Source: Chrysiogenes arsenatis DSM 11915 (GTDB taxonomy: Bacteria > Chrysiogenota > Chrysiogenetes > Chrysiogenales > Chrysiogenaceae). From it: a stretch of 64,000 nucleotides of DNA. The stretch covers positions 85,348 through 149,347 of the forward strand of contig NZ_AWNK01000007.1 of NCBI RefSeq assembly GCF_000469585.1, read 5' to 3'. The notes under the pieces were generated by a model. It saw only the letters and a program-made list of their open reading frames with translations. It ran no database searches and had not been told where the DNA came from. Made by a program: the position numbers and the translations under genes. How positions within the stretch are numbered: position 1 is the stretch's first letter; the number at the start of each line of letters is the position of its first letter. Of the stretch, positions 1 through 64,000 are shown in pieces.

Positions 1-8
1 TTTTTGTA

Positions 9-650
9 TTACAGGCGGCGATTTCCGACAAATGGGTTATGCTTTTTTTCGTGTTCGATAGTGGTGTCTGGGCCATGGCCGGGAATTACCGTGGTGTTCC
101 CGGCAAGGGTAAAGAGCTTGGACTTGATTCCTGTTAGAAGCGTGTTGTGGTCACTACCGGGGAGGTCGGTTCTCCCGATGCTTTCGCAAAAGAGGGTATC
201 GCCAGAAAAGAGTGTCGCCTCAGCTGGAATAGAGAAGCACACTCCGCCGGGTGAATGCCCTGGTGTGGCGATAACGTTGATGGTGATGCTACCACATTGC
301 AGTACGTCACCGTGGGCAAGGTAGCGGTCAGGAGCGGGTGGTGCGACGGCGCGCAGCCCGTAGATGGCGGCATGTTTGGGCGCGTTGTTCGCTAGGGGGA
401 CGTCATCTTTGTGGAGGGCGTACTCGGCAGCCGGATACGTTTTTTTGAGATCAGCAATAGCGCCAACGTGGTCAAAATGCCCGTGGGTTGTTAGTATCCA
501 GCGAACGTTCAGCCGTTGTTGTTCTATAAACTGGCGAATAGTATCAAAGTCGCCTCCGGCATCGATAATCGCTGTATCTCGAGTGGATGGGTCGAAAAGG
601 ATAGAGCAATTCACTTGTAGTGGGCCGACAGGGATTGTTTCGTATTGCAC
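9..650 (-). CDS. MBL-fold metal hydrolase, glyoxalase II-like
   Basis: Cytoplasmic metallo-beta-lactamase-fold hydrolase of about 213 residues. The zinc-binding motif HGHFDHVG is visible, followed by GHSPGG, FSGDTLF and IPGHGP, which are the ordered metal ligands of the glyoxalase II-like branch. Substrate is unknown; family members hydrolyse thioesters such as S-lactoylglutathione. I chose the GTG at 650 because AAGGAG sits six bases upstream and the protein then begins just before the conserved first strand; the longer reading to 740 adds 30 unconserved residues. It is divergent from lgt. Family is secure, exact substrate is not. Confidence 0.85.
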   Translation of the reverse strand: MQYETIPVGPLQVNCSILFDPSTRDTAIIDAGGDFDTIRQFIEQQRLNVRWILTTHGHFDHVGAIADLKKTYPAAEYALHKDDVPLANNAPKHAAIYGLRAVAPPAPDRYLAHGDVLQCGSITINVIATPGHSPGGVCFSIPAEATLFSGDTLFCESIGRTDLPGSDHNTLLTGIKSKLFTLAGNTTVIPGHGPDTTIEHEKKHNPFVGNRRL

Positions 651-715
651 GGTATGCTCCTTCGCGTAAAATGGGGTGCTTTGTTCATGATTGACCCACA
701 TTTGTATATGATTCG

Positions 716-745
716 TTTGCCAAAAACCACCTAAAATCATATAGT
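716..745 (+). promoter_or_regulatory. candidate sigma-70 promoter for lgt
   Basis: TTTGCC, an 18-base spacer and TATAGT lie about 30 bases before the lgt start, in the gap between the divergent hydrolase gene and lgt. The -10 box is good, the -35 box moderate. Assignment is from sequence only. Confidence 0.4.
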
Positions 746-775
746 CATCGCCAGAAAAACTTTCGAGGCGGGTGT

Positions 776-1546
776 ATGGATCCGATTCTGTTCAGTGTTT
801 ATGGCTTTTCGTTACGCTATTACAGTCTGATGTACATACTAGCGGGCGCTATCGCATTTGGTTTGGTTCACTTCATGGGGAAAGAACGTCATTTACAACT
901 GAGTTCTGACCAGATTGCCGATATGGTTTCGCTTGGTTTGCTCGGCGGGATTATTGGAGCGCGGGTATACTATGTTGCGTTTAATTGGTCGTTTTATGCG
1001 GCGAATCCTCTTGACGCGCTCGCTATCTGGCATGGCGGGTTAGCGATCCACGGTGGGATCATCGGTGGCACTATCGCGGTATGGTGGTATACGAAACGAC
1101 GGAATATTGATCAATGGCATATTGCTGATATTGCAGCGTTGTGTGTACTGGTTGGTCAAGCGTGCGGTCGTTTCGGGAATTTTATGAACGGCGATGCACA
1201 TGGTATTCCAACTGACCTGCCGTGGGGGGTAGTATTTCCGGCGAGTTCTATTGCAGGAACGGAGTACCCAGGAATAGCGATTCATCCGGTTATGTTGTAC
1301 GAATTAGTGCTCAATTTGCTTGTTTTTGCAGCGCTGTTTGCGTTCAGAAAAAGAATTTGCAAAGGGGGCATAATGGGGTACTATCTCATTGCTTACGGCG
1401 TTATTCGAGTGATTACATCCACTTTTCGGGCAGACGATCTCTATTTGTTTGGGATGAAGGCTCCATATCTTGCGAGCATGGTAATGGTTATCGCTGGTTT
1501 TTGGATACTACAGAAGCGGAGGAGTGGGAATGGGAAAGTATGCTGA
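776..1546 (+). CDS. lgt: prolipoprotein diacylglyceryl transferase
   Basis: Inner-membrane enzyme that transfers diacylglycerol from phosphatidylglycerol to the lipobox cysteine of prolipoproteins, the first step of lipoprotein maturation. The 256-residue protein has several hydrophobic segments. It carries the Lgt signature GRFGNFMNGD near residue 128 and a GGLAIHGG segment near residue 89, both diagnostic. Length is normal. The ATG follows a GAGG-containing leader. The 3' end overlaps the downstream diguanylate cyclase gene by 17 bases, so the two are probably co-transcribed. Its product would process lipoproteins such as the one encoded at 61062. Confidence 0.96.
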   Translation: MDPILFSVYGFSLRYYSLMYILAGAIAFGLVHFMGKERHLQLSSDQIADMVSLGLLGGIIGARVYYVAFNWSFYAANPLDALAIWHGGLAIHGGIIGGTIAVWWYTKRRNIDQWHIADIAALCVLVGQACGRFGNFMNGDAHGIPTDLPWGVVFPASSIAGTEYPGIAIHPVMLYELVLNLLVFAALFAFRKRICKGGIMGYYLIAYGVIRVITSTFRADDLYLFGMKAPYLASMVMVIAGFWILQKRRSGNGKVC

Positions 1547-2546
1547 GCTGAGCGGAACGATAAATGATCTTACTAAAAAAACGTTAACGTTGTTATCGCA
1601 GAAGGGGATTGCCTCCTCTCCAGACTATTATGCTATTTTTTTCGAATACCTTGCTGGTATGAATACCAAGTTGTCCGATGAAATTAAACAGCTTGCCCAG
1701 AAAACCCCACCATTTCAATCAACCGATCTTGATTCGTTATTCAATCGCTACTTTTCTACCAATACAGTGAATCCAGAAGCTATTCAAGCCAGCACTACAG
1801 GTCTTGATATCATTAAGGCTATTTTTGAAAAACTCCAGCAATTTGAAAGCTTTGGCATTCAAAAACAGCGGGTTTTGGAAGAGCTGAAGGTGAAAATCCT
1901 TCGGGGCGAAGAGGCTCCCGAAGTGGTCGTTGATATGTTGGTGGGCGAAATCGAAGCGGTCGCGGTGCAGAATCGTGAGATGCGTGGGTCGCTTGAGAAC
2001 TCTATTCAGCGACTTGATGAAGTGACGCAGAAACTGAATGAGTTAACCTGTGCGTCGCGCACGGATCATTTGACGGGTCTTTTTAATCGCCGCGCTCTCT
2101 CTGAATTTCTCGATGGTCATCTTACGAATACGGCGCTTCATCCGCTTTCGATTATTCTTTTTGATATCGACCACTTCAAGCGGGTCAATGATACGTACGG
2201 CCATTTGGTCGGGGATCATGTGCTGCGTCAGATGGCAGGTGAGTTGCGCCATAATGTGCGTGATGACGATATTACGGCACGTTTTGGCGGGGAAGAGTTT
2301 GTGGTACTATTGCCGAAAACGAATCTCGGAAGTGCCTTCAAAGTGGCCGAAAAGTTGCGTCAGCAAATTTCACTCTTCGATTTTGGCACCGACGATGCAG
2401 GACAAGAGCTTGGAACGATCACGATTAGTGTAGGGGTTACAACGCTTAAAAAAGGCGAAGCGGTAGATGATTTTATTGCTCGTGCGGATCGGGCGCTGTA
2501 CAAGTCAAAGCAGACGGGTAGAAATAAAAGCACGATGGCGCAGTAG
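1530..2546 (+). CDS. diguanylate cyclase (GGDEF domain)
   Basis: Predicted to make cyclic di-GMP from two GTP. The catalytic loop reads GGEEF at about residues 253-257. Five residues before it is RDDD, matching the RxxD inhibitory site, so product feedback is likely. The roughly 160-residue N-terminal region contains a PDYYAIFFEYLAG segment, like the N-terminus of DgcB-type cyclases, then a coiled coil; no membrane segment is seen. ATG 1530 is preferred over the in-frame GTG at 1524 because GGAGG lies at 1518-1522. It overlaps lgt and precedes a hemerythrin gene by 22 bases, which suggests coupling of c-di-GMP synthesis to oxygen or redox state. Confidence 0.92.
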   Translation: MGKYAELSGTINDLTKKTLTLLSQKGIASSPDYYAIFFEYLAGMNTKLSDEIKQLAQKTPPFQSTDLDSLFNRYFSTNTVNPEAIQASTTGLDIIKAIFEKLQQFESFGIQKQRVLEELKVKILRGEEAPEVVVDMLVGEIEAVAVQNREMRGSLENSIQRLDEVTQKLNELTCASRTDHLTGLFNRRALSEFLDGHLTNTALHPLSIILFDIDHFKRVNDTYGHLVGDHVLRQMAGELRHNVRDDDITARFGGEEFVVLLPKTNLGSAFKVAEKLRQQISLFDFGTDDAGQELGTITISVGVTTLKKGEAVDDFIARADRALYKSKQTGRNKSTMAQ

Positions 2547-2568
2547 TTTTGCGCTGATGGAGGTTGCG

Positions 2569-3039
2569 GTGAAAGTAAGAACAAAGAATACGGCACTCTG
2601 TATCTGGAGCGATCAACTGGCAACACATCATCCGCTGATTGATAGTCAGCACCGTGAGTTGTTGGTACGGATTAATGCCTTTGTCAGCTATTGCAATCAG
2701 CCACATGAGTTTAGTTTTGAAGAAGAGCTGGAAGCGCTCAATCTGGTGCTGTATCTCTTGGACTATGTTATTGACCACTTTTCGGCAGAAGAGAAGTTGA
2801 TGCTGGAATGTGATTATCCTGCGTTTCTTGCGCATCGTCATGCGCATTCTGAATACATTGCCAATCTCTACCATTTTCGTGAAAAATTCCGTGTTATTGG
2901 CCTTGATAAGGAGATGGAAGATTACTTAAATGACAAGGTTGTCGACTGGCTGGTGCACCATATTATGGAAGAGGATGTGAAGATCGCTACCCATATTGAA
3001 AATCAGCCGCCGATCGAATACCCTGAGGATCTCACGTAA
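2569..3039 (+). CDS. bacteriohemerythrin
   Basis: Non-heme di-iron oxygen-binding protein of 156 residues. All hemerythrin ligand blocks are present: HPLIDSQH, HFSAEEKLM, HRHAH and HHIMEED, giving the expected five histidines and two carboxylates on a four-helix bundle. The GTG at 2569 is chosen because GGAGG ends five bases before it; the ATG at 2557 has no such site. It may carry or sense oxygen, and its position behind the diguanylate cyclase points to a sensor partner role. It ends 12 bases from the convergent PII gene. A second hemerythrin domain is fused to the protein at 33590-36214. Confidence 0.92.
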   Translation: MKVRTKNTALCIWSDQLATHHPLIDSQHRELLVRINAFVSYCNQPHEFSFEEELEALNLVLYLLDYVIDHFSAEEKLMLECDYPAFLAHRHAHSEYIANLYHFREKFRVIGLDKEMEDYLNDKVVDWLVHHIMEEDVKIATHIENQPPIEYPEDLT

Positions 3040-3051
3040 TCACACATGGAT

Positions 3052-3765
3052 CTATTCTGAGCCTTGGTTGAGTCCGGGTTCATGTAGAGTGCTGTGTGGC
3101 TGTTCGTAACGCTTAATGCCAATCGTCTTTTCCACTGGAAGTACAAATGCAATGCCATTACCCGGCTCATTGAGTCGGGTGTCTTCTTCTATGGCTGCGA
3201 GTACATCGTCGACGCGGCGACGATCAATCAATGTAAGCACCAGTTCTTTTTCTGGTTCAATGGCGATAGAAAAAAGCTTTCCCTGTTCGTGAATGCCGGT
3301 GCCGCGTCCGTAGATAATAGTTCCACCTTCAGCCCCAGCACGTTTTGTTGCGTCGACGACAACTTCCGAATTTCCTTTATTCACGACGGTAATAATGAGC
3401 TCATGTTGAATCTTATCCATGTCTTCTCCTTCGTTTCCCCGAATAGAACAAACTTGTTGTAAGTGAGCGATGCCGATAACCTGATTTATATTAAGAGCAA
3501 AGGCGATTCCGTTTCCCTGTTCGGTGAGCTTGCCAGCGCGTGCCACGGCTTCGAGCATGCCATCAAGCTTATCATCGGGAATCAAGGTGAAAATGATTTC
3601 CTTTTCTGGTTCCACACAAAAACCAAAAAATGATTTGGGGGTAATGCCGGTTCCTTTGCCTGGTAGGATAGTGCCTCCCTCAGCGCCAGCCGCTTTGGTT
3701 GCTTTGACGATAGTGGACGCGGCACCTTTTTTTACAATTGTAACCAACAATTTGTGAGTAATCAT
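3052..3765 (-). CDS. tandem P-II-like signalling protein
   Basis: 237 residues made of two P-II-type domains (about 1-110 and 117-220). Each has a short loop with KGTGI or RGTGI, a PEKE-V/I-x-LI strand and a C-terminal GNGIAF-x-L block resembling the GDGKIFVLPVE end of GlnB. The T-loop is shorter than in GlnB and lacks the uridylylated tyrosine context, so classical GlnD control is unlikely. A well-formed internal start (AAGGAG, then ATG at 3420) could also yield the second domain alone. The gene overlaps the DUF1538 gene by 4 bases (ATGA). DUF1538 membrane proteins are known to sit beside P-II genes, so this is probably their cytoplasmic regulator. Confidence 0.82.
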   Translation of the reverse strand: MITHKLLVTIVKKGAASTIVKATKAAGAEGGTILPGKGTGITPKSFFGFCVEPEKEIIFTLIPDDKLDGMLEAVARAGKLTEQGNGIAFALNINQVIGIAHLQQVCSIRGNEGEDMDKIQHELIITVVNKGNSEVVVDATKRAGAEGGTIIYGRGTGIHEQGKLFSIAIEPEKELVLTLIDRRRVDDVLAAIEEDTRLNEPGNGIAFVLPVEKTIGIKRYEQPHSTLHEPGLNQGSE

Positions 3766-4502
3766 GGCTGCTTTCTCCCTTGTTGTTCTCCCCGCTGGTA
3801 CAGCAGGCCAAGAATGAGTACCGACAGGATTGGTGCAAGTGCCACCAATGTGATCATACCAAAACCATCGACGAGCGGATCGCGTCCTTCAATAACACTC
3901 GCCGCGCCGACTGAAATGGCCATGATAAACGTCACTGTCATTGGTCCAGTTGCTACTCCGCCGGAATCAAACGCTATCGCCGCAAAAGTTTTTGTGGAAT
4001 AGCGAATCATGATAAGTGCTGCTAAGTAACCTGGGATAATAATATACCAAAGAGGTATGCCAAGCAGCATCCGCGCCATTGAGACGGCTATTGAGACAGC
4101 AACGCCGAGTGAAAGGGTATACAGCATGACCTTTCGAGGAATGTAGCCGCTCGAAACTTTTTCGACTTCAAGATTTAAAATCCGTACGGCTGGTTCAGCA
4201 TAGGTGGCAACAAAACCTAAGATGAAGCCAACTGGAATGAGCACCCAGCGATACGGGAGATTGCCCATGATGCCGCCCATCGCTTCACCAGCAGGAAAGA
4301 AGCCGACATGCACCCCTTGCAAGAAAAGCGAAAGACCGATGAAGGTCAGGAAGATCCCCTTAAAAATATCGACCAGCTTGCGTTGTGGCAAGTGGAGAAA
4401 GAATATTTGAAAAATAATAAAAAGAATAATCAGCGGGATGAGCGCGAGGCTCACCTCAGTGAGGACATGTGAAAACCCTTCGAACACTTTAATGTCGTTC
4501 AT
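3762..4502 (-). CDS. DUF1538 membrane protein, second copy
   Basis: Polytopic inner-membrane protein of 246 residues with about seven hydrophobic segments. It carries the repeat-like blocks GVHVGFFPAGE, GFVATYAEPAVRIL and FDSGGVATGPMTVTF, which recur in the adjacent gene, so the two are paralogs. In many genomes DUF1538 occurs as pairs or a fused double unit with P-II partners. That suggests a transporter made of two halves with P-II gating. The substrate is unknown. It overlaps both neighbours by 4 bases, indicating tight translational coupling. Confidence 0.85.
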   Translation of the reverse strand: MNDIKVFEGFSHVLTEVSLALIPLIILFIIFQIFFLHLPQRKLVDIFKGIFLTFIGLSLFLQGVHVGFFPAGEAMGGIMGNLPYRWVLIPVGFILGFVATYAEPAVRILNLEVEKVSSGYIPRKVMLYTLSLGVAVSIAVSMARMLLGIPLWYIIIPGYLAALIMIRYSTKTFAAIAFDSGGVATGPMTVTFIMAISVGAASVIEGRDPLVDGFGMITLVALAPILSVLILGLLYQRGEQQGRKQP

Positions 4503-5191
4503 CCGTATATTACTCCTAAAGCCATGACGGCGAGGATTGGTCCGATAGAGGCGAGAGCGACCAGCCCGAACCCATCAGTTGATGCTGATTTGCCACGTAG
4601 AACCGAGGCTACCCCGACGCCAAGTGCCAAGATGAAGGGGACGGTCATTGGCCCCGTAGTGACTCCGCCGGCATCGAATGAAAGGGGGACAAAGTACGCT
4701 GGTGTAAAAGCTGCGAGGCCAAACACCAACGCATATCCCCCAACGAGTAAATACGTAATCGAAAAATTCAGAATAATGCGCAGCATGGCGAACCCGACAA
4801 AAATAGCAACACCGAGTGCAACCGTGTAGACGAGAAGGTTCTTGCTGATCTCGCCTCCTGACACCATATCGACTTGCATGGCTAAAACGCGTACATCCGG
4901 TTCGGCAACGGTAACAACAAAGCCAAGAATAAAGCCAAAAAATATAACCAGCCACGGCTTGCCCGTGCGCGGCAACGCTGAACCTATCATCTCTCCAACA
5001 GGGAGAAGGCCGACCTGCACGCCAATAAGAAAAAGCATCAAGCCAATAGTGACCATGGCGAGGCCAATTAAAAATTGTGCAAAAACCGCAAAAGGGAGCC
5101 AGATTATGGTAAACTGAAGTATGAATACGACGATCGTTATTGGAAGGATGGCATACAGAACTTCGCGAACGGTTTCTCGAATATCGTGCAT
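4499..5191 (-). CDS. DUF1538 membrane protein, first copy
   Basis: Paralog of the downstream gene, 230 residues, with the same blocks GVQVGLLPVGE, GFVVTVAEPDVRVL and FDAGGVTTGPMTVPF. The conserved acidic-proline and glycine-rich stretches likely line a transport path. I chose ATG 5191 (protein start MHDIRE) because it aligns with the N-terminus of the paralog; the upstream ATG at 5245 adds 18 residues of no evident function. First gene of the DUF1538-DUF1538-PII operon, divergent from rplU. Function beyond probable small-solute or ion transport cannot be stated. Confidence 0.82.
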   Translation of the reverse strand: MHDIRETVREVLYAILPITIVVFILQFTIIWLPFAVFAQFLIGLAMVTIGLMLFLIGVQVGLLPVGEMIGSALPRTGKPWLVIFFGFILGFVVTVAEPDVRVLAMQVDMVSGGEISKNLLVYTVALGVAIFVGFAMLRIILNFSITYLLVGGYALVFGLAAFTPAYFVPLSFDAGGVTTGPMTVPFILALGVGVASVLRGKSASTDGFGLVALASIGPILAVMALGVIYG

Positions 5192-5291
5192 AGCAAAAAG
5201 TGCCTTTCTTTCTGATGCTATTGAAATAGGCGGATTGCAGGTCACTACAGTATCAGAATCAAGAGCGTTTCTCTACGTAGTTTATTTCCCC

Positions 5292-5321
5292 TTGACTTGG
5301 CGAAAATCTTTGTGCTAGCTT
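5292..5321 (+). promoter_or_regulatory. sigma-70 promoter of rplU-rpmA
   Basis: TTGACT, an 18-base spacer and TAGCTT, with an upstream TG giving an extended -10 (TGTGCTAGCTT). The start is about 60 bases before rplU. The same arrangement, with 10 of 11 bases identical around the -10, precedes the atp operon at 14455-14484. Confidence 0.6.
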
Positions 5322-5379
5322 TCTACGGTTTTTTGAACGCACATATTCAAATTTTAACGATTATAAATGGAGGTGTTTC

Positions 5380-5688
5380 TTGCAAGCGGTTATAAAAACT
5401 TGCGGAAAGCAGTATTGTGTTTCTGAAGGCCAAGTGCTCGCTGTTAGCAGCTTGGAAGGTAATGTAGGCGAAGAGATTGGCATTAACGAAGTCTTGATGA
5501 TTTCTGGCGAAAAAACAGTCGTTGGTACTCCGGTAGTCAGTGGCGCGAAAGTGACAGCAGAAATTCTGGCTCAGTTCAGAGGGAAGAAAATCATCGTCTT
5601 CAAATCAAAGCGTCGTAAGGGTTACAAGAAGAGAAACGGTCACCGTCAAGATTTGACGAAAATTAAAATTACCAAGATAGAATGCTAG
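5380..5688 (+). CDS. rplU: 50S ribosomal protein L21
   Basis: 102-residue L21, which binds 23S rRNA in the large subunit. The N-terminus ([14 protein letters not shown]) and the basic stretch [17 protein letters not shown] are characteristic. The start is TTG, placed six bases after GGAGG; no ATG fits. The usual N-terminal GGKQY is here CGKQY. It forms the standard pair with rpmA 12 bases downstream. Confidence 0.97.
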
Positions 5689-5700
5689 GAGTCTGAACCG

Positions 5701-5961
5701 ATGGCACACAAGAAAGCAGGCGGGAGTACCCGGAACGGTCGCGACTCCCAATCAAAAAGACTTGGCGTCAAGAAGTTTTCTGGCGAAACAGTATTAGCCG
5801 GTAATATTCTCGTTCGTCAGCGCGGAACAAAATTCTACCCTGGTGAGAACGTAGGAATTGGCAGAGATCACACCCTTTTTGCTACGGCAACAGGGCAGGT
5901 GGTTTTCGCTGAAAAACGTGGCGGAAAACGTTATATTAGCATTAACGTCGCTGCTGAATAG
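5701..5961 (+). CDS. rpmA: 50S ribosomal protein L27
   Basis: 86-residue L27, whose N-terminus reaches the peptidyl-transferase centre. The sequence starts [19 protein letters not shown], the mature-type N-terminus with no Firmicutes-like extension, and contains the conserved [11 protein letters not shown] and DHTLFA blocks. Co-transcribed with rplU. The terminator at 5997 closes the two-gene unit before obgE. Confidence 0.97.
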
Positions 5962-5996
5962 TTCGCACCAACATTTGAGTTTGATCGACTTATAAA

Positions 5997-6023
5997 GGGC
6001 ATCCAATGCGGGTGCTCTTTTTT
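5997..6023 (+). terminator. rho-independent terminator after rpmA
   Basis: GGGCATCC and GGGTGCTC form an eight-pair stem (two G-U pairs) around a five-base loop, followed by six T. Position 35 bases after rpmA fits the end of the rplU-rpmA transcript, though some read-through into obgE is possible. Confidence 0.8.
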
Positions 6024-6064
6024 ATTCATGCGTTATCAAGCCGGCGGTGCCGGTTGTGGGTTGA

Positions 6065-7422
<1,358 letters not shown>

Positions 7423-7451
<29 letters not shown>

Positions 7452-7893
7452 GGTTCGGGATCGGCATTTTCAGGCCTTGATTGAGGACTTTGAAAAACGG
7501 ATAGGTAGGTTCGTGCCGTTTGAGGCGACGGTGCTGAAAGATGCAAAAATTGCTTCCCATGTTCCGGTTGCGCAGGTGCAAGAAGAAGAGGGGGAGCGGC
7601 TCTTAAAAGCAGTGAGTAGTGACACGTCACTGATTCTGTTTGATGAGCAGGGGGATCAGCTTACCAGTAGGCAGTTTGCCGAGTGGATCGGTTCAATGGA
7701 GAGCTGGAACCGCGAAATTGCCTTTGCGATTGGTGGGGCTTTGGGGCATGGAACGCTTGTCCGCACTCGTGCAGAGCGTCGTGTCAGTCTGTCACCGCTA
7801 ACGTTCAACCATTATCTCGCACGGCTTGTAGCACTGGAGCAGCTCTATAGAGCGCTCACTTTATTGCGCGGCATGCCTTATCATAATGATTGA
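7423..7893 (+). CDS. rlmH: 23S rRNA pseudouridine-1915 N3-methyltransferase
   Basis: 156-residue SPOUT methyltransferase acting on 23S rRNA m3-pseudouridine 1915. The AdoMet-binding knot is shown by FAIGGALGHG and the C-terminal SLSPLTFNHYLARLVALEQLYRA-type helix, ending in the conserved PYHND. The start is TTG at 7423, inside the end of rsfS, with GAGGTG four bases upstream. The 29-base overlap is larger than elsewhere in this run but matches the conserved N-terminus. Confidence 0.93.
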
Positions 7894-7910
7894 TTTTATC
7901 GGAGGTATTT

Positions 7911-8273
7911 ATGGCCATTGATATTGAGGCCGCCAAAGAGCGCCTGCTGACTATGAAAGCGACACTGGTAGAGAATATTCGCCTTACAAACGAGCGCAGT
8001 AATGAGTTTGGCAAGGATGGCATTCAGGATTCCGCTGACGAAGCCAGTAACGACTATTTGCGCAACATTATGCTTGAAATTAATGAAAAAGACGCAAAAA
8101 CCCTGCGACTTATCGAACAGGCGCTTGAGCGCATCGCTAAGGGTGAGTACGAGCATTGTCTTGAATGCGGTTGTGCTATAGGTGAAAAGCGTCTCGAATT
8201 CCGCCCCTATGCGCGCTATTGCAAAGAGTGCAAGGAAGAGCTGGAAGCAAATAACGAAGTGGACGATATTTAA
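7911..8273 (+). CDS. DksA/TraR-family zinc-finger protein
   Basis: 120-residue relative of DksA, which acts in the RNA polymerase secondary channel together with ppGpp. A helical coiled-coil N-terminal half is followed by a four-cysteine zinc finger of the form CLECG...CKEC near residues 81-105. It has the DSADEASND stretch typical of short DksA-like proteins but is shorter than E. coli DksA, so the exact role is uncertain. ATG 7911 follows GGAGG with an ideal spacer. Its stop overlaps the start of gpmI (TAATG). Confidence 0.85.
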   Translation: MAIDIEAAKERLLTMKATLVENIRLTNERSNEFGKDGIQDSADEASNDYLRNIMLEINEKDAKTLRLIEQALERIAKGEYEHCLECGCAIGEKRLEFRPYARYCKECKEELEANNEVDDI

Positions 8274-9799
8274 TGGCACGGCGGGCAGCACTCATCATTC
8301 TTGATGGTTTTGGATATAGCGAGGCTACGAAAAATAATGCTATTCGTGCTGCTCGTATGCCGTTTTATCGTGCCCTTTGCGCTCACTATCCAGTGACGTT
8401 AATCGAAGCCAGTGGGGAAGCTGTCGGGCTTCCTGATGGTCAAATGGGCAACTCCGAAGTGGGGCATCTTAACCTTGGCGCTGGTCGGGTGGTGTATCAG
8501 GAGCTTGTTCGCATCAGCAAGTCAATCGCTGAGCGTGATATTGACAGCAATCCTGTGATTTGTGCAGCCTTCGCCCACGTGAAGCAGCGTCACGGGACGT
8601 TGCACCTTCCGGGACTTTTATCTGATGGTGGCGTCCATTCACATATTGATCATCTCATCGGTATTATTCACGCAGCACGCCGCATGGGTGTTGAACGCAT
8701 TGCGGTGCACGCTATTCTTGATGGGCGCGATACTCCGCCGCAAAGTGCGATGCATTACGTTGCGCAGTTGCAAGCGGCGATTGCCAGCCTGGATGGAGTG
8801 AAGCTGGCGACGGTTATCGGTCGCTTCTATGCGATGGATCGCGATAAACGATGGGATCGGGTGGCGCGTTGTTATGACCTCTTTACGCAAGGGATTGGTC
8901 GTGAGGTGACCGATGTGGTTGCGGCGTTGGCTGCTCAGTATCATGAAGGGATCACGGACGAATTTATTGAGCCTATGCGGATACAGGGATCAGCACTCAT
9001 GACGCCAAACGATACGGTATTGTTTTGGAATTTCCGCGCGGATCGTGCGCGTGAAATTTCGCAGGCGCTTGTGCTTTCGGAAGACCTTCCCTTTGCGACT
9101 CCCGTCAAAATTCCGGCACAGCAGTTTCTCTGTCTGACTGAATATGCGGCGCATTTTCCGATGCCAGTGGTGTTTCGTTCCGAGCCTCTGCATGATCTTC
9201 TTGGTGAAGTCGTCGCGCGCCACGGTATGACGCAGTTGCGCATTGCCGAAACTGAAAAATATGCGCACGTCACGTTCTTCTTTAACGGTGGTAGCGAGGC
9301 GCAATACACAGGTGAAGAGCGTGAGCTTATCCCCTCTCCGCGCGATGTACGGACGTATGACGAAAAACCATCGATGAGTGCGGACGAAGTGGCACGTCGT
9401 TTGTGTGATCGCGTCGAAAAAACGCCGTTTAATCTGATTGTCCTCAATTTTGCGAATCCCGATATGGTTGGACATACGGGGCGATTTGATGCAGCGGTAG
9501 CGGCGTGCGAGGCAGTTGATGAAGCTCTAAAGCAGGTGGTAGAAAAGCTACAGGCACTTGAGTACCATATTTTAATTACGGCCGATCATGGCAATGTTGA
9601 GATGATGGCGGATGAGTATGGTGAGCCGCATACCGCACATACGATCAATCCGGTCGAGTTGGTGGCGGTTTCGCCGGGCGTTACTGCCCTGAAAAATGGT
9701 GGTAAACTGGCGGATATTGCGCCGACGCTCTTGTCGCTGCTTGATATCCCTCTCCCTGCTGCCATGACGGGAGTGTCACTGGCAATCATTCCCGCTTGA
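8273..9799 (+). CDS. gpmI: cofactor-independent phosphoglycerate mutase
   Basis: 508-residue di-manganese enzyme interconverting 3- and 2-phosphoglycerate. The catalytic serine lies in GNSEVGHLNLGAGR (about residue 61). Metal-binding blocks ILDGFG near the N-terminus, ILDGRDTPP, and ADHGN followed by PHTAHT near the C-terminus are all present. Length is normal. Start overlaps the DksA-like stop codon by one base. It links this run to the glycolytic genes gapA and pgk 2.4 kb downstream. Confidence 0.96.
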   Translation: MARRAALIILDGFGYSEATKNNAIRAARMPFYRALCAHYPVTLIEASGEAVGLPDGQMGNSEVGHLNLGAGRVVYQELVRISKSIAERDIDSNPVICAAFAHVKQRHGTLHLPGLLSDGGVHSHIDHLIGIIHAARRMGVERIAVHAILDGRDTPPQSAMHYVAQLQAAIASLDGVKLATVIGRFYAMDRDKRWDRVARCYDLFTQGIGREVTDVVAALAAQYHEGITDEFIEPMRIQGSALMTPNDTVLFWNFRADRAREISQALVLSEDLPFATPVKIPAQQFLCLTEYAAHFPMPVVFRSEPLHDLLGEVVARHGMTQLRIAETEKYAHVTFFFNGGSEAQYTGEERELIPSPRDVRTYDEKPSMSADEVARRLCDRVEKTPFNLIVLNFANPDMVGHTGRFDAAVAACEAVDEALKQVVEKLQALEYHILITADHGNVEMMADEYGEPHTAHTINPVELVAVSPGVTALKNGGKLADIAPTLLSLLDIPLPAAMTGVSLAIIPA

Positions 9800-9821
9800 G
9801 CCGAAAAGAGGCGAGTCGGTT

Positions 9822-10466
9822 ATGGAAAAAACAGCTCCGCTGTTGCGCACACTTCTACAATTTTCGCGCTGTGTCTGCTTTCCGCCACGATGTCGCCACT
9901 GTGGCGCTGTGATGAGTCAGGATAGCGTTCCCCTCTGTCAACTCTGTCAGTCGCTGGTTGTACTCAAGCCGCTCTTGCAGCGTATAGATGGACTTCCGGT
10001 CACTTCCTTAGCATCGTATAACTCGCCTCTCTTTTCGCTGTTGAAAGCGTGGAAATATCGTAAAGACATGCTGGCTGCGGACTATATTATTCGCTGGTGG
10101 CAGTCTGCTGCCGTGTTGCATGTTGACCGGTCGATGGTGACGGCCAGTTACCCGCCGGTATTCTGGGGGAAGTCACTGTTGCGCGGATTTATTCCGGCAA
10201 GGGTGTTGGCGGAAAATATTGGCATGCCGCTTTCTATCCCCTTTTGTCAAGTTATGCCACGGGCGTCACAGGTCGCACTTGGGCGGCAAAAGCGACTACT
10301 CAGCGGATTCCGCGGGTTGGTTTATCTTGGTAAAATCTCGCCTACTATGATAATAGTGGATGATATCATCACCACAGGGGCAACCCTTAACCGGTATGCT
10401 CACGTTTGTGCCGCGCGTGGAACTGAAAAAATTACTGCACTGACATTATTACGTGCAGAGGAGTGA
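9822..10466 (+). CDS. ComF-family phosphoribosyltransferase-like protein
   Basis: 214-residue ComF/GntX-family protein. The N-terminal CRHCG...CQLC element looks like the double zinc finger of the family (about residues 24-41). The C-terminal PRPP-binding motif IIVDDIITTGATL marks a type I phosphoribosyltransferase fold. ComF in naturally competent bacteria helps single-stranded DNA uptake; no other competence gene is near, so that role is unproven here. Confidence 0.88.
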   Translation: MEKTAPLLRTLLQFSRCVCFPPRCRHCGAVMSQDSVPLCQLCQSLVVLKPLLQRIDGLPVTSLASYNSPLFSLLKAWKYRKDMLAADYIIRWWQSAAVLHVDRSMVTASYPPVFWGKSLLRGFIPARVLAENIGMPLSIPFCQVMPRASQVALGRQKRLLSGFRGLVYLGKISPTMIIVDDIITTGATLNRYAHVCAARGTEKITALTLLRAEE

Positions 10467-10469
10467 TAG

Positions 10470-13240
<2,771 letters not shown>

Positions 13241-13243
13241 CCG

Positions 13244-14431
13244 ATGCGCAAAAAATCGGTTAAGGAAGTTTCCCTCGCCGGGAAACGAGTCTGGACGCGG
13301 GTAGACTTTAATGTTCCCGTGAAGGATGGAGTCGTTACCGATGCTACGCGCATTGAGGCTGCCCTCAGCACGATACGTTACATTGTTGAACAAGGAGGCA
13401 AGGTTATCCTTGCCTCTCATTTTGGTCGCCCCAAAGGCGAACGTCGCGATGATATGTCGCTTGCACCAGTTGCACCGCTCTTATCTCAAATCCTTGGACA
13501 GCCAGTAGCCTTTGCGCCCGATTGTATTGGTGCTGAGGTGGACAGCATGATTGCCGCAATGAAAAATGGCGATGTTGTGCTGTTGGAAAACACCCGTTTC
13601 CATAAAGGTGAAGAGAAAAACGACCCAACGCTTTCGCAGCAGTTTGCCGCGCAGTGCGATGTGTATGTGAACGATGCCTTTGGTGCGGCACACCGCGCAC
13701 ATAGTTCTACTGCTGGGATTTGCGATTATGTGCAGGAGAAGGTGTGCGGCTTCCTGATGGAACAAGAAATCGAATATCTCGGTGCGAAAATTGCTGCTGC
13801 TGATCGCCCTTTTGTCGCCATTTTGGGTGGCGCGAAGGTCTCTGATAAAATTCCCGTCATTGAAAATCTGATTCCAAAAGTTGACGCTATTCTAATTGGT
13901 GGCGCTATGGCCTATACCTTCCTTGCTGCACAAGGTGTAAGCACAGGGAAATCTATGGTGGAAGAAGATAAAAAAGATCTTGCGCTTCAGTTGCTTGCAA
14001 AAGCAACGGCTGCAGGGGTAACTATTGGACTTCCGATTGACCATGTTGTCGGCAGAGAGTTTTCCGAAGTAACCGAAAAGAAAATGACAGCAGACCGCGC
14101 GATTGGCGAAGGGTGGATGGGGCTCGACATTGGGCCACAAACCATCAAGCACTACGAGCGACTCATTGGTGATGCGAAGACGGTGTTATGGAATGGCCCG
14201 ATGGGAGTTTTCGAGTGGAAAAGCTTTTCTGAAGGGACATATGCCGTAGCCCATGCGATGGCGGCAAATACACAAGCGATCACGATTGTTGGCGGCGGCG
14301 ATAGTGTGAGTGCGGTCAATAAAAGTGGTACAGCTGCGCAGATGTCGCATATTTCTACTGGGGGAGGAGCAAGCCTAGAATTGCTTGAAGGAAAAATTCT
14401 CCCTGGCGTCGACTGTCTGAACGATAAATAG
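13244..14431 (+). CDS. pgk: phosphoglycerate kinase
   Basis: 395-residue two-domain kinase making ATP from 1,3-bisphosphoglycerate. The sequence shows RVDFNVPVKDG, HFGRPKGER, LLENTRFHKGEEKND and the C-terminal nucleotide-binding GGGDSVSAV and STGGGASLELLEGK blocks. Normal length. Second gene of gapA-pgk. The promoter region of the ATP synthase operon begins directly after it. Confidence 0.97.
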   Translation: MRKKSVKEVSLAGKRVWTRVDFNVPVKDGVVTDATRIEAALSTIRYIVEQGGKVILASHFGRPKGERRDDMSLAPVAPLLSQILGQPVAFAPDCIGAEVDSMIAAMKNGDVVLLENTRFHKGEEKNDPTLSQQFAAQCDVYVNDAFGAAHRAHSSTAGICDYVQEKVCGFLMEQEIEYLGAKIAAADRPFVAILGGAKVSDKIPVIENLIPKVDAILIGGAMAYTFLAAQGVSTGKSMVEEDKKDLALQLLAKATAAGVTIGLPIDHVVGREFSEVTEKKMTADRAIGEGWMGLDIGPQTIKHYERLIGDAKTVLWNGPMGVFEWKSFSEGTYAVAHAMAANTQAITIVGGGDSVSAVNKSGTAAQMSHISTGGGASLELLEGKILPGVDCLNDK

Positions 14432-14454
14432 TACTCTGTTTTGTTTCCGTTTGC

Positions 14455-14484
14455 TTGACGAATTCTTTTTCAGTGTGCTAGTTT
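14455..14484 (+). promoter_or_regulatory. sigma-70 promoter of the ATP synthase operon
   Basis: TTGACG, an 18-base spacer and TAGTTT with an upstream TG (TGTGCTAGTTT). It has the same geometry and nearly the same extended -10 as the rplU promoter at 5292. It lies about 75 bases before the first atp gene. Confidence 0.6.
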
Positions 14485-14559
14485 ACGCAGGTTTTTTGCA
14501 CTCATTGGCACAAGGTTCTTCATTGTGAAGTGTATATCTCATCGGAAAAGGGGTTAGAA

Positions 14560-14985
14560 GTGATTGACCTGAATGTGACGTTTTTTGTTCAGCTGGTCAA
14601 TTTCCTCGTTTTTCTGGTACTTCTGAACATTATTGTGGTGAAGCCACTGCTCAGAGCTATCGAGAAGCGGGAGAAAACGATTGCTGACGCAAAAGCCAGC
14701 GTCCAGAACACCGACGATCTTGTCGCGCGCAAAAAAGCCGAATACGAAGCCGCACTGGAGAAACACCGTGCGGAAGCTCGTGCAAAGGCCGAAGCCGCCA
14801 GAGTCGATGCTCTGAAAGTGCAGGAAGAGGTGCTTGGGAGTGCGAAGCAAGACGCCGGTAAAATCCTCGCAGCTGGTATGGGAGAAATTGAGGCACAATT
14901 GGCTCAAGCGAAGGCTCAACTGAACGTTGAATCCAAAGCGATTGCCCAGTTGATTGTCCAGAAAATTGTTGGGAGGGCTTCATGA
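14560..14985 (+). CDS. atpF2: ATP synthase F0 subunit b'
   Basis: 141-residue peripheral-stalk subunit: one N-terminal membrane helix (FFVQLVNFLVFLVLLNIIVV) followed by a long charged coiled coil rich in Ala, Lys and Glu. The GTG at 14560 is preferred over the GTG at 14530 because AAGGGG sits six bases upstream and the protein then starts at the helix. It overlaps the next b subunit gene by 4 bases (ATGA). A b'/b heterodimer stalk is known from deltaproteobacteria, Campylobacterota and phototrophs. Confidence 0.88.
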   Translation: MIDLNVTFFVQLVNFLVFLVLLNIIVVKPLLRAIEKREKTIADAKASVQNTDDLVARKKAEYEAALEKHRAEARAKAEAARVDALKVQEEVLGSAKQDAGKILAAGMGEIEAQLAQAKAQLNVESKAIAQLIVQKIVGRAS

Positions 14986-15527
14986 AAAAAGCTCTCTCGC
15001 TGGTAGTGCTTGGTGTGTTGGCAGTTCCAGCCGTTGCTTTTGCAGCTGGCGACCCTGCCGATATGATCCCGAAAGCGATTAACTTAGCAATTTTGCTTGG
15101 TGCTATCGTGTATTTTGGCAAAAAGTATGTCGTTGATTTCTTCTCGAATCGTACTGCTACTATTGAAAAAGAGCTGAATGCCGCTCGTATAGCCAAGCAA
15201 GAAGCGGAGCAGAAAGCGAAAGAGTACGAAGAAAAGTACCGTGCTGTCGAAAAAGAGCTTTCGGAAATGAAGGCGACTTCAGAGAAGATTGCTCAGGAAG
15301 AGCGCGAGCGGATTATTCGTGATGCGCATGAACTGGCCGAAAAAATGGTTGCCAATGCCAAGGCGTCAATTGAAATCGAATTCAAAAAAGCAACCAACAC
15401 TATTCGCCAAGGGATTGTCGCAGAGGCGCTAGAGCAGGCGTCAGGTTCTTTGCGCTCTTCACTGAACGCAGCAAACAACGAGGTACTGGTAAAAGAGTAC
15501 ATTGTTGCGGTGAAGGGGGAGTCGTGA
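14982..15527 (+). CDS. atpF: ATP synthase F0 subunit b
   Basis: 181-residue stalk subunit. Residues 1-21 look like a cleavable signal peptide (ending AVAFA), followed by a membrane helix (INLAILLGAIVYFGKKYV) and a long coiled coil. A signal-peptide-like extension on subunit b is also seen in some deltaproteobacteria. It overlaps b' by 4 bases and atpH by 4 bases. Confidence 0.9.
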   Translation: MKKALSLVVLGVLAVPAVAFAAGDPADMIPKAINLAILLGAIVYFGKKYVVDFFSNRTATIEKELNAARIAKQEAEQKAKEYEEKYRAVEKELSEMKATSEKIAQEERERIIRDAHELAEKMVANAKASIEIEFKKATNTIRQGIVAEALEQASGSLRSSLNAANNEVLVKEYIVAVKGES

Positions 15528-16060
15528 GTCAGTATGTTGTCGCCAAGCGTTACGCCAAAGCAGCGTATGAGCTGTTACGTGATGCTGGCAATACCGAGTT
15601 GTTTTTTGATCAAGTAGTTCCTTTTGCTGACGAAATTTTGAATGACAAGTCCCTTGCCGGCTTTTTTTTGAACCCGACGGTGCAGCGTGAGTTGAAAGTT
15701 GAGGTCATGCAAAAAGCAACGGCCGCAATTGATGCGACGTGTGGCCGTTTTCTGGTGCTTTTGGCGAACAAGGGACGGCTGGAGATCATGCGCGAAATTA
15801 TTCGTGCCTATGAAGAGCTGTACAATGCTGAGAAAAATATTGTTCAGGCCGATGTTCGCAGTGCTTTTGCACTGAGCGATACGACAAAAGAAGAAATTCG
15901 TACTTGCCTTGAGGCCTTAACCAACAAGAAAATCACGATGGAAGTATCCGTTGATGATTCTCTTATCGGGGGGATGACGGCTCAAATTGGTTCTACGCTG
16001 TACGACGGATCCGTTCGCGGCCAGCTTGACAAACTGAAAGAAAGCTTGGTTAAAGCTTAA
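15524..16060 (+). CDS. atpH: ATP synthase F1 subunit delta
   Basis: 178-residue delta subunit joining the stalk to the F1 head. The N-terminal helical bundle (VAKRYAKAAYELL) and the conserved C-terminal DDSLIGGMTAQIGSTLYDGSVRGQL are diagnostic. GTG start, overlapping the b subunit stop as GTGA. atpA follows 22 bases downstream. Confidence 0.95.
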   Translation: MSQYVVAKRYAKAAYELLRDAGNTELFFDQVVPFADEILNDKSLAGFFLNPTVQRELKVEVMQKATAAIDATCGRFLVLLANKGRLEIMREIIRAYEELYNAEKNIVQADVRSAFALSDTTKEEIRTCLEALTNKKITMEVSVDDSLIGGMTAQIGSTLYDGSVRGQLDKLKESLVKA

Positions 16061-16082
16061 ATTTTATTGAGGTGACGAGCGA

Positions 16083-17591
16083 ATGCAGATCAAAGCTGAA
16101 GAGATCAGCCGGATTATCAAACAGCAAATCGAAGGGTTCGACAAGAGCTTCGATGTGCAAGAGACCGGTAAGATCATTTCCGCCGGTGACGGGGTTGTGC
16201 GCATTTATGGCCTCGAAAACGCGATGGCGGGCGAATTGCTTGAATTCCCAGGCGACCTGTACGGAATGGTACTCAACCTGGAAGAAGACAACGTAGGTGC
16301 GGTTCTTCTTGGGGAAGCAACATCAGTTCGCGAAGGCGATTTGGTGAAGCGGACTGGAAAAATTGCTCAAGTTCCAGTAGGTGAAGAGATGGTTGGCCGC
16401 GTAGTAAACGCGCTTGGTCAGCCAATTGATGGCAAAGGGCCAATCAATGCCAAGCAATTTGGTTTGATTGAAAAGAAGGCTCCTGGGGTTATTACGCGGA
16501 AGTCTGTTCACGAGCCGATGCAAACTGGTATTAAGGCGATCGACTCCATGATTCCAATTGGACGTGGTCAGCGTGAACTTCTGATTGGCGACCGCCAAAC
16601 TGGGAAAACGACGATCGCGATTGACACGATTTTGAACCTGAAAACAGAAGATGTGTATTGCATCTATGTAGCGATTGGCCAAAAGCGTTCTACCGTTGCA
16701 CAGGTGGTTAAAGTACTCGAAGAAAACGGCGCTATGGCGTACACAACGGTTGTTGCGGCAACGGCTTCTGAGCCGGCTCCACTTCAGTTCCTTGCTCCAT
16801 ATTGCGGTGTTGCGATTGGCGAATACTTCCGCGATAACGGCAAGCACGCGCTCATCATTTATGATGATTTAAGTAAGCAAGCAGTTGCTTACCGTCAGCT
16901 TTCGCTCTTGCTCCGTCGTCCGCCAGGGCGTGAAGCGTATCCTGGTGACGTATTCTACATCCACTCGCGCCTGCTTGAGCGTGCGGCGAAGTTGAATGAT
17001 GAACTTGGTGCAGGATCATTGACGGCGATTCCTATTATCGAAACACAGGCGGGTGACGTTTCGGCGTATATTCCAACAAACGTTATTTCGATTACCGATG
17101 GCCAGATATTCCTTGAATCAGATCTTTTCTACTCGGGGCAGCGTCCTGCCGTTAACGTCGGTATTTCGGTATCGCGTGTTGGTGGTGCGGCTCAGATTAA
17201 GGCGATGAAACAAGTTGCCGGTACTATGAAACTCGAATTGGCACAGTTCCGCGAATTGGCGGCGTTTGCTCAATTTGGTTCTGACCTTGATGCGACAACC
17301 AAAGCGGTTCTTGATCGTGGTGCTCGTCTATCTGAACTGCTGAAGCAGTCAGCGTACAGCCCATTCAAAGTTGAAGAGCAAGTTGCTTCTATCTACTGTG
17401 GGGTTCGTGGTCATCTGGATGATATTCCTGTCAATGCGGTGAGAAAGTTTGAAACAGAGTTTCTCAACTTCCTTCGTTCGCAGCGGGGTGATGTCATGAC
17501 GGAAATTGCGACCAAGAAGCAACTCGATGAAGCGACTGAAGGCAAACTGAAAGCGGCTATCGCAGACTTCAAAAAAACGTTCAGCGCCTGA
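16083..17591 (+). CDS. atpA: ATP synthase F1 subunit alpha
   Basis: 502-residue non-catalytic nucleotide-binding subunit. The P-loop GDRQTGKT is at about residues 169-176, and [17 protein letters not shown] and the C-terminal helical domain are present. It pairs with beta in the catalytic hexamer. Normal length, ATG preceded by GAGGTGACG. Confidence 0.98.
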
Positions 17592-17610
17592 TCGGAAAGG
17601 GAAGTAGGCA

Positions 17611-19901
<2,291 letters not shown>

Positions 19902-19912
19902 GGGGGAATTTT

Positions 19913-20329
19913 ATGGCTGAGACCATCGGTTTTGAGCTGATTACCCCACAAAAGCAGCTGTTAAAGCTTGACGTTGAGCAAGTTTCTATGACTGGCATCG
20001 AAGGGGATTTTACGGTTTTACCAAACCACACTCCCTTTTTGACGGCACTTAAACTGGGTGAACTTACCTATGTTGTCGACGGGAAAGAAACGCACGTTTT
20101 TGTTGACTGGGGCTTTTGTGAGGTTCTGCCTCACCAAGTTACCGTACTGGCTGAAACAAGTGAATTGGCAATCGATATTGATATCGAAGAGGCTCGGAAC
20201 AAAAAGATGCAAGTGGAAGAGGTTCTGCAGCGTGCAGAATATGAAGACACCATCGCATTCGAGCGGGCTCGGGTTGAACTGATTCGTCAGATTATGCGTA
20301 TCAGCATTGCTGAGAAATACGGCAGATAA
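19913..20329 (+). CDS. atpC: ATP synthase F1 subunit epsilon
   Basis: 138-residue epsilon subunit, a regulator of F1 rotation. An N-terminal beta sandwich (FELITPQKQLLKLDVEQV, GIEGDFTVLPNHTPFLTAL) is followed by a two-helix C-terminal part. Last gene of the operon, followed by a strong terminator. The a (atpB) and c (atpE) genes are not in this cluster. Confidence 0.96.
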   Translation: MAETIGFELITPQKQLLKLDVEQVSMTGIEGDFTVLPNHTPFLTALKLGELTYVVDGKETHVFVDWGFCEVLPHQVTVLAETSELAIDIDIEEARNKKMQVEEVLQRAEYEDTIAFERARVELIRQIMRISIAEKYGR

Positions 20330-20350
20330 CTTTTACGTGTTATGCGTAAA

Positions 20351-20384
20351 AAGCCGACACCTTACGAGGTGTCGGCTTTTTTTT
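20351..20384 (+). terminator. rho-independent terminator of the atp operon
   Basis: AAGCCGACACC and GGTGTCGGCTT form a perfect 11-pair stem with a six-base loop, followed by a run of eight T, 20 bases after atpC. Confidence 0.95.
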
Positions 20385-20400
20385 GATGTATGCGAAAAAA

Positions 20401-20429
20401 ATTGGGATCGACGTAAGGTCGATCCCAAT
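20401..20429 (-). terminator. rho-independent terminator of the porin gene
   Basis: ATTGGGATCGAC and GTCGATCCCAAT form a perfect 12-pair stem with a five-base loop. Read on the minus strand it lies 23 bases after the porin stop and is followed by six T. It sits back to back with the atp terminator, insulating the two convergent units. Confidence 0.9.
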
Positions 20430-20452
20430 AATCGCAGGAATGGGTGCTTGAT

Positions 20453-21616
20453 TTAAAAACCGTATTCTATGCCCGCACTTACGATATTATAATTATCATT
20501 TCCTGATTTATCGTTTTTCACGTCAGCATACGAAATTCCAAAAGTGAGGTTGGGAATGATTTCGTAGCCCACACTCAGGTCAAGTTCTTTTTCTTTTGTT
20601 TTATCTATTCCATCAAAATAGCGAGTTTGGCCATAGAGCGCCCCAAGGGAAACACCAGCGATTTCTACACCAGCACCAAGGTAGAACGTACGTGCATCGT
20701 CAGATAATGTGTTATTTCCTTCTGCAAATGGCGTTTGATCGCCAAAAGATGCGATGAACCCTGCACCTTTATCGTCAACTGAAATATAGCCAGCAGTAGC
20801 GCTAAAAATATTAAATGCAACCCCTTGTTCAATCCAAGCGACATTACCATCTTGCCCGCCAAGGTTGCTATCTACACTCGAACGGACATACTGTCCCATG
20901 GTAGTCGCTGTCAGCCCTTCCATAGGCTCAAACGTAGCAGTAAGCTTGAGGCCGGGAGCGCGGAAGGCATCAGGTGCATGATAGTAGTAAGGGTTAATTT
21001 CGAGCCATGTGATAGGGGTGTATTTGGCATCAAAGACGAAAAGACCACTGGTTTCTTTATTAAGCCCAGCGCCTGTCAAGGCATCATTATCGCTCAAAAG
21101 AGAAAACTTATCGCTTACTTCATCGACGCCCACAACCGCTTGGCGCTTTGCCCATACGAAAGTAAGTCCAAGGTTTTCGATAGCATCAACGGTGGCCGTG
21201 GCGCCTTCAATATAGTCGCCGAGCCACTCAAGATCGGCTGCATGGCGCCCAGCAGTAATACCAACGACTCCTTCACGGGTATAGCGAATGAAAGCTTCAT
21301 GTATGATAGCATCTTGTGCAATAAGGGCGTCATAGTTGCCATCATTTTTTTCGCTCAAACGTGTAGTCGCCCAAGCACCCATTCCAAGGCTCAATCCATG
21401 CAGTGGAGCCGTTTCGTAGCTAATCGAAGCATTCCCGTTAGAAAATCCTTCGTCTGGAGTGGCGGCATCGTCATAATTAGTTTGCTGGCCATAAATTCCT
21501 ACGTGACCAGAGACAGACCCATTTTTGAACGATTCTTCGAGTGCGTTGGCAGAAGCCATGGCAGGGATTGCGCAAAGAGCAGCCGCAACAAATAAACTGT
21601 GGTGTACACGATTCAT
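20453..21616 (-). CDS. outer-membrane porin
   Basis: 387-residue predicted beta-barrel. A signal peptide (VAAALCAIPAMASA) is followed by alternating amphipathic strands with many aromatic and Gly residues, and the chain ends in IEYGF, the C-terminal aromatic signature for BAM recognition. It probably forms a general or anion-selective diffusion pore. ATG 21616 is chosen because GGAGG lies just upstream; the longer reading lacks a signal. The upstream region carries repeated TGTCA-type dyads. A single-gene unit closed by its own terminator, as expected for an abundant protein. Confidence 0.82.
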   Translation of the reverse strand: MNRVHHSLFVAAALCAIPAMASANALEESFKNGSVSGHVGIYGQQTNYDDAATPDEGFSNGNASISYETAPLHGLSLGMGAWATTRLSEKNDGNYDALIAQDAIIHEAFIRYTREGVVGITAGRHAADLEWLGDYIEGATATVDAIENLGLTFVWAKRQAVVGVDEVSDKFSLLSDNDALTGAGLNKETSGLFVFDAKYTPITWLEINPYYYHAPDAFRAPGLKLTATFEPMEGLTATTMGQYVRSSVDSNLGGQDGNVAWIEQGVAFNIFSATAGYISVDDKGAGFIASFGDQTPFAEGNNTLSDDARTFYLGAGVEIAGVSLGALYGQTRYFDGIDKTKEKELDLSVGYEIIPNLTFGISYADVKNDKSGNDNYNIVSAGIEYGF

Positions 21617-21648
21617 AAATCCTCCATAAAGTGTGATATTTGAGAACT

Positions 21649-21664
21649 TGTCAGTGAGTTGATA
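21649..21664. promoter_or_regulatory. candidate operator A upstream of the porin
   Basis: TGTCA-GTGAGT-TGATA, an imperfect dyad 33 bases before the porin start codon. With one extra leading T it matches the copy at 21800 in 14 of 16 positions. No known regulator can be assigned. Confidence 0.4.
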
Positions 21665-21682
21665 ATGTAAAGAGGATGCAAA

Positions 21683-21694
21683 ATCAACTGACAA
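21683..21694. promoter_or_regulatory. shortened inverted copy of the porin repeat
   Basis: ATCAACTGACAA is the reverse complement of TTGTCAGTTGAT, a version of the flanking repeats lacking four central bases. It lies between operator copies A and C. Confidence 0.3.
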
Positions 21695-21800
21695 TTTACA
21701 GAAAGATAGATGTAACAAACATGACAGAGTTTATAATTAATGGTATCCAAATTATTTACGCGCCATTTAAGAGAGAAGAAATATTTTGTATGTCGTATTT

Positions 21801-21816
21801 TGTCAGTTAGTTGACA
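21801..21816. promoter_or_regulatory. candidate operator C upstream of the porin
   Basis: TGTCA-GTTAGT-TGACA, a perfect five-base dyad with a six-base spacer, 152 bases (centre to centre) from operator A. The half-site and spacing resemble those bound by CRP/FNR-superfamily regulators such as CooA, but that is an analogy only. Confidence 0.42.
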
Positions 21817-21863
21817 TTGAAACGTAACTAATTTGAATGTAGCACAGGAGCGAGTTTCGTAAC

Positions 21864-22241
21864 TTATGAGAGCGGGGTTGTAATGGACTCAACAACACAA
21901 TATGCTATAGCTTGCTGGGCGGTATGCGAGAGCGAAAGATGCACGCGGTACTGTTCAATGTGGCTAAATACTGCAAGGCGGCCGTGCAGCTTAAGGAATG
22001 GTTTCCCAAGGTGATCATGGTAAACTTCCATGTCTTGAAAGGTGCAGTCACGGAGGCCTGTTCCGATCGCTTTTAAGAAGGCTTCTTTGGCTGCAAAGCG
22101 AACGGCGTATCGCTGTGATGGGCTCGCAGCGCGTGACGCATATTCAATTTCACTTGGCGTGAAAACACGTTCTAAGAATTTAATTGTGACATTGTCGAAG
22201 CGGTGCACTTCGACAATGTCAACTCCTATGCCATAAATCAC
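21864..22241 (-). CDS. acpS: holo-[acyl-carrier-protein] synthase
   Basis: 125-residue phosphopantetheinyl transferase that activates ACP. The N-terminal [12 protein letters not shown] and [15 protein letters not shown] blocks carry the Mg-binding Asp and Glu and the CoA-binding residues. The GTG start at 22241 overlaps the pdxJ stop (GTGA) and gives the family-standard length. Part of the msbA-pdxJ-acpS operon; the pdxJ-acpS pairing is widespread in bacteria. Confidence 0.94.
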
Positions 22242-22960
22242 GATTGCATGACCCGACTCATGAGTTCTTTCATGTGGCGAACTGCCTGCTCGAGTCCACA
22301 AAACAGGGCGCGTGAAATGATGCTGTGGCCAATATTCAGCTCTTGCATCCCAGGGATTTGAGCAATTGCTATCACGTTTTGGTAGTTCAACCCGTGCCCT
22401 GCGTGCAAATAGAGACCTTGTTCAAGGGTGAACTCGGAAGCCCAGACAATACGGCGGAGCTCTTCCCTTTGTTGTTGATTCATTGCATTGGCATAGCTGC
22501 CAGTATGAATTTCGACCGCATGTGCGCCAGCGTCATTACATGCCTGAATCTGTTCTTTATCGGGATCAACAAAAAAACTGACCAAGATGCCAGCCTCGCG
22601 TAGGGTGCGTGCCGCACTTTGAAGTGCATGAAAGTTAGCTTTCACATCAAGCCCTCCTTCGGTGGTAAGCTCTTCACGCTTTTCAGGGACGAGAGTGACT
22701 TGTTCTGGTTTGGCTTCACAAGCAATGCGAATCATTTCATCCGTGCAAGCCATTTCCAGATTAAGTGGAAGAATAGAGGTTTGACGGAGGAGGGAAAGGT
22801 CGCTGTCCTGAATGTGGCGGCGATCTTCACGCAAATGGATGGTAATTGAATCGGCTCCGCCAAGTTCGGCGGCGAATGCAGCGGCTACAACGGATGGTTC
22901 GGCACCACGCCGTGCCTGACGCACCGTAGCAATATGGTCGATGTTGACTCCGAGTTTCAT
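22238..22960 (-). CDS. pdxJ: pyridoxine 5'-phosphate synthase
   Basis: 240-residue TIM-barrel enzyme condensing 1-deoxyxylulose 5-phosphate with 3-amino-2-oxopropyl phosphate in the DXP-dependent vitamin B6 route. The sequence shows [38 protein letters not shown] and GLNYQNV. Overlaps msbA and acpS by 4 bases each. Confidence 0.97.
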
Positions 22961-24693
22961 GGGTTCTCCTTGTGTGCTGTCGTTGTAAATTGCATAGTAT
23001 AGTAACGGGCATAATGGCCGTTATGTTTTAATAGTTCTGCGTGGTTGCCTGCTTCTGCGATGCGTCCTTGCTCAAGAACCACAATTTTATCAGCATGGGT
23101 GATAGTGGAAAGACGATGGGCGACAATAAACGTAGTGCGACCTTGCATGAGATTGTGCAGCGCCGCCTGTACAAGAGCTTCCGACTCATTATCCAGAGCA
23201 GAGGTGGCCTCGTCGAGTATAAGAATGGGAGCATTTTTGACGATGGCGCGGGCGATACAGAGGCGCTGACGTTGGCCACCGGAAAGGCGAACGCCACGAT
23301 CACCAATGACGCTATCAAGTCCTTGTTCCATTGCCATGACAAAATCGTACGCATTTGCGGCTTTCAGGGCAACGATAACTTGCTCTTCTGTCGCATCGGG
23401 TTTTCCGTAAAGAATGTTTTGGCGCACGGTGTCATTGAAGAGGATGGTTTCTTGATCAACAAACGCTATTGCATTCGCGAGATCAACATGCGTAAAATCT
23501 TTGATGTTAACTCCATCGATAGTAATGGCGCCTTCTGTAACATCATAAAAACGGACAAGCAGTGAAGCCAGAGTTGTTTTGCCACCACCGCTCATACCAA
23601 CAAGAGCGATAACATCACCAGAGTTAGCTTCTAAGTTGATATCACGCAGTACCCATTCGTCGTCATAGCGAAAGCTGACATTGTGAAAGATGACGTTGCC
23701 GTTAATATGTTCGATTTTCTTGGGTTCGGTAGGGTCTGTGATTTCGTGCGGCGTATCGAGGACTTCAAAAACTCGCTCGGCAGCACCGAAAGAGCGTTGC
23801 AGGACGCTGTTCAGTGCGATAAGGCGCTTAACGGGAGCGAGCATCAACCCAAGAGCAGTTAAAAAGCTGAAAAACTCTCCGGTAGTCATGCTGCCATCGA
23901 TGACTTGTTTTCCGCCAAACCAGATGATAGCCGCAATACCAAAGCTGGAGATGAGTTCGATGACGGGTGAGGCAAGCTGTTCATTTTTGATAGTTTTGAC
24001 GATATAACGGTAGTACCGATCGTTGATGGTGGCAAAGCGGTTGATCATGGTGTGGGACAATGCGAATGATTTAACAATTTTTATGCCGCTAAATGTTTCT
24101 TGAAGGGTATCAGAGAGCTCACCAATTTTTTCCTGTGATTGAATCGTAAATTTTTTAATTTTGCGCCCGATTGTGCGCACAGGGAGTATGGTGAGCGGAA
24201 GTACAATGATAGCCAGTAAGGTGAGTTGCCAGTTTTGATAAAAGGCAAGACCAAGGAGTGCGATAGCGGTGAGGGAATCTTTCAGGAGAACGGTAACAGT
24301 GTCAGCTATAGCAACTTGCATGGTGCTGACATCGTTAATCACTTTGCTCATCTGTGATCCAACTGAGTTTTTGCTATAATGACGAACGGGTAGCCGCACC
24401 ATGTGTGAGTAGACTTCATTGCGGATGGTTTGCATGGCGAGTTGTCCTGCTATGCGGATTGTTACCCCTTGTATGTAGCGGAAGACGCCTTTCAGGAAAA
24501 AAAGGGCGATGACGCCAAAGGGAAGCAACTGAAGTAATGTGCCATTTTGACTGATAAAAATATCGTCCAAAACAGGTTGGACGAGGTATGCCATGACACC
24601 ATCCGTTGCAGAAACTGCTATGCTGAAAAAAATTGATATACCAATGAGTTTTTTGTATGGCATGACATACATAAAAAGTCTTTTAGCGATCAT
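22957..24693 (-). CDS. msbA: lipid A export ABC transporter, MsbA type
   Basis: 578-residue half transporter with a six-helix membrane domain (about 1-310) followed by an ATPase domain: Walker A GMSGGGKT at about 366-373, signature LSGGQRQR, Walker [13 protein letters not shown], and the H-loop AHRLST. It is predicted to flip lipid A-core to the periplasmic leaflet, which fits the adjacent LPS genes and the LptF/LptG genes at 44.3 kb. A generic multidrug exporter is the alternative. First gene of the operon with pdxJ and acpS. Confidence 0.87.
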
Positions 24694-24807
24694 ACAAGGT
24701 TTTTCTATCCTTCACGTTTATTTTAGTAAGTGGGTGAACTCTAGCTTTTCATATTGATTCTTACAAGTGTTTTTACTACACGATAATTTTGTCTGTATGT
24801 GGCGAAA

Positions 24808-24838
24808 TTGACCATAGATAGGGACTGCTTTCTATGCT
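24808..24838 (+). promoter_or_regulatory. weak candidate promoter of the LPS operon
   Basis: TTGACC with TATGCT after a 19-base spacer, immediately before the first glycosyltransferase gene. The -10 is imperfect and an overlapping TATAAG is an alternative, so this is tentative. Confidence 0.3.
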
Positions 24839-24855
24839 ATAAGCGTGTATAGAGA

Positions 24856-25986
24856 GTGAACGTGAAAGGGCGATTTGTGAAGAATTTTTGGAAATGGTGC
24901 GTGGATGTCTGGCTGCGGTGGTATTTGTGGCGCCACCCGCGCGATGCTTCTGGTCTGCAACATCGACATCGACTGAATCAGGTTCCCCGTTCTATAGTTG
25001 TCTACTCCAATACGGCTCTTGGGGATACGTTGATGTCGACCCCCGCGCTGAAAGCGCTACGCGAGTCATTTCCAGCGGCTCACATCACGCTCTTTATTCA
25101 CGAAAAAATCCATCCACTTTTTGCTCATTTTCCCTATGTTGACGCGTTTTTATTGTATTATGGGGGGTATCGGGGGTTTCTCAGGAACGTTCGTGAGCTT
25201 CGTTCAATGCGTCCCGACTGTATTCTCATTTTTCATGCAAATGGGCCGCAGGATATTCCCAGCGCAGTTCTCTCAGGCTGCAATATTATTTTGAAGTCTC
25301 CTACTTGCAGCCCTTATAGCTCCCTCCTTTCGCACCAATTTACGTTCCCTTCGGGAGTACATACAATCGAAGAGCGTCTTGAGATCGTTCGCTTTCTGGG
25401 TGGTCGAGCCAGTGATATGCGTATGGTGCTATCCCCTGAATATTCGCAAAGTACCGAGCGGCAGTATTTTTCTGATCACAATGTGGTTATTGGCTTTCAG
25501 GTGGGTGCATCGGATATTTACAAAACGTGGCCTATTGAGAGTTTCTGTGCACTTGCCGTGCAACTGTTGAATCACAATAACAATATCATTATCGCACTGT
25601 GTGGAACTGCCCAGGAAAGGGCGATTGCGGAAAAAGTGGTGCAGGTAGATCCGCTTCGGGTGAAGAATTATTGTGGCAATACTCAGATTGCCCAATTGCC
25701 ATGGCTCGTGCGGGAATTTAACGTGCTGGTAAGCAATGACACAGGAACAATGCACGTAGCGGTAGCGCTCGGTGTCCCGACCGTTGGGTTGTTTGCAAGC
25801 ACAAATCCTTCACACACCGGTATCGTTCAGGATCTCGATAAACATGTCATGATAGTTGCGGAAGATTGTGTATGGGAAAGTAATGTTCCGAAAAAGCAGA
25901 GGAGTAACGTGGGTATGGGGGCAATCTCAGCGAATGAAGTGTATCAGTGCGTGTGTCGGCATATCGTGACTACGGGAGGTGGCTAA
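24856..25986 (+). CDS. GT9 glycosyltransferase, heptosyltransferase-like
   Basis: About 376 residues with the GT9 (ADP-heptose:LPS heptosyltransferase) fold: an N-terminal SNTALGDTLMSTPALKALRESFP block and a C-terminal SNDTGTMHVAVALGVPTVGLFA block, the sugar-nucleotide site. A cytoplasmic basic/aromatic N-terminus of about 45 residues may bind the membrane. The start is uncertain: GTG codons at 24856, 24862 and 24877 are possible. The stop overlaps the next start (TAATG). Probably adds heptose or a related sugar to the LPS core. Confidence 0.85.
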   Translation: MNVKGRFVKNFWKWCVDVWLRWYLWRHPRDASGLQHRHRLNQVPRSIVVYSNTALGDTLMSTPALKALRESFPAAHITLFIHEKIHPLFAHFPYVDAFLLYYGGYRGFLRNVRELRSMRPDCILIFHANGPQDIPSAVLSGCNIILKSPTCSPYSSLLSHQFTFPSGVHTIEERLEIVRFLGGRASDMRMVLSPEYSQSTERQYFSDHNVVIGFQVGASDIYKTWPIESFCALAVQLLNHNNNIIIALCGTAQERAIAEKVVQVDPLRVKNYCGNTQIAQLPWLVREFNVLVSNDTGTMHVAVALGVPTVGLFASTNPSHTGIVQDLDKHVMIVAEDCVWESNVPKKQRSNVGMGAISANEVYQCVCRHIVTTGGG

Positions 25987-27224
25987 TGTTCGCGAATGCT
26001 TTGCAGAGTACTCAACAGCGCGTGGAGGTGTTTTTTCTATGCATGCTGCTCTTAGTGCTGCCACTTGCTGAAGCACCGAAAAATATCGCTTGGATGCTTT
26101 TTGTTATAGCTTGGTTGTGGGGAATGAGGTCAGAGCCTGATAGATTATTTCGGTGGGATTTTTGGGACAATGTGTTTGCTTGTTTCATTCTTGCAAGTGC
26201 CTTTTCCGCTTTTTTCGCAAGTGTTTCGGATGCGCAGTGGGGCGGCTTTCTCGATGTTTTGCGGTACACCCTTGTAGGGTGGATGCTTGCGCGGAGTCAT
26301 TATAAAATAAGAACTTATGTCCTATTGTTGCAGTGTGTAGTTGCTGGCACCATCATTGCGTTGATACATGGATATTGGAATTTTGTTTTCACAGGCAAGC
26401 GGGGTGTGTTGCAGTTGCATTCGGTTGGGCATGTAAACCATAGTGCCATCTATCTTGCATTATCTTTTGCTGTTTTGATGGCGTTTGTCTTTTGGTACGT
26501 CCGCCAGCCTGATGTGGTGAAACGATTTGGCTTCTGGGGCTTCATGACGTGTTGCCTTTTTTATGGGGTATCTCTATTAGAGATGGCGAGTCGGGGTGCG
26601 ATATTGGCCTTTGCTGTTTTCTGGGTACTTGTCGTCATTGCGTGGTTCAGGGTTTCATTTAAGCAGGCGGCTATGGCGAGCGTTCTATCTGTAATCATTA
26701 TGGCCGGATTTATTATTGCGATACCTCACGCCACTGCAAAATTTTTGCAAATGGGGGTGGCAGGGTCAGAAGGTTTTAGTCACCGAGATAGGTTGGCCAA
26801 TGTCGCTTACGAAGGATGGCGTGAGAATCCTGTCGCCGGAGTTGGAATGGGAAATTTTCGCCATATCACATTGGAGTTGATTGCCTTGCGGAAGGAACAG
26901 CGAGGGGAGGTATTTGACCCGGAAAGGTATCTGGGTTCGAACCATGCTCACAGTTTGTATATGAATACCCTTGCAGAAAAAGGTATTCTCGGATTCTCTG
27001 CCTTGCTTTTTCTAATTATTGTCTGGGCAGGGTCACTGTGGAAGAAACGAAATTTACTCTATTTGTCAGACCAGCGTCTGATTGTATGGTTATCTGCTGT
27101 AGGAGGTCTTGTTGTGACGTTTGTGAGCGGACTATTTAATACATCGTTGCATACGGAACATGGTATCCTCTCTATGGTGCTTTTCGGAGTTTGGGTTGGG
27201 TTGTTTAGAGAGGCAAATCAATGA
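25986..27224 (+). CDS. O-antigen ligase-like polytopic protein (WaaL/Wzy_C)
   Basis: 412-residue membrane protein with about ten to twelve hydrophobic segments. A large periplasmic loop contains AYEGWRENPVAGVGMGNFR and, further on, NHAHSLYMNTLAEKGILGF, matching the Wzy_C family. It likely joins polymerised O-antigen to lipid A-core; an O-antigen polymerase is an alternative from the same family. ATG 25986 is preferred, with GGGAGG upstream and TAATG overlap with the previous stop. Between two GT9 genes. Confidence 0.82.
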   Translation: MFANALQSTQQRVEVFFLCMLLLVLPLAEAPKNIAWMLFVIAWLWGMRSEPDRLFRWDFWDNVFACFILASAFSAFFASVSDAQWGGFLDVLRYTLVGWMLARSHYKIRTYVLLLQCVVAGTIIALIHGYWNFVFTGKRGVLQLHSVGHVNHSAIYLALSFAVLMAFVFWYVRQPDVVKRFGFWGFMTCCLFYGVSLLEMASRGAILAFAVFWVLVVIAWFRVSFKQAAMASVLSVIIMAGFIIAIPHATAKFLQMGVAGSEGFSHRDRLANVAYEGWRENPVAGVGMGNFRHITLELIALRKEQRGEVFDPERYLGSNHAHSLYMNTLAEKGILGFSALLFLIIVWAGSLWKKRNLLYLSDQRLIVWLSAVGGLVVTFVSGLFNTSLHTEHGILSMVLFGVWVGLFREANQ

Positions 27225-28261
27225 AAATTCTTATTCTGAAACGTGATAAAATAGGCGACATGTTGCTCACTACTCCCATGCTGGCGCATTTGCGCGAGAG
27301 CTTTCCCAGTGCTCAGATTGATGTTTTGGCCAACTCTTACAACGCTTGGGTTATTCAAGGACATCCTGCTGTTGACCATATTCATATCTACCAGCGGTAC
27401 CGCGAAGGAAAGAAAATATCTATTACTGCGCTTTGGAGCCAGCTTGTATGCTTTTTGCGTATACGAAAAGCCTGCTATGACTATGTTATTGTCGCCGGTG
27501 GCGATTTTTCCCATCGGGCATTACGTAGAGCCCGCCTAACAGGAGCTAAGTACCAAATTTCATTTTTGGAGGGTGAGCAAGGTGTGAGAGCACCAGTGAC
27601 CCACCCTATTCCTGCTATCAGCTCCCAGTTGCATGAAAGTCAACGCATGCTGATGTTGCTTGAGCCGTTTGGTGTAAAATTACCGGAAGTGCTTTTGTGC
27701 CCAACATTTCAACTTCCTACCGTATGGCGGAGTTGGACACTAAAGTGGCTTAGTGAGAATGGTCTTGATGAGCGTGAATACATTGTCCTTGGGCTCGGAG
27801 CACGTCGAGCAAAAAAGCAGCCTTCATACGATCAAATAGTGCGATGGACTGAGCATTTTTATAGGAAGCATAGGTTGAAAACAATTTTCATGTGGACTCC
27901 AGGGGCTTCGAATAACCCTATATATCCTGGTGATGATGATATCGCTTTGCCGGTAGTAGATGCCAAAATGCCGTGGCTCATTCCTTTTCGGGGTGCTATT
28001 CTCCCTGCCATAGGGCTTATTTGGTCAGCTTCTACATCTATTTTTCCTGATAGTGGATTGATGCATTTTGCCGCAGCGAGTCCCGGTGGGGTGCTAGGGT
28101 TATTTGCGGAAACTGATGTTTCTCCACATCCCAGCCAGTGGGGACCCGTCGGGGCGAATGTATCGTTTCTTGATACACCAAAGGCAGTGGCTGAATTGCC
28201 TGATGACGATGTATATGCAAAAGTCGACTCTCTTATCGCTGGGCGCACGAAGGGATCGTAG
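27221..28261 (+). CDS. GT9 glycosyltransferase, heptosyltransferase-like
   Basis: 346 residues. N-terminal KILILKRDKIGDMLLTTPML is the GT9 signature, and the C-terminal FPDSGLMHFAAASPGGVLGLFAETD aligns with the nucleotide-sugar site. Overlaps the ligase gene by 4 bases. The last 29 bases overlap the 3' end of the convergent DUF4254 gene, so this gene ends the plus-strand LPS operon. Confidence 0.85.
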   Translation: MKILILKRDKIGDMLLTTPMLAHLRESFPSAQIDVLANSYNAWVIQGHPAVDHIHIYQRYREGKKISITALWSQLVCFLRIRKACYDYVIVAGGDFSHRALRRARLTGAKYQISFLEGEQGVRAPVTHPIPAISSQLHESQRMLMLLEPFGVKLPEVLLCPTFQLPTVWRSWTLKWLSENGLDEREYIVLGLGARRAKKQPSYDQIVRWTEHFYRKHRLKTIFMWTPGASNNPIYPGDDDIALPVVDAKMPWLIPFRGAILPAIGLIWSASTSIFPDSGLMHFAAASPGGVLGLFAETDVSPHPSQWGPVGANVSFLDTPKAVAELPDDDVYAKVDSLIAGRTKGS

Positions 28262-28838
28262 CGTACAGGTAGGGATTTGTTTTGGGATCGTTATACATTT
28301 TGAATTGGCGGTAAATTTTAAAGTGTGCTGTTCCGTTTGCTATGCCGATTATGAAGCGATCGAAACATATTGAGATGTCCGTCCGCTGCTCTTGTAGCTT
28401 AGCGAGTTTGAGCTGGCAAGCGTTTCGGTGGTTGTCATCAGCGTCATCGCGATGAGCTTGTATTGCCATGTGGTGGATCTTCAGGCTCAGAATGGAGAGG
28501 CGATCGATGATGCCGCCTGGAGTTTCACTGTTTGTCCATGAGTCTGATGCGGGAGCAATATTCGTGTACTGCATCAAAAGAACCTCATCAATAATTTCTA
28601 CGGCATCATTTCTTTGTTGGTTAAATGAGTCGATAGCTCTTTTATTAGCTGCAATTTCGCTATCGGGGACATTTTTTCTGCGTGCTTGATCTTCTTCTTT
28701 CCAGAGTGAGCAATTAAAGAAATGATTTTTATCTATGGCAAGCCACAACGGATCACTTTCTTGATAAAGCAATACTGGCCAAGATTGGTGTTGAAGAACT
28801 CTGTCATGGTATTGTGTAATGGTAATTGCGTTTAGCAA
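28233..28838 (-). CDS. DUF4254 protein
   Basis: 201-residue soluble helical protein with the DUF4254 core: NHFFNCSLWKEEDQAR, a PDSEIAANKRAIDSFNQQRND helix and the LLMQY/SETPGGIIDRLSIL segment. Family members sit in LPS and glycan loci, but no activity is established. The start appears to be TTG at 28838, three bases after the FkbM stop with AAGGAA upstream. It converges on and overlaps the GT9 gene. Confidence 0.75.
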   Translation of the reverse strand: MLNAITITQYHDRVLQHQSWPVLLYQESDPLWLAIDKNHFFNCSLWKEEDQARRKNVPDSEIAANKRAIDSFNQQRNDAVEIIDEVLLMQYTNIAPASDSWTNSETPGGIIDRLSILSLKIHHMAIQAHRDDADDNHRNACQLKLAKLQEQRTDISICFDRFIIGIANGTAHFKIYRQFKMYNDPKTNPYLYATIPSCAQR

Positions 28839-28841
28839 GGC

Positions 28842-29615
28842 TTAATTTCCTTCCAATGTTTCTTTTGTTGCATTTTTATTAAAGGCATCGAATCGCGATA
28901 AACGTTTGAATAGTTTCGTGTTGACCTGAATGGAGAATGTGGTTGACAAGTAGTCAAGTAACTTAAAGTCGTTGATACCGTGAAGTTCACCGGTAATCCA
29001 AGTAACCGAATTAAGAACATCATTGGGAAATGACGTGATGATATCGTATTCTGCTCCTTCCGTATCTATCTTTATGATATCAATCTTCTGGTTCTCAATT
29101 TCTTTAAGAAAGGTTGATGGTTTAGCAATTTTTACGGTTTCCTGCTTTGCGATATCAATACCTAGCGAGTGAATTGAGCCTCCTCCAAAGTTTGTTGCAT
29201 CATCAGAGAGGTAAAATGTTGTTTCTCCGTCCGCAGAACCGAAGCCAAGGCAATGAGCGGAGATGTTCGGATAGTTTTTAGTGTTATTGACAAGCAATTC
29301 ATAATTTTGGCGACTTGGCTCAAAAGCGTATATTCGCGAGTTAGGAAAGCAGTTTGCGAAATAGATTGAGCTAAGTCCGATATTTGCACCTATGTCGAAA
29401 ATGACATTAGGACGCAATTTAAAAGGTGGCTTGTATTCCGCTTTTGTTCCAGTTTTCAAAAGAATTTCATATATGAGCCGAACATCACTTGTTCCACTAC
29501 GGTAGAAAATTTCCTTTCCCTTGTAGGTGAACACTTTAATGGTTCCATCACCTTTTCTTGCCAAGGTAAATGTTAAAGACCCTGAACGTAAAAAATATTT
29601 CAAAAATTGTTTCAC
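28842..29615 (-). CDS. FkbM-family methyltransferase
   Basis: 257-residue AdoMet-dependent methyltransferase. Motif I VIFDIGANIGLSSIYFAN is followed by YAFEPSRQNYELL, and KIDTEGAEYDII marks motif III; together these are typical FkbM. In surface-glycan loci such enzymes O-methylate sugars. GTG start at 29615 with AAGGAG seven bases upstream. Codon use is visibly AT-rich compared with the flanking housekeeping genes, suggesting an exchanged glycan locus. Confidence 0.85.
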   Translation of the reverse strand: MKQFLKYFLRSGSLTFTLARKGDGTIKVFTYKGKEIFYRSGTSDVRLIYEILLKTGTKAEYKPPFKLRPNVIFDIGANIGLSSIYFANCFPNSRIYAFEPSRQNYELLVNNTKNYPNISAHCLGFGSADGETTFYLSDDATNFGGGSIHSLGIDIAKQETVKIAKPSTFLKEIENQKIDIIKIDTEGAEYDIITSFPNDVLNSVTWITGELHGINDFKLLDYLSTTFSIQVNTKLFKRLSRFDAFNKNATKETLEGN

Positions 29616-29661
29616 TAATATACTCCTTTATCGTGTGATGCGGCAGTGGTTAGTGGTGAAA

Positions 29662-30636
29662 TTATGAGTTTGATAGCAGTGCTCTGCACTGCTGCAATAC
29701 GCTGTCGATAGTAATCTCGTGCGCACATCCAGTTGTGCTATGTAGGGCATATTTACGGTAAGCCCAAGGTGCCCAATACTCTGATCCTTGTTTGCCCATA
29801 ATTGCAACTGTAGGAACGCCTGTTGCCGCACCTGCGTGCATCGCACCACCATCTAGTGTGATGAACAGCTTTCCTTGGGCGATAATAGCTACTACCTCGT
29901 CAAAAGATTGGGTTGGGAGATAGGAAGCATGTGTCGACATTGCTAGATGTTCTGCAGCGTGTTTGTCTTCTGGTAAAGCGGTGATTATACATGGATACAT
30001 GGAAAGCTCATTGATAATTGCGCGAAACTTTTCGATAGGATACTGATTTTCAGGCGATCTGCTCGAAATATGAAAAATCAGGGCATTTTTGGCTTGGTGA
30101 AATTTAGAGAAAAACTGAGGGTCGACATGATAGTGAGCTTTTTCGCTATTATTAGTGACCCCTAACGGTTCCAAGGCCGCGTAGCAAAAAAGGACTTCAT
30201 GGTCATGTTTTCCGCCCACGTGATAAGTATAAGGGTCATCGCCATGAGGAGAGGTGGCGCCAATCATGTGTGGTGCTTTAGCTGCACGCGCAAAAATAGC
30301 GGGGTGTTTTGAGTATTGGGAGCGAATAACTACAACAGCATCGTATTGCGTTTGCCTAATGCGCCAAAGTAGTATAAGGAGTCCACAGGCAGCTTTCGCT
30401 TTATTCCAGATCCCATGCGCATGCTTGGTTTTTGTGTATGAAAAAATATTATTGACAAAAGGGTTTTGGAGTATTGCGCATACATTATAAGAATTAACCA
30501 CTATGTCAATCTGCGCATTAGGATGCACTTTACGTAAGGCTTCTATTGCGGGGGTGGTACAGATAAGATCGCCGATATTATCGTTACGAACAAGGAGGAT
30601 TTTGCGTAAGCTTGCATTGATAATGGTTGGACTCAA
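29662..30636 (-). CDS. GT9 glycosyltransferase, heptosyltransferase-like
   Basis: 324 residues with GT9 blocks KILLVRNDNIGDLICTTPAIEAL and ITLDGGAMHAGAATGVPTVAIMG. Third GT9 enzyme in 6 kb. The apparent start is a TTG overlapping the GT4 stop (TTGA); there is no other near N-terminal start, so the exact first residue is uncertain. Likely acts on the LPS core or O-chain. Confidence 0.82.
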   Translation of the reverse strand: MSPTIINASLRKILLVRNDNIGDLICTTPAIEALRKVHPNAQIDIVVNSYNVCAILQNPFVNNIFSYTKTKHAHGIWNKAKAACGLLILLWRIRQTQYDAVVVIRSQYSKHPAIFARAAKAPHMIGATSPHGDDPYTYHVGGKHDHEVLFCYAALEPLGVTNNSEKAHYHVDPQFFSKFHQAKNALIFHISSRSPENQYPIEKFRAIINELSMYPCIITALPEDKHAAEHLAMSTHASYLPTQSFDEVVAIIAQGKLFITLDGGAMHAGAATGVPTVAIMGKQGSEYWAPWAYRKYALHSTTGCAHEITIDSVLQQCRALLSNS

Positions 30637-31823
30637 GAGTACACCCGTAACATTTTTTCTGTCATTACATTGTTGTTCAATTTATTCGCTATAGTGTTGC
30701 GGACAGCAGCCGTATTCTGATGGCAATCAATAAGGCTATCTAGCATTTCTTTAATAGCCGAGAGGTATTTATCTTTCCCATGCTCTTCGAGCAATACGAA
30801 ATTCCCATCATTCCACAGATCACGAATGCTACCAATATCGGCAGCAATGGATGGCTTCCCCATCATAAGTGCTTGAATGAGCGATTGGGGCACTCCTTCG
30901 AAGCCATCGGATGTTAGACAGAAAATATCAATAGCCGCCAAAAAGACTTCAGGTTGGCTCACGTGACCGAGCAAAACGGCATAATTCTGTGCTTGGGAAT
31001 GGTGTATCTGGGATTCAAGCTCATTGCGTTTCGGTCCTTCGCCTGCGATGGCAAAAACGACACGCTTTTGAAGTTTTGGTGCTAGTTCAACCGCAAGTTG
31101 GATGAACAGGTCCTGCCGTTTGAACGACCGCAGTACGCCAAGATTTCCGATTATAATTGCGTCTTCTGGTAATCCGAGCAATCGTCGAGATTCTACTTTG
31201 TCATATTTATTTGGGTCAAAACGATCGGCATCAACTCCAGTGGGGATGGACGTGCACCGTGACGGGTCGATGCGGTTAAAGCGAATCATATCTTGCCGAA
31301 CACTTTCGCCAGTGGTTACCACGTGATGTGCGAGCTGATTAATGAAATTCAGACGGGATGAATTTATTCGATTAGAAAGATGCCTTGTGCGGATAAATTT
31401 TACACCCGCTAGGCGTGCGGCAATTCCCCCCACCCATGTGTCTTTTCCGCTATGAGTATTGACGATAGTAAAGCCTTCGCGCCGAATAAGCGCATATAAA
31501 GCGGCAATAGTTTTTATGTCGAAGTTTGAGCGGAAAGGAAAATGATAGACCGGAAAGCCTTTTGTTTGGGCAGCTCGGGAGATTTGCGAGTTACTGCGAC
31601 ACGCAAGGGCTATAGCGATTCCTCGCCTCCGCATCTCCTCCATCTCGGTCATAATACGTATTTCCTGACCACCCCATCCGTCTGACCATTCGGTATGGAG
31701 AATTTTCAGGTGTGATGTTTGGTGGGGATTTTCGAAAGCGGAGCGGTTATCCAAGGAGAGCACCATGTCAGTTATTTTGAGCATATCAGTGATACTTTTA
31801 CCAAAATACGGATAGGAAGTCAC
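30633..31823 (-). CDS. GT4 family glycosyltransferase
   Basis: Up to 396 residues, GT-B fold. The N-terminal HTEWSDGWGGQEIRIMTEM contains the glycine-rich acceptor loop, IPTGVDADRF is mid-protein, and the C-terminal E-x7-E-type region lies in EGVPQSLIQALMMGKPS. The first 35-40 residues before the first strand are unusual and may not be translated; ATG codons at residues 14 and 20 are alternatives without clear ribosome sites. First gene of the minus-strand glycan operon GT4-GT9-FkbM-DUF4254. Confidence 0.83.
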   Translation of the reverse strand: MTSYPYFGKSITDMLKITDMVLSLDNRSAFENPHQTSHLKILHTEWSDGWGGQEIRIMTEMEEMRRRGIAIALACRSNSQISRAAQTKGFPVYHFPFRSNFDIKTIAALYALIRREGFTIVNTHSGKDTWVGGIAARLAGVKFIRTRHLSNRINSSRLNFINQLAHHVVTTGESVRQDMIRFNRIDPSRCTSIPTGVDADRFDPNKYDKVESRRLLGLPEDAIIIGNLGVLRSFKRQDLFIQLAVELAPKLQKRVVFAIAGEGPKRNELESQIHHSQAQNYAVLLGHVSQPEVFLAAIDIFCLTSDGFEGVPQSLIQALMMGKPSIAADIGSIRDLWNDGNFVLLEEHGKDKYLSAIKEMLDSLIDCHQNTAAVRNTIANKLNNNVMTEKMLRVYS

Positions 31824-31828
31824 AATAA

Positions 31829-31864
31829 AAAACCGCCCACTTTCTTAATGAGGTAGGCGGTTTC
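31829..31864 (-). terminator. rho-independent terminator of gdhA
   Basis: AAACCGCC pairs with GGCGGTTT; on the minus strand the stem is followed by a T-rich tail, about 45 bases after the gdhA stop and just before the GT4 start. It separates gdhA from the glycan operon. Confidence 0.85.
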
Positions 31865-31907
31865 GGTAGGGTTGTCTTAGTCGGTAGATGACATAATAGC
31901 TTGCGGC

Positions 31908-33308
<1,401 letters not shown>

Positions 33309-33310
33309 TT

Positions 33311-33332
33311 ACCCCGACGAGATTGTCGGGGT
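33311..33332. promoter_or_regulatory. hairpin in the gdhA leader
   Basis: ACCCCGAC and GTCGGGGT form a perfect eight-pair stem with a six-base loop, 57-78 bases upstream of gdhA. It is not followed by a T-run on the minus strand, so it may be a 5' UTR stabiliser rather than a terminator. The 335-base gap 33255-33589 otherwise holds the dyad at 33473 and no convincing gene. Confidence 0.45.
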
Positions 33333-33472
33333 AAACTGGGGCAAAACGGTGAACCTAAACACCCACACAAACCATAAAACCGCGCTTGGAAAACCGGACT
33401 CTGCCAGCGTATCGACTTATGCGATCCTTGCATCTGGTCAGGGCAACCTGTGGATGGTGTCCTGCTTTGAAA

Positions 33473-33493
33473 TGTCACATTTGTGACTTGTCA
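33473..33493. promoter_or_regulatory. candidate operator and -10 region for gdhA
   Basis: TGTCA-CATTTG-TGACT is the same half-site and spacing as the porin dyads, and another TGTCA follows at once (33489-33493). It also contains GTCACA-TT-TGTGAC. On the minus strand a TATAAA box (33496-33501) lies just upstream, so a bound protein could act near the transcription start. Tentative. Confidence 0.35.
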
Positions 33494-33589
33494 TTTTTAT
33501 AACAATTTTTGAGGGGAGGCAATTGAAAATTTTCTAGCAAATAGTTTTGGCGTTTTATTGGCAACGAATGGGTGGGCAAGAATCGTTCG

Positions 33590-36214
33590 CTAATAAACAC
33601 CCTTGGTGTTGAGGAGTGCGCCATATTTGCAATCATCTTCTTGGATGTGCAGGAGGATATGCTCTTCAAAAAAATTTCTGAAAGTCAACGGTGTTGGAAG
33701 GAGCGCTTGGCGAACTCTCTCTTGCAGATCGAGTATTTTTTGCATCGACATGCGATGGTCTGCCAAATGCTGTTCCCGTTCTTGATACTGGTAAATCTCC
33801 ATTAATTTTTCTTCTGCGTCGAAATGGTACTGTAGGTAATCTACCAATAAGTCGAAGGCAAGCAACAGCGATTCTTGAGCGCTGTGCGTGGTGCTGAGCT
33901 GATGATCAATCGTATTTCCAATACGGATGAGTTGCTTATGTTGGATATCAACATGCGCAATGCCAACACTTAAGTTTTCGTCCCACGTAAAGGTTTCTTG
34001 GTAAACGTTGCCATGCAGAATACGTGCGGTTTGCTGTTGATAGTGCTCAAAAATTTTCCAGCGTAAAATTGGAATTTTGTCGATTACACTGCCCGGAATT
34101 TGAATAAGTGTGGTCGGTTCTGTTGCGCGTAAACGGAAAAGTGTGGGGATCTTGAACACGACACCCTCTTCGCCGAAGAAGTCGCCTGGCTCAAGGGTAT
34201 CAAAAGGCCGATCGCCGATCATGCGCTCTATTTTTCCGGTACGAACAATGTTGAGCAAAAGCATCTTATGGAGCGGGATTTCTTCACCCGCGGCGATGGT
34301 ATGTTCACGCGCAAAGTCAATGATTTTCCCAAGGGTCGTTGCGGCCAGTCCTTCGCTGAACAGCGTCGTCGCACTAAGGAAAGTACGCAAGTCGGCGACA
34401 CGACGGACGCGTTCTAAAAGGCCATTACGCTGGATAACCTCGCAGTACAGTGCCGCAGGAATGCGCATGACGCGCAAGAAAGAGCAGGCGCGATAGGTGT
34501 GATAGGACGGGTGGTTGCCAAGGACAATGCTATCGCCGATCAGGGCTCCTGTTGGAACGTTGACGCAGAAATTATTGCGCGAACAGATTTTTTCAGCACG
34601 ACCACTGACAATCAGCAACACCTCATGCCGAATATCGCCCTCTTTGAGGAATATCGAGCCTGGATTGATTTCGCTGAGGGGGTGGTTGACCAGCATGCGC
34701 AAGTCATGAAACGCCGCTCCTGGTAGATGGCCTTGGAGGGCGTTAAAGGCATGGCGCCGTAGTCCATCGGAAACGCCTTCGATGAGCACATCAACCGTGC
34801 CAAACGTGGCACACGAACCAATCCCTTTTTCTTCTAGGGTCAGCTCGCCCGCACGATGGGCAAGAAGTATTCGTTTGGAGGTATCGGAAGCGAAATCAAT
34901 CGCTTCGCCATGAATCATCCCCCCGCCGATGTCAATTTTTTTGACATCTACGAGCGTCATGTAGGCCTGATAAATTTTATCAAAACAAGCCTGTGTCATG
35001 CCTGGCTTGGTCGCATCATCCGTAATCATTGCGCGCAGCACCTTGAACGAGGCAATATCGGCATAGTGCGCGTAGGTTTTGTAGCCATCACCCCACAGTG
35101 TGCGGAAAAGATAAATATTGGTTTCCACCGGATGTGGCGAATAGACCGGCATGACCTCTAGGCCATCAATGTTATTCCATTGGTCAAATTGGAGATCGCA
35201 AATATCGAAATAGTCGCTAAAGTGGTGTTCTTCGAGTCCGAGTAATGCCATCAATTTTTTCGTAACGGAGGCTCGCACGAGTGGTGTTGCAAAATAACGC
35301 GTGCGCCGCCCAGAGCGCATGAGTGCCGTGAGGCCAGCAAAGTGATCATCGTGCGCGTGTGTATGGAAAATTCCGTCAATTTGTTCAATGCCAATCCCGA
35401 GTGCCGTGATGGTATTGATCAAGTGTGGCCCCGCATCAATCAGGTAAATACTCCCTTGATACGTCAGGATGCTCGACATGCATGGGCGGTTCGCGTCCCA
35501 GCCATCGCCCTCGCCCGAGTGAATAACCGAAAAGTATTCTGGTTCAAAACGGCGATGTCCGAGCGGATAGGCGCACTCATAACTTTGATCGGCGGGTAGG
35601 TTCAAGTCGACGGTAATGGATTCAGTGCGGTAAGTGATGTAGGTGAACTCAAAGACATTCGGGCGCAGGCGTTTCAGGGAAAGGCCGGGCGCGAGTTGGA
35701 TTGATTCTTCACCGACAATATGGGTGTTGAGTAACTCCGTTGTTGGTTGAATGCGACCGAAGGCAAACTTGAGTTTAATGCGATACAACTCTTCTGCCTG
35801 TGCTTGTGATAGACCCGCCACCATCATCTCTTCGCGCGAAACCAGTCCATAATTGCCACGGTAAATATAGCCAAGTTGGGATTGCACTTGATCGGCCGCA
35901 CCGATCAAGAGTGGCTTTCGTCCAGTATTGTTTGGGTGCCCCGGAATGATCATCCCCTGTTTGTAGAGCATTTGCAGGACGGGAAATTCCGCGAGGTTTG
36001 CAAACTCGCCATTCTGGATCGGAAGATCAGAAACCAGTATGGCATTGGGGCCCGTTTCGCATCGTACCCCTTGCACTTCGTGAGAAAGGATAAGGCCACG
36101 CTTGATCAGATGCTTTACCGCATCGGCCGGGCAACCGCAGAGAATGCGCAAATCGAGTTCAGGGAATTCCACCCATTGTACACCACGGGTGACATTGATT
36201 TTGTTGATGGCCAT
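33590..36214 (-). CDS. MBL-hydrolase/dual cyclic-nucleotide-binding/hemerythrin fusion
   Basis: 874-residue cytoplasmic protein. Residues about 1-225 are unassigned. About 225-420 is a metallo-beta-lactamase fold with HTHAHDDH near 284-291. Two CNMP_BD-type domains follow (about 490-610 and 620-740; the second has FDTLEPGDFFGEEGVVF). A C-terminal hemerythrin covers about 750-874 (HVDIQHKQL, HFDAEEKLM, HLADH, HILLHIQEDD). The MBL part could hydrolyse a cyclic nucleotide, gated by nucleotide binding and by di-iron oxygen sensing; that is inference. ATG 36214 is chosen for its GGGAGA site. It lies 20 bases after ptsP, so the two are probably co-transcribed. Confidence 0.8.
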   Translation of the reverse strand: MAINKINVTRGVQWVEFPELDLRILCGCPADAVKHLIKRGLILSHEVQGVRCETGPNAILVSDLPIQNGEFANLAEFPVLQMLYKQGMIIPGHPNNTGRKPLLIGAADQVQSQLGYIYRGNYGLVSREEMMVAGLSQAQAEELYRIKLKFAFGRIQPTTELLNTHIVGEESIQLAPGLSLKRLRPNVFEFTYITYRTESITVDLNLPADQSYECAYPLGHRRFEPEYFSVIHSGEGDGWDANRPCMSSILTYQGSIYLIDAGPHLINTITALGIGIEQIDGIFHTHAHDDHFAGLTALMRSGRRTRYFATPLVRASVTKKLMALLGLEEHHFSDYFDICDLQFDQWNNIDGLEVMPVYSPHPVETNIYLFRTLWGDGYKTYAHYADIASFKVLRAMITDDATKPGMTQACFDKIYQAYMTLVDVKKIDIGGGMIHGEAIDFASDTSKRILLAHRAGELTLEEKGIGSCATFGTVDVLIEGVSDGLRRHAFNALQGHLPGAAFHDLRMLVNHPLSEINPGSIFLKEGDIRHEVLLIVSGRAEKICSRNNFCVNVPTGALIGDSIVLGNHPSYHTYRACSFLRVMRIPAALYCEVIQRNGLLERVRRVADLRTFLSATTLFSEGLAATTLGKIIDFAREHTIAAGEEIPLHKMLLLNIVRTGKIERMIGDRPFDTLEPGDFFGEEGVVFKIPTLFRLRATEPTTLIQIPGSVIDKIPILRWKIFEHYQQQTARILHGNVYQETFTWDENLSVGIAHVDIQHKQLIRIGNTIDHQLSTTHSAQESLLLAFDLLVDYLQYHFDAEEKLMEIYQYQEREQHLADHRMSMQKILDLQERVRQALLPTPLTFRNFFEEHILLHIQEDDCKYGALLNTKGVY

Positions 36215-36234
36215 GCGATCTCCCGTTGTGTCGG

Positions 36235-38373
36235 TTACAAAATCCACTCAGATTTTTGGAGTTCTTGGAGTAAAAAAGCACGCAGCTCGTTGATAACATA
36301 GGGGTTCACGCTAAAATGGCGATAGCCCATTTCAATAAGTTTCAAGAGAATGGTGTGATCGGACGCAATTTCCCCGCAAATTTCCACCGGTGTATGAGCC
36401 GCACGACACGCCAGCAGAACCTGCTGGAGTAACTCCAGAAAAGCAGGGCTATTTGGAGAGTAAAGGTTACTGACCCGTGGATTAGCGCGATCAAGGGCAA
36501 AGAAATACTGGAACAAGTCGTTCGTGCCAACACTAATGAAATCGGCTTTTTGTGCGAGCTCGGCGATTTGAAAAACGGCAGAAGGGATTTCTACCATCAC
36601 TCCAATTGCAGGAGCCGCTTTCCCTTTTCGCGCCGCTTCTTGCAGAATTGTTAGGCGCAAGGAGTTAAATTCATGGGCATCGGCAATGAATGGAATGAGC
36701 AGTTTGTGACGTGCGGGATCGCACACTTCCAGCAAAGCACGCACCTGATCGAGGAAAAAGCTTTGATCGTCAATTAAAAGTCGCGCTCCACGAAAGCCGA
36801 GTGCCGGGTTGTCTTCGCGTGCCTCGCGTGAACTTTTTTTATCTGACCCAATATCAAAAAGACGAAACACAATCGATAAATCAGGAAACGTATGGATGAT
36901 GCGTTGATATGTTTCTAATTGTTCTTGGTAAGGAAAGTTGCCATCATTTTGAAGGTAGAAAATTTCAGTGCGGACTAAGCCAATCCCACTTGCTTTAAAC
37001 TGTGCCGCCTTTTCGGCGTCCAGCACACTGGAGACGTTGGCGTCAAAAGAAATCGTTTCTGAACCTATGCGTATTGGCTCTTCAATAATCTTAATTTTTT
37101 TCTGCCGGGTCGCTTGCTTTTCCGTAATTCGCGCTTGGTAGCGGAGGATGGTTTCTTCGGTTGGATTGATAATCACCGTGCCATCAAAGCCATCAACAAT
37201 CATCCACTCGGCGAATTCCGTAATATCAAAAATTTTCTCAATTCCTGTTACTGCGGGAATGCCGCGATTTTTGGCTAAAATAGCGGTATGCGACGTAACT
37301 CCATCCACATGCGTGACGAAGGCATTGACTTTTTCTAGGTCAAGCGCAGCAGTTTCGCCTGGGGTAAGGCGATCGGCCAGAATAATACTATCTTCTTTGA
37401 TTTCCGTTTGGCGTGACACAACGCCAAGGTGGCACATCAGGCGTTGACTGATATCTTCCATATCCGCTGCCCGTTCGCGCAGATATGGATCGGCGATAGC
37501 GCGAAATTTGTCGATATATTTGTCGATAACGTGGCGCACGGAAAAGGCGGCGCTTTTGGTGAAATCAAGAATGTGCCGCTCAATATCGCTTTGTAAACGC
37601 GGGTCTTCAAGGATCATAAGGTGGGTATGGAATATTTCGGATTCGAAGGCGCTGCCTGATTTTTCCAGTTTGCGTGAAAGCGCTTTGAGATCAGTGGCGG
37701 TTTTGCGAAATGCGGCGGTGAGTTTCTGGCACTCTTCGCGAACGTCGATAGCCGCAAGGTCGCTTTCAATATAGCGAAAAATCACGCGCACGGGCGATCC
37801 CATGGTAATGCCGGCCGACAAAGGAATCCCTTTTAGGACGATTTCTCTGCCCATATATTCCAGTTCTGGCGCGCTGGCATCCTCCATCAGATAATGCTGG
37901 AGTACCATCCCGGAAAGCTGAGCGGCCACAGCGAGCAAGAATTTTTCCCGAATTGGTGAAACATTTTTATTTTGGTGAAATTGCAAGACCAAGACACCAA
38001 AGGTGTGGGCTTTATTTTTGAGTGGAATACCGATGAAAGTTTTGAAAGGTTCTTCGCCAATGCCAGGGAAGTATTTAAAGCCTTCGTGCTTTGAGGCATT
38101 GCGAATAAAAGTATATGAATTTGTCGAGTAACACCGGCCAGTTAACCCTTCGTCGCAGCGCATGGTGACTTTTCCAATCGCATCACGATGCAGGCCATCG
38201 GTAGCGACTAAACACAGCTGCTCATCATTCATGCGGTTCAGGAGGTAAATAGAGCAAACATCGCATTCCAAAACTTTTTTTAAATAAGCGACAATTTCCA
38301 TAAGCGCGTTTTGGTGTGACGAAGCATCAAGGATAATATTGCTGATATTCAGTAAAACATCGAGTTTGCGCAT
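36235..38373 (-). CDS. ptsP: PTS phosphoenolpyruvate phosphotransferase with GAF domain (EI-Ntr type)
   Basis: 712 residues. An N-terminal GAF domain (about 5-150) is followed by the EI N-terminal region, the phospho-histidine segment VTSHTAILAKNRGIPAV (H362) and the PEP-binding barrel with LVRTEIFYL, FRLFDIGSDK and GTNDLFQY. It takes phosphate from PEP and passes it to an HPr/NPr-like protein, linking nitrogen or metabolite state to regulation. ATG 38373 follows AGGAGG; the longer reading is unsupported. No ptsO or ptsN is nearby. It is the first gene of a two-gene unit with the MBL/hemerythrin fusion. Confidence 0.92.
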   Translation of the reverse strand: MRKLDVLLNISNIILDASSHQNALMEIVAYLKKVLECDVCSIYLLNRMNDEQLCLVATDGLHRDAIGKVTMRCDEGLTGRCYSTNSYTFIRNASKHEGFKYFPGIGEEPFKTFIGIPLKNKAHTFGVLVLQFHQNKNVSPIREKFLLAVAAQLSGMVLQHYLMEDASAPELEYMGREIVLKGIPLSAGITMGSPVRVIFRYIESDLAAIDVREECQKLTAAFRKTATDLKALSRKLEKSGSAFESEIFHTHLMILEDPRLQSDIERHILDFTKSAAFSVRHVIDKYIDKFRAIADPYLRERAADMEDISQRLMCHLGVVSRQTEIKEDSIILADRLTPGETAALDLEKVNAFVTHVDGVTSHTAILAKNRGIPAVTGIEKIFDITEFAEWMIVDGFDGTVIINPTEETILRYQARITEKQATRQKKIKIIEEPIRIGSETISFDANVSSVLDAEKAAQFKASGIGLVRTEIFYLQNDGNFPYQEQLETYQRIIHTFPDLSIVFRLFDIGSDKKSSREAREDNPALGFRGARLLIDDQSFFLDQVRALLEVCDPARHKLLIPFIADAHEFNSLRLTILQEAARKGKAAPAIGVMVEIPSAVFQIAELAQKADFISVGTNDLFQYFFALDRANPRVSNLYSPNSPAFLELLQQVLLACRAAHTPVEICGEIASDHTILLKLIEMGYRHFSVNPYVINELRAFLLQELQKSEWIL

Positions 38374-38533
38374 CGGCACCTCCTGTAGCACTTTTGCCAA
38401 TCCCTGCCACGTTACCACTGCGTGTAATGCGAATCAAGCGATAACACGAGTGACAGCAACCGTTTGTTCTGTGACTTGCTTTATGGTAATTACTTGCTAT
38501 CGCTTTGCGAAATAATCATGTCAGAGGTTTGTG

Positions 38534-39391
38534 ATGAAATACATTGGAGCGCATGTGAGTGCGAGTGGTGGCGTCGCGAATGCCCCGTTAAATGCAGCGG
38601 CTATTGGGGCGCGAGCATTTGCATTATTTACGAAAAATCAAAAACAATGGAGTGCAAAGCCGCTTGAATCAAGTGAGATTTTGGCTTTTCGGCGCAATTG
38701 CGAAGCGGGTGGTTTCGATCTTGCGATGATCCTGCCTCACGATAGTTATCTGATCAATCTTGGGCACGCTGAAAGTGAAGGGCTGAGTAAATCCCGCGCG
38801 GCATTTTTGGACGAATTACAGCGTTGTGAACAGCTTGGTTTGTCGTTACTGAATTTTCACCCCGGCTCCCACCTCAAAAAGCACGATGAAGAGACCTGCC
38901 TGCGCGTCATTGCCGAATCTATCAATCTTGCGCTGGCCCAAACGAACACGGTCTGTGCCGTCATTGAAAATACCGCAGGGCAGGGGAGCAATATGGGCTA
39001 CAGCTTTGAGCATCTGGCGCGTATTATCGAGTTGACAGAGGATAAAAGCCGTGTCGGCGTGTGCTTGGACACGTGTCACACGCTTGCGGCTGGCTACGAC
39101 CTGACCACACGCGAAACGTTCAACACAACTTTTGCTGAGTTTGAGCGAGTTGTGGGCTTCCGTTACCTGAAAGCGATGCACCTGAACGATTCCATGAAAG
39201 GGCTGGGGAGCCGAGTGGATCGTCATGCACCGCTTGGCGAAGGAAAGCTTGGGTTGGAGCCATTCCGTTGGCTGATGAACGATGTGCGTTTCGATGGCAT
39301 TCCGTTGATTCTCGAAACACCACAGCCGGAGCGGTGGGCAGAAGAAATCAATCTGCTGTATGCCATGAGCGGCACGGCAAAACCGTGCTGA
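38534..39391 (+). CDS. nfo: endonuclease IV
   Basis: 285-residue zinc-dependent AP endonuclease for base-excision repair. The N-terminal [11 protein letters not shown], then [23 protein letters not shown] and the C-terminal LILETPQ are the metal-binding blocks of the family. ATG 38534 is preferred over the adjacent GTG because GAGG lies six bases before it. The stop abuts the aroQ stop on the other strand with no base between. Confidence 0.95.
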
Positions 39392-39838
39392 TTATGGAGT
39401 GGAAGAAGTGAGTTTGTGAAAAAGTAAATCCACTGCGTACAGGTACCCGCGTGCGCCTGCGCCACTCATGACCGCCATTGCAATATCGCTCAGATATGAG
39501 TGGTGGCGGAACGGCTCGCGGGCGTACACATTGGAGAGATGTACTTCGACAAAAGGGATACTGACACTCAGGAGGGCATCGCGGAGTGCAACCGAAGTAT
39601 GTGTGAACCCGCCCGGATTGATAATGATACCAGCCGATACGGTACGCGCGGCATGGATAGCGTCGATTAAAACACCTTCATGGTTACTTTGTAGCGCGTG
39701 CAGTGTGCCTCCACGTTGCTCAGTATCATGGCGAACAATGGTCTCGATTTCGTTTAACGTCTGTGTGCCGTATTTTTCGGGTTCACGCACTCCGAGCATG
39801 TTGAGGTTCGGGCCATTTATCAGTGTGATATGGAGCAT
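39392..39838 (-). CDS. aroQ: 3-dehydroquinate dehydratase, type II
   Basis: 148-residue dodecameric enzyme of the shikimate pathway. [17 protein letters not shown] holds the catalytic tyrosine, and [17 protein letters not shown] and [19 protein letters not shown] complete the active site. It overlaps the upstream TPR gene by 19 bases and is the last gene of the aroC-aroK-aroB-TPR-aroQ operon. Confidence 0.96.
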
Positions 39839-41457
39839 GTCGGATCCTCCTCGTAGCAGTCGATTTGTGCGGCAAAGTGTTCGAGCACGCTGATCGTTTT
39901 TTCGATATCAAACCGTTCAATGTCGCGCTGATTTTTTTCAATTGTCTCTTGCAAGGCCGAAATAACCGAACCGTACTTTTCCATGCCAAGCGCCTGATAG
40001 ACTAAAAGCCCTTTTTCGGGATAGCCCTGGTCGCAGAAAAGGCGCCCGAGGGTTTCGGTTGGCATGTATTCGATTCCGTCAATCTCGACAACCTGTGGTT
40101 CGCTTTGCGATTCTGTGTCCGTGGCATTGGCCACTTGCTCAACAGGTGTCATTTCCTGCGAATGCGCAATATACTGCTCTTCATCGGCGGGAAGTTCGAG
40201 CACGTTCACCAGCGTGCCGTGAATCGGGAGAAGGTTTCCGATTTCATCAGCGGCTTCGTCCAGCCCCATTTCCCAATCGGAGTCCGGGATTTGCGAAAAG
40301 CGGTTGATAATTTCATCTTCAAGTGATGTTTTTGCGGCTGGAGTTTCTACGGCTTCCGGATGTTTTACCATCGGTGCTTCTGGTACAGGTTCTGCGTCTT
40401 CAGTCATTGCGAAAGCCGCATCCTCTTCGACGGCTACCGTAGGTTTTTCGTCCTCAATTCCCTCTTCCGCCGCCGCAAAATCAAACTCAAAAGCACTATT
40501 GTCTCCTTCGTCAGGGGGTATTGGCGCTTCGCTGGTGTCTTCGTCTGGTAGCTCATCCTGTATATTCTCATCTGGTTCGGCCGTATCAGAAAGGCTCGCA
40601 AATATATCGTCTTCATCACTACTCGTAGCCGATTCTACTGGAAGTTCTTCCTCATCATCGGACTCAGGGGCGGGAACGCTATCTGGGAACTCACTGAAAA
40701 GGTCATCTTCGGCACGTGCCATATCAGCTGGTGGGGCGTCGTTCAACGGTGTGGCCGTTGTCGCTTCGCTCGGAGTATCGTTATCGTCAAAGTTTAAGTC
40801 CGAAAAATCGAGATCATCGATGTGCTCTTGCCGTGGGGCATCAAGTTCCTCATCGCCGGTAGCTGAAGGGGCATCGCCATCGCGTTCTTCATCAGACGTT
40901 TCGTGCAGTTTCCCTTTGAGTTCAGCAAGGGTGTCGTCAAGTTCATCGCTGCCGCTAATGGTGTCCAGAAAGTCGAGCGCATCGTCAACATCGTTGACGC
41001 CACTCGCTAACTCGGCGGCCTTCACCTGTTCGGCAAGGCGAGCGACCTGCTCCTGTACTTTTTGTTGTTCTTCGGGCGAGCAGTACGGGATGATTTCCTG
41101 AAGTTGACGGATAGCTTGTTTGAGATCGCCTTTTTCTTCGTACAGCACGCTCAATAAGCGCGATGCCTGAATATTGCCCGTGGTATGTTCAACCGCTTTT
41201 AGCAGGGCTTCGCGCGCTTCGTCGTTTTTATGTTGTTTGGAAAGCGCTAAGCCAAGCACCGTATACGCTTGATAATACTCCGGGTTGCGATCAAGTCCGC
41301 GCAAGCAGGTCTGTTCGGCAGCGGCAGGATCATCAAGGTCGAGCTGGGCAATTGCCAATGGGACAAAAAGCTTGGAGCGCGGCTCATCTCCCAGCATCTT
41401 GGTAAGGTGCCGGATTTTTTCCTGGAGCGGGAGGTAGCGAGGATCGGTTACTTTCAC
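39820..41457 (-). CDS. acidic TPR-repeat protein within the shikimate operon
   Basis: 545 residues. About 10-155 form tandem TPR-like helices ([31 protein letters not shown]). About 155-430 is a very acidic low-complexity region rich in Asp, Glu, Ser and Pro. A C-terminal segment [24 protein letters not shown] is another TPR-like hairpin, as in Geobacter-type TPR proteins. No signal peptide or membrane span. It overlaps aroB by 4 bases and aroQ by 19, so it is translated with the aromatic genes. Function unknown; an assembly scaffold is possible. Confidence 0.75.
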
Positions 41458-42509
41458 GCAGAGATCTCCTTCAGGCGAAAAGGGAGCGAAAATGGGGTGA
41501 GGACGGCTTGGCCAATCGATGGGGTAAGGACGAAGGTAATAGTCGTATCGGCGCTTTTTTTGTCCGAGGCTACTCCCGCATCAAGTGTCTCTTGAGTCAG
41601 TGTTGTTGTTGTCGGCAGGGTGAATTGCTCAAGGAGTCGTATCAATCGCTCCGTTGCTGACGCTGGAAGGGAGAGAACTTTTTCCGCTAATCGTGCGGCA
41701 AGCACCATGCCGATCGCAACCGCTTCGCCGTGATTGTGGTCGCAGTAATGACCTTCTTTTTCGATGACATGCCCAAAAGTATGTCCGAAATTGAGGATAG
41801 CGCGCAGACCGCCTTCTTTTTCATCCTGTGCAACAATCTCCGATTTAATGCGGCAGCACCACGCGATGATATGTGCGAGGGTCACTTGATCGCGTTCCAT
41901 AATGGCGGTGACTCGATTTTCAAGATATTCAAAAAGCGCACTATCCATCGCAAAACCATATTTGACCACTTCCGCAAGCCCCGCCGCATAGTCGCGTGGG
42001 TCGAGTGTGCTGAGTGTCGTGGTGTTGATGGCGACGAGGCGTGGCTGATAAAAGGTTCCCACCATGTTTTTACCACCAGGAAGATTGATGGCGGTTTTGC
42101 CGCCAACACTCGAGTCGACCTGACTGAGCAAGGTGGTGGGGATTTGAATAAAGTCAATGCCACGCATGAAGGTGGAGGCGACGAATCCGGTCAGATCACC
42201 AACGACGCCACCGCCCAGCGCTAGGAGGAGCGATTTGCGATTGGCACCTTCTGCAAGTAACCATTCTTGGATGGCAATCCACGTGGTTGCACTTTTGAAC
42301 TGTTCGCCATCTTCCATAAGATAAAGGTGATATGGTTGCTGGTGTACGTTTGCACAGAGCGCATCACCCCAGAGTTGCCATACTTTGGCGTTGCTCACGA
42401 TGAAAAGACGGCGACCTTGCAGCATGGTTTCAGGGATGGCAAATTGATTGGCAATGTCGATGGCGTAACTGCGATCCTCGGTCGTGGTAAGGGGGATATG
42501 CAGTTTCAT
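41454..42509 (-). CDS. aroB: 3-dehydroquinate synthase
   Basis: 351-residue NAD- and zinc-dependent enzyme converting DAHP to 3-dehydroquinate. GGGVVGDLTGFVASTFMRGI, TTLLSQVDSSVGGKTAIN and NFGHTFGHVIE are present. ATG 42509 overlaps the aroK stop (ATGA) and gives the standard N-terminus. Tightly coupled with aroK upstream and the TPR gene downstream. Confidence 0.96.
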   Translation of the reverse strand: MKLHIPLTTTEDRSYAIDIANQFAIPETMLQGRRLFIVSNAKVWQLWGDALCANVHQQPYHLYLMEDGEQFKSATTWIAIQEWLLAEGANRKSLLLALGGGVVGDLTGFVASTFMRGIDFIQIPTTLLSQVDSSVGGKTAINLPGGKNMVGTFYQPRLVAINTTTLSTLDPRDYAAGLAEVVKYGFAMDSALFEYLENRVTAIMERDQVTLAHIIAWCCRIKSEIVAQDEKEGGLRAILNFGHTFGHVIEKEGHYCDHNHGEAVAIGMVLAARLAEKVLSLPASATERLIRLLEQFTLPTTTTLTQETLDAGVASDKKSADTTITFVLTPSIGQAVLTPFSLPFRLKEISA

Positions 42510-43015
42510 TCGGCGACCAACTCCATAATGCACAGCGCCACTTCTTCGAGTGTCAGGTGGTCGACATCAATGATGAAGTGACTTTGTTTGTAGTTGGGGA
42601 TGCGACTTTGCAAAAGCGAGGAAAATGCTTCCAGCGTCGAATGCTTTTCGAGTAATGGGCGGTCGTCGTTCCACTGCACCCGCTCCCAAAGCGTTTCTGG
42701 TTCTGCTTGTAGATAGACCATTTGCCCTCGTTGCTTCAGCAAGCGAGTGTTTTCTTCAATCATCAGTGCGCCGCCGCCCGTGGCGATGACCGAACGGGGC
42801 TCGGCAAGCGCTTTATGAATCGCCTTGCTTTCGAGCTTACGAAAGGTTTCTTCGCCCTGTGTTTGGAATATTTCGCGAATACTGCGCCCTTCGTCCTGTT
42901 CTATCAGGTGGTCGAGGTCGACAAATGGCAGGTTGAGCTTGTGGGCAAGGAGCTGTCCGACACTGGTTTTTCCGCTCCCCATAAATCCTGTCAAGATAAT
43001 GTGATCTTTGCTCAT
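42506..43015 (-). CDS. aroK: shikimate kinase
   Basis: 169-residue kinase phosphorylating shikimate at O3. P-loop GFMGSGKTS at residues 10-18, DLDHLIEQDEGRSI and ATGGGALM are typical. Twelve bases after aroC and overlapping aroB by 4 bases. Confidence 0.95.
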   Translation of the reverse strand: MSKDHIILTGFMGSGKTSVGQLLAHKLNLPFVDLDHLIEQDEGRSIREIFQTQGEETFRKLESKAIHKALAEPRSVIATGGGALMIEENTRLLKQRGQMVYLQAEPETLWERVQWNDDRPLLEKHSTLEAFSSLLQSRIPNYKQSHFIIDVDHLTLEEVALCIMELVAE

Positions 43016-43027
43016 GTGCCGCTCCTC

Positions 43028-44188
43028 TTAGAATGTGCGTATTTGTTCACAGTATCCGGCATAATTTCTTTGAATTTCACTCATGCTGTCGCCGCCGAAT
43101 TTTTCGAGCATCAGTTCGGTGATGACAATAGCACAAATCGCTTCGCCAATAATGGAAGCGGCGGGAACGGCGGTGACGTCGGAGCGTTCAATCGTCGCTT
43201 TAAAAGGCATTTTGGTTTCGATATCGACGCTGGGCAGTGGGTTGTAGAGCGTTGGGATCGGCTTTTTGGCGACGCGGACGACAATCGGCATACCGTTGCT
43301 CATCCCGCCTTCAATGCCGCCCGCACGATTCGTGGTGCGGGTAAACTGCCCATCTTCATAGGTAATGGCGTCGTGTACTTGGGAGCCGGGGACGGCGGCA
43401 ACGCCAAATCCCATGCCAACTTCTACCCCTTTGACCGCTTGTAAACTCATTAAGTTTTGTGCGAGTTTGGCATCAAGTTTGCGGTCGTAGAAGGCGTAAT
43501 CACCAATCCCCGCTGGGACGCCATGAATAATGACTTCAAAAATTCCGCCGAGGGTATCGCCGGCAGCACGAGTTTTATCGACGTATTCGCGCGCTGCTTC
43601 GTCATAACTACTATCAAGAAAACGGACAATACTCTGGTCGGCAATCGCGTTGATCTCCTCTGCCGCCACGTCGGCGCCGTTTTTCGGGCATTCCAGTTCG
43701 CCTAAACGGATGAGATAGCTTTGCACGGTGATGCCAAAGGTTGCCAGAAACGTTTTGCACAGCGCGCCAAAGGCCACGCGCGCTGCCGTTTCGCGCGCGC
43801 TGGAACGTTCCAAAACGTCGCGCACGTCGCGCAAGTTACGTTTCAGGCATCCGCCAAGATCCGCATGGCCGGGGCGTGGGCGCGTCACAGCGCGATCCGG
43901 TTGTTTGTGCTCCGCGCTGGCATGCATCATTTCCGTCCAGTTTTTATGGTCGTTATTCCATACGGCTAAGGTAATGGGCGAACCAAGGGTTTTCCCCCAG
44001 CGAATGCCGGAAAGGAAATCGACCGTATCGGATTCTATTTTCATCCGTCCGCCACGGCCATAGCCCATTTGGCGACGTTTGAGTTGTTCATTGATCGTTG
44101 CTGCTTCTACCGTGAGTCCGGCGGGAAAACCTTCGATCATGGCAAATAATCCTTTGCCGTGTGATTCGCCGGCAGTCAAATAACGCAT
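43028..44188 (-). CDS. aroC: chorismate synthase
   Basis: 386-residue FMN-dependent enzyme for the last shikimate step. RYLTAGESHGKGL at the N-terminus, RRQMGYGRGGRMKIE and the GGIEGGMSNG block match the family signatures. First gene of the operon, divergent from lptF across a 96-base gap. Confidence 0.97.
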   Translation of the reverse strand: MRYLTAGESHGKGLFAMIEGFPAGLTVEAATINEQLKRRQMGYGRGGRMKIESDTVDFLSGIRWGKTLGSPITLAVWNNDHKNWTEMMHASAEHKQPDRAVTRPRPGHADLGGCLKRNLRDVRDVLERSSARETAARVAFGALCKTFLATFGITVQSYLIRLGELECPKNGADVAAEEINAIADQSIVRFLDSSYDEAAREYVDKTRAAGDTLGGIFEVIIHGVPAGIGDYAFYDRKLDAKLAQNLMSLQAVKGVEVGMGFGVAAVPGSQVHDAITYEDGQFTRTTNRAGGIEGGMSNGMPIVVRVAKKPIPTLYNPLPSVDIETKMPFKATIERSDVTAVPAASIIGEAICAIVITELMLEKFGGDSMSEIQRNYAGYCEQIRTF

Positions 44189-44284
44189 GGCTACTCCTCT
44201 TTACCCTTCTCTTTCGTCGCAAGTTTCGCTATTTTACACAGGCTTTATGACTGGTGGCAACGACGAAATCGATATTGGAGCAAC

Positions 44285-45304
44285 ATGAAGATTTATCAGC
44301 GCTATGTGTTGCGCGAATTTGCCCTCTTTTTTCTGGCCGCGTTTGTATCACTTGCCATCATTTTGACGCTGAATAGCGTGCTCAAACTCTCCAGTGAGTT
44401 GTTGGGAAAAGGGATATCGCTTTTCGATATCCTTGCGATCCTTCTCTACACGTTTCCGCAAACAATTTTCATTGCGTTGCCGATTGCGGCACTTATCGGC
44501 GCAGCCGCGATGGCTGGCGTACTGGGACGCAATAATGAGCTGACCGTACTAATGGCGAGTGGCATTTCGCGTATGCAGTTGATGGCGGTGGTTGGTGCAG
44601 TGGCTGGTGGGTTGGCAATTTTTGGCATCGTGAATAATCATTATTTGATTCCGCAAGGCGCTGAGCGAATGGGGCGAACGGTTAACGCCGCTGTCGCGAA
44701 TCTGTCGTATGAATCGCTGACGCCGGGGGTTTTTCGTTCTGTCGGGGATGCGGTTCTCTATTGTAGTCGTGTGGATCGTGAAGGGCTGCACGATATTTTA
44801 GTGGCGACGCCGTCGGTCACAATCAGTGCCCGTCTTGGTCAATTAGTGCGCACGCCACAGGGGACATCATTGTTACTGTTCGATGGGAGCGTGCTCGATA
44901 GTCGCCAAGGAACTGACTATATCCGCTTTTCTCGTCATGAGTTCCCTTTACGTATTGAAGGTATTGGTTTGAATCGTTCGCACCATACCATCACCAGTGT
45001 TGAACTACGCCAACGTGAAGATAGTGGTGCGGTGCTGCAGTTTCATAAGCGGACGACGTTTGCGCTCGCGACCTTGTTCTTTGGTGTGCTGGGGTTCCTG
45101 ATCGGAACGCCGCGCATGCGCAGTGCGAAGAGTAGTGGCGTGCTCGTGGGCATTGGTGTTGTGGTGATTTTTCACTTACTCCGTTCGCTCTCGACTTCGC
45201 TGGCAAAAGGTGGAACGCTGCCGCTCTGGTGTGGCGAATGGGTGCCACTCATCGTTTTGGCTGGTGTCACGGTTGGCACGGGCATTCTTGCGGCGCGGAG
45301 GTAA
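44285..45304 (+). CDS. lptF: LPS export permease LptF
   Basis: 339-residue inner-membrane YjgP/YjgQ protein of the LptB2FG transporter that extracts LPS and feeds the periplasmic bridge. The start MKIYQRYVLREFALFF is typical; there are three membrane helices at each end and a beta-jellyroll periplasmic part between. lptG begins one base after the stop. It complements MsbA. lptA, lptB and lptC are not in the window. Confidence 0.88.
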   Translation: MKIYQRYVLREFALFFLAAFVSLAIILTLNSVLKLSSELLGKGISLFDILAILLYTFPQTIFIALPIAALIGAAAMAGVLGRNNELTVLMASGISRMQLMAVVGAVAGGLAIFGIVNNHYLIPQGAERMGRTVNAAVANLSYESLTPGVFRSVGDAVLYCSRVDREGLHDILVATPSVTISARLGQLVRTPQGTSLLLFDGSVLDSRQGTDYIRFSRHEFPLRIEGIGLNRSHHTITSVELRQREDSGAVLQFHKRTTFALATLFFGVLGFLIGTPRMRSAKSSGVLVGIGVVVIFHLLRSLSTSLAKGGTLPLWCGEWVPLIVLAGVTVGTGILAARR

Positions 45305-45305
45305 C

Positions 45306-46379
45306 GTGATTCTACAGCGCTATTTGCTGAAACAATATTTGGTGACGCTCGCACTGACGTTGGTGGCGTTATTGTCACTTTTTCTGGTGATCGATTCCGT
45401 TGAGCACTTTGATGAGTTATGGCTCCTGACATCGTGGTTTTCGGTGGTGCGTTACTATGCTTCCGCGACAATTTTCGCCCTCTATCAGTTGCTACCGGCG
45501 GCGGTGCTGATTGCGACGATTCTTTTCGGGACGCATTTAAGCATCACGAATGAAATTAAAGTATTGCTGGCTAGTGGGCTTTCGCTGAGGCGTTTGGTGG
45601 CGCCGGCCGCGGTGTGCGCCTTTTTTTTGATGTTGGGTCACTTTGCGCTGGGCGAGGTGAATTATCGCATGGCCATGCCAGCGATGAAGTCCACGCTCAA
45701 ATATGAGGCCAAACAGGTGCAGCCACTTTCGGAAGTGGTGGGTGGCAATCTGTGGGTGCGCAGCATTGACGGCAATGAGTTCGCCGTTATTCACCGCTTT
45801 AATCTTTCGCTTCATATGTTCCAGGGGGTGGAAGTCTTCACGCTGCGCGATGGCGTGATTGTGCAGCGTATCGATGCTGCGTCAGCGAGGTTGTTTGCTG
45901 ACGGCATGGAATTGCACGATGCCCACATTGAAAGCTTTACTGGTCTCGGACGACAACATGTTCCTTCGCTGACACTCCCGTTTCTTGGTGTTGACGGCGC
46001 GGCGCGCGCGGTCGGGCGTGAGTTGCAGGAGTATAGTTTTAGCGAATTACTGGAAGACTTTCCGTTGGTTGTGGCGAGTGGTCAGGAATGGGGGCGATTT
46101 GTCGGGGAGATGGGGGCGCGCTTGTTGGCATCGCTGGCCGTTTTACTCTTGTTTCTTATTGCGATCCCTTTTGGAATTACGTTGGAGCGCTCAGGGGGGA
46201 AAGCGTTTGCGGTGGCTCGTGGGCTTGGGATCGCCGTGATCTACTACCTGTTAAGCCACCTAACGGCGGCGCTTGGGAGTGCGGGAGCGTTATCGCCGTG
46301 GTTGGCTCCGTTTCTCACGTTAGCGATTTGTCTTGGTGGTGGGGTGTGGTTGTTTCGTAAAATCCTTCACGTATGGTGA
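45306..46379 (+). CDS. lptG: LPS export permease LptG
   Basis: 357-residue partner of LptF with the same architecture: MILQRYLLKQYLVTLALTL helix at the start, a periplasmic domain, and three C-terminal helices. GTG 45306 is used, with GGAGG upstream inside the end of lptF; the longer reading from 45210 overlaps lptF without support. F versus G assignment follows gene order. It ends 7 bases before the convergent gluQRS. Confidence 0.87.
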   Translation: MILQRYLLKQYLVTLALTLVALLSLFLVIDSVEHFDELWLLTSWFSVVRYYASATIFALYQLLPAAVLIATILFGTHLSITNEIKVLLASGLSLRRLVAPAAVCAFFLMLGHFALGEVNYRMAMPAMKSTLKYEAKQVQPLSEVVGGNLWVRSIDGNEFAVIHRFNLSLHMFQGVEVFTLRDGVIVQRIDAASARLFADGMELHDAHIESFTGLGRQHVPSLTLPFLGVDGAARAVGRELQEYSFSELLEDFPLVVASGQEWGRFVGEMGARLLASLAVLLLFLIAIPFGITLERSGGKAFAVARGLGIAVIYYLLSHLTAALGSAGALSPWLAPFLTLAICLGGGVWLFRKILHVW

Positions 46380-46386
46380 TGAAGGG

Positions 46387-47319
46387 CTAGAGTAGCTCGT
46401 TCATGTCTGTAATGGTGAGTGCTGTTTTGGGGATCTTTTCCCACGAAAATCCAGCAATCAGCTCTTGGGCGCGGCATGGTTCTCTTCGATCTCGCAAACC
46501 GGCTTTCCACCCGAGATATCCCATCAGCGTGCTGGCGGCAAGCCCTTGGTGGCGTAGCGCCTGAATTTCCAGTGAGGCATGGCGCTTGGCCAGCCGTTCG
46601 CCGGTCTGGTCGATCAGCAAGGGAACGTGCGCGTACTGTGGGTGGCGATAGCCAAGGAGCTTTTGCAGGAAGAGTTGCCGTGGTGTGCTGTGCAGCAGGT
46701 CGTCGCCACGAACAATCGTGTCGATCTGCATGGTTTCGTCGTCCACAACAACTGCGAGCTGATACGCGGTGACACCATCGGAGCGCTGGAGCGGGAAATC
46801 CCCGCCGCACTGGGCAAGGGTGTAGTGGCACTCGCCATGAATCGCATCGCAAAACGTCCACATTGTTTCATCAGTTTTGACGCGCCAAGCGTGGCGACGG
46901 TTTTCTGTGGCGTGCGAGTCTCGTGGCGGGCGGCAGGTGCCGGGATAGTCGGTGTATTCGCCTCTATGTGGTGCTCCCGCAGCTTGGCGCAACTCTTTGC
47001 GGCTGCAATAGCAGGGGTAGGCGTGGCCGCTCGCGATCAACCGCTGGAGCGCCGCTTGGTACTGTTCGGCGCGCCGACTCTGTTGGTAGATGGCGGGATC
47101 GCTTCCGGCTCCCCCTTCATCCCACTCTATGCCAAGCCATTCCAGATCACGGTAGATGGCGTTGGTGTATTCAGGGCGCGAGCGTTCGGGGTCAAGATCT
47201 TCGATTCGCAGCACCAGCGTTCCCTGCTGCGCTTTGGTGGCGAGGTAGCACAGCAGAAACGCCCACGCATTACCAAGATGCAGATAGCCCGTCGGGCTGG
47301 GGGCAAGTCGGCTACGCAT
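46387..47319 (-). CDS. gluQ: glutamyl-queuosine tRNA(Asp) synthetase
   Basis: 310-residue truncated GluRS paralog that attaches glutamate to queuosine at the anticodon of tRNA(Asp). The HIGH-type RLAPSPTGYLHLGNAWAFLL and KMSKR-type GERLAKRHASLE motifs are present. The zinc-site cysteines are in YPCYCSRKEL and PGTCR, with no anticodon-binding domain, which separates it from gltX. Five bases downstream of the NusG paralog. Confidence 0.92.
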   Translation of the reverse strand: MRSRLAPSPTGYLHLGNAWAFLLCYLATKAQQGTLVLRIEDLDPERSRPEYTNAIYRDLEWLGIEWDEGGAGSDPAIYQQSRRAEQYQAALQRLIASGHAYPCYCSRKELRQAAGAPHRGEYTDYPGTCRPPRDSHATENRRHAWRVKTDETMWTFCDAIHGECHYTLAQCGGDFPLQRSDGVTAYQLAVVVDDETMQIDTIVRGDDLLHSTPRQLFLQKLLGYRHPQYAHVPLLIDQTGERLAKRHASLEIQALRHQGLAASTLMGYLGWKAGLRDRREPCRAQELIAGFSWEKIPKTALTITDMNELL

Positions 47320-47324
47320 AGGTG

Positions 47325-47798
47325 CTACGACTTATCCAGATCGCTACGGGCGATGACGGTTTGCACAAGCCGCTCGCAGATAGTGAGGAAGATGACGACG
47401 CGTTCAAGGTCTTTGGTGTCTTCGTGGAATACCGCTTCGTGGCCGGCAAATGGCCCATCAACAATGCTGACCGCTTCGCCTTTTTTGAACGTAATAATCA
47501 GGCTGGTTTCTTTGTCGGTACGGCGCCGTAACTCTTCGATAAGTTTTTCGTCAATGGAAGCAGGCATATCGCGAAAACGGACGATATTAGCGACACTCCG
47601 TGTGTAGCTAACGGCACGGAAATCATTCCAGTAATCAAATTTCACAAACAAATAGCATGTAAAAAGGGGACGTACTCTTTTTTTACGCCGGTCATAAAAT
47701 TGCGGAAAAAAACACTCGAATCCTTGCGAACTGAGGTTGGCCTGAGCAATATGCTCGCTCAGTGGTTTTGTGCGAATAACGTACCAAGACTGACTCAC
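47325..47798 (-). CDS. NusG-family transcription factor, specialised paralog
   Basis: 157 residues with an N-terminal NGN domain (SWYVIRTKPLSEHIAQANL, PLFTCYLFVKFD) and a C-terminal KOW motif (KKGEAVSIVDGPFAG). The sequence diverges from housekeeping NusG and is not beside secE/rplK, so it is probably a RfaH/LoaP-like antiterminator for a specific operon. The LPS locus is the obvious candidate target, but no ops-like element was found. Followed by gluQ. Confidence 0.82.
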   Translation of the reverse strand: MSQSWYVIRTKPLSEHIAQANLSSQGFECFFPQFYDRRKKRVRPLFTCYLFVKFDYWNDFRAVSYTRSVANIVRFRDMPASIDEKLIEELRRRTDKETSLIITFKKGEAVSIVDGPFAGHEAVFHEDTKDLERVVIFLTICERLVQTVIARSDLDKS

Positions 47799-47810
47799 GA
47801 TGCTTCCTCT

Positions 47811-48398
47811 TTAAAAAATGTACTGCAAAATTCCGATCCCCATAAGTACCCCGAATCCCAGAAAAACGTAACCGCTTAATCGGTACAAGGCGAAGATATT
47901 CATGGTAACCAAATCTTTGAAGGAAATTAAAATATAATTTGTAATGATGACGGCGAAGGTGAAACCTAAGATGACCGAGAGGCTTTGTTGGTAGTAGAGC
48001 GCCAGCGAGGCAACGACGGATTGTGTTTTATCGCCAAATTCGGTGATAAAACAAGCCAGTGCACAGGTGTAGACGGGGTTATGGAATTCGTAGCGAAGTT
48101 TTTTGGAGATGACATTGCCGGGCGGTCGGGAATTCAGCGCCATATACCCTAAAGTACAAAAAACCACAAAGCAAAACAGGGTGGCGACAGCACTGGGAAC
48201 CATTTGTCCGGCAAATTGTGCGAGCACTATCATGGGGACGTTGGCGAGTAAAATGCCAATAGTGGCGCCGGAAAACACGGCCGATGCGCTGTAGAGCGTG
48301 AGCAGGAAAAGAATCATGATTTGCGATTTGTCGTACATTTCGGCAGGAAAGACGAGGGTGAACGCCATGATAAATGGCTCATTGTATGGAATATCCAT
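47811..48398 (-). CDS. Gdt1/TMEM165 (UPF0016) family membrane transporter
   Basis: 195 residues, six hydrophobic segments in two halves. The second half has the canonical EFGDKT motif (E120). The first half has EMYDKS (E20), where the expected glycine is tyrosine. Bacterial members of the family export manganese. The tyrosine change could alter ion choice. Ends 12 bases before the NusG paralog gene. Confidence 0.82.
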   Translation of the reverse strand: MDIPYNEPFIMAFTLVFPAEMYDKSQIMILFLLTLYSASAVFSGATIGILLANVPMIVLAQFAGQMVPSAVATLFCFVVFCTLGYMALNSRPPGNVISKKLRYEFHNPVYTCALACFITEFGDKTQSVVASLALYYQQSLSVILGFTFAVIITNYILISFKDLVTMNIFALYRLSGYVFLGFGVLMGIGILQYIF

Positions 48399-48427
48399 GC
48401 CTGCTCACCCCTCTATTACAGAATGCG

Positions 48428-48455
48428 GCTGCTCGCTTACCGAGAAGCGAGCAGC
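48428..48455. other. stem-loop between the DsbC-like and Gdt1-like genes
   Basis: GCTGCTCGCTT and AAGCGAGCAGC form a perfect 11-pair stem with a six-base loop. Only a weak T tail follows on either strand, so it may be a transcript-stabilising or partial termination element in the 72-base gap. Confidence 0.55.
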
Positions 48456-48470
48456 ACGGCACGCTTACTA

Positions 48471-49352
48471 TTAACGAGATGGCAGGGCGCTGTCAATCGC
48501 TTGTCGATTAAATCCGCCAGGAATAACTTTGCCGTTGATCACGACGACTGGGGTTCCTTGCCACCCTTGGTGTTTGGCAAAGGCAATGGTTTGATCGACG
48601 TACATTTGCAGTTGGGCATCGTTCGCGGCGAGATATTCCGCAACTTTTTTCCGCTCTCCAAAATTTTTAATCGCTTCAAGAGCCGCCTGTTGCGCCTTGG
48701 CAGGTGATTCGTTGACGACCTTCAGGTCATACAACGATTTTTGCAGTGCAACGGTATCTTTCATGCCGCTCTTTTTTGCGGCCAGAACAACCTTGGCGAG
48801 CACGGCTGAGTTAGGCGCGATGGAATAGTGTTTTTTATAGAAGACAACGTCTTTGCCCGCCTTAGCAAGGAGATGCTCGAAGGCGCTGCGGCAATAGCGG
48901 CAGGCAAAATCGCTGTACACGATAACGGTATTGGGTGCACCAAGTTCACCGGCAACGTAGTCATCACTGGAAGTGGTAATTTTGAGGGGTGGAGCATATT
49001 TGGCTTTTACGGTGCCGACAACGTCTTCTCTGGTGCGCAAATCAAGGGCTTGTGAAATCATAATGTTGCCGTCCGTGATTTCATCGATGCGCTGTTCGTT
49101 GACTTGGCCATTTTCGGTCCACTTGGCATCGACGACAAGGTATTGAAACCCTTCGATGGCGGGGTTTTCTTGAACTATTTCAAAGCAACTGTTGGCGGGA
49201 AAGAACCCTTTGAGGTTAGCCGTGAAGGTTTGTGTAATCGGTGATTTTGGTGCTTTGGCTTGATCGCAGGGTGAAGTTTGCGCGTAGGTAGTTGTGTTCG
49301 CAAGTACAGCGGTGGCGAGTGCCGTGTAGAAAAAACCTGACTTGAATTTCAT
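48471..49352 (-). CDS. DsbC/DsbG-like periplasmic thiol:disulfide protein
   Basis: 293 residues. A signal peptide (about 1-24, ending TTTYA) is followed by an N-terminal region of about 125 residues and then a thioredoxin-fold domain with CRYC, a cis-proline in GTPVVV, and a C-terminal NGKVIPGGF. It probably catalyses disulfide isomerisation or oxidation. The CRYC dipeptide differs from DsbC CGYC and DsbA CPHC. ATG 49352 with GGAGAG upstream. Membrane partner (DsbD/DsbB) is not in the window. Confidence 0.83.
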   Translation of the reverse strand: MKFKSGFFYTALATAVLANTTTYAQTSPCDQAKAPKSPITQTFTANLKGFFPANSCFEIVQENPAIEGFQYLVVDAKWTENGQVNEQRIDEITDGNIMISQALDLRTREDVVGTVKAKYAPPLKITTSSDDYVAGELGAPNTVIVYSDFACRYCRSAFEHLLAKAGKDVVFYKKHYSIAPNSAVLAKVVLAAKKSGMKDTVALQKSLYDLKVVNESPAKAQQAALEAIKNFGERKKVAEYLAANDAQLQMYVDQTIAFAKHQGWQGTPVVVINGKVIPGGFNRQAIDSALPSR

Positions 49353-49500
49353 GGATACTCTCTCCTCGAATGATTTTGAGCGAAACCCTTTCCCTGCATG
49401 TAACGTGCCTTCACCAAAAAAAGCTGAAGGGAATAGCGTCACTGCGGAAAATGGTCAGTGGCTGAGTGGCTAAAATACTCACAGCGTGCAAAATTTGCGC

Positions 49501-49539
49501 AATAAAAAAGCGCTGCCCCAGTAGAGGGAGCAGCGCTTT
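49501..49539 (-). terminator. rho-independent terminator of tpx
   Basis: AAAGCGCTGC and GCAGCGCTTT form a ten-pair stem; on the minus strand a T-rich tail follows, 14 bases after the tpx stop. The rest of the 200-base gap 49353-49552 is the leader of the DsbC-like gene with no other gene. Confidence 0.9.
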
Positions 49540-49552
49540 GCAAAAGCAAATC

Positions 49553-50053
49553 CTATTGCATGGCAGCGATGGCCGCGTCGTAGTCAGGTTCTTGTGTTAC
49601 TTCAGGAACCAGCTCGGTGTACGTGACGATACCAGAGGCGTCGATGATAACAATTGCTCGGCCATACAGTGCCGCCAGTGGACCATCAATGATCTCAATC
49701 CCATACGCTTTGCCAAAACCATTGGAACGAATTCCGGAAACGGATTTGACATTTTCGATCCCTTCTGCACCACAAAAACGCTTGTGGGCAAACGGAAGAT
49801 CCATTGAAACGCAGAGTACTACGGTATTAGCGAGTTTGGCCGCTTCGACGTTAAAGCGACGGACAGATGACGCGCACACGGGGGTGTCGATGCTGGGGAA
49901 AATGTTGAGCACAACGCGCTTCCCGCTGAAGTCAGTAAGCTTCATATCCGCAAGGTCAATGCCAGTTACGGTAAAAGCGGGAGCTTGAGAGCCAACGGCC
50001 GGGAGTGTGCCACATGTGTTGATCGGGTTCCCTTTAAGAAGAATTTGAGCCAT
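49553..50053 (-). CDS. tpx: thiol peroxidase
   Basis: 166-residue atypical 2-Cys peroxiredoxin reducing peroxides with thioredoxin. The peroxidatic C60 lies in SIDTPVCA and the resolving C94 in HKRFCG, the Tpx pattern. Protein length matches the family. Lies between the DsbC-like and cytochrome b genes, forming a small envelope/redox-defence neighbourhood. Confidence 0.96.
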   Translation of the reverse strand: MAQILLKGNPINTCGTLPAVGSQAPAFTVTGIDLADMKLTDFSGKRVVLNIFPSIDTPVCASSVRRFNVEAAKLANTVVLCVSMDLPFAHKRFCGAEGIENVKSVSGIRSNGFGKAYGIEIIDGPLAALYGRAIVIIDASGIVTYTELVPEVTQEPDYDAAIAAMQ

Positions 50054-50168
50054 AGATGCCTCCTGATTCTTTAACTGTTACCACAGCGGTGTGTGGTGAC
50101 TGATGCCAGATTTTTATACGCAAGTCTTTGGTGAAAAGCGAGAGAAAATAGTAAACGCTACGAAAACG

Positions 50169-50810
50169 TTAGGTTTTCCATTTTTCATGACGACGCTTGG
50201 CATATGCACGGCTTACGCGCCCCGTAAACATCGATGGAAACAGCGGCCAGTTGGCCTTTACCAGAAACGCACCCAGATGCGCCAAAAAGAGCAGCAAAAA
50301 GGCTATCGTCGCAAAGGTATGTGTGTACGTGACATACATGAGGAAGTCGGGCGGTACAATGACATTACCGATGTTTTTATAGGTTTTTATCAGTCCTGTG
50401 ATGATCAAGACAAAGCTGACGATGGCAATGGCGGCATAGGCCAGTCGCTGTTCGGCAAGGAATTTTCCGTGTGGTGGTTCCTCTTTGCCCGTCGCCATTG
50501 CTTGTATAATATGGATGCTTTCTTTGACATCTCCCTTTTGCGGAAGCGCGGCAAATTCACGTCTACGCCAGTGGTATACGGCGTGAAAGACGGAGCCCAG
50601 AAGAAAGAAAATCGCTGCAATATAGTGGATTTGCAGGTTAATTTCGTAGTTTGATGCCCACGAAAGGCCAGGGAGTTGGTCGACCATGTATCGTTTATAC
50701 ATTGGCATTTCTCCAAATCCGCTGAATATCAGCACAATGCCGCTGAGTGCCACCATCCAGTGAATAATGCGTACGGTACGACTGTGGCGGATAACAGTAT
50801 CTTGTTGCAT
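50169..50810 (-). CDS. membrane cytochrome b subunit (FdnI/b561-like)
   Basis: 213 residues with four hydrophobic helices and histidines placed as heme ligands: IIHWMVALSG, IHYIAAIFFLLGSVFHAVYHW and THTFATIAFLLLFLAHLG. It resembles the gamma subunit of formate dehydrogenase or hydrogenase that passes electrons between quinones and a periplasmic FeS subunit. Start codon directly follows the stop of the FeS gene with no gap, so they form one unit. No catalytic partner is adjacent. Confidence 0.82.
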   Translation of the reverse strand: MQQDTVIRHSRTVRIIHWMVALSGIVLIFSGFGEMPMYKRYMVDQLPGLSWASNYEINLQIHYIAAIFFLLGSVFHAVYHWRRREFAALPQKGDVKESIHIIQAMATGKEEPPHGKFLAEQRLAYAAIAIVSFVLIITGLIKTYKNIGNVIVPPDFLMYVTYTHTFATIAFLLLFLAHLGAFLVKANWPLFPSMFTGRVSRAYAKRRHEKWKT

Positions 50811-51788
50811 TTACTTTTCCTCCGCTTTTTTCTCTTTATTGGCTGTTGCCATAAAAGCGCCAACGGCACCAATAATTGGGGCTAACAATACTGCTTTGGC
50901 TTTCCCTTCGTGGGTGATGAGCATATTGTCCGGTTGGTGCAAACGCATAACGCTTTCAGGCTGTTTTGAATGCGCAAGAAGTGCTGCGTCGATTTTTTCA
51001 AAGGGAACCTTAGAGACGTAGACGGTCGAGGTACCCCCGTTTTCCTCTTTGCCGTAGAGATACCCTTGGTATTCGTTCGCGAGCGCTTCCGCTTGCGCCA
51101 TGATCTCGTGGCGCGTGCCGATAGTTAACGCCTGTTTGGTACAGGCGGGAATGCACGCGGGCTGTTCGCCAGCGGCCAGCGTATCTTTACACAGGTCGCA
51201 CTTAAACATAACACCACCACCAGCGGGTAATGGGTCGAGCATCTGGTAGATGCCGACGCCCGCTTGACGTTGCGGAACATCCCACGGACATACGGTGCGG
51301 CATTTTGCGCCGCCAAAACAGAGGTCAGGGTCGATATCGACCATCCCTTCAGGGTGTTTTTTCATAATACCAAAGGGGCAGAGTTTGGCGCAGGGAGGGT
51401 TGTCGCAGTGCATGCAACGCCGCGGGATGGCTATTTCGTGCTCTACCCCCGCATGTTCAACCGTAACATGCTGCACGAACGTCCAGTTATATGGAGTCAA
51501 ACGATTCGTCACGTCGCGTTTTTGGCTCCAATCTTCAAAACTCTTTTGCGGCCAATATGGCTTGAGCATGGCTGGATTTGGTTCTGGAAAGCGATGCTGA
51601 TTGGCGGTGCGACAGGCGCGAACGCAATCGGCAACATCTTGACCTAGGCAGCCATCACATTTGGTCAAGTCAATAAGTGTGGCATACGATTGATCGCTAA
51701 CGGCGGCAATGGACTTCTGAGGCGCCAGCAGCGTGGCGCTTGAAGCGGCAACGACGCCAGCAAGAAATGTGCGGCGGCTAAGTTTCAT
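50811..51788 (-). CDS. Tat-exported 4x[4Fe-4S] ferredoxin-type subunit
   Basis: 325 residues. The twin-arginine signal reads SRRTFLAG. Four cysteine clusters are visible: CDGCLGQDVADCVRAC, CMHCDNPPCAKLCP, CFGGAKCRTVCP and CDLC...CIPAC. A C-terminal hydrophobic helix near residue 305 may anchor it. The pattern matches HybA/FdnH/DsrO-type electron-transfer subunits. It would carry electrons between a periplasmic oxidoreductase and the cytochrome b encoded just downstream. The molybdopterin or other catalytic subunit is missing from this locus. Confidence 0.88.
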   Translation of the reverse strand: MKLSRRTFLAGVVAASSATLLAPQKSIAAVSDQSYATLIDLTKCDGCLGQDVADCVRACRTANQHRFPEPNPAMLKPYWPQKSFEDWSQKRDVTNRLTPYNWTFVQHVTVEHAGVEHEIAIPRRCMHCDNPPCAKLCPFGIMKKHPEGMVDIDPDLCFGGAKCRTVCPWDVPQRQAGVGIYQMLDPLPAGGGVMFKCDLCKDTLAAGEQPACIPACTKQALTIGTRHEIMAQAEALANEYQGYLYGKEENGGTSTVYVSKVPFEKIDAALLAHSKQPESVMRLHQPDNMLITHEGKAKAVLLAPIIGAVGAFMATANKEKKAEEK

Positions 51789-51808
51789 GTGAGCTTACCT
51801 CGGATTAT

Positions 51809-51828
51809 ATTTAACGAATTGGTTAAAT
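51809..51828. promoter_or_regulatory. perfect dyad upstream of the FeS/cytochrome b operon
   Basis: ATTTAAC-GAATTG-GTTAAAT: seven-base arms with a six-base spacer, 20 bases before the FeS-protein start. It is a likely operator for that operon; the regulator is unknown. It differs from the TGTCA dyads. Confidence 0.42.
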
Positions 51829-51962
51829 ACTATGTCGGTGGTGGCATTGTCAATAGATATTCATCATTGATACGTTCTTGGGAGAGTGCTAGAAAACATC
51901 AGTAGCAAGCTTTTTTACTCATGAGCGATAATGGCGTGAGAAAAATTTTGGAGGGTGCTTCC

Positions 51963-54179
51963 ATGCGCGCGATGAAAATATTCGCTTCAGCAATTGCGGT
52001 TCTTGTGTTGTTGATTGGAGCTACATTGGCGCTGGTGCTGAGCCCGTTTGGGCAGCAAAAAGTGGCGGCCTATACGTTAGGGAAGCTTCACGAAGAGGTG
52101 GAGTTACAACTTTATTTTGAACGATTTACCTACACGCTAAAAACATTTTCTCTGATTTTGCGTGATGAACGAGGTTCGCGTGTAGTGTTGGATGGCACGT
52201 TTACCTTTGCGGGTACGGTAGATGCGGAGTATCAGATTGCGATTGCCGAGCTGCAACCGTACGAAGCGTTGCTGAAAACACCACTGTACGGATCGCTTGC
52301 GGTGCAGGGAACAGCAAAAAGAACCATGCAGGGGATCAATGTCAATGCAGCTATTCAGGCATTTGCAAGCCATATTGACCTTGTAGCCTCGCTTGATGCG
52401 CAGTCGCAGCCGCAAAAACTTTTTCTCAAATCGGACTCTATTGTCATTGAGAAACTCCTCGCCTTTCTTGGGCAGCCAATCTATGCGACAGGGGTGCTGT
52501 TAGCCGATGTCGATCTTGATCTTTCCCATGCTGAGCGGCCGTTGGGACAGTTTACGCTTGAAAGTAAAAATGTAATTCTGAGCAGTGCTTTACTACAAGA
52601 GCACTTTCAGGTGAAGCTCCTGTCCAATTCGCCGGTGCATTTTACGGTGCAAGGGACGACGGAAGGGACACAACTCGCGGTTATTCCTGCTATTCGCTCA
52701 TCGTTTTTCACCTTGCAGTCGCCCGGTGTTCGTATCGACATAACGAGCGGCCTCGCACAAGGGGAGCTGGCGATGGTGTTGCAAAATATTCAGTATGACC
52801 AGTGGAAGTTACCCGCAAAAACGCGTGTCGATGTGAGCCTTACGACTCAAGGGGCAACTCAAAACGGGGTGCTGGTTTCTGATCTCTTTGGCGGCACGAG
52901 CCGGATTGAAATGTCGCTGCCATCTGGCCAGCCGCGCGTTCTTGATGCCGTGAAGTTTGATGTAAAGCAGCTCGACATTGCGCCGGTGCTGGCATTGGCA
53001 GGCTATCCGCAGGTTGCCACTGGAAGGCTCGACGTGTCGGGAACTCTCAGTGGTTTTTCTCATGGGAGTATTCGTAGCGATATAGAGGCACGTTCCGCAG
53101 CATTTACGCTGAATCAAAAAGCTATGAACGAACGGTTTGGCTTGACACTAGAAAAAAATCAAACGTGTACGCTTGACGCGAACCTGACGCTTGAGAATGG
53201 CACGGGAACCGCGCAGGTTGAGGTAAAGAATCCGCACTGGCGTATTGCTGCACCTACGATAGAGATCAATACGCACGTGTCACGTATAGCAACTCCGTTT
53301 GTGGTAGAGGTCACTCACCTGGCTGCGGCAGGGCTGCTGGCTTCGCCGCAACTGCAAGGAGCGGTTTCTTTTGCGGGAACGCTGGCGCATGAAAAAGGGA
53401 AACTTGCATTGGAGGCAAAAACAGAAAGTTTCGGTGGCACCCTTTTGCTTGCATTGAAAGACGAACGGGTGCAAGTGACTGGTAGAGCTGTAGAAGCGGC
53501 GAAAGTTGCCCATATGTTCCGCTATCACGATATTGTGCGCGGTGGTGTTTTGCACACGACGGTAGATCTTGCACTGGTTGGCAAGGATGCGAACGAAATT
53601 CGAGCGGCGCTTGATGGCTCGGCCGTGATTCAGATGCAAGGGGTACAATTGGTCAGTATCGATGTGGATAAAGTGATTCAGAGTTATGAAAACTCGAATA
53701 AAATCGATTTATTTGATGTTGGTGCTTTTGTTCTGGCCGGGCCACTTGGGGCGGCAGTTACGAAAGGTTTTGATTTTGGTTCACTGGCGGGGAACGCGTT
53801 GATTACAGGAAGCACGGTGATTGATACGTTGCATGCCGATATTCCTATAGGAAAAGGGTACGGAACGTTGCGTGATGTGGCCTTTTCCACTCCGAAAAAT
53901 CGTGTCGCTCTGAAGGGTGGGCTCGATTTCCGGCAGCAACGGTTTGACGCTGTTTCGATTGCGGTGTTGAACAACAAAGGATGCGCAACGTTTGTTCAAG
54001 AGGTAAATGGGCCATTTGATAAACCAAAAGTGGAGGCGGGACGATCATTGATTGGCGTAGCGGCGAATCTCGTTGGTTCAATTTTTACCGGCTTGCGCGA
54101 CATGATTCCCGTGGCGCAGGGGGAATGTGTCGTTTTTTATACGGGAAGTGTGGCGCATCCGAGTGGAGCAAAACGCTAA
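51963..54179 (+). CDS. AsmA-like periplasmic-spanning protein
   Basis: 738 residues. One N-terminal membrane helix (about 6-28) is followed by a very long beta-rich periplasmic region with AsmA-type repeats such as LSPFGQQKVAAYTLGKL and a C-terminal GDLD-like GGLDFRQQRFDAVSIAVLN block. AsmA-family proteins are linked to phospholipid transport to the outer membrane. ATG 51963 follows GGAGGG; the upstream start at 51921 is unlikely. Upstream of mreC, but separated by a 135-base gap that contains two short inverted repeats (54184-54200 and 54282-54298). Confidence 0.75.
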   Translation: MRAMKIFASAIAVLVLLIGATLALVLSPFGQQKVAAYTLGKLHEEVELQLYFERFTYTLKTFSLILRDERGSRVVLDGTFTFAGTVDAEYQIAIAELQPYEALLKTPLYGSLAVQGTAKRTMQGINVNAAIQAFASHIDLVASLDAQSQPQKLFLKSDSIVIEKLLAFLGQPIYATGVLLADVDLDLSHAERPLGQFTLESKNVILSSALLQEHFQVKLLSNSPVHFTVQGTTEGTQLAVIPAIRSSFFTLQSPGVRIDITSGLAQGELAMVLQNIQYDQWKLPAKTRVDVSLTTQGATQNGVLVSDLFGGTSRIEMSLPSGQPRVLDAVKFDVKQLDIAPVLALAGYPQVATGRLDVSGTLSGFSHGSIRSDIEARSAAFTLNQKAMNERFGLTLEKNQTCTLDANLTLENGTGTAQVEVKNPHWRIAAPTIEINTHVSRIATPFVVEVTHLAAAGLLASPQLQGAVSFAGTLAHEKGKLALEAKTESFGGTLLLALKDERVQVTGRAVEAAKVAHMFRYHDIVRGGVLHTTVDLALVGKDANEIRAALDGSAVIQMQGVQLVSIDVDKVIQSYENSNKIDLFDVGAFVLAGPLGAAVTKGFDFGSLAGNALITGSTVIDTLHADIPIGKGYGTLRDVAFSTPKNRVALKGGLDFRQQRFDAVSIAVLNNKGCATFVQEVNGPFDKPKVEAGRSLIGVAANLVGSIFTGLRDMIPVAQGECVVFYTGSVAHPSGAKR

Positions 54180-54281
54180 GTGAAGGTAAAAAATTTACCT
54201 CAGAGTTTGGTAGGCAAATTTCTATTACTAGCAATGGTATGCTCTTTCGGTTATTATCTACGCCCTTGAAATGAACTGATC

Positions 54282-54298
54282 AGCACACCTCGTGTGTG
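54282..54298 (+). other. short hairpin before mreC
   Basis: GCACAC-CTCGT-GTGTGC, a six-pair stem ending 16 bases before the mreC start. No T-run follows, so it is not a clear terminator; it could lie in the mreC leader. Confidence 0.3.
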
Positions 54299-54314
54299 CC
54301 TTTGGAGCGTATCC

Positions 54315-55157
54315 ATGTTGCATTTTCTCTTTGGCAAGAAAAAGCGAGTATTTTTTTCCCTTACTATCATGCTTTTGTTGATGTTGATCTCTTTGCAACT
54401 GGCAGGAAAAATATCGCCTGCCAGTCCGCTTTCTAAGATACTGGTTCCGTTGGTCGGCCCGATTCAAAGTGGAATTATGCACACCTCGGATTTTTTTGGA
54501 AACATCTTGAGTCGTTATGTTTTTCTTAAAGAAGCTGAGCGAGAAAATGAAAAATTGCGTGCCGAACTCAATCAAGCAAGGTTGGCATTATTGACATTTC
54601 ATGAAGTTCAGCGCGAATTGATGGCGCTCCGCGAACATTTCCAATATGCAGAAACCTCTGAGTTCCCATTGCGTTATGCACGAGTTGTCGGGCGCAACCC
54701 TTCTCCTTGGTTTTATACGCTTATTGTGAATATTGGAAGCGAGTCAGGCATTGTCGCGGGTATGCCGGTGATTAACGAGCACGGGGTGGTGGGGCGTGTC
54801 ATTCACACGTCGCTTGGCTATTCGCAAATTCTTACGGTGCAGGATCCTAACTTTGCTGTCAGTGGTGTGTTCGCTGAAAGCCGAGATCCGCTGATTGTCG
54901 TTGGTGGTATCGATGGGGTGCTGTCGAGCAAATATCTGCGCGTCCGGCATAATGGACAAATAGGGGAAATGGTTCATACCAGTGGCACCGATACGGTTTT
55001 TCCGCCAGGCATACCGATTGGCCGCATTACAGCATTAGAAGATGGAAGCGACCTGTTTTCGCAGGCGACTATCGCGCCATTCATTGACGTGCAGCATATC
55101 GAAAGTGTACTGATTATGCAGTATCTCTCACCTGAATATACGGGAGTTGACCGGTGA
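54315..55157 (+). CDS. mreC: rod shape-determining protein MreC
   Basis: 280 residues: N-terminal membrane helix (about 12-32), a coiled coil (LKEAEREN through EVQRELMALREH) and the two beta domains with GVVGRVIHTSLGYSQILTVQD. It organises the elongation complex on the periplasmic side. ATG 54315 with GGAGCG upstream. mreB is not adjacent. Overlaps mreD by 4 bases. Confidence 0.93.
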   Translation: MLHFLFGKKKRVFFSLTIMLLLMLISLQLAGKISPASPLSKILVPLVGPIQSGIMHTSDFFGNILSRYVFLKEAERENEKLRAELNQARLALLTFHEVQRELMALREHFQYAETSEFPLRYARVVGRNPSPWFYTLIVNIGSESGIVAGMPVINEHGVVGRVIHTSLGYSQILTVQDPNFAVSGVFAESRDPLIVVGGIDGVLSSKYLRVRHNGQIGEMVHTSGTDTVFPPGIPIGRITALEDGSDLFSQATIAPFIDVQHIESVLIMQYLSPEYTGVDR

Positions 55158-55687
55158 AAGCCGCCATACACTTTGTCGTTTTTTTTGTGCTTTTTGCTTT
55201 GCAATCGCTCGCATATCCGCATGAATATATCAATGTTGATCTAACGCTCGTCTACTTTATCCTGTTGGTAAGTCTGCTTGAAGCAAACGAGGCGATAGCA
55301 CTTGGTTTTATCATTGGCATTATCGTTGACACCATGACGGCCAGCCTGATTGGTTTGCACACTATAACGTATGGCACAGTTGCTTATATTGTCACCTCAT
55401 TGCGCTATCGCAAACTTCTGACCCAAAAATTCGAATTCGCTATTGTTCTGGTCTTTACCTCGCTTGTCCTTGCCTTTCTTCAATTGGCAAGCACGGCACA
55501 GGGGACATTTGGGTATATGAGCGAATGGCACACTATCTTTGCGCCAGAGACTATTTTTAAAATCCTCATTCAGGCATTGCTGAGTGCGATTGTGTTTCTG
55601 ATGTTCTGCAATAGTGTTATCCGATTCCATAACGGGATCGAGGCGATTTTGGGTTCAAATGATCGAGCAACGAAGAGAGGGCGCTGA
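55154..55687 (+). CDS. mreD: rod shape-determining protein MreD
   Basis: 177-residue membrane protein with about five helices, partner of MreC in the elongasome. Weakly conserved as usual; identity rests on hydrophobicity (INVDLTLVYFILLVSLLEAN, GFIIGIIVDTM) and position between mreC and mrdA. GTG start overlapping mreC (GTGA); its stop overlaps mrdA (TGATG). Confidence 0.9.
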   Translation: MKAAIHFVVFFVLFALQSLAYPHEYINVDLTLVYFILLVSLLEANEAIALGFIIGIIVDTMTASLIGLHTITYGTVAYIVTSLRYRKLLTQKFEFAIVLVFTSLVLAFLQLASTAQGTFGYMSEWHTIFAPETIFKILIQALLSAIVFLMFCNSVIRFHNGIEAILGSNDRATKRGR

Positions 55688-57483
55688 TGTACGGCCAGCG
55701 CGATACGCTTACCACCTCCCAGCAACGGCTTGTTTTTTACCTTGCGGTTATCCTCGCCGGATTATTCGTGCTTGGCTTTCGGCTGTGGTACATGCAGGTA
55801 TTGCACCATGAGTCTTTTTTGCAGAAAGCCGAACGCAACCGTATCCGCACCTACGAAATTAAGGCACCGCGCGGGAATATTTACGACCGTAACGGCGAAT
55901 TGCTTGTTACGAACACCCCCAGTTACAACCTTGTCGTCACCAAAGAAGATGTGCGGGATGAGGACGCACTTTTTGGCTTTTTGCACGACTACTTTGAAAT
56001 TGATACCCAAGAGTTTCAGGTAACCTATCGTCGAGCACAACGCTTTCAGCAATTAGCCGTCAAGCGAGACATTACTTTCGAGCAGGTCAGCTTTGTCGAA
56101 GCGCACCGCTATGAATATCCTGGTTTGCGTGTTGAAGCGGTTTCTAAACGCCATTATGTATATAAATCTTTGGCTGCGCACGTGTTTGGCTATATTGGCG
56201 AAATCAGCGAAAGTCAAATGAAGAGCGAGGCGTATCAGGGCTATGCTATGGGAGATTTGGTCGGGCAGAACGGAATAGAGGCATCGTACGAGTCGCATTT
56301 GCGGGGAGTCGCAGGAAGTGTGACCTATGAAGTAAACGCGCGGAATCGACCTATTCGGGTGGTGGATCGTGTTGAGCCAATTTCAGGAAAGCCTATCACG
56401 CTGGCTATTGATGCCAGATTGCAGCGTAAAATGGATGAGTTTTTTCTGGAGGAATCTGGCGTTGCTATGGTAATGGACGTCGCTACCGGCGAAATGTTGG
56501 CGATAGGCTCATATCCGGCGTATGACCCGAATTTGTTTGCTGCTGGAATCAGCACGCAAGATTGGCGTGCCTTGAACAATAACCCGCAGCACCCGTTGCG
56601 TGACAAATCAATTCGCGGCACGTATCCGCCGGGAAGTGTTTTTAAAGCTATTACCGCTTTGGCAGGCCTTGAAACAGGTGTGTTGACCGAGCGTTCCTCG
56701 GTTTTTTCCTCTGGAGTATACCAATTAGGGAATCGGAGTTATCGCGACTGGAAAAAAGGCGGTCATGGCCACACGAATATTTATAAATCCCTTGAAGAAA
56801 GTGTCGACACTTACTACTATCACTTTGGCTTAGAAATTGGAGTTGACAATATTGCCAAATACGGATTAATGATGGGTCTTGGAAAACTGACTGGCATTGA
56901 TCTGCCAGGTGAGCGAGTCGGCATTCTCCCTACACGGCAGTGGAAGCGGGAGGCACGAGGCGAGCCATGGTATCCTGGCGATACGATTCCTGTATCGATA
57001 GGGCAAGGATATGTGACACTAACCCCATTGCAAATAAATGTCATGATGGCGGCCATTGCTAATGGCGGAAAAGTGTTAGTTCCACGTGTAGCGACCCATC
57101 TGGACAATACCCAAAGTTATTCTGTGATGTTTGAGCGGGCGGCAGTTCAGGATAAAAATCTCGCGATTATCCGTAAAGGTTTAGAGTTGGTTATAACTGG
57201 TGAGCATGGAACAGGGAGGCGGATGGCGCTTAAAGATATTCCGCTTGCAGGGAAAAGTGGTACATCGCAAGTTATCAGTATTCCTCCGGATGAAAAGTAT
57301 GATGCGGATAAAATTCCAAAAAAATACTGGGATCATGCGTGGTTTTCCGGATATGCCCCGGCGAATGACCCGCGCATAGCAATAACTGTGTTTGTCTTGA
57401 ATGGTGGTTCAGGTTCGCGAATGGCAGGGCCAATTTTCCGCGACCTTGCCGCATATGCACTTAGGGATTTGCAGATACAATAA
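55687..57483 (+). CDS. mrdA: penicillin-binding protein 2
   Basis: 598-residue class B transpeptidase for lateral wall synthesis. N-terminal membrane anchor (about 15-38), dimerisation domain (about 55-220), and transpeptidase domain with catalytic S317 in SVFK, SVD for the second motif, and K523-S-G for the third, as in E. coli PBP2. RodA, its usual partner, is not next to it. A terminator follows. Confidence 0.96.
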   Translation: MYGQRDTLTTSQQRLVFYLAVILAGLFVLGFRLWYMQVLHHESFLQKAERNRIRTYEIKAPRGNIYDRNGELLVTNTPSYNLVVTKEDVRDEDALFGFLHDYFEIDTQEFQVTYRRAQRFQQLAVKRDITFEQVSFVEAHRYEYPGLRVEAVSKRHYVYKSLAAHVFGYIGEISESQMKSEAYQGYAMGDLVGQNGIEASYESHLRGVAGSVTYEVNARNRPIRVVDRVEPISGKPITLAIDARLQRKMDEFFLEESGVAMVMDVATGEMLAIGSYPAYDPNLFAAGISTQDWRALNNNPQHPLRDKSIRGTYPPGSVFKAITALAGLETGVLTERSSVFSSGVYQLGNRSYRDWKKGGHGHTNIYKSLEESVDTYYYHFGLEIGVDNIAKYGLMMGLGKLTGIDLPGERVGILPTRQWKREARGEPWYPGDTIPVSIGQGYVTLTPLQINVMMAAIANGGKVLVPRVATHLDNTQSYSVMFERAAVQDKNLAIIRKGLELVITGEHGTGRRMALKDIPLAGKSGTSQVISIPPDEKYDADKIPKKYWDHAWFSGYAPANDPRIAITVFVLNGGSGSRMAGPIFRDLAAYALRDLQIQ

Positions 57484-57490
57484 GGCAAAA

Positions 57491-57527
57491 ATGCAGAATA
57501 AGTTATTGCTCTTATTCCTGCGTTTTT
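57491..57527 (+). terminator. rho-independent terminator after mrdA
   Basis: TGCAGAATAAG pairs with CTTATTCCTGCG through one bulge (about 11 pairs), followed by five T, eight bases after the mrdA stop. It ends the mreCD-mrdA unit before the surface-export cluster. Confidence 0.72.
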
Positions 57528-57607
57528 GATAAGTTTGCCGTTGATAGAACACTATTTTAGCCCAGTTGTTACAGTTGCATGGTTGAAGTATTTTTAAGGA
57601 GGAGAGT

Positions 57608-58924
57608 ATGGAGTGGCGTAAGTGGCTTGGTGCTGTTGTGCTTGTTGGCGTAATGGCTTTACCTGCGTTGTCATCGCTGGAAGAAGCACGAGTGCTTCGA
57701 TCGCAGGGGGAGAATGCGGCAGCATTCGACAAGTATCTGGAGGCTGTTTTTAACGATCCTCTTCATGCAGATGCCAATTTTGAACTCGGTATGGTCGCAA
57801 TGTCTATCGGGCGATATGAAACCGCTGCCGATGCTTTTGAACGGATCTTGATGGCAAATCCCAATTTGCCACGTGTGCGCTTAGAACTTGGTAGAGCCTA
57901 TATGATGCTCGAAAACTATACCCTAGCGCGGTTAGAGTTTGAGCGGGTATTGGAGCAGCGTCCGCCTGACACCGTGAAGCGAAATGTGGAAACGCTGATT
58001 GCGCAGATGGAGCAAGCAGATAAGCGCTATGCATTGCGAGGCCGTTTATCCGTCGGTGGTATGTACGATACGAACGCTAACGTAGCGACATATAACAGTG
58101 AGTTACGGTTAGCCGGCGGGCTAGAGCTTCAAAATACCGGCATGCCCCCCCAGCGTAAATGGGCCGATGTGCAGGCGCTTGATGCAACGCTTCAGCATGA
58201 CTTTGGCCAGCGCGGTGGTGCTGCCATGGAATACAGTGCAGGCGTGACGCGCGTTGGTTATCATAGCAATGCCAGCGAGTATAATGCGGAGATATACTCA
58301 TTTGGCATTACACCCCTGTATGCTTCCGGCGGGAAGCTTTTTCGTTTTGGCTTTCTGCTGGACGAAATCAGAATTGGGCACGACCATTACGCCCGTTACT
58401 ACGGCTTTGCCCCATCTTTGTTGACCCCGCTTAACGATCGCTTGGCGCTTTCAGCCAGTGTTTTATTTCAAAAACGCGATGTGACCGACAATGACTTAAT
58501 GGACAGCACGTACACCGCTTTGGAAGTTGCGCCACGCTATACCCTGCTTGATGGCAAACTGATGCTGCAAATGCGTGGGCGACTTGGTAATAACCATGCA
58601 GAAGCGGCAGAAAACAGCTACCGAATGCGCCAAATTGGTTTTGGCGGTTTTGCAGCGCTCCCGTGGCAGTTAACCGGATCAGCTTTCACCAGCTACACTT
58701 GGAATCGCTATAAAGATAAAATGGCAGTAGCCGCTACTGGAGCACCTCTCTTTGACGAAGCGCGCCGCGATGAGGAATGGCGCTACAATCTAGGTCTAAC
58801 CCGTCGTTTCGACTACGGCATGTCAGCCAGTTTTACCTACACGTGGGTTGATAATCGCTCTAACCTTGATATCTATGACTATGACCGTGAACAGTTCATG
58901 TTCATGCTCAGTAAGGAGTTTTAG
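57608..58924 (+). CDS. TPR plus outer-membrane beta-barrel protein, Slam/DUF560-like
   Basis: 438 residues. A signal peptide (about 1-22) is followed by three to four TPR repeats (about 25-125; FELGMVAMSIGRYETAADAFERIL) and a beta-barrel from about 140 to the end, starting LSVGGMYDTNANVA and ending in KEF. Periplasmic TPR plus barrel is the layout of Slam proteins (DUF560, type XI secretion), which move lipoproteins and TbpB-type barrels to the cell surface. The next gene begins two bases after the stop and encodes a protein with a TbpB-like C-terminus, which supports this. Family call by eye only. Confidence 0.62.
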   Translation: MEWRKWLGAVVLVGVMALPALSSLEEARVLRSQGENAAAFDKYLEAVFNDPLHADANFELGMVAMSIGRYETAADAFERILMANPNLPRVRLELGRAYMMLENYTLARLEFERVLEQRPPDTVKRNVETLIAQMEQADKRYALRGRLSVGGMYDTNANVATYNSELRLAGGLELQNTGMPPQRKWADVQALDATLQHDFGQRGGAAMEYSAGVTRVGYHSNASEYNAEIYSFGITPLYASGGKLFRFGFLLDEIRIGHDHYARYYGFAPSLLTPLNDRLALSASVLFQKRDVTDNDLMDSTYTALEVAPRYTLLDGKLMLQMRGRLGNNHAEAAENSYRMRQIGFGGFAALPWQLTGSAFTSYTWNRYKDKMAVAATGAPLFDEARRDEEWRYNLGLTRRFDYGMSASFTYTWVDNRSNLDIYDYDREQFMFMLSKEF

Positions 58925-58926
58925 TC

Positions 58927-61041
58927 ATGCGAAATGTACGCGCCATTCTCCTGTGCTTTCTCGTTTTCTTTCTCGCCTGTAAAGTCTGGGCGGCGCCAAT
59001 TGGCCGTGTTGCTGCTCTCGAAGGGAGTGCTGAAGCAGTAGCCGCAGACGGAGTGCGTCGTGCACTTGCCATCAAAGGCGATATTTTTCAGAACGATACT
59101 GTTCTCACGCAACAGAATGGTAAAGTGCAATTGATGTTCACAGATAATTCCGTTTTCACCATTGGGCCGAACAGCGAACTGGTCGTTGACACCTTCGTTT
59201 TCGATCCCAATCAAGGGGCGGGAGAGAGCGCCATTCAAGTTACCAAAGGGGCGTTCCGTTTTGTAACAGGAAAAATTGCCCGCAATGACTTTGAAAAAAT
59301 GCGAGTGAATACTCCGACGGCCACCATAGGTATTCGTGGAACGCTCGTAGCGGGCAATCAGATAGATGGCGGAGAATTGCAAGTTGCCCTCCTTGGCGGG
59401 GCTATCGCGGTGGCCTCATCTCAGGGGGCGGTTGAAATAACTACACCTGGGTTTGGTACCTCGGTAACCCCCGGAGCCGCACCGCAAATTCCTACACAGT
59501 GGTCGGCCGAACAACTGAATGCCGTATTGAGTGCCACCGCTTTGGAAGGACAGGAAGGCGGAACACCAGAAGGTGGTGCCGAAGGCGGCGATGCTGCTGA
59601 TGGCGAAAATGCCGATAACCCAACACAGCAGACCGAAGGAGCGCAACAACTGGCCAATCGCGATGCCGTAACAAACAGCGATGGCTTTAAAGAAGCTTTT
59701 AAACGCGAAGCCCTTTTAGAAGGGGGACTTTTTCTGTATCGTGCAGAAAGCACCCCTGAAAAAGCTCAAGGCACCATTATGGGAAGCTCGAATAACTGGG
59801 GGAACTATTTCCTTGCCTTTGATGTTGCCGGATTTGCCGATAACTTAATCTTTAATTCGAATACCTATGTTGCTGGCAGTGGCAACTTCTCCCGCACGCC
59901 GCTGGTATTGCCTGAAACCTTCTTCCGTGGCGATGAGACCATTTCTTTGACCGACGCAACTGCCTATACCGATGGTTTAGGGCAGTTTTTCTGGTTACGC
60001 CAGAACCAAGACGAACTCAAATTTCTTGCTTGGGCAGGCGAAGATCCTAGCAAGACTTACGCTATGGCCGATACTATTCGTGTCTACCATCTCGATGCAA
60101 TAACCATAGGAACCGACGAAAATGAATATGAGAGTGTTATTGTTTTGCTTGATCCCCATACAGGGAAATCCATTGCCATTGCTAAGGCCAATAACGGCTT
60201 TTCAAAAAGCTTTCTAGGTCTTGGCGAGATGCGCGACAGTCAAATCAGTGACGCAGAGATAGACGATGCGGAACGCCGTGTGATTACCCTTGTCCATGAT
60301 GGCTCACTCGGCACTTATACCCTGTATGGTGCGGATCTCCAAGGTATAGGTGGCGGCTACTACGCGTCCACTTTCCAACTCTATGGTGCTGGGTTGTGGG
60401 AGACAGCGCTACATAATGGTAACGATACTATCCTGCATATTTCCCCCGGAGTCTTTACGGCGGGACTATTTGCTTTGGAAAATACTGCGATGCTTAACGC
60501 TTACAGTAAAGCAGCTCCTGAGGTGCTTTCAGAATATCTCACTTGGGGCGCATGGTTGGGCAGTGCACCTGCAGAGGAAGGTAATGTTACTGACTTTCGC
60601 GCACCGTGGATAGCAGGCACCTTGGCTACCCAAGAGGTACTTGCTGGCAAAACTACGGCGGCATATAGCGGCACAGCCTATGGTACAGCAGTTATTGGCG
60701 AAAATATGTATGCGCTTGAAAACATCATGACAACATCTATTGACTTTGCCAGTAAAAATGCCACGACTACGCTAAATAGTGCGAGTACAGGTGAAGGATA
60801 CGGCCACCTTGAGGCGACCTATCAGTCAACCCTGACCGGTGCCGTCCTTGCCGGATCATCCGTAGCCGGTTTATTAGGTGTAAGTGGTGAATCAGCATCA
60901 GCCATCACTGGTGGCGCCTTAAAAGGTGGCATTTACGGCGATGGCAGCGTGATAGGCGGTATTTACCAAGCAACCAGTAGTGCTGGCACGGCCAGTGGCG
61001 TGTTTGGTGGAATGCTAACAACTCCAAATCCTCAAGACTAA
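58927..61041 (+). CDS. FecR-domain secreted protein with TbpB-like C-terminal barrel
   Basis: 704 residues. A signal peptide (about 1-22) is followed by a FecR domain (about 60-160; QLMFTDNSVFTIGPNSELVVD, TPTATIGIRGT), a Gly/Glu/Ala-rich linker (about 205-240), a large middle region of unknown fold, and a C-terminal segment (about 570-704). That segment has YSGTAYGT, SIDFASKNATTTL, and GGIYGDGS...GTASGVFGG, resembling the cargo barrels of TbpB-like proteins. It starts two bases after the Slam-like gene and uses AAGGAG in that gene's end, so it is likely its cargo. The FecR name does not imply iron sensing; there is no sigma factor nearby. Confidence 0.68.
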   Translation: MRNVRAILLCFLVFFLACKVWAAPIGRVAALEGSAEAVAADGVRRALAIKGDIFQNDTVLTQQNGKVQLMFTDNSVFTIGPNSELVVDTFVFDPNQGAGESAIQVTKGAFRFVTGKIARNDFEKMRVNTPTATIGIRGTLVAGNQIDGGELQVALLGGAIAVASSQGAVEITTPGFGTSVTPGAAPQIPTQWSAEQLNAVLSATALEGQEGGTPEGGAEGGDAADGENADNPTQQTEGAQQLANRDAVTNSDGFKEAFKREALLEGGLFLYRAESTPEKAQGTIMGSSNNWGNYFLAFDVAGFADNLIFNSNTYVAGSGNFSRTPLVLPETFFRGDETISLTDATAYTDGLGQFFWLRQNQDELKFLAWAGEDPSKTYAMADTIRVYHLDAITIGTDENEYESVIVLLDPHTGKSIAIAKANNGFSKSFLGLGEMRDSQISDAEIDDAERRVITLVHDGSLGTYTLYGADLQGIGGGYYASTFQLYGAGLWETALHNGNDTILHISPGVFTAGLFALENTAMLNAYSKAAPEVLSEYLTWGAWLGSAPAEEGNVTDFRAPWIAGTLATQEVLAGKTTAAYSGTAYGTAVIGENMYALENIMTTSIDFASKNATTTLNSASTGEGYGHLEATYQSTLTGAVLAGSSVAGLLGVSGESASAITGGALKGGIYGDGSVIGGIYQATSSAGTASGVFGGMLTTPNPQD

Positions 61042-61061
61042 TCTTTGCATAGGAGTAAACC

Positions 61062-61232
61062 ATGAAAGTGTTTTGTAAAATAAGTATCTTCCTTTTGATA
61101 AGCATAATGATTCTTGCTGGCTGTGGTTCTTCTGGTGGTGGTGGAACTGGTACTGGTGGTGCTGGAAGTGGCTCATCGCCAACCGGTGGTGCTGTGAATG
61201 AGCAGCAAAAAACGGTTAACATTGGTAATTAA
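61062..61232 (+). CDS. small glycine-rich lipoprotein
   Basis: 56 residues, easily missed. The signal helix (SIFLLISIMILAG) ends in lipobox LAGC with Cys21; the mature part is a flexible Gly/Ser/Thr chain (CGSSGGGGTGTGG) ending VNIGN. AGGAG lies six bases before the ATG. It would be lipidated by Lgt. Position between the FecR/TbpB-like gene and the unknown exported protein suggests a role in the same surface system; no family recognised. Confidence 0.72.
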   Translation: MKVFCKISIFLLISIMILAGCGSSGGGGTGTGGAGSGSSPTGGAVNEQQKTVNIGN

Positions 61233-61254
61233 CACGTTACACAAGGAGTCACGC

Positions 61255-61992
61255 ATGTTACGCACTATTTTTGTCTTCACTTTGCTGATTTTTGGCGGAT
61301 TCGGACTGGCACACGCCGCTGGCTCCTACGCGCAGAAATATATTTATGTTTTCGACATTACCGGTAATACCGTTCAGATTACGAACTCAAACCCTGCTCT
61401 TGACTCTGGCGAATTTGGGGTCAACGGCGCGTGCGCTCCGAACTACTACACTCCATTTAAAGATGGAGTGCTCGATACAGGCGAATGCGTAAATTATGGC
61501 GTCGCCTATGATTCAAATGACAAGTACCTTTTTGCCTATGGACACACTACGAGCACAGCCAAAGACCTTGTTTTGGTTGAAAAGCATATTCCGGTTAATG
61601 ACAGTGGTGAGCCTGTTGGGAGGGTTTCTGTCAAGCGATTAGTTGTTGCTAAAGGGGCGTATGCCGATACAAGCGATTTGCGAGGACAACATGTTGATGA
61701 AATGAGCCAAATAGTAACGTGGATCTTGCGTAAGTATAACTCAGATAACGGACTTATGCTTGAACTGAATAGCCCAAATTTTGATAAACTGACAACAGAT
61801 GTAAAGGCCCTTTTTCAGGTCAACACGTTGGAGGAGCTTAGCGACGTAGAAAAAGCCCAGCGGGATGAATTATACCGCACATTTAATTTTCAAAACATAG
61901 AACAAAGCGACTTGGCCGAAGGGAGTGTAGCATTCATTGCTATCTTTGATGCTGTTCACACTCTCTTAAAAAGCGCTTATAGCGTACGTTAA
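61255..61992 (+). CDS. secreted protein of unknown family
   Basis: 245 residues. A signal peptide (FGGFGLAHA) is followed by a mature part with two cysteines around CAPNYYTPFKDGVLDTGEC that may form a disulfide, and a C-terminal helical half. No family recognised. ATG 61255 follows AAGGAG; the longer reading overlaps the small lipoprotein and lacks support. Spacing of 22 bases from the lipoprotein and 15 from the next gene suggests one operon. Confidence 0.72.
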   Translation: MLRTIFVFTLLIFGGFGLAHAAGSYAQKYIYVFDITGNTVQITNSNPALDSGEFGVNGACAPNYYTPFKDGVLDTGECVNYGVAYDSNDKYLFAYGHTTSTAKDLVLVEKHIPVNDSGEPVGRVSVKRLVVAKGAYADTSDLRGQHVDEMSQIVTWILRKYNSDNGLMLELNSPNFDKLTTDVKALFQVNTLEELSDVEKAQRDELYRTFNFQNIEQSDLAEGSVAFIAIFDAVHTLLKSAYSVR

Positions 61993-62007
61993 CGGAAAGG
62001 AGCCTTT

Positions 62008-64000
62008 ATGCGAATGCCCACTATTTTCCAACAGTCGCGGCCATTGCGGTTACTCATTTTCGTAATGCTATTGTGTTTTCTCAGCACATCATCCGCGTTT
62101 GCTAATCTTATTAGTGACCAGACTGCAACATTGCAGAATATGCTGCGTAATTCCCCCGATCCTACAACCCTTGGCGTTAACCTTGGAGCCTTTGCACAGT
62201 CGGTAGAAGTTGAACGGGCGGCCGCCAGTTTTGATACGAGCGACCGCTTTCGGATAAACCGTGACCTTGGTGATGAAGTTACCTTCCGCGTAACAAGTAT
62301 TAACCGAACAACAGGTGTAGAGAATGTAGTTGCCTTGGGCAACGATGGTGACACTGTCGAGATCTCACCACCCGTAAGATATACTATTTCCTCTAATAAT
62401 ACGCTGACACTTGACACCGACCACCTTACATCAGAGCAACTCTACACGGTGAGTTTTATCCGTGATGGCATCCGTCGGGCACAAATCACATATATTCAAC
62501 CGAACACTAAACCCATTCTGCGGACACAAATCCTCCAAGGTGGGACAACTCCAAATACTGGTGAAACCATACGGGTATTAGGTATGGCGTTTACCCGTCA
62601 GGATGCACTCGGGATTGACGCGGTACAATGGAGTGTTAAAAATAACTCTGGAATTATTGCAAATTTTAATACCACGGCGAAATTGACATCGTTCCGATTT
62701 GATACACCAGATAGCTACACTTTGATGTTTGCAACGACTACTGGCACGATAGATACTATAGAAATCCCTATCACCGTCTATGCCCCGCAACAGCCACGGT
62801 TGATAGCGACTCTTGCCGGAGCACCGACAAAAAAAGGTGATACATTTGAGGTGAATTTTACCGGATTATCGATTGACCCTACGGATTCTGTGGAGCTACA
62901 GTTCATCAAACCAATATTAAATAGCTCTCGAGTGAATTTTTCTGCGGGAAAAATTTCTCATACGGTTGACACCGTTGAGCCGGAATACCTTTTCCGTGCG
63001 GTAGCTATAAAAGCAAATGGATTGCGCGACACCTCGGAAGTATTCCGGATTACCATGCCAGTGCCGCGCGCGTACGCCAAAGCACTGCCAGATGCCGCAG
63101 TCCTGAAAACCGCAGACTCTAACCAAACGTACCAATTACGAGCGCAAACCGCCCGTGTCGACAATGGTACAGCTGTTATTACGTGGAAAGGGCAAGGGGT
63201 ATCTCGCACCGTGAGTGGCTGGCAAGTCAACGTTGGTTCGCTTGCACCGGGAACATATGAATACCAATTAGAAGTTGCTGTTCAGGGGCGAGCTGACATT
63301 GTTGCTCGTGACACCTTCCGCCTTAGCGTTCTTGAATCGGGTGCGCCTCGCGTTACCCTGAGTGCGGCGAATCCCACGCTTTACATCACCGACGGTAGAC
63401 CTGACCTTGGCTTTGTACTCCAAGCCACTGCGATACATGGAACTGCCAATGATAGCGGCGATATTGTCCTGAGTTGGGATTTAAGTCAGCTGAACAATGT
63501 CATTACCGCTAGCCCAAGTGGTTCGCAGGTAACAATTATACCAATTCGCGAGGGTGCGGCGACGATTGCCGTCACTGCGCAAGCTCTAGCAACAGGTAAG
63601 AGCACGACGGTACAGGCTACTGTCAGAGTGCAAGAACGGTATACTGACCGCTCTCGCCCCGTAGCGAATATCGATGCGCCATTTGAAATGCGGGTTATCA
63701 GAGGAACAGCGTTGACCCTGAGCGGAGCGCGCAGTTACGACCCAAACTTGGAGCCGCTCACTTACGCGTGGAATTTGATAGATAGTGCTGGAAATTCGGT
63801 ATCATTAACGAACAACACAGGCACAAGCATTACACTCCCAAGCTCACTCACTGCCGGAACCTACACCCTGCGCCTGACTGTGAATAATGGGAAAACAGGA
63901 GAAAATAGCACCGCTACAACAACTCGCCAAATCATCGTTTTTGAACCGAGTAAGCCAGTTGTGCAGCTCACTGCGCCCGGAACCATCCAGTTGGCAAGTG
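62008..64000 (+). CDS. large exported Ig/PKD-like repeat protein (partial)
   Basis: Open to the window end: at least 664 residues, no stop. A signal peptide (about 1-33; LLCFLSTSSAFA) is followed by several beta-sandwich-like modules. About 450-545 resembles an Ig-like fold and about 548-650 a PKD domain (GTALTLSGARSYDPNLEPLTYAW). Such proteins are surface adhesins or stalk proteins. AAGGAG lies five bases before ATG 62008. It lies 15 bases after the unknown secreted protein, so it likely belongs to the same operon as the Slam/FecR pair. Confidence 0.7.
   Translation, partial: MRMPTIFQQSRPLRLLIFVMLLCFLSTSSAFANLISDQTATLQNMLRNSPDPTTLGVNLGAFAQSVEVERAAASFDTSDRFRINRDLGDEVTFRVTSINRTTGVENVVALGNDGDTVEISPPVRYTISSNNTLTLDTDHLTSEQLYTVSFIRDGIRRAQITYIQPNTKPILRTQILQGGTTPNTGETIRVLGMAFTRQDALGIDAVQWSVKNNSGIIANFNTTAKLTSFRFDTPDSYTLMFATTTGTIDTIEIPITVYAPQQPRLIATLAGAPTKKGDTFEVNFTGLSIDPTDSVELQFIKPILNSSRVNFSAGKISHTVDTVEPEYLFRAVAIKANGLRDTSEVFRITMPVPRAYAKALPDAAVLKTADSNQTYQLRAQTARVDNGTAVITWKGQGVSRTVSGWQVNVGSLAPGTYEYQLEVAVQGRADIVARDTFRLSVLESGAPRVTLSAANPTLYITDGRPDLGFVLQATAIHGTANDSGDIVLSWDLSQLNNVITASPSGSQVTIIPIREGAATIAVTAQALATGKSTTVQATVRVQERYTDRSRPVANIDAPFEMRVIRGTALTLSGARSYDPNLEPLTYAWNLIDSAGNSVSLTNNTGTSITLPSSLTAGTYTLRLTVNNGKTGENSTATTTRQIIVFEPSKPVVQLTAPGTIQLAS

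Follow-up and report, generated by a model that had tools for sequence, protein, structure and literature searches.

A FecR-domain protein with a TbpB-like C-terminal module encoded beside a Slam-like outer-membrane protein in Chrysiogenes arsenatis

Type XI secretion, as it has been described, is a proteobacterial system that exports lipoproteins or free soluble proteins, and two surveys of the system (T11SS) place it in Proteobacteria and make no mention of FecR (PMC12282271, PMC8406197). FecR domains are in turn known to be linked to CHASE2 sensors in a Burkholderia biofilm operon (PMC5192318), and in magnetobacteria a CHASE2-cyclase gene comes after mtxA (PMC4439547, where MtxA is not described as a FecR protein). 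Here, we analyzed a window of 64,000 nucleotides from C. arsenatis DSM 11915, in which a previous sequence-only reading had proposed a Slam-like exporter gene followed by the gene of a FecR-domain protein ending in a TbpB-like barrel.

Gene layout and domain structure

The two open reading frames of the pair, P0001 and P0002, both lie on the plus strand (Table 1), and a spacer of only two bases (58925-58926) separates the stop of the first from the start of the second. The C-terminal motifs YSGTAYGT, SIDFASKN and GTASGVFGG were all found in the translation of P0002, so that the gene layout and the motifs quoted in the sequence-only reading were confirmed. Upstream (5') of P0001 are mreC, mreD and a gene for a PBP2-type transpeptidase. 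Downstream, the genes for a 56-aa lipoprotein, a 244-aa protein and a 2654-aa protein follow on the same strand with spacings of 15-25 bases. The largest of these proteins (L152:6356-14320), which is probably encoded in the same operon, contains repeats of the PKD and InlB-B types and, judged by eye, a PPC-like C-terminal stretch. The 244-aa and 2654-aa proteins were considered as further cargo and rejected, as neither gave a barrel, FecR or exporter match.

Table 1. Features of the P0001-P0002 locus, in positions of the window.
Feature	Position	Strand	Basis
P0001, Slam-like (SlipAM/DUF560) exporter, 438 aa	57608..58924	+	Pfam, family profile, AlphaFold2, fold matches
P0001 TPR helices, residues 21-137	about 57668-58018	+	AlphaFold2
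P0001 14-stranded outer-membrane barrel, residues 141-437	about 58028-58918	+	AlphaFold2
P0002, FecR domain, unique middle and TbpB-like C-terminal module, 704 aa, presumed cargo	58927..61041	+	Pfam, profiles, model
P0002 FecR-type module, residues 21-189 (Pfam match 57-160), right behind the signal peptide	58987..59493	+	Pfam, NCBIfam, AlphaFold2, fold matches
P0002 middle region, residues 206-535, presumed variable effector part	59542..60531	+	no blastp/phmmer match
P0002 presumed export/targeting domain (residues 536-695): WGxW and TbpB-like module, eight strands predicted	60532..61011	+	profiles, model
Small lipoprotein, 56 aa, LAGCGSSGGGG; probably in one transcription unit with P0001-P0002	61062..61232	+	sequence
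Secreted 244-aa protein without Pfam match; probably in one transcription unit with P0001-P0002	61258..61992	+	Pfam search
Secreted 2654-aa PKD/InlB-B-repeat protein, start (continues past the window); possibly co-transcribed	62008..64000	+	Pfam search

P0001 belongs to the SlipAM/DUF560 family and is an outer-membrane protein with TPRs. SlipAM (PF04575) was its best non-TPR family in the Pfam search (E = 9.2e-14; 52.1 bits, cut-off 22), residues 148-438 being aligned to positions 6-288 of the 288 in the profile, and this domain is preceded by TPRs; the DUF560/Slam similarity suggested earlier for the 438-residue protein was thereby borne out. A match to TPR_Slam (2.5e-6; 28.3 bits) stayed below the cut-off of 35.2. 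P0001 is the sole SlipAM match in the genome. A leave-one-out profile of the exporter family, built without P0001, scored it at 289 bits, and the profile of the FecR-linked exporters also picked up Slam proteins located beside classical TbpB-type lipoproteins, most of them at ~90-155 bits.

The AlphaFold2 model of P0001 (pLDDT 86.4) shows helices followed by 14 long strands, and 14 is the number of strands in the Slam barrel. Fold matches of this model in the PDB included the TPR-barrel exporters BcsC and PelB (PelBC) and the 14-strand porin OmpG, while PDB sequence searches with P0001 or its family alignment returned matches in the TPR region only. Some relatives of P0001 match BBP2_2 or DUF2860, either alongside SlipAM or in its place. 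Judged by these similarities, P0001 is likely to be a translocon of the Slam/type XI kind that would export a cargo protein. In a tree of the exporters, the FecR-linked proteins cluster apart from the others (7 changes compared with 23.5 in shuffles); given the number of long or weakly supported branches and the unsure place of P0001, no history was drawn from it.

When P0002 was searched alone, its match to TbpB_B_D (PF01298; residues 577-695) reached 17.4 bits with E = 0.0065 and remained below the cut-off of 26. A leave-one-out profile made from 24 other barrels, with the window protein excluded, gave residues 536-695 a score of 50.3 bits (E = 1.8e-13, calculated for 10,000 sequences), whereas none of 1,000 shuffles exceeded 9.5 bits. 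The proposed TbpB_B_D similarity thus failed for the single protein and held with its relatives, once these were used pointing significantly to homology of the C-terminal module with the TbpB barrel. The module common to the family (alignment A3) starts at a WGxW motif near residue 536, about 35 residues before residue 570, where the barrel had previously been taken to begin. In the PDB, the 23 best matches of the A3 profile were all TbpB, LbpB, NHBA or hemophilin (TbpB 3hol, E = 1.2e-13), and the other, weaker matches up to E = 10 were factor H binding protein entries, so that the list consists entirely of proteins of the T11SS-cargo type. In the AlphaFold2 model the C-terminus of P0002 forms eight strands with a pLDDT of about 40-60, for which Foldseek gave matches to TbpB at E values of 0.02-0.1. 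Of the two structures called for earlier, that of P0001 was accordingly obtained with its 14 strands at a pLDDT of 86, and the eight strands of P0002 only at low confidence. The sequence-only reading had named a lack of DUF560 or TbpB_B_D similarity and a C-terminus other than an eight-stranded barrel as grounds for giving it up; both similarities were found and, at this low confidence, the predicted C-terminus is eight-stranded.

The N-terminal part of P0002 matches FecR (PF04773) with E = 6.2e-14 and 52.7 bits (cut-off 24) and was modeled with a pLDDT of about 85-96 across most residues. It also resembles the LapA retention module of NCBIfam (NF033682; E = 3.4e-7), although the 30.6 bits obtained are below the model cut-off of 50. 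The best fold match was the cell-surface anchoring domain 5ix9 (E = 0.003; 0.8 Å rmsd over 62 columns, 34% identity), a periplasm-retained N-terminal portion of a large ice-binding RTX adhesin, and the second was the signaling domain of PupR (6ovk). LapG-dependent release was ruled out for this genome, which contains no match to LapG (PF06035). The middle region found no blastp or phmmer relative among the proteins of the loci fetched and was left without a confident structure in the AlphaFold2 model, as would be expected for a variable effector part.

A lipobox is absent from 26 of the 28 family members. In P0002, Cys18 lies in a weak lipobox-like pattern and an SPI-like site, VWA|A, is also present; the protein is best read as non-lipidated cargo. 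Since nearly all members lack a lipobox, the FecR domain seems to take the place of the lipid anchor, and not that of the lipoprotein body as had been supposed.

Recurrence of the pair and its variants

FecR-barrel fusions next to DUF560-like proteins form a family that recurs in bacteria only distantly related to one another. At two Campylobacterota loci (L054, L055) a single protein exceeds the Pfam cut-off for FecR as well as that for TbpB_B_D, its gene overlapping that of a TPR outer-membrane protein of the P0001 family, and the L054 protein could be aligned to P0002 across residues 4-693. With the barrel module alone as the query, 25 barrel genes were found in 298 Campylobacterota genomes; 22 of them carry FecR in frame, and an exporter gene lies within 4 kb of 24, the exception (G205) being truncated by the end of its contig. 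Conversely, FecR was present within 4 kb on the same strand at 32 of the 37 exporter genes, and the survey of gene neighbors that had been recommended thus showed that the pairing of FecR with DUF560 recurs. The gaps between FecR and exporter genes were nearly all between -20 and +24 bp at the loci examined whole. The same pair is present in G002 (locus L022), a genome from the family of C. arsenatis.

In 399 Pseudomonadota genomes, the A3 profile, which was built from FecR-fused proteins and is biased toward such matches, mostly found proteins without FecR next to SlipAM, many of them classical lipoproteins. SlipAM was present in 18 of the 20 Pseudomonadota genomes with TbpB-type barrels, and FecR-fused barrels were few (L062, L122, L203).

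Several variants of the arrangement were observed. At L205 and L207 the fusion is split: two neighboring genes after the exporter gene encode a weakly matching FecR protein and the barrel, and it follows that FecR is not necessarily a covalent anchor. One exporter is common to two FecR-barrel paralogues at L104 and L106. Barrel-less FecR proteins occur as well, either as 236-aa FecR-only proteins next to a related outer-membrane protein and a CHASE2 cyclase (L158, L159, L161) or paired with an outer-membrane protein of the P0001 kind (L023, L024, L025, L027), which implies that the barrel is not the sole link to the exporter. At L023 and L024 FecR and the TPR outer-membrane protein are followed by a large lipoprotein (1004-1296 aa, with an Lcl_C domain in L024), and a CHASE2 cyclase adjoins. 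In Elusimicrobiota/Omnitrophota bins (L036, L038, L039, L040), a FecR protein with a short beta-rich tail is encoded 3' of a TPR outer-membrane protein, which matches SlipAM with 37 bits in L039 and DUF2860 in L038; these loci are possibly a further divergent branch.

Possible anchoring and sensing roles and alternative readings

Starting from the homology of the three modules and the pairing, tight coupling and recurrence of the genes, we consider a type XI-like pair the best explanation, with a probability of roughly 0.6: P0001 would be the exporter, P0002 its translationally coupled, dedicated cargo and FecR a periplasmic anchor, the export, orientation and anchoring being what we infer. 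P0002 would reach the periplasm via its cleavable signal peptide and would be recognized by P0001 through the C-terminal TbpB-like barrel. The barrel and the variable middle region would then cross to the cell surface, while the N-terminal FecR domain would fold in the periplasm and retain the protein there. FecR would in this way do the job of the lipid anchor in classical Slam cargo and of the N-terminal retention domain in LapA-type RTX adhesins.

A parallel is provided by FecR domains fused to cadherin/RTX proteins, with an OEP/TolC gene immediately upstream (L057, L060, L066, L067; OEP/TolC identified by Pfam at L057, L060 and L067 and by a local profile at L066). As FecR-RTX proteins lie beside TolC and FecR-barrel proteins beside a Slam-like protein, the exporter follows the C-terminal tag while FecR stays constant, and this swap makes the idea of FecR as an anchor directly testable. 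The likeness of the domain to both the adhesin anchoring domain and the FecR-type signaling domain favors FecR staying in the periplasm. By this analogy P0002 is probably held by a FecR plug, and retention by a protein plug, although we infer it, is the simplest account.

The sequence-only reading had FecR exported too, so that the whole of P0002 would be secreted or displayed on the surface. Such a route has a precedent in the hemophilins, non-lipidated T11SS cargo that crosses the outer membrane as soluble proteins (PMC12282271), and FecR is the N-terminal module, where the effector parts of classical cargo sit. We regard it as quite improbable, however, given the likeness of FecR to domains for adhesin anchoring and periplasmic signaling and its occurrence in TolC-linked RTX proteins with very different exported parts. 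Less probable still, and in our view highly so, is an ordinary TPR outer-membrane channel, be it a BcsC/PelB-like polysaccharide exporter or a general porin, next to an unrelated periplasmic or peptidoglycan-associated FecR protein. BcsC, OmpG and PelBC being among the top fold matches, and BBP2_2 or DUF2860 among the families of some relatives, would agree with such a channel; the full-length SlipAM match and the 14 strands of P0001 do not, no polysaccharide genes were seen among the flanking genes examined, and the barrel module is TbpB-like and tracks the exporter family.

Of the alternatives, a trans-envelope sensor deserves the most weight, unlikely as it appears to us. By analogy with FecA-FecR, the barrel or middle region would sample the exterior, either through the outer-membrane protein or next to it, and FecR would pass the signal to an inner-membrane CHASE2-adenylate cyclase and hence to cAMP. 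Of the 35 listed Campylobacterota exporter loci (34 distinct), 21 have a gene for such a cyclase at a distance of up to 4 kb, often immediately adjacent, and triads of a FecR-only protein, an outer-membrane protein and CHASE2 exist at L158 and L161. The resemblance to the PupR domain and the Burkholderia operon combining LysM-FecR with a CHASE2 kinase (PMC5192318) point in the same direction. CHASE2-adenylate cyclases likewise lie beside FecR genes of the window's phylum and beside the FecR-RTX/TolC loci, where FecR forms a parallel system with type I secretion, and CHASE2 therefore seems to be tied to FecR rather than to one exporter. Against a sensor, CHASE2 is missing from many FecR-barrel pairs; no CHASE2 neighbor was found at the window locus, and this genome has its only CHASE2 gene on a different contig (G000:C1:223106), where no adjacent FecR gene could be found.

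Where the cyclase is present, FecR-barrel, exporter and CHASE2-adenylate cyclase genes can form a compact three-gene cluster in which neighboring genes are about -1 to 11 bp apart (L101, L103, L104, L106, L107, L114). Through this linkage, CHASE2 domains, whose signals are stated to be unknown (PMC5192318), gain a candidate for their ligand. An extension of the anchor reading, tentative and rather doubtful, is that FecR may be a portable periplasmic stop-and-sense module, with a tag matched to the exporter and a head outside, that plugs the protein in the envelope and reports via CHASE2-adenylate cyclases to cAMP. If true, type XI cargo would be anchored in a way that is new, and a pathway shared across phyla would lead from the surface to cAMP.

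Comparison with known systems

Our literature search, which covered mainly the main texts of freely available papers, retrieved no paper that pairs FecR with DUF560, Slam, TbpBBD or T11SS, and FecR-fused T11SS cargo is undescribed in the literature searched. The range of type XI secretion would become wider, and the system would gain an anchoring mode, with a class of FecR-fused, non-lipidated cargo that extends over Campylobacterota, Pseudomonadota and the phylum of the window; such a class would also allow cargo to be predicted for DUF560-like proteins still unassigned.

The FecR and CHASE2 operons, i.e., Burkholderia BiofilmReg and magnetobacterial mtxA, likewise have a gene for a FecR-domain protein (in mtxA, a periplasmic protein) beside a CHASE2 sensor gene (PMC5192318, PMC4439547), whereas a Slam-like exporter or barrel is not described there and the window locus is without a CHASE2 neighbor. 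With the cell-surface signaling regulators FecR and PupR, P0002 shares the FecR fold (6ovk); it differs from them in its signal peptide, in having no anti-sigma part that could be seen and in its fusion to a putative export barrel. RTX adhesins of the LapA/MpAFP type, secreted by T1SS and TolC, have an anchoring domain to which the N-terminal FecR-like domain shows some resemblance (5ix9, NF033682), and several FecR-RTX proteins adjoin TolC. P0002, in contrast, ends in a TbpB-like module and has a Slam-like partner, and the genome contains no LapG. The closest likeness by sequence is to type XI secretion, for both of whose partners P0001 and P0002 show the expected sequence features. As for Slam/DUF560 proteins and their cargo (TbpB, LbpB, hemophilin, NilC and Pls-like proteins), the gene of a TPR and 14-strand outer-membrane protein adjoins that of a candidate cargo with a variable part followed by a TbpB-like module with a predicted eight-strand barrel. 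The differences would lie in anchor and range: cargo of the P0002 type carries a FecR domain and apparently no lipid anchor, and the pair also occurs outside Pseudomonadota, in the window's phylum, in Campylobacterota and possibly in Omnitrophota/Elusimicrobiota.
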